Program-made: the position numbers and the translations under genes
In this document: positions 1 to 36,872 of the stretch, piece after piece
Layout of the letters: every line of letters starts with the position of its first letter
Position numbering within the stretch: the stretch's first letter is position 1
DNA from: an uncultured Alcanivoracaceae bacterium
GTDB lineage: Bacteria; Pseudomonadota; Gammaproteobacteria; Xanthomonadales; Marinicellaceae
NCBI GenBank assembly: GCA_913061105.1
Contig: CAJXVJ010000007.1
Coordinates: forward strand, 1 to 36,872
Direction of reading: 5' to 3'
DNA length: 36,872 nt
Notes under the pieces: model-generated
Told to the model about the DNA's origin: nothing
What the model saw: the letters and a program-made list of their open reading frames with translations, nothing else
The model's database searches: none

Positions 1-47
1 GAGATTTCTGCCTGTCTCGTGGGCTCGGAGATGTGTATAAGAGACAG
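1..47 (+). other. Illumina P7/i7-index/Nextera Read 2 adapter (non-biological)
   Basis: Positions 14-47 read GTCTCGTGGGCTCGGAGATGTGTATAAGAGACAG (Nextera transposase Read 2 adapter). They are preceded by GAGAT + TTCTGCCT, matching the P7 tail and an 8-nt i7 index (recognised as N703). Confidence 0.98.
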
Positions 48-1995
48 GTATTTCTATGCCAAAGATGTCCAAGAATTCCAAGTTTACAAAGATGAAGTGG
101 ATGACGCCATTAAATCTGGTGATGTAGAATTGGCTTTTCGCATTTTTACTGTCTACATTAAAAGAATTCAAGAAAGAACTGATTATGCCTTATCTATGTT
201 AGAAAAACCTTTCGATTTTAATATTGATGAAAAATACATATGGGACAGAGAGAATATTGACAGAATTGATAATGAAACTGACATGAATGATCTGTGGCGA
301 AAAAGAGTTAAAAATGATTACCTCAATTTAAAATTAGCTGGAAAAGAAGAAACTAAAATTAAAGACATACTAAGCAAACGCTATAACCGCATTGCTAAAC
401 GTGTAGGAGAATCAAATAATGAAGATGTTTTTCAATATTTCATTAACTCTTATGCAACATTAATTGAACCACATACTTCTTATCTTGCTCCAAGAGTATC
501 AGAAAACTTTAAAATCAACATGAGTCTTTCTCTTCAGGGCATTGGTGCTTTATTGGGCGAAGATGATGATCATGTTGCCATCAAAAAAGTAATAAAAGGT
601 GGGCCAGCAGAAAAGCAAGGCGAATTGAAAACAGATGATAAAATTGTGGCCATTGGTCAAGGTTCATCTGGATCTCTGATAGATGTTGTTGGTTGGAGAG
701 TTGATGATGTTGTAGAAAAAATCAGAGGAGACAAAGGCACCGTGGTCAGGTTATCTGTTTTGAGTAAGAATGATTTATTAGATACCAAGCCACATATTAT
801 TACCATCGTTCGCGATAAAGTAAAACTAGAAGAGCAAGCTGCACAACACCAAATTTTAAATGTTAAAGGAGTAGACGGAGATAAAAAGATTGGTGTGATA
901 AATTTACCTGCTTTCTATCTTGATTTTGCTGCAAAATCACGAGGCGATGCAGATTATCGCAGTACCACAATTGATGTTAAAAAGATTTTAGAAAAGTTTA
1001 AACAAGAAAATGTAGAAGCTGTCATTATGGATTTAAGAAATAATGGTGGTGGCTCACTGATTGAAGCACGTGATCTAACCGGTTTATTTATCAATAAAGG
1101 CCCTATTGTTCAGATTAAAAGCTCTAGAGGCGGCATCAATGTTGACAGAGATTTAGATAAATCTGTTTCATGGGAAAAACCAATGGTTGTGCTTATCAAT
1201 CGTGCTTCGGCATCAGCTTCTGAAATTTTTGCTGCTGCTTTACAGGATTATGGACGTGCAGTCATCGTTGGTGAACGCAGTTTTGGTAAAGGGACTGTTC
1301 AAAGCCTTATCCCTTTGGATAACTATGCCAACAACTACACTGAACATTCTATGGGGCAATTAAAATTAACCTTGTCTCAGTTTTTTAGAATTAATGGTGG
1401 CAGTACCCAAAACCGTGGTGTTATACCTGACATTCAATTCCCTGATCATGCTGGATCTGACTCTTATGGTGAAAGTGAATATGACAACGCATTGCCATGG
1501 ACCAGTATTAAACGTTCAAACTACAATATGCAGGGCGACTTAACCCGTGATATTCCACAATTAAGAAAATCTTACAAAGCCAGAGAAATGGTCAACCCAG
1601 AATTTACCTTTATTAAAGAAGATTTAGATTACTATAATTCTTTTAAAGATGACATATCAGTATCGTTATCTGAAGAGGCCAGAAAGGCTGAAACAAAAAA
1701 ACAAGAAGCACGTAAAATTGAAAGAAAAAACAAACGTGAACAAATCACAGAAGGAGAATTAAATCCATTGTTGACAGATGTGGCTGTTTTGTTTAACTCA
1801 GAAAAGCAAGAAGAACCAGTAGAAGTAGACGAAGAAGATTCATTGACGAATACTGAAAACAATTCAGAGCCTGATGGCGATTTCGCTCTATTAGAAACAG
1901 CTAGAATTGTCGCCGACTTGGTAAATATTAAGCAACAAAAATTGATTGCTGAATCTGCTAATGCCACAGATAAGAATACTGAAAAGAATTTATAA
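48..1995 (+). CDS. prc: C-terminal processing (tail-specific) protease Prc, N-terminus truncated by contig end
   Basis: PDZ-like region (GIGALLGEDDDHVAIKKVIKGGPAEKQGELKTDDKIVAIGQG), S41 core (NGGGSLIEARDLTGLF, SASASEIFAAALQDYGRAVIVGERSFGKGTVQ) and Prc C-terminal domain. Residues MGSEMCIRDR of the supplied ORF are adapter-encoded. Confidence 0.93.
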
Positions 1996-2207
1996 TGAAA
2001 GTTTTTATAGTTATCATCCTGTTATTTGTCATCTATAACCTAGGGTTGGCGATGTTCTACATGATCCGCGATAAGGGCCAAGGCAAAAATACTGTGCGAT
2101 TTTTAACGGTCAGAATTGCTGTCAGCTTCGGTCTTTTTTTAATGATAATACTGGCACTAAAGATGGGCTGGCTCCAAGCACACTCACTCTTACCTAAAAC
2201 CCAATAA
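1995..2207 (+). CDS. DUF2909-like twin-transmembrane small protein
   Basis: 70 aa with two hydrophobic segments separated by a polar loop (YMIRDKGQGKNTVRFLTVRIAVS). Overlaps the prc stop by 1 nt. Located next to cox genes. Confidence 0.65.
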   Translation: MKVFIVIILLFVIYNLGLAMFYMIRDKGQGKNTVRFLTVRIAVSFGLFLMIILALKMGWLQAHSLLPKTQ

Positions 2208-2229
2208 CAATAATCTTTCAGTCTAACAA

Positions 2230-2256
2230 AAAGCCCCAATAGTGGGGCTTTTTTTT
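2230..2256 (+). terminator. Rho-independent terminator downstream of prc/DUF2909
   Basis: AAGCCCC-AATAGT-GGGGCTT followed by a T-run. Confidence 0.85.
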
Positions 2257-2323
2257 GTTTAGATTAATGGCCAAAAATTTTTATGGGTATGGTGCCATGT
2301 TATAAACTTAATCACATTGTTAT

Positions 2324-2355
2324 GACAAAAAAAATGCCTCAATAAAGAGGCATTT
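2324..2355 (-). terminator. Rho-independent terminator of the cox operon
   Basis: On the minus strand: AAATGCCTC-TTTATT-GAGGCATTT followed by TTTTT, about 26 nt after the coxC stop. Confidence 0.85.
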
Positions 2356-2380
2356 AATATTTCAAATTGTATTTATCTAT

Positions 2381-3268
2381 TTAGATGATATAAACAAAGA
2401 TAAATAGTCCCAACCAGACTACATCAACAAAATGCCAATACCAAGCAACCGCTTCGAATCCAAAGTGACTTTCTGGTTTGAAATGACCACGCATTAAACG
2501 GATTGTTATAACAGTTAACATTATCGCACCTAGGGTAACGTGCATGCCATGAAAACCTGTTAGCATAAAGAATGTTGATCCATAAATACCAGATTCTAGA
2601 GTTAAATCAAGATGCTGATACGCTTCTATATATTCTTCTACCTGATAGAATAAAAAAATAGCTCCTAGTAGTACTGTTGCAATCAACCAACCTATCACTT
2701 TCTTTCTGGCTCCATCTACCAATGCATGGTGAGCAATTGTCAGTGTAATTGAACTGGCCATTAATAATATGGTATTTACCAAAGGCAAATGATAAGGATC
2801 TATTAATTCAAACTTTCCGCCAACATCACCAGGACCATTGGTTGGCCACACACCTTCATATCCTGACCATAGCTCTGTATTGGTCATTAAGCCTACACCT
2901 TCACCGCCCAACCATGGTACAGACAAGTTTCTGACATACCACAAGGCACCAAAGAAACAAGCAAAAAACATGACTTCAGAGAAGATAAACCAAACCATTC
3001 CCATTCTGAATGAGGTATCAACCTGAGGATTGTAAAGGTTGCCCTCAGACTCTTTTATCACCTCAGCAAACCACCCAAACATCATAAAGATGAGGACAGC
3101 AAATCCAAGATACATCATCACTGGTGTTGATGCTGTTTCGCTATTCATGAAAGTTGCAGCGCCTACGGCTGCTAAAGTCATACCAATAGAACCTACAATC
3201 GGCCATTTGGCCAAGTGTGGTACATAATATTGATCGTGGCTTTTATTTGATACTTCTGTATTTGACAT
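2381..3268 (-). CDS. ctaE: Cytochrome c oxidase subunit III
   Basis: 295 aa, multi-TM, with FSEVMFFACFFGALWY, GFHGMHVTLGAIML and WYWHFVDVVWLGLFIFVYI motifs. Confidence 0.96.
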   Translation of the reverse strand: MSNTEVSNKSHDQYYVPHLAKWPIVGSIGMTLAAVGAATFMNSETASTPVMMYLGFAVLIFMMFGWFAEVIKESEGNLYNPQVDTSFRMGMVWFIFSEVMFFACFFGALWYVRNLSVPWLGGEGVGLMTNTELWSGYEGVWPTNGPGDVGGKFELIDPYHLPLVNTILLMASSITLTIAHHALVDGARKKVIGWLIATVLLGAIFLFYQVEEYIEAYQHLDLTLESGIYGSTFFMLTGFHGMHVTLGAIMLTVITIRLMRGHFKPESHFGFEAVAWYWHFVDVVWLGLFIFVYII

Positions 3269-3294
3269 ATTACCCTCTAATTCTCAAATATTTC

Positions 3295-3810
3295 TTATGA
3301 TGACGGAAGCTTAAAAAAAGTATAAGACAAAGTCATTATGTTTACATCTTTTGTTAGTTTTGAGTCTACAATAAACGTTACAGGCATGAGGACTTCTTCA
3401 TTGGCCTTCAACGTTTGCTCAGTAAAACAAAAGCATTCTGTTTTGTTAAAATACAAAGATGCTTTACCAGGAGAAACACTGTATGTTGCTCTTCCTGTTA
3501 CATCTCTGTTAGATAAGTTCTTAGCATAATACTCTGTTTTATATAACTTACCTGGTGTTACTTGCATCTCAAATTCAGTGGGTCTAAACTCCCAATTTAG
3601 TTCTGAATTTACTGTGCCATCAAATTGTATTGTTACGATGCGATTTTCATCTACAACCTGAGTCTTCAATACATCCTCTGCTACTTGACCACTGGTTTTC
3701 CCATTGAGTCCTGTTATTTCACAAAACACATTATAAAGCGGTACCAATGCAAAGGCGAATCCAAACATAAGTACTGCAACCAGAACCATTTTAAAAATTG
3801 ATTTATTCAT
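3295..3810 (-). CDS. ctaG: Cytochrome c oxidase assembly protein CtaG/Cox11
   Basis: 171 aa, single N-terminal TM, NVFCEITGLNGKT and NKTECFCFTEQTL (Cu-binding CFCF) motifs. Confidence 0.96.
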   Translation of the reverse strand: MNKSIFKMVLVAVLMFGFAFALVPLYNVFCEITGLNGKTSGQVAEDVLKTQVVDENRIVTIQFDGTVNSELNWEFRPTEFEMQVTPGKLYKTEYYAKNLSNRDVTGRATYSVSPGKASLYFNKTECFCFTEQTLKANEEVLMPVTFIVDSKLTKDVNIMTLSYTFFKLPSS

Positions 3811-3826
3811 AGTTTTAACTTAACCA

Positions 3827-3940
3827 CTACATTATGTTCATGACATAAAATGCAGTAAAAATACCAATGGCAAAGATAAGCAACCCAATCGCTGTATGAC
3901 GGGCTGCCTTGCGTCTTTTTTCTAATTCTTCTTTGTCCAT
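3827..3940 (-). CDS. Small single-TM protein (37 aa) inside the cox operon; candidate cytochrome oxidase small assembly protein
   Basis: Read directly from the minus strand: MDKEELEKRRKAARHTAIGLLIFAIGIFTAFYVMNIM*. Charged N-terminus plus one TM. Fills the coxA-ctaG gap; below the ORF-track size cut-off. Confidence 0.7.
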   Translation of the reverse strand: MDKEELEKRRKAARHTAIGLLIFAIGIFTAFYVMNIM

Positions 3941-3950
3941 GAATCAATTA

Positions 3951-5564
3951 TTAATGGCTTGAAACATGTGCCAATTGTTCATCTTTTACCGGCTCACCAT
4001 CTTGGAACGTGTGATGTGGCGCTGGAGATGGAATAAACCATTCCAACCCTTTGGCTCCTTCCCATACACGGTCTGTTGCTTTGGTAGTGCCTTTGCCTTT
4101 AATTGTTCGATAAACAATCCAGATAAAGAACACTTGTGCTAAACCAAATGCAAAACCACCAATACTAGACCACATATTAAACTCAGCAAATTGAGTGGAA
4201 TAATCTGGGATACGTCTTGGCATTCCTGCTAATCCTAAGAAATGTTGTGGGAAGAACAAGACATTAACTGATATTGTAGACCACCAGAAGTGAATTTTTC
4301 CTAATCTTTCTGAGTACATGTTTCCAGTCCATTTTGGAATCCAATAATAAACACCAGCAATAATGGCAAATACGGCACCCGTAACTAATACATAATGGAA
4401 ATGCGCAACAATGAAATATGTATCATGGTATTGGAAATCAACTGGTGCAATGGCCATCATTAAACCTGAAAAGCCACCTATGGTAAACAAAATCACAAAT
4501 GCTATAGACCACAGCATTGGCGTTTCGAATGTCATGGCTCCTTTCCACATGGTTGAAACCCAATTAAATACTTTCACACCGGTTGGAATAGAAATCAACA
4601 TGGTTGCATACATAAAGTATAACTCACCACCAAAAGGCATGCCAACACTAAACATGTGATGTGCCCATACAATGAAAGATAAGAAAGCAATGGCGGCAGT
4701 AGCATATACCATTGAGACATATCCGAACAATGGCTTTCTTGAGAAAGTTGGTAGAATTTCTGAGATAATGCCAAATGATGGCAAAATCATAATATAAACT
4801 TCAGGATGACCAAAAAACCAGAAAATGTGCTGGAATAATACTGGATCACCACCACCGGCAGCGTTAAAGAATGTGGTTCCGAAATAATGATCGGTTAACA
4901 ACATGGTCACAGCTCCTGCAAACACAGGCATAACTGCAATCAATAAAAAGGCAGTAATTAACCAAGTCCAAACAAATAAAGGCATTTTTAAATAACCCAT
5001 ATTTGGAGCACGCATATTCATAATTGTTGCGATAACATTAATTGCACCCATGATGGATGATATACCCAACATGTGGATAGCAAAAACTGCGAATGCCAAA
5101 TTTTTGCCGCCTTGCAATACCAATGGAGGATACAATGTCCAACCAGCTGCTGGCGCACCACCATCCATAAAGAATGTAGAAACTAACATGGTAAATGCAA
5201 AAGGTAAAATCCAGAAAGACCAATTGTTCATGCGTGGTAAAGCCATATCTGGCGCCCCAATCATAATAGGTATCATCCAGTTAGCAAAACCAACAAAGGC
5301 TGGCATAACTGCTCCAAAAACCATAATCAATGCATGCATTGTGGTTAATTGGTTAAAGAAATCGGGTTGTACAAATTGTAATCCTGGTTGAAATAATTCT
5401 AATCGAATTATCATCGCCAAAGCTCCGCCAAGAATGAACATGGCAAAAGCAAAAATCAAATATAGTGTACCAATGTCTTTGTGGTTGGTCGTCATTAACC
5501 AACGTTTCACAAATCCTTTAGGTTTATGATCATGATCGTGATCGTGCGTATCTGCGTGACTCAT
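3951..5564 (-). CDS. ctaD: Cytochrome c oxidase subunit I
   Basis: 537 aa; HPEVYIMILPSFGIISE, HHMFSVGMP, HDTYFIVAHFHYVL haem/copper motifs. Confidence 0.98.
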   Translation of the reverse strand: MSHADTHDHDHDHKPKGFVKRWLMTTNHKDIGTLYLIFAFAMFILGGALAMIIRLELFQPGLQFVQPDFFNQLTTMHALIMVFGAVMPAFVGFANWMIPIMIGAPDMALPRMNNWSFWILPFAFTMLVSTFFMDGGAPAAGWTLYPPLVLQGGKNLAFAVFAIHMLGISSIMGAINVIATIMNMRAPNMGYLKMPLFVWTWLITAFLLIAVMPVFAGAVTMLLTDHYFGTTFFNAAGGGDPVLFQHIFWFFGHPEVYIMILPSFGIISEILPTFSRKPLFGYVSMVYATAAIAFLSFIVWAHHMFSVGMPFGGELYFMYATMLISIPTGVKVFNWVSTMWKGAMTFETPMLWSIAFVILFTIGGFSGLMMAIAPVDFQYHDTYFIVAHFHYVLVTGAVFAIIAGVYYWIPKWTGNMYSERLGKIHFWWSTISVNVLFFPQHFLGLAGMPRRIPDYSTQFAEFNMWSSIGGFAFGLAQVFFIWIVYRTIKGKGTTKATDRVWEGAKGLEWFIPSPAPHHTFQDGEPVKDEQLAHVSSH

Positions 5565-5575
5565 TCTTTATACCC

Positions 5576-6853
5576 TCAACTGTTCTTTATTTTTTTTACG
5601 TCTTCAGGCTGCACAGCATCTTTAGCGGTGTTGTCCCAAGCGTTTCTTGTGTATGTAATTGCAGCGGCGATATCACTCTCAGTTAAGCGACCACCAAATG
5701 ATTGCATTGCCGTGCCTTCTTTTCCAAACACCACGGTTTTAATATTTTCTTCAATACTACCATTGACCACAGCGCTGCCTTTGAGTGCAGGGAATGTTTC
5801 TCCCATGCCTTCACCTGATGTCTGATGACAGGTTGCGCATTCCATATTATAAACCTCTTGGCCTTTGGTCATTAATTCTGCTTGAGTCCATTCTACTGGT
5901 TCAGCAACAACTTCTGCAACTGTCGTTTCTGGTGTTATTACTTCATCATTATTATTGTTTGTTGCTGTGACAACTTTCACTGTTTCACCAACTTTTTGAT
6001 CTGATAACCACGCAGTATAATCTTCTTTAGAAACTACATTAACAACTATTGGCATGAAGCCATGGTCTTTTCCACATAATTCAGCACATTGACCACGGTA
6101 TGTCCCTATTTTTTTAACATTGGTCCAAGCTTCATTAACATAGCCAGGAATGGCGTCTCTTTTCCAACCAAATTCTGGAACCCACCACGAATGAATTACA
6201 TCATTGGCTGTTAATAATATGCGGATATTTGTGTTGACTGGAATAACCAATGGATTGTCCACATCCAATAAGTAATTCTCAACATCTTCAAGCTTAACAG
6301 TTGGGTTGGCTTGTCTGGCTGCATTACTTAGTTTGTCTAATGAACTAATAATAGAGACACCTTCACCCAAATAATCATATTTCCATTTCCATTGATAACC
6401 TGTGACTTTGATTGTCATTTCCATTTGTATTGGGATAGTATTGCCATCAGCATCGACAACCACTTTGCCGTTCTCATCCAATTGTCTAGGGGCTTCCATG
6501 TTTATCAATGCTGTTGTCGCCGGGATTGCCATAACAACCAATATTAATATTGGAATTACTGTCCAAATAATTTCTGCCGTTGTGCTGTGCGAAAATTGTG
6601 CGGCCTTAACCCCTTTTGATTTTCTATGTGCGAACATTGAATAAAACATCACACCAAATACCAATACAGCAATGACTAAACAGATCCAAAAAACGATCAT
6701 GTGTAAGCCATAGACCTCCTGACTGAAGTCGGTTACTCCTTCGGTAAGATTGTATCCATATTCTGCATGTGCCATGCTGGTCATTAATAGACCAAAAACA
6801 GTAAATATAAAGCCAATAAGGCTTTTATTACAACTTATTGTTGTTTTGTTCAT
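5576..6853 (-). CDS. ctaC: Cytochrome c oxidase subunit II with C-terminal cytochrome c domain (caa3-type)
   Basis: CuA motif CAELCGKDHGFM and haem c motif CATCH. Start placed at 6853 (MNKTTISCNKS...), preceded by a GAGGG Shine-Dalgarno, rather than the longer ORF start at 6967. Confidence 0.93.
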   Translation of the reverse strand: MNKTTISCNKSLIGFIFTVFGLLMTSMAHAEYGYNLTEGVTDFSQEVYGLHMIVFWICLVIAVLVFGVMFYSMFAHRKSKGVKAAQFSHSTTAEIIWTVIPILILVVMAIPATTALINMEAPRQLDENGKVVVDADGNTIPIQMEMTIKVTGYQWKWKYDYLGEGVSIISSLDKLSNAARQANPTVKLEDVENYLLDVDNPLVIPVNTNIRILLTANDVIHSWWVPEFGWKRDAIPGYVNEAWTNVKKIGTYRGQCAELCGKDHGFMPIVVNVVSKEDYTAWLSDQKVGETVKVVTATNNNNDEVITPETTVAEVVAEPVEWTQAELMTKGQEVYNMECATCHQTSGEGMGETFPALKGSAVVNGSIEENIKTVVFGKEGTAMQSFGGRLTESDIAAAITYTRNAWDNTAKDAVQPEDVKKIKNS

Positions 6854-7208
6854 CGATTTTTTACCCTCAAGTTTTTCTTTGTGCCTAGCATAATCAGTTA
6901 ATATTGCCATATTAATATGGACATTAGGACAAGAAGTCCTTTGAGTTTGAGAGTCAACTTTACTCACTCATACTCAATTATGCCGAGGTCAATCCCGCGC
7001 ATTTTATCATGAGCCGTTAATAATAGTCTCATTGATTGTCGATTTTTTTACTCTTTTATTCATTTAACTTTGCAACATTAGTTTTCATGCCCATCATTTA
7101 GCTTCTACTTAATATCCAATATCTTTCAGTTCAATTAATAAATTTTTGATTGGGACTATTCATAATATGAATTATAATGCTTTAAAATTATTTAAATGAG
7201 GCACAAAA

Positions 7209-10200
7209 GTGAATCGTACAGCTACTGGAACTATAACAGCACTTGAATTTTCAAAAAATTATTTGATAGATGAAGACACATTAATCAATCAACTATTAGA
7301 GCAAGCCAATCCGGGATATGAAAAGCGCAAAGAAATTAAATCTTTAGCAATTAAATTGGTTGAAAATGTCAGAGCCCGTATTGATGAGATGGATGGGGTT
7401 GATGCATTTATGAAAGAGTATGACTTGTCTTCCAAAGAAGGCATAGTTTTGATGTGTATGGCTGAAGCATTATTACGTATACCGGATAAAGGCACTGCTG
7501 AAAAACTCATTAAAGATAAATTACTGGATGCTGATTGGAAGTCTCATATGGGGAAAAGTGATTCTACCTTTGTTAATGCCTCTACTTGGGGTTTAATGTT
7601 AACGGGGAAAATTATACACGTTGATGAAAACAAAAAAGGGTTATCTAAAGTATTTGATAAATTATTAAATAAAACCGGTGAACCCGCTGTTAGAGCTGGA
7701 GTTTATCAAGCCATGAAAGTTATGGGCAAACAATTTGTTATGGGCCGCACAATTAAAGAAGCCCTAAAAAGATCACAAACCAAAAAGCATGTTGATTACC
7801 GATATTCATTTGATATGTTGGGCGAAGCAGCATTAACACAAGCTGATGCTGATCGTTATTTGGCCTCTTACCTCAGGGCCATTGAGGCCATAGCAAAAGC
7901 CAATACCAAAAAATCCATTGAAGATGCTGCCAGTATTTCTATCAAATTATCGGCCTTACATCCACGATATGAGATTGCCAATATACAACAGGTGATGTCA
8001 GAATTGGTGCCCAATGTTATAAAAATTGTTGATTTGGCTAACCAATTAAATGTCGCAGTGACTGTGGATGCTGAGGAAGCAGACAGATTAGAAATGTCTA
8101 TCATGGTTTTTGAAAGTGTTTATACTCAGCTTGATCCTAGCTATGAAGGTTTTGGACTTGTGGTTCAAGCCTTTTCAAAACGCGCCAGTGGCTTAATTGA
8201 CTTTTTAACTGAGTTAGCTGAAAAACACAACCGTAAAATTCCTTTGCGATTGGTAAAAGGGGCTTACTGGGATACAGAAATAAAACGCTCACAAGAACAA
8301 GGGTTAGATGATTATCCAGTATTTACCCGTAAAGTTAACACAGATATTTCCTATTTGGCTTGTGCTCAGAAATTATTAGATAATCGAGATAAATTTTATC
8401 CACAATTTGCCACCCACAATGCCAATACAGTCGCTGCGGTTCGAGTAATGGCAGGTGACAATCTGGGATATGAATATCAAAGACTACATGGTATGGGCCA
8501 AGCATTACACGTACAAAGTATTGACCCTAAAGGGTTAAATGTTCCTTGCCGGGTTTATGCTCCTGTTGGCAGTCACGAAGATTTATTGCCATATTTAGTG
8601 CGAAGATTACTTGAAAATGGTGCGAACACATCATTCGTTAATCGATTGGTCGATTTAGATCTAGACATTAATGACATAACAAGCGATCCAATTGAGGTTG
8701 TTAGGGCCCACAAAACTCACAGGCACTCACAAATACCGTTACCAAAAGACATATTTCAACCAGAACGCGAAAATTCCCACGGCATTAATTTGTCAGATGT
8801 GGCCACATTAGAAAACTTAGAAAAGCAATTGTCAAAGTTTAGTGATGAAAAATTAAGGGCAACCCCACTTATTCCAGGCTACAAAAGCAAAAGCCCTGCA
8901 AAGGAGGTTTATTCACCTGCAAACTTAGATTATCTAGTAGGTCACTGTACAGATGCTAACAAACAGGATGCTTTACTGGCATTATCCAATGCCAATTCTG
9001 CATTTTACCAATGGAACCAAACAGATGTGTCAACTCGATCAGAGTCCATTAGTAAAGTGGCGGATTTGATGCAAGAAAATCAAACCATGATACTACATTT
9101 ATTGCGTCATGAAGCAGGTAAAAGCCTTGCTGACAGCATTTCAGAATTAAAAGAAGCGATTGATTTTTGTCGTTATTATGCCCACCATGCGCAATTAAAA
9201 ATGGGCCAGAACCTAAAGATGCCAGGACCAACAGGTGAAAGTAATTTCCTACAATTACAAGGCAAGGGAGTCTTTGTATGTATCAGCCCTTGGAATTTTC
9301 CTTTGGCTATATATGTTGGTCAAATCGTAGCCGCACTGGTCACAGGAAATTGTGTGATAGCCAAACCCGCTGAACAGACTTCTATTATTGGCTATTATTT
9401 GGCCTGCCTGATTCATCAAGCCGGCATTCCCCAATCTGTATTTCAATTTGTGCCTGGTCTTGGCCGCGAAATCGGAAATGCTTTGTGCCAATCAAATCTA
9501 ACAACAGGTGTGGTGTTTACAGGATCAACTCAAACAGCCCAAATAATCAATAAAAATTTGGCCAATCGTGACAATGCAGCTATTGCCACTTTGGTCGCTG
9601 AAACCGGCGGTCAAAACTGTATGATTGCTGATTCATCTACTTTACCCGAGCAATTGGTAAAAGATGTTATCGCCTCAGCCTTTGTGAGTGCTGGACAACG
9701 TTGTTCTGCCTTACGTGTTTTGTTTATTCAAGAAGACATTGCTGATTACACATTAAAAATGCTATCTGGCGCCATGCAACAAATGCATATTGCCCACCCA
9801 GAAAACTATTATTCTGACGTGGGCCCATTGATTGATGGTACCTCATTGAATAAACTCAATACACACGTTAAATTTATGCAAACAAATGGCACTCTAATCA
9901 AAGCATTAGAAGTACCAGAATTATTAAAAGGTTATTACTTCGCTCCTCATGCCTTTGAAATCAAGTCATTGTCGTTATTAAAGGAAGAAGTGTTTGGTCC
10001 CTTTTTACATGTGATTCGTTACAAAGCCACAGATTTAGACAAGGTGATTGATGAAATAAACAATACGGGTTATGGATTAACATTCGGGATACATTCGCGC
10101 ATCAATGAGACCATCGAATATGTTTCATCTAAAATCAGAGTGGGTAATTGCTATATTAATCGCAGCACTATTGGCGCTGTGGTTGGGGTTCATCCATTTG

Positions 10201-10340
10201 GCGGCATGGGATTATCTGGTACCGGGCCAAAAGCCGGTGGACCTGCTTATTTAGAAAGTTTTGTCACAGAAAAAACCATTACCAACAATATTGCTGCCGT
10301 GGGTGGCAATGCGGATTTATTAGAGATAAGCGAAGAGTAA
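7209..10340 (+). CDS. putA: Bifunctional proline dehydrogenase / L-glutamate gamma-semialdehyde dehydrogenase
   Basis: 1043 aa; PRODH domain (LVKGAYWDTEIKRSQEQG) and ALDH domain (ISPWNFPLAIYVGQI, AETGGQNCMI, SAGQRCSALRV). GTG start with upstream GAGG. Confidence 0.97.
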   Translation: MNRTATGTITALEFSKNYLIDEDTLINQLLEQANPGYEKRKEIKSLAIKLVENVRARIDEMDGVDAFMKEYDLSSKEGIVLMCMAEALLRIPDKGTAEKLIKDKLLDADWKSHMGKSDSTFVNASTWGLMLTGKIIHVDENKKGLSKVFDKLLNKTGEPAVRAGVYQAMKVMGKQFVMGRTIKEALKRSQTKKHVDYRYSFDMLGEAALTQADADRYLASYLRAIEAIAKANTKKSIEDAASISIKLSALHPRYEIANIQQVMSELVPNVIKIVDLANQLNVAVTVDAEEADRLEMSIMVFESVYTQLDPSYEGFGLVVQAFSKRASGLIDFLTELAEKHNRKIPLRLVKGAYWDTEIKRSQEQGLDDYPVFTRKVNTDISYLACAQKLLDNRDKFYPQFATHNANTVAAVRVMAGDNLGYEYQRLHGMGQALHVQSIDPKGLNVPCRVYAPVGSHEDLLPYLVRRLLENGANTSFVNRLVDLDLDINDITSDPIEVVRAHKTHRHSQIPLPKDIFQPERENSHGINLSDVATLENLEKQLSKFSDEKLRATPLIPGYKSKSPAKEVYSPANLDYLVGHCTDANKQDALLALSNANSAFYQWNQTDVSTRSESISKVADLMQENQTMILHLLRHEAGKSLADSISELKEAIDFCRYYAHHAQLKMGQNLKMPGPTGESNFLQLQGKGVFVCISPWNFPLAIYVGQIVAALVTGNCVIAKPAEQTSIIGYYLACLIHQAGIPQSVFQFVPGLGREIGNALCQSNLTTGVVFTGSTQTAQIINKNLANRDNAAIATLVAETGGQNCMIADSSTLPEQLVKDVIASAFVSAGQRCSALRVLFIQEDIADYTLKMLSGAMQQMHIAHPENYYSDVGPLIDGTSLNKLNTHVKFMQTNGTLIKALEVPELLKGYYFAPHAFEIKSLSLLKEEVFGPFLHVIRYKATDLDKVIDEINNTGYGLTFGIHSRINETIEYVSSKIRVGNCYINRSTIGAVVGVHPFGGMGLSGTGPKAGGPAYLESFVTEKTITNNIAAVGGNADLLEISEE

Positions 10341-10357
10341 ATATTAGATTTATATTG

Positions 10358-10540
10358 CTATGGTTTTTCAATAATTTGTTTAGGGCTGGGCTTCTTGAGG
10401 CGGCCTGATTTCCACAAGGCTTCACGAAGGATATATTCTAGTTGCGCATTGACACTGCGTAAATCGTCAGCAGCCCAATGTTGGACTGCTTTCAATACAT
10501 CTTCATTAATCCTTAATGGAAATGACTTCTTTTTGGACAT
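10358..10540 (-). CDS. Small ribbon-helix-helix (Arc-like) DNA-binding protein
   Basis: 60 aa, KKKSFPLRINEDVLKAVQHWAADDLRSVNAQLEYILREAL matches the RHH pattern. Starts 3 nt after the SPFH stop. Confidence 0.8.
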   Translation of the reverse strand: MSKKKSFPLRINEDVLKAVQHWAADDLRSVNAQLEYILREALWKSGRLKKPSPKQIIEKP

Positions 10541-10542
10541 GT

Positions 10543-11409
10543 TTAATACAAGCTACCTGAATTAATAATCGGTTGTGCATTTTCTTCACCACACAATACC
10601 ACCAATAAATTACTGACCATTGCGGCTTTGCGTTCATCATCTAATTCAATGATGTCTCTTGTGCTTAATTGTTCTAAAGCAATTTCAACCATGCCCACTG
10701 CGCCTTCTACAATTTGTGTTCTGGCAGATACTATGGCTTGTGCCTGTTGTCTTTTCAACATTGATGCCGCTATTTCTTGCGCGTATGCCAAATGACTAAT
10801 GCGCGCCTCAATGACTTCCACACCTGCCTTATCCAACCTATCCTGCACTTCTTTTTGTAGCAATTCGGCAATTTCTTGTGGGCTTGAACGTAAAGTGATT
10901 TTTTCACCTTGATGAGACTCGTAAGGATGAGCAGATGCCATATTCCTTAGGGCGGCTTCTGTTTGTATTTGTACAAACGACTCATAATCATCTACCTCAA
11001 ATATTGCCTCAGCTGTATCGACCACTTTCCACACCACCACTGTTGCAATTTCTATAGGATTACCTGCACTGTCATTGACTTTTAATTGACCACTTTCAAA
11101 GTTTCTCACTTTAACAGAGACTGCTTTTTTTGCGTAAAATGGATTGGCCCAACGTAATCCTGTGTTTTTGACGGTTCCAACGTATCGTCCAAATAATTGC
11201 AACACTTTCGATTGATTAGGGTGCACCATAAACAAACCGAAAAACATGACAAATATAACCGGAATAGCAATAATGCTTACTATCATTAATGGAATTATTC
11301 GTGCATTACCAGCAACAACTATCAAAACTATGTCTAACAACAAGGCTGCCAGCAATGTAAATAGCATGGTAAATCCAGATTTGGCTTGTATTTTTTTCTC
11401 TGTAATCAT
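10543..11409 (-). CDS. SPFH/band 7 domain membrane protein
   Basis: Two N-terminal TMs, then a band-7 domain ([41 protein letters not shown]...[19 protein letters not shown]). Start MITEKKI at 11409, preceded by GGAG. Confidence 0.88.
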
Positions 11410-11808
11410 ATTTATTCTCCAATTATTATTAAATTTGATATTCACAACAGAGTTCATGTGATATCACTATGATACCATTATGTATGATAAATTGAAAGTC
11501 AAATAGTGCCAGAAGTCACAATAGTTAATAATTGATCAGTGTTTTTAGTCTTTAAATAGATATGAGGAGATTGACCCGCCTAAACCATTGCCAAAAAACT
11601 CATATTTACGATGATACTATTAAGTTGTTCCATTGTGAATCCACCAAAACATCGATTTTCAGATTAATTTTAAAGGAAATCAAATAAATGCAATTGTTTA
11701 TCTGTATATATAATTGTAACCTTGGTGTTAATACTGCCTATATAATATATAATTGAACTTTTCATTTGGCACTTGTCGAATCACTATCAACTTTAAATTA
11801 TTCATTAT

Positions 11809-13350
11809 ATGTATCTAGACTTCTATGGTTTTGATGAACCACCTTTTTCTATAACACCAGACCCCAGATTTGTTTTTCTCAGTGAAAAACACGAAGAATC
11901 ACTGGCGCATCTCGTTTATGGAATTACCCGCGGTGGTGGTGCTGGGTTTGTTCAACTGACTGGAGAAGTGGGCACAGGCAAAACCACCATCAGTCGTTTA
12001 CTACTAGAACAGATTCCTGAAAAGACAAACATTGCCCTCATCCTCAACCCAACCATATCACCTGTTGAGTTGTTAGAGTATATTTGCAAAGAACTAAAAG
12101 TACCCTTAAGGGGCATTAAGGGCAAACTAAATAGCATGGTTGATAAGCTCAATGAATATCTATTAAAATCTTGGTCAGATGGTGAAAACACAGTAGTAAT
12201 GATAGACGAAGCACAAAATTTACCAAGAGATACATTAGAACAACTAAGGCTATTAACTAACTTAGAAACTGACAAGCAAAAATTATTACAAATTGTTTTA
12301 ATAGGACAACCAGAACTGCGTTCAACCATGCGAAGAAATGATTTGCGCCAACTGGCTCAACGCGTCACTGCGCGCTATCATTTGATGCCCTTGTCAGCCA
12401 ATGAAACATTAAGCTACTTAAAACACCGGATAAAAGTAGCAGGTGGAAATCCTCAAATTGTTTCTGCAACCACCGCAAAAAAAGCTTTTCAATTGACCAA
12501 AGGCATTCCTAGGTTAATTAATGTGCTTATGGACCGGGCATTGTTGGCAGCCTATTCTGATGATGTACAAACCATTAGTAACAAACATTTATCTATTGCG
12601 GCTACCGAGGTCTTGCCTGACAATATTGAACCGCATCAATCAATAAACAATTCTGTTTCACCCAAAGTCATTTGGGTTTTATTGGCAATGACCGCATTTG
12701 CTGCTGCGATTATTTATCAAGTAACAAAGATAGATAAACAAATGAATGGCAATACTAATCCCGCCATAGTCCAACCTAAAGTGATACAATACTCAGCAAA
12801 AACACATTTTGTACCCGCTCAAGCCAATGTGTCTTGGTTGACATATTTTAAGTCTTGGGACATCCAAATTAATAAAAACTGGCACAAACCGCAATGTCCA
12901 AATAGCACCGACACAGGCATGGCATGTATACGCAGACAAGGCAATTTTAATCAAATTAAAAAACTTGATCGCCCTGTTATGCTACAACTCGAAGACTCCT
13001 CATTGGTTTTACTATCCAAGATTGAAAATGGTAAGATGGGCGTGTTAAACAAATCTGCTCAAGTTGAATTGATTAAACAATCATGGCTTGAAAAACAATG
13101 GTTGGGGACTTATTTTATAATATGGCCCATGCCTGCTGAATTATTACAAGAATATAATCCAGCTCAAATGCAACAATGGAGCTTAGAAATGGCCAATACA
13201 ATAGCTGATAAAACAATAGACATTGATGGTCTTAAAACATGGATAACCAATTTTCAACAGGCAAATGGTTTACTGGCTGATGGCATTATTGGATCAGAAA
13301 CACAAATGGCATTAAGCCTTAACGCATATAACGGACCAACTCTAAAATAA
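11809..13350 (+). CDS. ExeA/GspA-like AAA ATPase with C-terminal peptidoglycan-binding domain
   Basis: Walker A GEVGTGKTT, Walker B VVMIDEAQNL, TM near residue 290, C-terminal PG_binding_1-like FQQANGLLADGIIGSETQMAL. Confidence 0.88.
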   Translation: MYLDFYGFDEPPFSITPDPRFVFLSEKHEESLAHLVYGITRGGGAGFVQLTGEVGTGKTTISRLLLEQIPEKTNIALILNPTISPVELLEYICKELKVPLRGIKGKLNSMVDKLNEYLLKSWSDGENTVVMIDEAQNLPRDTLEQLRLLTNLETDKQKLLQIVLIGQPELRSTMRRNDLRQLAQRVTARYHLMPLSANETLSYLKHRIKVAGGNPQIVSATTAKKAFQLTKGIPRLINVLMDRALLAAYSDDVQTISNKHLSIAATEVLPDNIEPHQSINNSVSPKVIWVLLAMTAFAAAIIYQVTKIDKQMNGNTNPAIVQPKVIQYSAKTHFVPAQANVSWLTYFKSWDIQINKNWHKPQCPNSTDTGMACIRRQGNFNQIKKLDRPVMLQLEDSSLVLLSKIENGKMGVLNKSAQVELIKQSWLEKQWLGTYFIIWPMPAELLQEYNPAQMQQWSLEMANTIADKTIDIDGLKTWITNFQQANGLLADGIIGSETQMALSLNAYNGPTLK

Positions 13351-13356
13351 AATACT

Positions 13357-14175
13357 ATGTCAACAATATTAGATTCACTTAAAAAATCATCCGACAAAAG
13401 AGATGATAACAACAAAACGTCTATAGACAATTTTAACTTTGCTAACTCTAAAAAGTCATCAAAATCTGGTCTGATTATAATCATGTTTTTGATTACAATC
13501 ACTGCAGTTATCTTGTATTTTGGTTACCACTACTTAAACGATACTGCTGATAATACCAAACCAACTCCAGATGCCACACTGTCAATTGAGCAAACTCCAG
13601 AACAAGACACAGAAAGCAATAAGGCTATAGCTATAAAGCAAGATAACAACAGCAATACTAAAAAAATTCAAAAACCCAATAACGCTTCTGTCAGAGAAAA
13701 ATTAAAACAAGGCCAAATTTCCAGACAAAAGACCGAAAAAAGCAAAAGAAACCTGAATAGAGTGGCTAAAACCAAGGAAAATGCTGCAAAAACAAATGTA
13801 AAATCTCAAAATAAAACAAAATCAATTCCCACAGGCTCTACAAAAAATAAAAGCGAAACAACAAACAAGAAACCTGAGATAACACTCACAATGCCGGATG
13901 ATTCTAAGAATCAAAAAAAACCAGAGCCTAAAGTTAAAAAATCTGAATACACCTATGTTTATCAATTGCCTTTTAGTATCAGAAAAGAAATGCCTAAATT
14001 TAAACTCAATATTCACGTCTATGACGAAAACCCTGAGAACCAACTAGTTGTCATTAATGGTGCCAAATTTGCAGTAGGTGATCTGATTGACGAGCAAGTG
14101 TTAATTAAGTCAATAGTTAGAGAAGGTGTGTTGTTAGAGTTTAATGACCAAGTGTTTTTATTACCCAACCTATAG
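13357..14175 (+). CDS. GspB-like general secretion pathway protein B
   Basis: N-terminal MSTILDSLKKSSDKR, single TM, low-complexity K/N/T-rich linker, C-terminal GspB-like domain (KFKLNIHVYDENPENQLVVINGAKFAVGDLI...GVLLEFNDQVFLLPN). Confidence 0.82.
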   Translation: MSTILDSLKKSSDKRDDNNKTSIDNFNFANSKKSSKSGLIIIMFLITITAVILYFGYHYLNDTADNTKPTPDATLSIEQTPEQDTESNKAIAIKQDNNSNTKKIQKPNNASVREKLKQGQISRQKTEKSKRNLNRVAKTKENAAKTNVKSQNKTKSIPTGSTKNKSETTNKKPEITLTMPDDSKNQKKPEPKVKKSEYTYVYQLPFSIRKEMPKFKLNIHVYDENPENQLVVINGAKFAVGDLIDEQVLIKSIVREGVLLEFNDQVFLLPNL

Positions 14176-14179
14176 GTCA

Positions 14180-15046
14180 TTAATGGCCTGTGCGTAAGGC
14201 CTTTTTATCCTTGCCAATAAAATCATTAATCGCTGATAAGACTAAAGCATTTTTCCTAAATGGTTTTGCCATATTAATTAGCACTCCAATATGACTTTTC
14301 TTCTCCGGCATAATCAATTTATGATCCACCTGAAATTTGCTCAACTTCGCCGATAAGTTAGTGGCATTTTTTGGACTGACCTTTTTGTCATTTTTACCAT
14401 GTATAAGTAAAAATGGCGGTTCATTTCCATTGATATAATTAATGGGTTGTGAATTATAATAATCGTTTTCTGAAGAAAACAACTGGTACATGTAATCGTC
14501 ACTGAATGGATAAAAATCATAGGGTCCTGCCAGTCCGATAAACCCGCCAATAGGCAACAAGGATTCTTCTAAATAATCTTCATTTGCGACCAACATCGCG
14601 CCTATTTGTGCTCCAGCAGAATGCCCCATGATAAACAAACTTTTATTTTCTATTGTATATTTCTGACTATTTTGACCGGTCCACAAAACGGCATTTTCAG
14701 CATCTTCCATAATTTCCTTAAATTTTACATCTGGATATTTTCTATAATCTGGAATGACCACTGCGTATCCTTGCTGGGTTAAGGCTTCTGCCACAAATAA
14801 ATAATGGTGCTTATTAAGTGCACTGCATTGCCCCCAACAACCGCCATAAAAAAATACAATAGTAGCTGATATCTCTTGTGTTTTTGGTAAATAGAAATCA
14901 AGCTTGTTTTGTTTGTGTGGGCCATAGGATATGTCTTTACTTACGGAATATTTTCCAGACTTTGCTATGCCATTAATAAGACCCAGTCCAGTGTTGACAC
15001 AGGATGACAAAATTAAAGCGAATAATAAAACAGCAATGACTTTCAT
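14180..15046 (-). CDS. Alpha/beta hydrolase (carboxylesterase-like), probable lipoprotein
   Basis: Lipobox LILSSC, nucleophile elbow GHSAGA, FFYGGCW oxyanion region; start MKVIAVL at 15046. Confidence 0.82.
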   Translation of the reverse strand: MKVIAVLLFALILSSCVNTGLGLINGIAKSGKYSVSKDISYGPHKQNKLDFYLPKTQEISATIVFFYGGCWGQCSALNKHHYLFVAEALTQQGYAVVIPDYRKYPDVKFKEIMEDAENAVLWTGQNSQKYTIENKSLFIMGHSAGAQIGAMLVANEDYLEESLLPIGGFIGLAGPYDFYPFSDDYMYQLFSSENDYYNSQPINYINGNEPPFLLIHGKNDKKVSPKNATNLSAKLSKFQVDHKLIMPEKKSHIGVLINMAKPFRKNALVLSAINDFIGKDKKALRTGH

Positions 15047-15179
15047 AGAAAATTTTATAATAAATATTGATTCAAGATTGTTATTCATAACACTATTTAA
15101 TGCAAGAGAAAATATAAGCCATTGACTTACAGTTGTCGCAACGTTTAAGATAACAACTCAATTCATTTCATAAAAAATT

Positions 15180-16664
15180 ATGGCTAACGATAATCAAGAA
15201 GACAACATATCTGAAATTGAAATTCAGGATCAAAAAATAATCACCAATACCAAGCTCAGCTTATTAGAAGCTTTAATTCCAGTTGTAGCGCTGATGGCCA
15301 TGTTGGCCTACAATATATTCTATGTCGAAGACCAAGAATTACTTGGCGCATATACCAATCAATACATATTACTCATTGCAGGTTTTATCGCTGCAGTTGT
15401 TGGCTTGTTTAATCAAGTCACTTTAAAACTCATGTTTCAAGAGGTGATTGAAAATCTTAAAAAAATTGTAATCCCATTAATGATACTCATCTTAGTTGGA
15501 GCCTTATCTGGTACATGGTTGATTAGTGGCATCATCCCCGCCATGGTTTATTATGGACTTCAAGTCCTTAGTCCTGAAATATTTTTACCAGCCTCAGTTA
15601 TCATTGCCATCATTATTTCGATTGCTACAGGCAGTTCATGGACAACAACTGCAACTGTAGGTATCGCCCTAATTGGCATTGGGACAGCCCTTGGAATACC
15701 GACAGGTATGGTAGCAGGTGCTGTTATATCAGGAGCATATTTCGGTGACAAAATGTCTCCATTGAGTGACACAACAAATCTGGCACCTGCCATGGCTGGT
15801 ACAGATTTGTTTACCCATATCCGCTACATGGCCTATACAACAGTCCCAACAATAGTGATCACCATTATTGCATTCAGTATCATGAGCATGAATTTGGAAG
15901 TCGCTGGTAGTGCTGATATTGGACATTTAATAGTTGCCATTGACAATACTTTTAATATTACCCCATTATTATTTATTGTGCCAGGTGTTGTTGTTGCACT
16001 CATTATTATGAAAACAAAACCACTAATTGCCTTAGCCGTTGGTGTCACTCTAGCTGCAGTTTTCTCCTTTATCTTTCAAAGTGATGTCATCAGTTCATTA
16101 TCATCATCAAGTTTTACCACTGTTATAAAAGCCATATTTGTTGATACAGCTATCGTTACCGATAATGAAATGCTTAATGAACTATTTTCATCTGGCGGAA
16201 TTATGGGCATGATGTGGACCATTATTTTAATAATTTGCGCCATGATATTCGGAGGAATAATGGATGGCATTGGAGGACTAGAAAGAATTACTGAAGCCCT
16301 ATTAAAAATGGCCAAATCAATTTTTGGATTATTTTCAAGCACAGTCATGAGTTGCGTTGGACTCAATGTCATCGCATCAGATCAGTATCTTGCCATTGTT
16401 ATACCGGGTAAAATGTACGAAAAGGCATATAGAGATCGTGGATTGGCGCCCGAAAATCTAAGTAGAACCTTGGAGGATACAGGAACAGTCACATCAGCTC
16501 TTGTCCCATGGAATACTTGTGGTGCTTATCACTCTGGCGTCCTTGGCGTCAAGGTAGAAGACTATTTTGCCTTTGCTATATTTAATTGGCTCAGCCCTTT
16601 TATGACCTTATTTTTTGCTGGCTTTAATATAAAGATCAGACAACTGGTCAATAAAACCAAATAG
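15180..16664 (+). CDS. nhaC: Na+/H+ antiporter NhaC family
   Basis: 494 aa multi-TM with GSSWTTTATVGIALIGIGTALGIP, GAYFGDKMSPLSDTTNLAPA, LEDTGTVTSALVPWNTCGAY. Confidence 0.93.
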   Translation: MANDNQEDNISEIEIQDQKIITNTKLSLLEALIPVVALMAMLAYNIFYVEDQELLGAYTNQYILLIAGFIAAVVGLFNQVTLKLMFQEVIENLKKIVIPLMILILVGALSGTWLISGIIPAMVYYGLQVLSPEIFLPASVIIAIIISIATGSSWTTTATVGIALIGIGTALGIPTGMVAGAVISGAYFGDKMSPLSDTTNLAPAMAGTDLFTHIRYMAYTTVPTIVITIIAFSIMSMNLEVAGSADIGHLIVAIDNTFNITPLLFIVPGVVVALIIMKTKPLIALAVGVTLAAVFSFIFQSDVISSLSSSSFTTVIKAIFVDTAIVTDNEMLNELFSSGGIMGMMWTIILIICAMIFGGIMDGIGGLERITEALLKMAKSIFGLFSSTVMSCVGLNVIASDQYLAIVIPGKMYEKAYRDRGLAPENLSRTLEDTGTVTSALVPWNTCGAYHSGVLGVKVEDYFAFAIFNWLSPFMTLFFAGFNIKIRQLVNKTK

Positions 16665-16694
16665 AACCACTGCCCAAAGAGCAACGGTAACGTT

Positions 16695-17561
16695 TTGAAA
16701 GCTTTCATCTTTAATCTGGTATTAAAAATTGGACGTTCTTTGTCTTTAAAGCGCGGCCGTTGGTTGGCAAAATTTATAGGTGGACTGACCTGGAAATTGT
16801 CCAGTAAAAATAAACACGTTACTGTCACAAACATATCAAAGTGTTACCCTCACCTTTCACAATCTGAACAATTAGATTTGGCCCGAAAATCAATCGATGC
16901 CACTTTAATGAACATGTTCGAGCTGGGTAAGATTTGGGGCACAGAATCTGACAATAAAAACTTGATTGATAATATTTACGGATTGGATGATTTTGCAGCA
17001 GCATTAAACCAAGGCAATGGTTTACTTTTGGCTTTGCCTCATATGGGAAATTGGGAAGTGCTAAATTTGGTATTGGCTCAATTTGATCAATATGCGTTCT
17101 TATACAAGCCACCGACCGACCCTAAAATTGAACATCTGTTGATCAAACACCGAGGCGCATCAAAAGCTTTGCAGATTGAAGCCAATCTAAACGGCGTTAG
17201 AAAAATCATCAAACACCTAAAGAGCAAAGGATTTGTAACAATTTTGCCCGACCAAAGGCCCAAAGGTGGCCAAGGCGTTTTTGCGCCATTCTATAAGATT
17301 CCGACCTATACCATGAGTTTGTTCTCAAGACTCGCGATCAAAACAAAAGTACCCGTCTTTTTTGCTTATGCATTGAGAACAGATACAGGCTTTGATGTCT
17401 TTTTTGAACAAAGCAATGATCAAATATATGCAGACATGCAGACATCCATTGACTACATGAACAGTAAAATCCAGGACATTGTAGACAAAGCGCCCGAACA
17501 GTACCAATGGACATATAAAAGGTTTAGCATTCAACCCGAGAACGAACCTCCTTTTTATTGA
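16695..17561 (+). CDS. LpxL/HtrB-family lipid A biosynthesis acyltransferase
   Basis: LPLAT features: LLALPHMGNWEVLNL, ILPDQRPKGGQGVFAPFYKIPTYTM, PEQYQWTYKRF. Confidence 0.9.
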   Translation: MKAFIFNLVLKIGRSLSLKRGRWLAKFIGGLTWKLSSKNKHVTVTNISKCYPHLSQSEQLDLARKSIDATLMNMFELGKIWGTESDNKNLIDNIYGLDDFAAALNQGNGLLLALPHMGNWEVLNLVLAQFDQYAFLYKPPTDPKIEHLLIKHRGASKALQIEANLNGVRKIIKHLKSKGFVTILPDQRPKGGQGVFAPFYKIPTYTMSLFSRLAIKTKVPVFFAYALRTDTGFDVFFEQSNDQIYADMQTSIDYMNSKIQDIVDKAPEQYQWTYKRFSIQPENEPPFY

Positions 17562-17581
17562 TTTAATTTATTTAGTATCAA

Positions 17582-18784
17582 TCACCCTCTTAATTCAGCA
17601 CTTTTTTGGTGGAATACCAAGCCTTCGGCTTCTGCCAAAATTGATGCAGTCTTTGCCAATTCAACTCTGCCATTGTCATTAATTTTTTGACTCGATAGGA
17701 CTTTCAAAAATTGATGAACACTCAGTCCACCGGAATATTTTCCAGCACCATTTGTCGGTAATGTGTGATTTGGTCCTGCGCAATAATCGCCAAATGCCAC
17801 AGCAGAGTTTTCACCTATAAATATTGAACCATAATTTTTAAACACAGAAGTATCACTATTTTTATCTGTGACAAGCAAATGCTCAGGTGCATAGTCATTG
17901 ATCAATTCAATTGCTTGGGCTTGATTGTCCGCAAGTACAAACTGAATCTGGTTGTTTTTGATTAATTCAACACCCGAATCATGTGCCTTTGTACAACTGT
18001 AAAGATTGTCTAACAGCTGTTGTGATGTGCTAACAATAATGCTAATGGCATTGGCATCATGCTCTGCTTGCGCCAGTGCATCATACATTATCCATTCTGA
18101 TTTGCTTAATTCATTGGCAAAAATCATCAATTCGCTTGGACCGGCCAAGGTGTCTATTTTTGTTCGGTCTTGAACTTGCGCTTTTGCTGAATTAACATAG
18201 GCATTGCCTGGGCCAACAATCATGTTTACAGGCTCAACATCGGCAAAACCATAGCTCAATGCACCAATGGCTTGCGCACCTCCAACATGAATAAACCTAG
18301 TCGCTCCTGCCAATGAAGCCGCTGCCAATAAAGCGGGGTGATTCGATGGCGAACAAGCCACCCGATTTGAACACCCTGCCACTTGTGCTGGAGTCAATGT
18401 CATTAATGCGCTAGATATCAATGGAAAATTCCCACCTGGAATATAGGCACCAATGTTTTCTATTGGTTGATACACATAACCAAATGTACCGAATTCATCT
18501 GAATAGGATTCATCACTTAAACCACGCATTTGAAATTCACAAAATGATTTGATGCGAGCATATGCCGTTAAAATGGCTTGTGATAGTTCTGGCTCAAGAC
18601 CATATTTTTCAAAAGGCAAGAGTTCTATAAATTTGGCAGGTTTACCATCTATCTTTTCATTCCATTGGTTTACCGCCTCATCGCCATTGTTGTCTATATC
18701 ATTGAGAATGGCTTTTACCTTCTCATCAATAGATTGCAAGTCATCAATGGCTGAACGTTTAAAGTCTATCGCATTAACGATCAT
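17582..18784 (-). CDS. hisD: Histidinol dehydrogenase
   Basis: AYIPGGNFPLISSALMTLTPAQVAGC, VGPGNAYVNSAKAQV, DTLAGPSELMIFA, DYCAGPNHTLPTNGAGKYSGGLSV. Confidence 0.97.
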   Translation of the reverse strand: MIVNAIDFKRSAIDDLQSIDEKVKAILNDIDNNGDEAVNQWNEKIDGKPAKFIELLPFEKYGLEPELSQAILTAYARIKSFCEFQMRGLSDESYSDEFGTFGYVYQPIENIGAYIPGGNFPLISSALMTLTPAQVAGCSNRVACSPSNHPALLAAASLAGATRFIHVGGAQAIGALSYGFADVEPVNMIVGPGNAYVNSAKAQVQDRTKIDTLAGPSELMIFANELSKSEWIMYDALAQAEHDANAISIIVSTSQQLLDNLYSCTKAHDSGVELIKNNQIQFVLADNQAQAIELINDYAPEHLLVTDKNSDTSVFKNYGSIFIGENSAVAFGDYCAGPNHTLPTNGAGKYSGGLSVHQFLKVLSSQKINDNGRVELAKTASILAEAEGLVFHQKSAELRG

Positions 18785-20018
18785 TGTTTCTACTCCTTAA
18801 ATCATTGACTATTTCAGATATGCCTACTCCTTTTGATTTGGCCATAACCATCGTAAAAAACAACAAATCTGCGGCTTCCCAGCGCACATGGTTATGGTCT
18901 TTTGCTTCGATGAGTTCTTCACATTCTTCTCTAAGTTTTTCAATTTGTAAGTTCTCATCACTGAATAGTGCCTGAGTAAATGATGGCTTTTTAGTGTCTT
19001 CTGCCAATCTTTTTTCAAATATTTCATCTAAATAACCTAATGAATAATTTTGATTTTGGGATGCAAAACAACTGTACCGATCAAAGTGGCAGGCATTGCC
19101 GCCTTGTTCAACCAAAAACAATAAGGTATCGCCGTCGCAATCCACGTCAACAGCAACCAATTTTTGCGTGTTGCCACTGGTCAAACCCTTGGTCCACATT
19201 TCGTTTCTTGAGCGCGAATAATATGCCCCTGTTCTTTGTGATAATGCCAATTGCAATGATTCTGGCGTACTATAGGCCATCATCAAAACCTTATTGGTTT
19301 TACAATCCTGAACAACCGTTGGAATCAATGGCAATTTATTGAAATCAACCAAAGACATAAAAGCTTTGTCTAAATCCATGCTGCCTGAATAAATCGCCAT
19401 GCCAATTTGTGAATTGGCGCCTAATTGGTTAATCCATTGCAAATCTTCATAACTGCTAATCCCACCAGCAACAGTCACTGGTATGTTTGAAGCTTTGATA
19501 ACTTCAGATATTCTGTCTTTATCAATGCCTCCCATCATGCCTTCTTTTTGCACTTGAGTATAAAGAAATTCACCACAATTTTTGGCCATTTCAGGAATAA
19601 TATCTATCACTTTTTGCTCCTGTGTTTTTTTCCAACCGTGTGTGGTTAAATAATCTCCTTTGGCATCTATGGCAAATACCAATGATTGTTTGGGTAGTTT
19701 TTTAACAAAATCAGCAGTGGCTGATGTGCCCAAAATGATTTTGCTAGCACCCGCTGCCAAGTAAGCTTTAGCCACATCTAAATCCCGAATTCCACCACCG
19801 ACTCTACACGGTGTTTTACGAAGCATTTTTTCGATCAGCACTTGGTTGTTTCCAGTTCCCATGGCAGCATTGAGATCTATGATAGCGACTTCGCCATACA
19901 TAGAAAATTCTTCTAACAATGCAAATACATCGTCTTTTTCTATTATCTTCTTTTCGGCTTGTCCTTGTTGTAATTGGACAGCCTTGCCATCCAGTAAATC
20001 TATTGAAGGTATTAACAT
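18774..20018 (-). CDS. hisA-hisIE: Trifunctional fusion HisA-HisI-HisE (ProFAR isomerase / PR-AMP cyclohydrolase / PR-ATP pyrophosphatase)
   Basis: One 414-aa ORF. HisA ~1-225 (IPSIDLLDGKAVQLQQG, RVGGGIRDLD, VFAIDAKG, YTQVQKEG, VAGGISSYEDL); HisI ~226-325 (VVQDCKTNKVLMMAYS, YYSRSRNEMWTKGLTSGNTQ, DVDCDGDTLLFLVEQGGNACH...SCF); HisE ~326-414 (REECEELIEAKDHNHVRWEAADLLFF). Confidence 0.94.
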   Translation of the reverse strand: MLIPSIDLLDGKAVQLQQGQAEKKIIEKDDVFALLEEFSMYGEVAIIDLNAAMGTGNNQVLIEKMLRKTPCRVGGGIRDLDVAKAYLAAGASKIILGTSATADFVKKLPKQSLVFAIDAKGDYLTTHGWKKTQEQKVIDIIPEMAKNCGEFLYTQVQKEGMMGGIDKDRISEVIKASNIPVTVAGGISSYEDLQWINQLGANSQIGMAIYSGSMDLDKAFMSLVDFNKLPLIPTVVQDCKTNKVLMMAYSTPESLQLALSQRTGAYYSRSRNEMWTKGLTSGNTQKLVAVDVDCDGDTLLFLVEQGGNACHFDRYSCFASQNQNYSLGYLDEIFEKRLAEDTKKPSFTQALFSDENLQIEKLREECEELIEAKDHNHVRWEAADLLFFTMVMAKSKGVGISEIVNDLRSRNNDR

Positions 20019-20794
20019 GATTGTGTTCTCATTTTGATTTTGTTTTTAATTAAATAGTCTTTGATTTGTTCCACAGTATATTCTTTTCTGTGAAAAATCC
20101 CGGCAGCCAAAACTGCATCGGCTCCTGCATTAATGGCGTCTAAAAAGTCTACTGGTTGATTGGCCCCGCCTGAAGCGATAATGGGAACAGAATAATCTTG
20201 ATTAGATAGTAAATCTAAATCAAACCCTGAACCGGTCCCATCTTTGTGCATGGCATTGATCATGATCTCTCCTGCGCCCCGTTGAATCACTTCATTCATC
20301 CATGAAGCATAGTTTTTCTCTACTCTTTTCGAACCACCATGTGTATATAAAACCAACTCACCACTTGCCTCTAAATTAACATCGACTGCAACGATGAGAC
20401 TTTGTGAGCCATATTTGTTGGCAATTTGATCAATTAGATTAGGATTCAAAACTGCCGCGGTATTCAAGGTGACTTTATCTGCACCTGCATTAAAGAACTT
20501 ATCAACATCCTCTAATATTTTTAAACCACCACCCACTGTAAAAGGTATTGAAAGTGTTTTTGCCACTTTATTGACCAATAACAAGGCGGAATCTTGCTTA
20601 TCAACACTGGCTTTAATGTCTAAGAAAACCAGTTCATCTGCGCCTTGGTGTTGGTATTGCAAACCCATTTCAATCGGATCACCCATGTCTTTTAATTGTT
20701 TGAAGTTTGTGCCTTTGACAACACGGCCATTTGCCACATCTAAACAGGCAATAATACGTGGAACCAAGGATGTTTTTTGAATTAATTTTGACAT
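20012..20794 (-). CDS. hisF: Imidazole glycerol phosphate synthase cyclase subunit
   Basis: RIIACLDVANGRVVKGTNF, TVGGGLKILEDV, DKVTLNTAAV, DGTGSGFDLDLL, IASGGANQPVDF. Confidence 0.97.
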   Translation of the reverse strand: MSKLIQKTSLVPRIIACLDVANGRVVKGTNFKQLKDMGDPIEMGLQYQHQGADELVFLDIKASVDKQDSALLLVNKVAKTLSIPFTVGGGLKILEDVDKFFNAGADKVTLNTAAVLNPNLIDQIANKYGSQSLIVAVDVNLEASGELVLYTHGGSKRVEKNYASWMNEVIQRGAGEIMINAMHKDGTGSGFDLDLLSNQDYSVPIIASGGANQPVDFLDAINAGADAVLAAGIFHRKEYTVEQIKDYLIKNKIKMRTQSC

Positions 20795-21369
20795 GCTGCT
20801 ACTCCTTGCAAAGTTTCATTTATCAGTTGCAAACCATAATCACCTGATTTTTCTGGGTGAAATTGAAATCCATAAACATTGTCTTTTTGAACTATCGCAC
20901 AAAAGTCATTACCGTAATTAACAGTCGCTTGACAAAATTCACTGTTACGAACTCCGAAAGAGTTGACAAAATAAACAAAATTTCCATTACTGTTTTCATC
21001 AACAGAATTCAATTGTGCCCAGCCAACCATTGGGGTTTTGGGGAAGTCTAATTTCTCAATTTCTCCTGTAAATATTGCCAAACCCTTGGCCCCAGTATCT
21101 TCTTGGCTTGATTCAAAGAGTAATTGCATGCCCACACAAATTCCGATAAACAGTTTGTCTTGTGCAATCCAATCTAAAATAAATTCCCGCCAATTGTTTT
21201 TGTTCAATTGGTCTGCTACAAAACCAAAACGGCCTTGCCCAGGCATCACCAAAACATCAAAATTTGAATCGGGTTTATCCAGAACAACCACTTCATTGCC
21301 AGTCTTAGAAAATGCTGAAACAATGCTCAGTAAATTTCCAGAATTTAAGTTAATAATCCCAATTCTCAT
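20782..21369 (-). CDS. hisH: Imidazole glycerol phosphate synthase glutamine amidotransferase subunit
   Basis: MPGQGRFGF, GICVGMQLLFESS catalytic Cys, FQFHPEKSG catalytic His/Glu. Confidence 0.97.
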   Translation of the reverse strand: MRIGIINLNSGNLLSIVSAFSKTGNEVVVLDKPDSNFDVLVMPGQGRFGFVADQLNKNNWREFILDWIAQDKLFIGICVGMQLLFESSQEDTGAKGLAIFTGEIEKLDFPKTPMVGWAQLNSVDENSNGNFVYFVNSFGVRNSEFCQATVNYGNDFCAIVQKDNVYGFQFHPEKSGDYGLQLINETLQGVAACQN

Positions 21370-21935
21370 AACATGCCCTTTGTGGTGGCAGAATAATCAG
21401 AAGGCTGTAAGGCTTCTTTAAAAGCATAAGCCATGGCTTTGAACGCACTTTCTATCAAGTGGTGGTTGTTTTTAAAGTATTGATTATTGATGTGTAAACA
21501 AATCTTGGCATTGATGGCAAATGTATAAAAAAAGTGCTCCCACATTTCGGTGTTAATGCCTCCTAATTGTGCTTGTGAAAAAGGCAAATTCGTCACACAA
21601 AAAGGACGACCACATAAATCAAGGGCACAGGTAGTCAAGGCTTCGTCCATTGGCAGTAATCTTTGTCCATATCTTTTGTTGTTTTGCGATTTCCAAGCAC
21701 TATACACCGCTTCTCCCAAACAAATGGCCACATCTTCAATGCCATGGTGGTCATCAACATGTAGATCGGCTTTGGCTTTTATGTCCAAACTCCAACAAGC
21801 GTGTGTTGCCAATTGATCCAACATGTGATCAAAAAAGGGCAAACCTGTATCAATATCGATTACTTTTGAATCTGGATTAATATCTAGCTTTAATGTGATG
21901 TCTGTTTCTTTGGTTTTTCTGTTAATTGTAATCAT
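21366..21935 (-). CDS. hisB: Imidazoleglycerol-phosphate dehydratase (monofunctional, no phosphatase domain)
   Basis: 189 aa; DTGLPFFDHMLDQLATHACW, DDHHGIEDVAICLGEA, HHLIESAFKAMAYAFKEAL; no N-terminal HAD domain. Confidence 0.97.
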   Translation of the reverse strand: MITINRKTKETDITLKLDINPDSKVIDIDTGLPFFDHMLDQLATHACWSLDIKAKADLHVDDHHGIEDVAICLGEAVYSAWKSQNNKRYGQRLLPMDEALTTCALDLCGRPFCVTNLPFSQAQLGGINTEMWEHFFYTFAINAKICLHINNQYFKNNHHLIESAFKAMAYAFKEALQPSDYSATTKGML

Positions 21936-23530
21936 AATAATTCTCTGACTTCATTGATGTTATTGAGCACAATGTCTGCACCTGCATTATAGAGGTTTGT
22001 AGCGTTTTCACCAATACCTATACATACACAGTTAGCTGCGGTTCCAGCTTGCATATCATCTACAGTGTCTCCACAAAACCACATGCGGTTTTTATTGGCC
22101 TTATCTTGAACCCAATTGATTCCTAACGGAGAAGGTTTTTGAGCGGACACATCGTCTGCTGAAACAATATAATCTGGTGAAATTTTTAATTGCTTAACAC
22201 CTGCCAATGCTTCAATTTTGGGACGACCTGTGATTATGGCTGTTGTATAATTTTTACTAAACAATTCTGGTGTAATTGAAGCTTCTAACAAATTGACTTC
22301 GTTACTCTTATACTTGTTGTAATACTCTTGAAATTTATTAACAACATTGGTTAACCAGACAGTGAAACCAGCAGACTCAATTAACCCTTTGGTCAAATCC
22401 CAATCATTATTAAACCCACCTTTTTCACGAAGTTCGGTGATTTTATCTACACTTACAGTGCTTTTTGTGAAGTATTCAACTGTTTTGACGATACTGACAT
22501 CATAAGATTGGCTGGTATCAATCAACACTCCATCCATGTCAAAACCCAATATTTCTGGTTGAAAGACTGTTTTTAATACACCCATCAATTGCTCAATGTT
22601 TTCAGGAATGGTGATGCGTACACAATTTGGCAAATCATTGACATGGGTTTTAATTTGTATGCCATTTTTTAATAGGAAGGACTTTAAAAGGGGTTTTATT
22701 TTTTTCTGAACCCTGAACAATAAAAAATTGCCTTTGCCATTATATACATCGACATCCATGGATTTTAAAAGGGCATAGATTTTATCTCTGTTATTGGCGA
22801 TTTTTTGACAATAAGCCTCCATTTCTTGTGAGTTTTGCAAGGCTTTTTTCGCCAGTTGAAGACTGACTTGATTGACATTAAACGGCATGGCAAGCTTCTT
22901 AAAATTTTTGATTAATTCCGCATTTCCGATTAAATAACCAATTCTGGCACCCGCTAAACCATAAGCTTTTGAAAAAGTGCGCAACGAAATTACATTGTCA
23001 TATTCTAGGGCATAATTTATCTCGCTGTTCTCAAGATAAAATTCAACATAGGCTTCATCCAAAAATACATTAGCGCCCTTTTTCTTAGCAGACTCAATTA
23101 AATCTATAAGGGTTGCTTCGGCCAAACATTCCCCAGTGGGATTATTGGGCCGTGTAATAATCAGCCATTGATTGGCTTTTAGTTTCTGCTTTATTTCTTT
23201 GGCATTGATATCAAGATTTTCCAATCCATTAACTTTAATATAATCTATGCCCCAAATACCCAATTGGTGTGTGTATTGGCTAAATGCTGGTGTGGGCAAA
23301 AGAATGGATTGTTCCTTTAATTTACACAATTTAAAAAGCAATTCAATCGATTCATCGCCACCATTGCTTAAAAACACATTTTCAGTTTTAGTCAGATACT
23401 TGTCGGCAATCAGCGCCTCTATTTTTTTTCTGTCTGGGTATTGCCACAAACATTGACTATCGATGTTAAACCCATCTAGCCATTTTGGGACAGAATCCGC
23501 CCTTTCATTGAAATCTAATTTTAAAGTCAT
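21932..23530 (-). CDS. hisC: Fusion of histidinol-phosphate aminotransferase (HisC) with a C-terminal HAD-superfamily phosphatase; putative bifunctional HisC/histidinol-phosphatase
   Basis: HisC ~1-325 (TRPNNPTGECL, VFLDEAY, RTFSKAYGLAGARIGY with PLP Lys, LPNCVRITI). HAD ~326-532 with complete motifs FDMDGVLIDT, IITGRP, QKPSP, CGDTVDDMQAG. Confidence 0.92.
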   Translation of the reverse strand: MTLKLDFNERADSVPKWLDGFNIDSQCLWQYPDRKKIEALIADKYLTKTENVFLSNGGDESIELLFKLCKLKEQSILLPTPAFSQYTHQLGIWGIDYIKVNGLENLDINAKEIKQKLKANQWLIITRPNNPTGECLAEATLIDLIESAKKKGANVFLDEAYVEFYLENSEINYALEYDNVISLRTFSKAYGLAGARIGYLIGNAELIKNFKKLAMPFNVNQVSLQLAKKALQNSQEMEAYCQKIANNRDKIYALLKSMDVDVYNGKGNFLLFRVQKKIKPLLKSFLLKNGIQIKTHVNDLPNCVRITIPENIEQLMGVLKTVFQPEILGFDMDGVLIDTSQSYDVSIVKTVEYFTKSTVSVDKITELREKGGFNNDWDLTKGLIESAGFTVWLTNVVNKFQEYYNKYKSNEVNLLEASITPELFSKNYTTAIITGRPKIEALAGVKQLKISPDYIVSADDVSAQKPSPLGINWVQDKANKNRMWFCGDTVDDMQAGTAANCVCIGIGENATNLYNAGADIVLNNINEVRELL

Positions 23531-24375
23531 ATGGCTTTCCTAATGGGTATTTCTAAGATGTCAGTCGCACCAGCTTTTATCAATTGTGGAATTAACGCCT
23601 TGACTTGATTACGTTTGACAGCAGCCCTAACTGCGAAATCATTGCTTTGGTACAATTGTGAAACAGTTGGCGCTCGCATAGCAGGCAATAATTCAACAAT
23701 TTTTTCCATGGCATTCTGTTTGCAGTTCATTTCCAATAACACCCGCTTTCTGCCGTTTAAAACCCCATTCATTAGGAGCAACATGTCATCAATAATGGCT
23801 TTTTTATCGGGATCATCTAGACACGATTGATTGGCAAAAAATTGGGTATTGCTGGTATAAACTGTATCGACAATTTTCAAGTGATTGGCTAAAATTGTGG
23901 TGCCTGTACTGGTGTTGTCTATAATCATATCGGCATCTTCGGGTGGAAAAACTTCTGTCGCACCGTACGAACGAATCAATTTATAATCAAAGCCTTGCTC
24001 ATCTAAAAACTTTTTACTCAGTGTTTTGTATTCTGTTGCCACAATAATTTTACGTTTCTTTAAGTCTGCATAATCCCATTCATCTGGAATACAAGCCACA
24101 ATCTCAACAGGATTAAAACCCAATGATTTTAGAATTTTCACATCGGCCTTTTGCTCTGCTATCCAATCCAACCCTGCAAACCCTATGTCATGTTGTTCTA
24201 ACTCAACCAGTTTTGGAATGTTTTGCGACTTTAACAATTTTATTTCAAAAGTTGAATCCGAGCACAAAGGCCTATAATTGCGGTCATTACTCTGTAACGT
24301 CAACCCTATTTCTTCTAGTAAATTAACTATTTCTACTTGCAGTTTGCCTTTTGGAATGGCCATTTTGATTTTCAT
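23527..24375 (-). CDS. hisG: ATP phosphoribosyltransferase (long form)
   Basis: 282 aa; IPKGKL, DIGFAGLDWI, IVATEYKTLSKKF, ADMIIDNTSTGTTI; C-terminal regulatory-type region ending KAGATDILEIPIRK. Confidence 0.95.
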   Translation of the reverse strand: MKIKMAIPKGKLQVEIVNLLEEIGLTLQSNDRNYRPLCSDSTFEIKLLKSQNIPKLVELEQHDIGFAGLDWIAEQKADVKILKSLGFNPVEIVACIPDEWDYADLKKRKIIVATEYKTLSKKFLDEQGFDYKLIRSYGATEVFPPEDADMIIDNTSTGTTILANHLKIVDTVYTSNTQFFANQSCLDDPDKKAIIDDMLLLMNGVLNGRKRVLLEMNCKQNAMEKIVELLPAMRAPTVSQLYQSNDFAVRAAVKRNQVKALIPQLIKAGATDILEIPIRKAI

Positions 24376-24402
24376 ATTTGTTCTCTATTTAATAAATTAT
24401 TT

Positions 24403-24443
24403 AAAAAAAAGCCCCGTAAATGTATTTAATTTAACGGGGCTTT
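24403..24443 (-). terminator. his attenuator 2: rho-independent terminator immediately upstream of hisG
   Basis: Minus strand: AAAGCCCCGT(24443-24434)-16 nt loop-ACGGGGCTTT(24417-24408) then T-run to 24403. 10-bp GC-rich stem, ending 27 nt before the hisG ATG. Confidence 0.92.
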
Positions 24444-24479
24444 GATATTTGTTTTTTTCTTTCAGGTACTATTCAAACA

Positions 24480-24536
24480 TCACCGCCGTTTGTGATGATG
24501 TGAATGATGTCGAATTTGTTTGTTTGTATTATTCAT
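24480..24536 (-). CDS. his leader peptide 2: MNNTNKQIRHHSHHHKRR* (18 aa)
   Basis: ATG AAT AAT ACA AAC AAA CAA ATT CGA CAT CAT TCA CAT CAT CAC AAA CGG CGG TGA: five His codons in a six-codon window, 36 nt upstream of terminator 2. Confidence 0.88.
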   Translation of the reverse strand: MNNTNKQIRHHSHHHKRR

Positions 24537-24557
24537 AATTATTGTGAATTTAAAGTG

Positions 24558-24594
24558 AAAAAAAAGCCCCGTAGAGTTCAATCTGACGGGGCTT
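24558..24594 (-). terminator. his attenuator 1: rho-independent terminator
   Basis: Minus strand: AAGCCCCGT(24594-24586)-13 nt loop-ACGGGGCTT(24572-24564)+TTTTTT. Same stem sequence as attenuator 2. Confidence 0.92.
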
Positions 24595-24635
24595 GTATTG
24601 TTTGTTTGTGTTTTTTAAATTTTTTCAATCACGCA

Positions 24636-24698
24636 TTAAACAGCACCGTCCGATTTCGAATGGTGATGATGGTGCAAGTTGTTTAAAAAATTATTCAT
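24636..24698 (-). CDS. his leader peptide 1: MNNFLNNLHHHHHSKSDGAV* (20 aa)
   Basis: ATG AAT AAT TTT TTA AAC AAC TTG CAC CAT CAT CAC CAT TCG AAA TCG GAC GGT GCT GTT TAA: five consecutive His codons, 41 nt upstream of terminator 1. Confidence 0.92.
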   Translation of the reverse strand: MNNFLNNLHHHHHSKSDGAV

Positions 24699-24701
24699 GG
24701 G

Positions 24702-24732
24702 TTTATATTAACGCCCTTAAATTTATTGTCAA
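24702..24732 (-). promoter_or_regulatory. Putative sigma70-type promoter of the his operon
   Basis: Minus strand TTGACA (24732-24727), then AATATA at 17-nt spacing (24709-24704) or TATAAA at 19-nt spacing (24707-24702). Confidence 0.55.
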
Positions 24733-24913
24733 TTATTTTTTTAATTTATCTAATAATTTAATTTATGCAGAAAGCACAATAAAGACCAAGGTCTTAAACA
24801 ATACTCCCACAGCGACACAAAGACACGGCGAATAAAAACGTACTTATAAAAAGCTATAAGGTGAGTTTGCACTTCTAAATGTCAGGACCTAAATGAAATT
24901 ACGGCTACATCTT

Positions 24914-24947
24914 GAGATTGCCGCGTCGCGTTGCTCCTCGCAATGAC
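24914..24947. repeat. Intergenic palindromic repeat-like sequence GAGATTGCCGCGTCGCGTTGCTCCTCGCAATGAC
   Basis: ATTGC...GCAAT dyad with GC-rich core. Resembles dispersed intergenic repeats seen in many bacterial genomes (recalled, not searched). Confidence 0.45.
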
Positions 24948-25045
24948 TAAATATTCAATTAAAAACCTTTGCGAATTTTGCGTCTTCTTTGCGTTACGGT
25001 TTTGATTTTTTTCTTGATCTTAATTACACATTGTAAATTGCAAAT

Positions 25046-25729
25046 TTATATTTCTCTATAGTCTTGTAAAATCTTACCAGAGTCTAATGCTTCTTGCTCG
25101 TGGCCTTTTTCACGCCAGGGTTCTTTTAGGGCTTCTTTGTACCAGGATTGCATCGAGTCTAAATTCAATATTCTATTGATGTATTGGTGAGATGTATCAC
25201 TCAATTTCAGGTCAAATGTTTGTATTCTAAAAGCTACAGGTGAATAAAAGGCATCAACGGCGGTGAAAGTGTTGCCAGCCAAATAAGGTCCATTGAATTG
25301 ATTTAAGCCTTGATTCCACAATTCATCTAAACGATCAATGTCTTTTTGTAAGCCTTCGGTTATCTTGCTTAATTGAACTCTTAATCCACAATTCATCGCA
25401 CATTGATTACGAAGGTTAAAAAACCCAGAATGCATTTCAGCACTGGCACACCGTGCCCAAGTTCTGGCTTTTTTAGATTTAGGCCAAACATTTGGATGTG
25501 ACTCTGCCAGATATTCTGCAATCGCTAATGAATCCCAAATAACTTCTTCCCCATCTAACAAACAGGGCACTAAACCATTGGGACTGAAATGCCTAAATTC
25601 CTGCCAATTGGACCCTGCTGAGAAAGCTTGTTTTTGTTCCTTAAAGTCAATGTTTAACTCTTTCATGAGTACCCAAGGGCGCAATGACCATGAGGAATAG
25701 TTTTTATTTGCAATATAAAGTTGTTTCAT
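25046..25729 (-). CDS. Glutathione S-transferase family protein
   Basis: N-terminal thioredoxin-like LYIANKNYSSWSLRPWVLMKEL...LVPCLLDGEEVIWDSLAIAEYLAE. Confidence 0.88.
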   Translation of the reverse strand: MKQLYIANKNYSSWSLRPWVLMKELNIDFKEQKQAFSAGSNWQEFRHFSPNGLVPCLLDGEEVIWDSLAIAEYLAESHPNVWPKSKKARTWARCASAEMHSGFFNLRNQCAMNCGLRVQLSKITEGLQKDIDRLDELWNQGLNQFNGPYLAGNTFTAVDAFYSPVAFRIQTFDLKLSDTSHQYINRILNLDSMQSWYKEALKEPWREKGHEQEALDSGKILQDYREI

Positions 25730-25802
25730 TTATTATTTTCCTGGTCCATTATTTAGGTACAAATAATATAGGCAATAGTCTATTTAATCAACTCCTAAAT
25801 AT

Positions 25803-26492
25803 TTATGCTGATGCCATTTTTTGTTTCAGCTTATAACCAATTATCATGGACTGAAAATCTACAATAATGTGTAAAACAATTGCCAACCACAATGAATCAG
25901 TAAGTACATAGGTTGCAGAAAATAGGATGCCAAGTACAAAAGTCATTATCGCATTTTTTAACTTGGTACCCGCATGGCCCAATCCAAAAATGACATTGGT
26001 TAAAAAAAAGGCGGCATAAACTGGCATGTATTTTTGTAATTGCCAATATAAAAATCCACGGAAAATAATTTCTTCGCACACACCTGCAATAACAGAGACA
26101 ACGACTGATGCGTTGTATTGGTTTTTGTTCTCAGGCATCAAGTACAAGACATCTTTATAACCGGCCTTTAATTTTTCAAGCCTTTCATCACTGATGTTGA
26201 TTTTTGTAATTATAATGTAGGCGGTAAAACAGACAGCAATCAATGCCAACACATACCAAACATTAAAAACAAAGGACAATCCTATGGTGGACATTGGTGT
26301 TGAATTAATCAACATTGAAGCGATGACCAGTCCACACATTGATAACAAAATTATGCCAGTTGATTGAAAAACCTTATCGAGTATTTCAGGGTTTTGAATA
26401 ATATAGAGGCGCGCTTTTTTGCCAGTAATTAAAGCATAAAGTGGGAACAAAAACCCAACGATGGTAGCAACGATTATGTGTGTGTATTGCAT
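25803..26492 (-). CDS. CPBP family intramembrane metalloprotease
   Basis: EEIIFRGFLYWQLQ, FGLGHAGTK, HIIVDF motifs, multi-TM; start at 26492 (MQYTHII) preceded by GGAG. Confidence 0.87.
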   Translation of the reverse strand: MQYTHIIVATIVGFLFPLYALITGKKARLYIIQNPEILDKVFQSTGIILLSMCGLVIASMLINSTPMSTIGLSFVFNVWYVLALIAVCFTAYIIITKINISDERLEKLKAGYKDVLYLMPENKNQYNASVVVSVIAGVCEEIIFRGFLYWQLQKYMPVYAAFFLTNVIFGLGHAGTKLKNAIMTFVLGILFSATYVLTDSLWLAIVLHIIVDFQSMIIGYKLKQKMASA

Positions 26493-26675
26493 GATAAACT
26501 CCAATTGATTTTTTCTATAGGATTATTTTATCATTGCAAAATTCATAAATGAATGACGAATCTTACTGTATTGATTGAATGGGTTTTAAAGAGTTTGTAA
26601 TTAAACTCTCTGTTATCACCATTAACTGCAATCAATTCTGCCTAGCAGTTAATGGTCTAATCAGATTTGACTTAA

Positions 26676-27680
26676 TTACAATCTTTCTATGATGGCATCG
26701 GTAAACTCTTGGGTCTTGGACGAACCACCTAAGTCGCCGGTTAAACAGTCTTTGTCGTTTAATACGCCTCGAATGGCAGTACGTATTTTAACCGCCTTAT
26801 CTGCCATGTCTAAATGCTCAAGCATTAATGCTGAGGCCAAAACCAGCGCCGTTGGATTGGCTATTTTTTTACCCGCAATATCAGGTGCTGAACCATGAAC
26901 TGCTTCAAAAATGGCTGAATCTTCACCAATATTGGCGCCAGGTGCCATGCCCAGTCCACCGATAAGACCTGCACACAAATCTGAAATAATGTCACCGAAT
27001 AAGTTAGTAGTTACAATGATATCAAACTGTTGTGGGTTCATCACCAATTGCATGCAAGTGTTATCTACAATTAAGCTGTTGAATTCTATGCTTGGATATT
27101 CTTTGGCAATTTCTTCTGCCACTTCAAGAAATAATCCAGATACTGTTTTCATAATATTGGCTTTATGCACAGCTGTGACTTTTTTACGATTGGCCTTAAT
27201 CGCCGTGTCAAAGGCATAACGGATAATTTTTTCACAGGCTTCACGGGTGATTACAATCTCTGCTTTAGCAACAGTACGGTCTTCGTTAATAAACTGCCCT
27301 TCTTGACGGTAGGCACCTTCTGTGTTTTCTCTTACAGTAATGATATCAATGTCTTCAAATTTTGATTTTGTACCAGGGAAAGTAATCGCAGGTCGTAAAT
27401 TGGCATACAGTTTAAAGTGTCTGCGCAATGCCACATTAATTGAGCTAAATCCTTTACCAATTGGTGTGGTTAAAGGTCCTTTTAAACATATTTTGTTTTT
27501 AGCAATGGTTGCCAAAGTTTCTTCTGGTAATAAATTCCCATGTTTTTCATAAGCCATTAATCCGGCATCAACGTGTTCATATTCAAATTCTGCACCCACA
27601 GCATCTAACACACGAAGTGTTGCATCCATAATCTCCGGCCCTATGCCGTCGCCATTAATAATTGTTATTTTATTATTCAT
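26676..27680 (-). CDS. NAD-dependent isocitrate dehydrogenase (isocitrate/isopropylmalate dehydrogenase family)
   Basis: INGDGIGPEIMDATLRVLD, LYANLRPAI, ITVRENTEGAYRQEGQ, DNTCMQLV, NLFGDIISDLCAGLIGGLGMAPGANIG, EAVHGSAPDIAGKKIANP. Start MNNKITI at 27680. Confidence 0.88.
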   Translation of the reverse strand: MNNKITIINGDGIGPEIMDATLRVLDAVGAEFEYEHVDAGLMAYEKHGNLLPEETLATIAKNKICLKGPLTTPIGKGFSSINVALRRHFKLYANLRPAITFPGTKSKFEDIDIITVRENTEGAYRQEGQFINEDRTVAKAEIVITREACEKIIRYAFDTAIKANRKKVTAVHKANIMKTVSGLFLEVAEEIAKEYPSIEFNSLIVDNTCMQLVMNPQQFDIIVTTNLFGDIISDLCAGLIGGLGMAPGANIGEDSAIFEAVHGSAPDIAGKKIANPTALVLASALMLEHLDMADKAVKIRTAIRGVLNDKDCLTGDLGGSSKTQEFTDAIIERL

Positions 27681-27742
27681 ATTTGTCTGTCTGTTGTAAA
27701 ATCGGCTGTTATTATACAATCTTATAAGATACAGAACGAAGA

Positions 27743-28891
27743 ATGATTAAAAAAATAGTTGCAATAACTTCATCACGGGCCGATTACAGCCATTTGTATT
27801 GGCCATTAAAACTACTTGAAAAGGAAAAATCCATAGAATTGACCATTCTCTGTTTCGGGCCACACATGTCTCCTGAATATGGTGAAACGTGGCAACAAAT
27901 CATCAAAGACGGTTTTAAAAATGTCAAAACATGTGAGTGTTTGCTCTCATCAGACACAGATGTAGGCATGGCAAAATCATTGGGACTCGCCATTCTAGGT
28001 TTAACTGATATTCTGGCAGATATTCGGCCCGACTTAATGTTGATTATTGCCGACAGGTATGAAATGTTGGCACCGGCAAATGTGGCATTAACCATGCGCA
28101 TTCCTATTGCCCATATCGAAGGTGGTGATGTTTCAGAAGGAGCCATTGATGATGCGGTTCGCAATGCCTTAACAAAAATGAGCCACATACACTTTACCCC
28201 TACAGAGTTATCAAAAAATAGAGTATTGGCCATGGGTGAAGAGCCATGGCGTGTTCATTTAAGCGGTGCTCCATCGCTGGACCACCTTCGCAGAAGCAGC
28301 ATCCCAACTAAAGATGAAATCAATCAATCTTTCAATATAAAAACAGATGACAATTTGATCGTTGTGGCTTATCACCCAGTGACTATGTATGAAGATTCGA
28401 CCAAGGAGCAACACGAATTATTTGCTGCTTTAAGCGAATGCAATGGCAACATTGTTTTTTGCTTTCCCAATGCCGATGCTGGATCGCATAAAATCATGCA
28501 GGAAGTCGAAGCATTTTGCACAAAACATAGCAATGCACAGATGCACACCAATTTGCCGGCACAAACCTACTGGGGATTATTGCAACAAGCCGATGTCATG
28601 ATTGGCAATTCATCCAGTGGAATCATGGAAACACCTTCTTTAAAACTCCCTACCATTAACATTGGAATTCGTCAAAAAGGCCGCGAACAGGCCGCCAATA
28701 TTATTGACGTTAAGCCCAATAGTCAAAACATAAAAGAGGCCATTGATTTGGCTTTAACTGATGACTTTAATAATGGTTTATCCGATCTGATTAACCCATA
28801 TGGAAATGGCCATGCCGCTGAAATCATAGTCAAAACTTTAACGCAACTTGAAATAAATAATGACTTATTATTTAAGCAAAATATTTTATGA
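27743..28891 (+). CDS. UDP-N-acetylglucosamine 2-epimerase (hydrolysing, NeuC-like)
   Basis: SSRADYSHLYWPLKLL, HIEGGDVSEGAIDDAVRNALTKMSHIHF, GNSSSGIMETPSLKLPTINIGIRQKGRE. Confidence 0.9.
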   Translation: MIKKIVAITSSRADYSHLYWPLKLLEKEKSIELTILCFGPHMSPEYGETWQQIIKDGFKNVKTCECLLSSDTDVGMAKSLGLAILGLTDILADIRPDLMLIIADRYEMLAPANVALTMRIPIAHIEGGDVSEGAIDDAVRNALTKMSHIHFTPTELSKNRVLAMGEEPWRVHLSGAPSLDHLRRSSIPTKDEINQSFNIKTDDNLIVVAYHPVTMYEDSTKEQHELFAALSECNGNIVFCFPNADAGSHKIMQEVEAFCTKHSNAQMHTNLPAQTYWGLLQQADVMIGNSSSGIMETPSLKLPTINIGIRQKGREQAANIIDVKPNSQNIKEAIDLALTDDFNNGLSDLINPYGNGHAAEIIVKTLTQLEINNDLLFKQNIL

Positions 28892-29988
28892 AAAAGTATC
28901 CGTTAGCCAAGCCAGATATTCAAGATTCTGATATTTTAGCAGTCACTCAAGTTCTTAAGACACAACACTTATCACGTGGGCCAGTAGTTAGGCAGTTTGA
29001 AGAAGAATTTTGCCGGGTTGTTCAATGCCAATTTGCCAGTGCAACCAGTTCTGGAACAGCTGGATTGATTATGGCTTTACAAGCATTGAATGTTAAAGCT
29101 GGGGATGAGGTCATCACAGTATCATTCACCGTACCAGCTACAGTTAATAGTATTTTGTCCATCGGCGCTACACCTATAATGGTGGATATTGATAAAGAAA
29201 CTTTGGGCATGTGTCCAATGGCTTTAAAAGCAGCGATTACTGATAAAACCAAAGCCATTATTGTAGTTCATGCGTTTGGTAAGGCTGCTAAAATTGAAGA
29301 ACTCATAAAAATTGCCCATAGCAACAACATTAAAGTCATTGAAGATGCCTGCGAAGCCATTGGTAACACCCTTCATAACAAACCATTGGGCAGTTATGCC
29401 GATATTGGCGTGTTTGCGTTTTACCCCAATAAGCAAATCACTTCTGGTGAAGGTGGTATGTTGGTCACCAATAACCGTGATTACTATGATGCCTTTGAAT
29501 TACTTAAGAACCATGGCAGAAGCATGAATGGTGACCTTTATGATCAAATAAGTTTTGGTTGGAATTTTCGCCTCAGTGACATCAATGCTGCTTTGGGTTT
29601 ATCTCAATTAAAACGCCTGAAAAACATTATTGAAAAGCGCCAAAATATAGCCAAAAAATACCAAGTATTATTAGCCGATAATAGCTCAATTTGCTGCCCA
29701 ATATTTAATGTAGAAGAAATCGATTCAGCCTGGTTTGTTTACGTTGTTAGACTGAAAGAACATGACAGAGACGAGGTTATGAATGAATTAAATAAACAGC
29801 AAATACAATGCGGAAGGTATTTTGCTCCGGTCCATTTACAACCTTTTTATCGCTTAAAATATCCAAATTTGTCGCTAATTAATACTGAAAAAATAGCCAG
29901 TCAGTGCTTGGCTTTGCCCTTTTATCTGCAATTATCCGACCAGGACATTGATTTTATTTGTCATAATTTGTTAAAAACTAACATTTAA
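28888..29988 (+). CDS. DegT/DnrJ/EryC1/StrS-family sugar aminotransferase
   Basis: SSGTAGLIMALQAL, HAFGKAAKIEELIKIA, VIEDACEAIGNT, AFYPNKQITSGEGGMLVT, GWNFRLSDINAALGLSQL; 4-nt overlap with the preceding gene. Confidence 0.93.
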   Translation: MKKYPLAKPDIQDSDILAVTQVLKTQHLSRGPVVRQFEEEFCRVVQCQFASATSSGTAGLIMALQALNVKAGDEVITVSFTVPATVNSILSIGATPIMVDIDKETLGMCPMALKAAITDKTKAIIVVHAFGKAAKIEELIKIAHSNNIKVIEDACEAIGNTLHNKPLGSYADIGVFAFYPNKQITSGEGGMLVTNNRDYYDAFELLKNHGRSMNGDLYDQISFGWNFRLSDINAALGLSQLKRLKNIIEKRQNIAKKYQVLLADNSSICCPIFNVEEIDSAWFVYVVRLKEHDRDEVMNELNKQQIQCGRYFAPVHLQPFYRLKYPNLSLINTEKIASQCLALPFYLQLSDQDIDFICHNLLKTNI

Positions 29989-30041
29989 GGGCTGTGTTTT
30001 GTTAAAATGTCGTTAACTTTAACGCTAAAATTATCCACAAT

Positions 30042-32324
30042 ATGAAAATTACAACTAAAAAACTCATTTTAACTTCTACACTTGCTTCAATCTTGGCAAA
30101 TGCTAGCACCGAGGACGATGTCCAACCAACTGATCAAATTAACTTTGCTTATACCGGGGATCAAACAAGATTGGGTATTGGTGTAAATGAAGAAGGTGAA
30201 ATAATTGGCGATATTCTCAAATCATTTAACACCACTTATCGTTCAAATTGGATGGCCCAAGGCTGGGCTTCAGATGGTGGCGGTGGAGTTGAGTTGGATT
30301 ATCACTGGATTTCTGGTGCTGAGTCAGAATTAGATCTGATAGAAAATAGTGATAAGCTAAAAGTTAATAAACTATTTTTTGCAGTCGATCAAAACCATGC
30401 ACATCACCGTAAAATGACATTTGGTGGCGGCAGAGAAGTCAATGATAGATTCTGGAGCATCAATGCCAGCAGAGCAATTTCTGGAGAAAAATTGGTCAAT
30501 GTATCATCCGAATTTGATTTCAATGTATTAACTGGAACAATTAATGGAATGGACTATATTCAAGATCAAACCATTGAAACAATTACCAGCACTTTTGAAG
30601 CTCCATACGAATGGGGAGTTGGTGGTAGGTTAGGTAAGTTCTATGAAGAAAACTTAATTCGTCTTACTGGAGGGGTTGACTATGAAGATGGTGATTTCGA
30701 TTCGGCTCAAATGTCAGCCAGCGTTGAATTAGAAAAATATTTTACCAACACTGGTCATTCTTTAGCTTTAAGTGTGAGACAGCTACACAAGAGTGGAGAT
30801 TTTGAAACTGATAAAAATGATACCCGTGCCTACCTTATGTGGCGTTATGACTTTGGTACCACATATAAACCAACAGAGAAATTTGAAGAAGTTAAAGTAG
30901 TCGATGAAGATGCATTAGCACGGTTAAAAGAACAACGTAAAGTTGTGATCCAAAATGAAATCGACTTGTCATCGATGGCATTTTTTAACCTAGATTCATC
31001 AGACTTAAGAGATGACACCATCAGCGCACTTAAAGATGTTGCTACACAAATCAAACAACAAAAATTAGGTTCTAAAATTAACATTATTGGGCATACTTGT
31101 TCAATAGGCACAGACCAATACAACCAAAAACTTTCTGATAGAAGGGCCAAAGCCGCATTGGATTACTTTGTCTCACAAGGCATCGATGCTGAAATCATCA
31201 TGTCATCAGGTAAAGGTGAAAGTGAGCCTGCTTTTGACAATAGCAACCCAGCAGAACAGCCTAAAAACAGACGTGTGACTGTTAGCTTTTTAAGCATCGA
31301 GACTAATTATAAGGAAGCAGAAATTCCAGCCGAAGATGTACCAGTCAAATGGGTTAAACAACCTGTTAAGATTGCACCATCTTGGTTATCAAGAGCCCTA
31401 AACAATCCTGCCAAACATAAACGTACTGTTGATGTGTACAAATACGAAGAAACAGAACAAGTAGAAACATTGGGTGACATTGTATTCATTAACCAGCCAC
31501 CTGTTGCAGGCAACGATGAGATTACAATATTAAGAAATTCATCGGCCACTCTCATTGACGTATTAAACAATGATTCTGATGCTGATAATGACAAATTAAG
31601 CATTACTGATGTGGCCCAACCAGCCAATGGTACAGTCATCAACAATGGTACATCATTAACTTATACTCCAAACACAGGTTTCATTGGCGTTGACATGTTT
31701 GTCTATACAATCGATGATGGTAATGGTGAATCAACCAGTGCCCAAGTGAGTGTTACAGTATTAAACAATGCGCCCAATGCTGTCGATGATACAGCAACAG
31801 CAAATGGGTCTGAAGCTTTGGTCATTGATGTGTTAAGCAATGATTCTGATAGTGATGGTGATTCGCTTATTGTTAAACTAGTGACTCAACCCAGTCATGG
31901 TACTTCGGTAAATAATGGGGATGGAACTGTGACGTATCAAGCCACTGATGGTTACGTGGGTCCTGATAGTTTCACCTATACAGTTTCTGATGCTGATGGC
32001 GATCAAAGTACTGCCACTGTTAATATTAACGTGATGCCTAGTAATGCAGCTCCAGTGGCTGTTGATGACTTGTTTTTTGTAAGCTACAATGGCGCATTAA
32101 ACTTTAACCCTTTATCGAATGATAGTGATCCTGATGGTGATGTTTTATCAGTAGAATCTGTAGATACTTCAACATTACTAGGAACCTTAACAGTCAATAG
32201 TGATGGATCAATGTACTATCAAGCTCCTATTGGGTTTGCTGGCGAAGATGCATTTACCTATACGGTTAGCGATGGCAAAGGTGGTACAGCAATAGCTACT
32301 GTCATCATGTGTGTGGCGGATTAA
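30042..32324 (+). CDS. Outer-membrane-type protein: N-terminal domain + OmpA-like domain + three C-terminal cadherin/Ig-like (tandem-95/Big_9-type) repeats
   Basis: Signal peptide-like start; OmpA region FFNLDSSDLRDDTISALKDVA...INIIGHTCSIGTDQYNQKLSDRRAKAALDYF...NRRVTVSF; three repeats containing NDSDxDxDxLxI...F.YT..D..G... Confidence 0.85.
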   Translation: MKITTKKLILTSTLASILANASTEDDVQPTDQINFAYTGDQTRLGIGVNEEGEIIGDILKSFNTTYRSNWMAQGWASDGGGGVELDYHWISGAESELDLIENSDKLKVNKLFFAVDQNHAHHRKMTFGGGREVNDRFWSINASRAISGEKLVNVSSEFDFNVLTGTINGMDYIQDQTIETITSTFEAPYEWGVGGRLGKFYEENLIRLTGGVDYEDGDFDSAQMSASVELEKYFTNTGHSLALSVRQLHKSGDFETDKNDTRAYLMWRYDFGTTYKPTEKFEEVKVVDEDALARLKEQRKVVIQNEIDLSSMAFFNLDSSDLRDDTISALKDVATQIKQQKLGSKINIIGHTCSIGTDQYNQKLSDRRAKAALDYFVSQGIDAEIIMSSGKGESEPAFDNSNPAEQPKNRRVTVSFLSIETNYKEAEIPAEDVPVKWVKQPVKIAPSWLSRALNNPAKHKRTVDVYKYEETEQVETLGDIVFINQPPVAGNDEITILRNSSATLIDVLNNDSDADNDKLSITDVAQPANGTVINNGTSLTYTPNTGFIGVDMFVYTIDDGNGESTSAQVSVTVLNNAPNAVDDTATANGSEALVIDVLSNDSDSDGDSLIVKLVTQPSHGTSVNNGDGTVTYQATDGYVGPDSFTYTVSDADGDQSTATVNINVMPSNAAPVAVDDLFFVSYNGALNFNPLSNDSDPDGDVLSVESVDTSTLLGTLTVNSDGSMYYQAPIGFAGEDAFTYTVSDGKGGTAIATVIMCVAD
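31494..32321 (+). repeat. Three tandem protein-coding repeats (~85-95 aa each) with NDSDxDxD putative Ca-binding loops
   Basis: LNNDSDADNDKLSI, LSNDSDSDGDSLIV, LSNDSDPDGDVLSV, each followed by F.YT(I/V)(D/S)D.(N/D)G. Confidence 0.85.
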
Positions 32325-32337
32325 CTCTTAGCGTTAT

Positions 32338-32640
32338 ATGCCAGATAGATTTGAAAAAATAAGAAATAAGTACATAAAGACTTTTGTTGAAAAACAAAAT
32401 GAAATAAAAACCGCATGGGACAATAAGGACATTGCCCATGTACATGATTTAATGCACAAGCTAACTGGATCCAGTGGTGGTTATGGCTTTGATGAATTGT
32501 ACGAGTTAACCCAACAAGGCATGCTCCTTACGACAAACAATCAAGTATCCAACCTAGTCGAAATGCAGCAATGTTTAAAGAAAATATATTCCACTTTGCA
32601 AGAAAACTATGACTCGATTTTTATCGATGAAAAAATCTAA
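32338..32640 (+). CDS. Stand-alone Hpt (histidine phosphotransfer) domain protein
   Basis: 100 aa, HDLMHKLTGSSGGYGFDELYELTQQ matches the Hpt HxxxHxLKGSxxxxG-type motif; starts 14 nt after the OmpA-repeat gene stop. Confidence 0.78.
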   Translation: MPDRFEKIRNKYIKTFVEKQNEIKTAWDNKDIAHVHDLMHKLTGSSGGYGFDELYELTQQGMLLTTNNQVSNLVEMQQCLKKIYSTLQENYDSIFIDEKI

Positions 32641-32695
32641 TCTTAAGCACTCTAGAGCTTGATCTAGATTTTAAGAACAATTCAATTAATCCCAT

Positions 32696-35536
32696 CTATT
32701 CAAAATCATTTTCAAAAATGACATCAGAAAAATACGGAATCGCAAAATAATCCATGCTGGCTGCCATCACATCATTTCTCATGGTTTCAGGGTAGATTGT
32801 TTCGAATGGGAAACCCAGATGAATCACCTGATAAGTCCCTGTATCGACATAAGTACAGGCGGACTGTGCACCCAAATAAGTCATACAAGATTGAGCGCTT
32901 AATGTTGGACCAATCACATCAGGAAATTCTACTTGGTAGGTTCCATGAGTTCCATCATCAAAGTTGATTGGCCCTAAATCTGAAAACAGTGAACCTTGCA
33001 CGCCATCGGCCTGGAAAACACCCGCATCATCTGCAATATATTGACTCATCAAAACTGTATTATAAAAATTCTGATCACTAACAGAACCCAAATGATCAAG
33101 ATCCCAGGCAATTTCAGCTCCACTAATAAAAAGTTTGCCTCCATTATTCAAGAAATTTTGTAGCTGGCTTTGTTCTGCCGCGTTTAGTGTCATCCCTGCA
33201 CTGGATTCTTCACCGAGTATCCAAATAACTGCTTGGTGAGAATTAACATCTAGATTAAACAAACCATCTTCAACCAATTCATTGGAAATTGAATCAAACC
33301 CAACCCCAGAGTCATCTACTGCATCACCATGCTGTATGGCATAGTCAAATGTATTCATTTCATTCAGAAACATACGATCGACAAAACCGCCAATATCAGG
33401 CATATTCATATAAACCAATTGGCCACTGGTTAAGCGATCAAAGCCATTGACAATTAAAACCCGAGATTCATTATTATAAGTTGTACGAGACCCCAAGGTT
33501 TCACTGGCCAAAGACAAGCCTCCTTGGTTTTTGGCCCGCACTTTTATATAGTAAACTTTGCCCAATTCAAGATTGTTGTAGTCATAAAACAAATCTGTCG
33601 TTTCTACGCCATTATCAAAATTGTAACCATCAGTAGATCTGTACACAACATATGAAGTGGCGGCATCGCCCACAACATTGCTACCATCTGTTAAGGGCGC
33701 TTGCCACGAAACATGCAATGTATCGCTTTGAGTAGATTCAACTTTAATGTGAGTTGGAGGTTCAGGTAATAAAAATGTACTTAAAGTATCTCGATTGGCG
33801 AAATATTTAACAATGCCTTGATAAACAGCACGCGCTGCCAATTTACGAAAGCCAGGGTGCCTCAAGGCATCAGCATCAGCTAAAGTATCATGAAAAGCCA
33901 TCTCAATGAGTACTGATGGCATTTCATCGTTATTGCTGGGATTAACTTCACCAAAATAGGCCGATCGATAACCCCTGTCTTGCCAATCACTTTGCCAATC
34001 TCCTCGTATATCGTTGATGAGTTCATCATGAATAGCTGCTTGCAGTGCTGCAGATCCAGCTGTGGCCATGGTGTCATCAAATGTGCCATCGGGTGGGTTG
34101 GATGAATATATATAACTGCTAGTGCCTCGGGCCGTACCATTTGCTGCATTTGAATGCCATGAGACATAAACAGAATCTTCAAATGAAAAATGTTCCCAAG
34201 CAGCAAATTTTGAGCGGGCACCGACATCTCCACTGGCATAAACCGATGAAGATGCACCTTGAAATTGAACATAGGGCCGTGCGCCCTCTTCCCATCGTGG
34301 ATGTGTGCTAATTTCATCGGTATGGTAGTTTCCATATATGTCACCCATCCCACCTCCAATTCGAACGGCATCGGCTGAAACAGTGGTGCCTGATTCAGAT
34401 GATTTATTGGTCAGGGCAATAAAATCATCACTGCCTGCTTTGAAATAATATTGCCCGATATTGTTCCAAACATAGCGGTGAATTTCTTGATCAACCAATA
34501 CTTCTGTCTCTATTCCACCATGTGAGACAATGTACTGAGCGTCTGTTGGTCGGTCTCCAACACCGGAATACGAGACATAAACATGGTAATAGCCATCCGC
34601 TGGAATGACAGGTCTCCAAACGGCTCTGGCAGTTTCTGAACTGGCTGTAGTTATCAATCTATCACTGCCGCCATTGTCTCTAAATGGATCATTGGTCGGT
34701 CCATATGGAGCTTGAAAATTTTTAAACCCGTTAGCCCCTGAATCAGAAAACAAATTTGTAGGACCTTGTTCTTCATAAATACCATTATTGGGGGTAGAAT
34801 TGCCATCTTGATCATCGACGATCACCATATTATGATTCATGTCGCGCTCACGCAAGGTGAAAACCTTTGCACCAGCATTGTTTAAATATTCCAACAAATA
34901 CTGGTTTATGGCTTCTGAATTAACAAAATCTTCAACAATATCATGGGTAATGCCACGTTGTGTTGACCATTTTCGAGAATCGTTATAATCAATCCAACCA
35001 TGTGCTTGAGAAATAAATAAGACCTTACCTGATAATGGTCCTTGGTTAAAACCGTTAACCTTTAATTTTTTTTCGACTTTAGATAAACGTGCTTCTTGAT
35101 CTGGTTCTTTAATTGGTACTTTATCTATTTTTAAAAAATTTGACAGCGCCGTGTATTTTCCATCAATCAAAACAGCGAAATGTATCTTTTTTGATTCAGG
35201 TGAAATTTGATCAATATTGACATCAATAATGCGGCTAATTTTTTCTAAAAATTCTTCATTTATATTTTTGTGAACAAATGCTGTTGGCAAATCCAATTGA
35301 ATAACGATGTCTTGTGATTGCTTAATGACATTGATTACCTTTGCAGTATCAGGAAACAATACGTCTCCATTAAACAATTCATTGGGAAATAAAATATTTT
35401 GAATGTTGCTGGTTAAACTGGCACCATCTCTCGTCTCAACTTGTAGCATTTGGTTGTTCTTATAAATCGTCAGGTTCTCAGCTTGCACACATTGCACCGT
35501 GCCAAGAAAAATAAAAAACAACAAATACTTACGCAT
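32696..35536 (-). CDS. Secreted multidomain N-acetylmuramoyl-L-alanine amidase (Amidase_3-like) with inserted golvesin-like domain, FN3 domain, C-terminal GATase-like region and DVIFENDFE tail
   Basis: Signal peptide; FISQAHGWID, YVSWHSNAANG, PSVLIEMAFHD catalytic elements; insert WRPVIPADGYYHVYVSYSGVGDRPTDAQYIVSHGGIETEVLVDQ...ADAVRIGGG; FN3 PPTHIKVESTQSDTLHVSWQAP.... Confidence 0.83.
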   Translation of the reverse strand: MRKYLLFFIFLGTVQCVQAENLTIYKNNQMLQVETRDGASLTSNIQNILFPNELFNGDVLFPDTAKVINVIKQSQDIVIQLDLPTAFVHKNINEEFLEKISRIIDVNIDQISPESKKIHFAVLIDGKYTALSNFLKIDKVPIKEPDQEARLSKVEKKLKVNGFNQGPLSGKVLFISQAHGWIDYNDSRKWSTQRGITHDIVEDFVNSEAINQYLLEYLNNAGAKVFTLRERDMNHNMVIVDDQDGNSTPNNGIYEEQGPTNLFSDSGANGFKNFQAPYGPTNDPFRDNGGSDRLITTASSETARAVWRPVIPADGYYHVYVSYSGVGDRPTDAQYIVSHGGIETEVLVDQEIHRYVWNNIGQYYFKAGSDDFIALTNKSSESGTTVSADAVRIGGGMGDIYGNYHTDEISTHPRWEEGARPYVQFQGASSSVYASGDVGARSKFAAWEHFSFEDSVYVSWHSNAANGTARGTSSYIYSSNPPDGTFDDTMATAGSAALQAAIHDELINDIRGDWQSDWQDRGYRSAYFGEVNPSNNDEMPSVLIEMAFHDTLADADALRHPGFRKLAARAVYQGIVKYFANRDTLSTFLLPEPPTHIKVESTQSDTLHVSWQAPLTDGSNVVGDAATSYVVYRSTDGYNFDNGVETTDLFYDYNNLELGKVYYIKVRAKNQGGLSLASETLGSRTTYNNESRVLIVNGFDRLTSGQLVYMNMPDIGGFVDRMFLNEMNTFDYAIQHGDAVDDSGVGFDSISNELVEDGLFNLDVNSHQAVIWILGEESSAGMTLNAAEQSQLQNFLNNGGKLFISGAEIAWDLDHLGSVSDQNFYNTVLMSQYIADDAGVFQADGVQGSLFSDLGPINFDDGTHGTYQVEFPDVIGPTLSAQSCMTYLGAQSACTYVDTGTYQVIHLGFPFETIYPETMRNDVMAASMDYFAIPYFSDVIFENDFE

Positions 35537-35746
35537 ACATCGATTCCAATAATATTAAATTTACCCGACAAATATAACACAAAACATCAGATCCAGACAC
35601 TTTAGAGGGCTATTCATGCTAATGTATAATCAACCAAAGATATATCAACCTTTGGAATTTTGTTTGTCTTTACAAATGTTTACACCCAATTTTATACAAA
35701 TCTTATACAATAAAGAAAATCCACCAGTATCAATAAGGAAACTGAC

Positions 35747-36553
35747 ATGAAAAAATTTATTCTCTTACAATTATTAATCGCCATATTTGTCTCAGGTTGT
35801 GCAACTTCACCAATGGGCAGAAAACAATTCATATTAGTTGACGACAAACAAATGGTTGAAATGGGCGTTGCCTCTTTTCAAAAAATGAAGACATCTGCCA
35901 AGATTTCAAAAGATCGACAAGACAATAAATATGTATCCTGTGTTGCCAATGCCATTATTAATGAATTACCAGATAAATGGAAATCGCAAGCTTGGGAAGT
36001 GGTGGTATTTGATGACGACAGTGCCAATGCATTTGCTTTACCTGGTGGTAAAATAGGTGTTCATACAGGATTGTTAAATGTGGCCAAAAATCAAAACCAA
36101 CTGGCAACTGTAATGGGGCATGAAGTCGCCCATGTTTTATCTAATCATGGAGCCGAGCGCGTATCACAACAAATGGGACTAGAAATGGCCATACAAACAA
36201 CGCAAGCCATAAGCCAAAACCAAATGGAGAATCAAGGCAATCAAAAGATGTTAATGTCGGCCTTGGGGCTGGGTGCGCAATTTGGTGTTTTGTTGCCTTT
36301 TAGTCGAAAACATGAAAGTGAAGCCGACATATTTGGATTAAACTTAATGGCAAAGGCTGGATTTGATCCAAGACAAAGTGTTAATCTTTGGCAAAACATG
36401 GCCGCCGCCAACAGTGGCCAACGCACACCACCGTTTATGTCGACTCACCCAGACCCAGAAAAAAGGATCATAAAATTATCCGAGTACATGCCAACAGCCC
36501 TTGGGTATCAACAACAAGCGCATGCCAGTGGTAAAAAACCTAACTGTCGTTAA
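35747..36553 (+). CDS. M48 family metalloprotease lipoprotein (LoiP/YcaL-like)
   Basis: Lipobox VSGC, zinc motif GHEVAHVLSNHGAER, ESEADIFGLNLMAKAGFDPR, STHPDPEKRI. Confidence 0.92.
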   Translation: MKKFILLQLLIAIFVSGCATSPMGRKQFILVDDKQMVEMGVASFQKMKTSAKISKDRQDNKYVSCVANAIINELPDKWKSQAWEVVVFDDDSANAFALPGGKIGVHTGLLNVAKNQNQLATVMGHEVAHVLSNHGAERVSQQMGLEMAIQTTQAISQNQMENQGNQKMLMSALGLGAQFGVLLPFSRKHESEADIFGLNLMAKAGFDPRQSVNLWQNMAAANSGQRTPPFMSTHPDPEKRIIKLSEYMPTALGYQQQAHASGKKPNCR

Positions 36554-36570
36554 AACAAACATGTATACGA

Positions 36571-36598
36571 AAAAAAACCGCATTAAGCGGTTTTTTTT
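36571..36598. terminator. Bidirectional rho-independent terminator
   Basis: AAAAAAACCGC-ATTAA-GCGGTTTTTTT between convergent genes. Confidence 0.88.
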
Positions 36599-36614
36599 CA
36601 ATCATTGATTCGAA

Positions 36615-36839
36615 TTACTTCGCAGTTAATTGAATGTTTTCGCGGTTCTTTTCAACCGTTTTTAGGCCAATTCCCTTGACTTCCGTTAAGCTTTCGATGG
36701 TTTTAAAATCACCATTGGCTTGACGGTATTCAATGATAGCTTGGGCTTTTTTCAGACCCACTCCCTTTAGCTCTTCAGCTATGGCTGCCGCATCGGCAGT
36801 GTTTACATTGACGGCAAACAATGATTGACTGAATAATAC
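36615..36839 (-). CDS. ComEA-like helix-hairpin-helix protein, N-terminus truncated by contig end
   Basis: VNVNTADAAAIAEELKGVGLKKAQAIIEYRQANGDFKTIESLTEVKGIGLKTVEKNRENIQL. Leading MYKRQ of the ORF is adapter-derived. Confidence 0.9.
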   Translation of the reverse strand, partial: VLFSQSLFAVNVNTADAAAIAEELKGVGLKKAQAIIEYRQANGDFKTIESLTEVKGIGLKTVEKNRENIQLTAK

Positions 36840-36872
36840 CTGTCTCTTATACACATCTCCGAGCCCACGAGA
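36840..36872 (-). other. Nextera adapter, reverse complement (non-biological)
   Basis: CTGTCTCTTATACACATCTCCGAGCCCACGAGA is the reverse complement of the 5'-end adapter. Confidence 0.98.

Follow-up and report, generated by a model that had tools for sequence, protein, structure and literature searches.

The his operon of an uncultured Alcanivoracaceae bacterium lies on the minus strand of the window (the whole stretch of 36,872 nts that was analysed) and its seven genes, of which hisG is the first, are preceded by a double leader. The order on that strand is a single promoter, leader 1, terminator T1, leader 2, terminator T2 and then hisG. Within each unit the His codons are here termed arm 1; arm 2 is just 3′ of them, and arms 3 and 4 are the 5′ and 3′ sides of the terminator, respectively.

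24732-24705, minus strand: promoter, with −35 TTGACA (24732-24727), a 16-bp spacer and −10 TAATAT (24710-24705)
24636..24698, minus strand: leader 1, MNNFLNNLHHHHHSKSDGAV, with its ATG at 24698, 6 nts (AAACCC) past the −10 box
24660..24674, minus strand: arm 1 of unit 1, five His codons in series
24641..24651, minus strand: arm 2 of unit 1, GGACGGTGCTG, predicted to form the antiterminator by pairing with the 5′ arm of T1
24558..24594, minus strand: terminator T1, stem AAGCCCCGT (24594-24586) / ACGGGGCTT (24572-24564), with an 8-T run ending at 24558
24480..24536, minus strand: leader 2, MNNTNKQIRHHSHHHKRR, with its ATG at 24536
24492..24509, minus strand: arm 1 of unit 2, the HHSHHH codons
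24481..24491, minus strand: arm 2 of unit 2, AAACGGCGGTG, predicted to pair with the 5′ arm of T2
24403..24443, minus strand: terminator T2, stem AAGCCCCGT (24442-24434) / ACGGGGCTT (24417-24409), with an 8-T run ending at 24403
23527..24375, minus strand: hisG, the first controlled gene (282 aa), with its ATG at 24375; matches PF01634 (1e-35) and PF08029 (4e-23)
17582..23530, minus strand: the other operon genes, a hisC/HAD fusion, hisB (IGPD), hisH, hisA, a hisF/hisIE fusion and hisD

Two leaders with runs of His codons (HHHHH and HHSHHH) upstream of histidine biosynthesis genes are what a peptide-type attenuator calls for, and an intrinsic terminator, with a G+C-rich stem and 8 Ts, separates each leader ORF from what follows it. 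The positions and sequences given in an earlier note for both leaders and both terminators are all correct on the minus strand, and its putative promoter is the minus-strand promoter-like site before leader 1. That this arrangement amounts functionally to two peptide-type his attenuators is, as judged from the sequence, well supported.

Two of the his genes in the window are fused, one fusion joining a HisC aminotransferase and a HAD-type phosphatase (21932-23530) and the other HisF and HisI/HisE (18774-20018). The hisG-hisC/HAD arrangement is common to the relatives checked, and a hisC/HAD match right after hisG is present in the Kangiellaceae loci checked and also in the Halobacteroidaceae locus L042. 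Between a GST-like gene and the his promoter, at ~24900-24960 on the minus strand, there is a sequence, ATTGCGAGGAGCAACGCGACGCGGCAATCTC, that resembles a dispersed intergenic repeat.

A scan of the window for short, His-rich ORFs with an intrinsic terminator after them yields exactly two matches, both of them these units, and the same scan of 30 dinucleotide-shuffled windows yields none. The stem word AAGCCCCGT occurs four times in the window, against 0.11 expected. In the 3.6-Mb genome the hairpin AAGCCCCG-N3..25-CGGGGCTTTTT occurs three times, two of these being at the his leader; the third copy of the stem (L240) was considered as a His unit and rejected, as it is an ordinary terminator between unrelated genes, and so the stem marks neither a genome-wide element nor a third His unit. 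A second genome match of the leader, L002, was rejected as chance AT-rich similarity. (At about positions 20-50 of the contig end at L240, G000:C129, there is an apparent Nextera transposon adapter, CTGTCTCTTATACACATCT, so the draft genome holds untrimmed adapter sequence.) A strict terminator scan permits a loop of at most 8, and T1 and T2 are absent from its listing because their loops are longer. No Rfam family, the His_leader model RF00514 and the T-box models included, matches the window at gathering score; across the class RF00514, which is insensitive outside enterics, leaves the source genome (G000) unmatched. Double units comparable to that of the window are present in cultured strains, for instance Marinicella litoralis KMM 3900 and Kangiella spongicola, and the double unit is therefore not a quirk of one MAG assembly.

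Pairing of arm 2 with arm 3 is predicted at −13.4 kcal/mol in unit 1 and −10.5 kcal/mol in unit 2, in each case better than shuffled sequence (p 0.013 and p 0.030, respectively), and the same complementarity is above shuffles in most other units tested, of both unit types and in both families, the per-unit p values being non-independent since the species compared share ancestry. In unit 2 of L084, where the stem has diverged, the arms co-vary (arm 2 CAACAG, arm 3 CTGTTG, arm 4 CAACAG), and in L085, with CAACGAGG as arm 2 and CCTCGTT as arm 3, an A of arm 2 is matched by a T of arm 3. Folding was also carried out for the RNA that follows a ribosome stationed at each His codon in turn, with arm 4 still unmade. 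In unit 1 all five His stalls lead to the antiterminator; in unit 2 the two early ones do so, two later ones do so partly and the last one does not. With the ribosome on the stop codon no antiterminator forms and arm 3 is left available to the terminator. An antiterminator that excludes the terminator when a ribosome stalls at His codons is, on this modelling, predicted for both units. A protector hairpin between arms 1 and 2 is also predicted, but in the window its pairing is no better than that of leader shuffles (p 0.26 and 0.32). What counts against the reading is that in unit 2, with no ribosome and before arm 4 is made, the antiterminator is predicted to be favoured, which leaves the default state ambiguous. 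Minimum-energy folds of the full-length sequence always favour the terminators, and so the switch must be kinetic, decided during transcription; known attenuators likewise decide then.

The promoter, the ORFs, the terminators, their complementarity and their conservation together make it likely that this one his operon is controlled by two ribosome-mediated histidine attenuators of the peptide type acting in series. The core of the earlier note, that two His-codon attenuators stand in series before hisG, is borne out by the anatomy, by antiterminator complementarity in both units and by conservation in two families.

A search of 33 Marinicellaceae genomes gave 26 in which this HisG is present and its upstream DNA can be read. 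Fifteen of the 26 are tandem (a count to be read with the caveats that the L005 contig starts inside T1 and that T2 of L098 was missed by the scan and is visible in the sequence) and 11 are single, every single retaining the promoter-proximal unit 1. Alignment of relatives had been proposed to see whether both units are conserved, and random sequence in place of one leader had been set beforehand as refutation: most species do not show such replacement, but the wholesale absence of unit 2 from 11 of the 26 means that it is dispensable in some lineages. In Kangiellaceae the gene is present in 36 of 40 genomes, and by a strict scan 19 of the 36 are tandem, 15 are single and two lack a detectable leader; the core Kangiella clade, with 18 loci, is tandem throughout. 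The tandem arrangement thus extends to 34 species in two families, and its presence in more than 30 related species suggests that it is probably a working device and not an accident. Among 66 other loci of the class, a small sample, a classical His leader with terminator was found in four genomes, all of them single. A class-wide search with a degenerate DNA pattern of tandem His runs was discarded as too narrow, its negative result being uninformative because it misses the window itself.

There are two side observations from these comparisons. In L003, a single-unit relative, a palindromic element, GATTCCTGCCTTCGCAGGAATGACGG, is located between T1 and hisG at the place of unit 2. Upstream of hisG in L059, L060 and L063 (Melainabacteria/Obscuribacterales) and in L064 (Vampirovibrionales) there is a single leader ORF with a His run (e.g. 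MPLNTRVIVETAARNHGHHHHHHS) and a terminator-like hairpin; these are candidate his attenuators in non-photosynthetic relatives of Cyanobacteria.

The loss of unit 2 from the 11 Marinicellaceae, unit 1 being kept in all of them, is what might be expected if a single unit regulates while its partner, unit 2 being the likeliest, is a duplicate in decay that has kept the look of an attenuator. The interrupted His run of unit 2 in the window, its lack of a Shine Dalgarno sequence and its weaker 2:3 helix would also fit. Yet in 34 species, drawn from two families and with widely differing HisG, unit 2 retains its His codons, its terminator and the 2:3 complementarity, and three mutually complementary arms are unexpected in a neutral remnant, so that decay of one unit is an unlikely account of the locus.

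The common MNN start of the leaders and the common stem of the terminators had been taken to suggest duplication of one attenuator. This argument is weak, as ATGAA starts most leaders in both families and a CCCCG-type stem is found in nearly every unit, those of single-attenuator relatives included. The two leaders of the window align above shuffled sequence, as do leaders from different species. Units 1 and 2 of the same genome are no more alike than those of different genomes (permutation p 0.11), so any duplication would be old; recent duplication or gene conversion was rejected on this result, the two units of the window matching their counterparts elsewhere better than each other. Unit 1 of the window resembles unit 1 of its genus and unit 2 resembles unit 2 of L005, from which it follows that the units have long been separate. 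HMMs of units 1 and 2 trained on one Marinicella group could not tell the two apart in the other group, and both models gave Kangiella units similar scores; as the models did not discriminate the units, unit-by-unit orthology between the families is unproven. A conserved difference between the units in the distance from the His codons to arm 2 was rejected, being inconsistent across species.

In a HisG tree with distant relatives as root, Kangiella and Marinicellaceae form one clade (support 99/99), which is nested among single-unit Pleionea and Aliikangiella relatives. This tree calls for at least six state changes, which fit a single gain and some five losses, unit 2 being the one lost each time; the count is made soft by long outgroup branches and several unresolved forks. 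Recombination between T1 and T2 would remove exactly leader 2, and this may explain why it is unit 2 that gets lost. Marinicellaceae and Kangiellaceae are placed in different orders, which makes transfer of the whole operon likely, and the grouping of the Marinicellaceae his operon inside Kangiellaceae (99/99) suggests that it was transferred horizontally together with its double leader.

Transcription normally starts 6–7 nts past the −10 box. At every Marinicellaceae locus with visible upstream sequence, 6–7 nts separate the −10 box from the ATG of leader 1, with a pyrimidine at −1, and the A of that ATG would therefore be at approximately +1. In tandem Kangiellaceae the gap is 6–8 nts at 17 of the 19 loci scanned and in single-unit Kangiellaceae it is 7 nts at 10 of 17. 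Judged from this spacing, leader 1 is probably leaderless in the window, and a leaderless start of leader 1 probably extends over the two families. Leader 2 lacks a Shine Dalgarno sequence in 13 of 13 Marinicellaceae (anti-Shine Dalgarno energy −0.5 or weaker) and, in a scan of the window, a promoter of its own. A second ribosome must accordingly initiate internally on an A/U-rich stretch, and the rate of leader 2 translation is uncertain for want of a Shine Dalgarno sequence.

The same scan bears on whether the units are strictly serial, as they would not be if two alternative promoters each served one attenuator and put the units on different transcripts. A promoter within unit 1 is conceivable, and in L014 the sequence ahead of leader 2 weakly resembles a promoter; against this, the one promoter-like site on the minus strand of the window that adjoins a leader precedes leader 1, no promoter scoring at least 8 is found before leader 2 in the other Marinicellaceae scanned, and any transcript from the first promoter traverses both units regardless. 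Separate transcripts are very improbable.

Peptide attenuators are usually pictured as having one leader and one terminator per operon, and the 2004 work of Vitreschak and colleagues is reportedly the main comparative survey of those of proteobacteria. The earlier note was not aware of a tandem peptide-type his attenuator, and none is described in the open-access literature searched, nor is a tandem peptide-type attenuator for any one amino acid (subscription papers were outside its scope, and a claim of priority is limited accordingly). The same literature contains no paper that links Marinicella to attenuators or Kangiella to leader peptides. The enterobacterial his attenuator (hisL; Rfam RF00514) also has a leader peptide with His codons, an intrinsic terminator and an antiterminator before hisG; it has one unit, whereas the window has two of a three-arm design with no Rfam match. 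The nearest match is Salmonella mgtCBR (mgtM/mgtP), whose single leader combines two attenuators with two short ORFs, called a ‘singular example’ by its authors (PMC3641672). There two signals, ATP and proline, are sensed, the stem-loops are unlike intrinsic terminators and the effects are additive (PMC3641672); in contrast, both units of the window appear to read His codons and both have intrinsic terminators. Tandem T-boxes are likewise serial, with one operon preceded by two sensors for the same tRNA, and tandem His T-boxes precede histidine transporter operons in five Enterococcus species (PMC9413887). T-boxes, however, bind tRNA directly without leader peptide or ribosome (PMC9413887), and the window has no T-box match. 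In ermB two leader ORFs (ermBL/ermBL2) control one gene, but by erythromycin-induced translational attenuation and without serial amino-acid terminators (PMC8274638). Some rimP leaders carry tandem terminators (PMC2965389). The transcript of Sinorhizobium meliloti trpL begins at the leader-peptide ATG, as is predicted for the window, though it concerns Trp and a single attenuator in an alphaproteobacterium (PMC7298713). Its leaderless attenuator RNA and peptide are described as acting in trans (PMC7298713), and it is just conceivable that the leaders here chiefly feed terminated small RNAs or peptides that act likewise, attenuation being secondary, but apart from the His run and the arm 2 region the leader peptides differ freely from species to species, which makes a conserved trans function of the peptide unlikely, and the idea has next to no probability.

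If the two units do act as serial attenuators, the transcription start, translation, stalling and termination would be as follows. RNA polymerase would start at, or approximately 1 nt from, the ATG of leader 1, and a 70S ribosome would load on the leaderless 5′ end and trail it. With ample His-tRNA this ribosome would reach the stop codon of leader 1 and mask arm 2, arms 3 and 4 would pair to form T1 and transcription would end near 24558. When His-tRNA is short, it would stall on HHHHH, arm 2 would pair with arm 3, T1 would not form and the polymerase would continue. At the second gate another ribosome would have to initiate at leader 2, in its A/U-rich surroundings, and stall within HHSHHH; failing such a stall, T2 would halt transcription near 24403, so that only polymerases past both gates would reach hisG.

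A steeper and less leaky response would be expected of such a series. In a toy Monte Carlo kinetic model with assumed textbook rates, read-through is the product of the two gates, the log gain is approximately twice that of one gate at moderate starvation, and slow initiation on leader 2 caps expression and raises leak. The multiplicative read-through that the earlier note had envisaged holds in this model alone and, as the product form is built into it, the model speaks to plausibility only. An analysis of the sensitivity of attenuation exists for single leaders (PMC1183508). The gates may, tentatively, be non-equivalent. The first would be entered by a 70S ribosome on a leaderless end, while the second would require internal initiation without a Shine Dalgarno sequence and, in the window, a stall on the earliest His codons, so that initiation capacity and deeper starvation would be tested as well; the pair would then be an AND gate for ‘His-tRNA short AND translation initiation working’, a possibility to which we give rather less than even weight.

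If leader 1 is leaderless across the two families, as is probable, one may ask how ribosomes are loaded in time with RNA polymerase where there is no Shine Dalgarno sequence. A conserved series of attenuators for the same amino acid would let one examine in nature whether two gates in series give a sharper response and less leak, for which the natural relatives that have lost only unit 2 would be matched controls.

Follow-up and report, generated by a model that had tools for sequence, protein, structure and literature searches.

The his operon and its upstream region

The window, by which we mean the whole 36,872-nt stretch of DNA analysed, is contig 7 of a 3.6-Mb genome in 371 contigs and carries a complete his operon on its minus strand. 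The first gene of the controlled operon is hisG in its long form (23527..24375; PF01634, 1.1e-35; PF08029, 4.4e-23), and it is followed by a hisC-HAD fusion, hisB (IGPD), hisH, hisF, a hisA-hisIE fusion and hisD (17588..23530). The HisG of the window shares 66-87% identity with the HisG proteins of Marinicella and its relatives, and the source, an uncultured marine bacterium, was therefore placed in or near the Marinicellaceae. Two of the operon genes are fusions, one of HisC to a HAD-type hydrolase that is perhaps the histidinol-phosphatase (21932-23530) and the other of HisA to HisIE (18774-20018). ORFs of the size of HisC-HAD (about 550-590 aa, with a HAD-like end) also lie 3' of hisG in Marinicella, Kangiella, Pleionea and an Acidobacteria MAG, and the hisD match of one relative (G012:C1:931973-933130) contains one in-frame TAG, which is either a sequencing error or the mark of a pseudogene.

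Just before hisG, on the same strand, lies leader peptide ORF 1 (MNNFLNNLHHHHHSKSDGAV; 24636..24698), which runs for 20 codons from an ATG at 24698 to a TAA at 24636 and contains five His codons (CAC CAT CAT CAC CAT). This ORF had been described in a first-pass annotation of the DNA, and the description was confirmed: when the 670-nt intergenic region was shuffled 3000 times with its dinucleotides kept, no shuffle gave an ORF of 8-40 aa that began with ATG and had four or more His among five residues, and in the whole window only leader 1 and a second leader, described below, have this character. Directly 5' of the stop codon is a putative antiterminator strand (region 2; GACGGUGCU plus its neighbours, 24640..24652, minus strand), whose partner is the 5' arm of intrinsic terminator 1 (24558..24594, minus strand); as annotated, this terminator consists of the stem AAGCCCCGT ... 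ACGGGGCTT followed by a run of T's. The predicted antiterminator/terminator pairing segments of this first unit are GACGGTGCT/AGCCCCGTC.

The earlier description of a single attenuator unit was correct for unit 1 and covered half of the system, as a second complete His attenuator (24536-24403, minus strand) follows in series under the same promoter. It comprises leader peptide ORF 2 (MNNTNKQIRHHSHHHKRR; 24480..24536, minus strand), in which the His run is interrupted (HHSHHH), and intrinsic terminator 2 (AAAGCCCCGT ... ACGGGGCTTT plus a T run; 24403..24443, minus strand), with AACGGCGG/CCCCGTT as its predicted pairing segments. Leader 2 was matched at an E value of 3.5e-8 by a covariance model made from unit 1-type sequences only. 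An automatic terminator scan of the window found neither terminator because the loops of both exceed its loop limit of 8. The unit 1 leader folded better than all 200 of its shuffles (z -3.6), and the stretch 24545-24400 also folded well compared to shuffles (z -3.9). The unit 1-type model found no third copy in the source genome, and neither model nor pattern searches found any other His attenuator there. In relatives, the model also gave weak matches (E about 1e-4), which may represent generic terminators. A class-wide scan with this lineage-specific model returned the window's genome only, and tandem units whose sequences are of other types may exist elsewhere. When 369 Gammaproteobacteria were scanned with a pattern for tandem His runs, noise swamped the outcome.

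A promoter (TTGACA-16-TAATAT; 24705..24732, minus strand; -35 at 24732-24727, -10 at 24710-24705) with 10 of 12 matches lies upstream of unit 1. It is the one promoter-like site found on the minus strand before unit 1, and none was found between unit 1 and unit 2; shuffled sequences contain such sites at least as often as the region does. With the same promoter, the leader 1 start codon lies 6-8 nt 3' of the -10 hexamer in 46 loci (6 nt in the window). The usual distance from a -10 box to +1 is also about 6-8 nt, and transcripts should therefore have their 5' ends at or beside the start codon. From this spacing, the mRNA of the first leader is probably leaderless. No Shine-Dalgarno sequence was detected for tandem leader 1 or leader 2, with median values of 0.3 and -0.2 kcal/mol, compared to -4.9 kcal/mol for hisG and -1.0 kcal/mol for random positions. 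The conserved spacing between the -10 box and the ATG suggests how ribosome and polymerase might stay synchronized although the customary 5' UTR is missing.

Distribution of the units among hisG loci

To find His-rich short ORFs and terminators, we examined the regions upstream of hisG in the family and at 71 loci that came from a genome-wide scan. Nearly every locus searched has a unit, and the 96 distinct units found in 69 hisG loci keep the same geometry. Beyond Marinicella and its relatives, the carriers are Kangiella, Pleionea and Aliikangiella, along with a few MAGs that have a related HisG and are labelled Acidobacteria, Melainabacteria/Cyanobacteria, Spirochaetes or Bacteroidetes. No His leader was found in the four upstream regions covered from other families of the same order, whose HisG differs (about 28% identity).

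Several individual loci were recorded separately. Eight loci (L087-L089, L091-L093, L095 and L096) in MAGs labelled Melainabacteria/Cyanobacteria or Spirochaetes, which are labels far outside Proteobacteria, have His-rich leader ORFs followed by terminators upstream of hisG, for example MTGRNHHHHHMFLDGAD. In Albibacterium bauzanense (L100; Bacteroidota), a His-rich small ORF, MNYTFTHHLHFHRHCGDIK, spans the stretch from 124 to 64 nt before hisG. In Kangiella aquimarina, an Rfam TwoAYGGAY RNA (L052:2335-2472, minus; 44.9 bits, cut-off 43) was found upstream of the tandem leader and on the other strand.

Tandem units occur in 28 of the 70 rows of the HisG tree and are clustered, being present in all 13 Kangiella-clade rows and in 15 of the 25 Marinicellaceae-clade rows, the window included. 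The tree was built by a quick method, and one row (L033) was scored as tandem because its contig starts inside a preceding terminator. When tandem and single labels were placed on this tree, at least six changes were required, five of them forced by well-supported branches. The single-unit rows of the Marinicellaceae clade (e.g., L031, L032, L034, L035, L039 and L043) retain the promoter-proximal type of unit, which makes loss of unit 2 the simpler reading of these sequences compared to its gain; the tree alone does not separate the two. In four genomes of the same family (G011, G013, G015 and G017), HisG identity is only about 26-36%, as in the rest of the order, and the others have a Kangiella-like HisG, which makes a block exchange of the his operon, leader included, probable.

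Alternative RNA structures and their response to a ribosome

The first-pass annotation had read, by hand, a 7-of-8 pairing of the leader end with terminator 1 as a 2:3 antiterminator. This pairing exists and is longer than had been stated, consisting of GACGG/CCGUC and GCU/AGC flanking one U-C mismatch, with AAUC/GAUU added in the nascent fold. In single units, 2:3 pairing was modestly better than in shuffles (P 0.03 and 0.01 for the two window units). Across units, the antiterminator paired with its own arm at a mean of -13.0 kcal/mol, compared to -11.1 kcal/mol (sd 0.19) for permuted arms and -11.8 kcal/mol for the best of 10000 permutations. The two strands vary together, as in AACGGGG/CCCCGTT of Marinicella unit 1, TGGCGG/CCGCC(A) of Kangiella unit 1 and AGCGACGG/CCGTTGC of Kangiella unit 2. 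Many unit 2 peptides of both clades end in RR, RRR, RRC or RRF or contain RRW because CGACGG/CGGCGG doubles as the antiterminator strand. Pair counts over 30 unit 1 sequences supported both alternative stems, antiterminator and terminator, with few two-sided changes (2 and 4) and with counts inflated by kinship. These counts were limited to unit 1 because the unit 2 alignment sets the antiterminator out of register between clades. In the window, each antiterminator pairs more strongly with its own arm than with the other unit's (unit 2, -13.0 versus -9.9 kcal/mol). The idea of a relay, in which the free 3' arm of terminator 1 would act as an antiterminator for unit 2, was rejected as an evolved feature: its complementarity to unit 2 is strong in the window (-17.8 kcal/mol), and complementarity across unrelated genomes is as strong (P 0.92).

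We then folded the nascent RNA, before the terminator 3' arm exists, with a ribosome masked onto it such that its A site was on either the first His codon or the stop codon and its footprint edge was assumed to be 11 nt beyond the A codon. The terminator 5' arm had a mean pairing of 0.75 when the ribosome occupied the first His codon and of 0.24 when it was at the stop, and 95 of 96 units changed in the expected direction. For unit 1 of the window, the antiterminator probability was 0.94 with the ribosome on His codons 1-4, 0.63 on His codon 5 and 0.00 at the stop. For unit 2, it was 0.68 when the ribosome occupied the first His codons and 0.07 at the stop, while stalling at later His codons did not free the antiterminator. 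The unit 2 antiterminator also formed without any ribosome (0.67), so a lack of translation would not shut unit 2. Once the full-length unit 1 RNA was made, the terminator won in every ribosome state, and the switch must therefore be kinetic.

A different outcome was obtained for the 1:2 hairpin, for which a 12-bp stem flanking the His codons had been proposed. The complementarity is as claimed (TTAAACA/TGTTTAA plus GCACC/GGTGC; -9.6 kcal/mol for the stem alone), but the minimum-energy fold of the pre-terminator RNA of unit 1 pairs otherwise, at -15.5 to -16.5 kcal/mol, and relatives conserve another pairing. We therefore rejected the 12-bp stem as the probable 1:2 hairpin. The hairpin that recurs in sister species joins an apical CACC, from the His codons, to GGUG and has a basal AUUUAAC/GUUAAAU, with GUUAAAU 3' of the stop codon; a 1:2 element is thus likely to be present in a register other than the one first reported. 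The single-unit statistic for a 1:2 hairpin was weak in the two window units (P 0.15 and 0.10).

Proposed two-stage attenuation and its relation to known systems

As in attenuators of the his/trp type, an ORF with clustered His codons lies between a promoter and the cognate biosynthetic operon and is followed by an intrinsic terminator; by computation, there is also a mutually exclusive antiterminator, which is free with a stalled ribosome and masked once the ribosome is at the stop codon. Comparison of the sequences makes ribosome-mediated His attenuation, as annotated apart from the specific 1:2 stem, well supported through conservation, coevolution of the arms, similarity to the Rfam His_leader and folding around a masked ribosome. 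Taken together, we consider it likely that the his operon is under two complete ribosome-mediated attenuators in series, with one promoter and with both sensing charged tRNA-His. RNA polymerase would start at or next to the leader 1 ATG and produce a leaderless mRNA, and because transcription would start there, a ribosome could load on leader 1 as soon as the 5' end emerges. When charged tRNA-His is short, this ribosome would stall at the first His codons, GACGGUGCU would pair with the terminator 5' arm and transcription would continue. The polymerase would then reach unit 2, which has a start codon, His codons, an antiterminator and a terminator of its own, and the decision would be repeated there. 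If both decisions are independent, read-through would be the product of two probabilities, giving a lower leak in excess histidine and a steeper response, because logarithmic gains add. We are evenly poised on the fuller account, in which the first stage acts on a leaderless mRNA and the second by internal initiation without a Shine-Dalgarno sequence, the response is of this low-leak, steep product type, and the module moved with the his operon between Marinicellaceae and Kangiellaceae lineages, its second stage being lost several times.

It is unlikely that the transcript comes from another, unseen promoter and carries an ordinary 5' UTR, with leader 1 translated in the usual way. Promoter-like sites no commoner than in shuffles would be expected to weaken the promoter assigned here, but that promoter is strong, its distance to the ATG is constant in 46 loci and leader 1 has no Shine-Dalgarno sequence. 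Somewhat less likely still is the reading that only unit 1 senses, unit 2 being either a duplicate in decay or a further, constitutive terminator that retains the remnant of an ORF. This would fit the absence of unit 2 from 10 of the 25 Marinicellaceae-clade rows, its lack of a Shine-Dalgarno site and its broken His run in the window; however, the His codons, terminator and matching antiterminator of unit 2 are kept across two families, its antiterminator favours its own arm by the energies given above, and a constitutive terminator would turn the operon off.

His-rich peptides can bind metals, and the ORFs might accordingly encode functional metal-binding peptides, with the terminators as ends of small mRNAs. 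We find this hardly credible, as the ORFs always lie immediately upstream of hisG, the peptide ends vary with the antiterminator RNA and the genome has no further copy. The pairings were originally read by hand, which could have allowed a poly-His ORF and hairpins to be read by chance into AT-rich intergenic DNA. The probability of this is close to nil given the shuffles and fold z-scores reported above, and it is refuted by conservation in 69 loci. The two attenuators in series, both reading histidine, remain our preferred explanation.

Single His attenuators are textbook knowledge, and unit 1 is a real one of this known kind. What is new is that two such units for the same signal stand in tandem and that the first leader is probably leaderless, an arrangement that two bacterial families conserve; we infer that the second complete attenuator serves the same end. 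A full-text literature search, which covered few subscription papers and is weak evidence of novelty, returned no paper describing a pair of serial attenuators that respond to one and the same amino acid. The his attenuator of E. coli and Salmonella (hisL; RF00514, His_leader) was the top Rfam match for both window units (E 0.0011, 33.3 bits, and E 0.0051, 30.0 bits). No Rfam family reached its gathering score in the window, and a T-box was absent from the weak matches as well. Falling under the gathering score of 49 bits keeps the two units out of RF00514, which their proposed mode of action nonetheless resembles. The window differs in having two units in series and a leader 1 start codon directly behind the -10 box; in E. 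coli hisL, the ATG is preceded by upstream sequence and an AGAGA site.

The Salmonella mgtCBR leader, with the short ORFs mgtM and mgtP, has been called a singular example of tandem attenuators for two different signals (PMC3641672). It resembles the window in that a single leader carries a tandem of attenuators formed by two short ORFs, but its signals are ATP and proline and it lacks intrinsic terminators, whereas the units described here both read histidine and have them. A leaderless attenuator mRNA that starts at the leader ORF ATG was shown experimentally for trpL of Sinorhizobium meliloti (PMC7298713), a single unit for Trp; in the window, the signal is His, the units are two and the leaderless start is inferred. 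Some gammaproteobacterial rimP leaders have tandem terminators, the upstream one with a potential antiterminator (PMC2965389), and thus resemble the window in having two terminators in series, although no amino-acid leader peptide is described for rimP. Finally, a published attenuation model asks how a single leader sets basal leak and steepness (PMC1183508). A natural series for the same amino acid, present in some close species and absent from others, makes this question directly testable by comparing single with tandem leaders.
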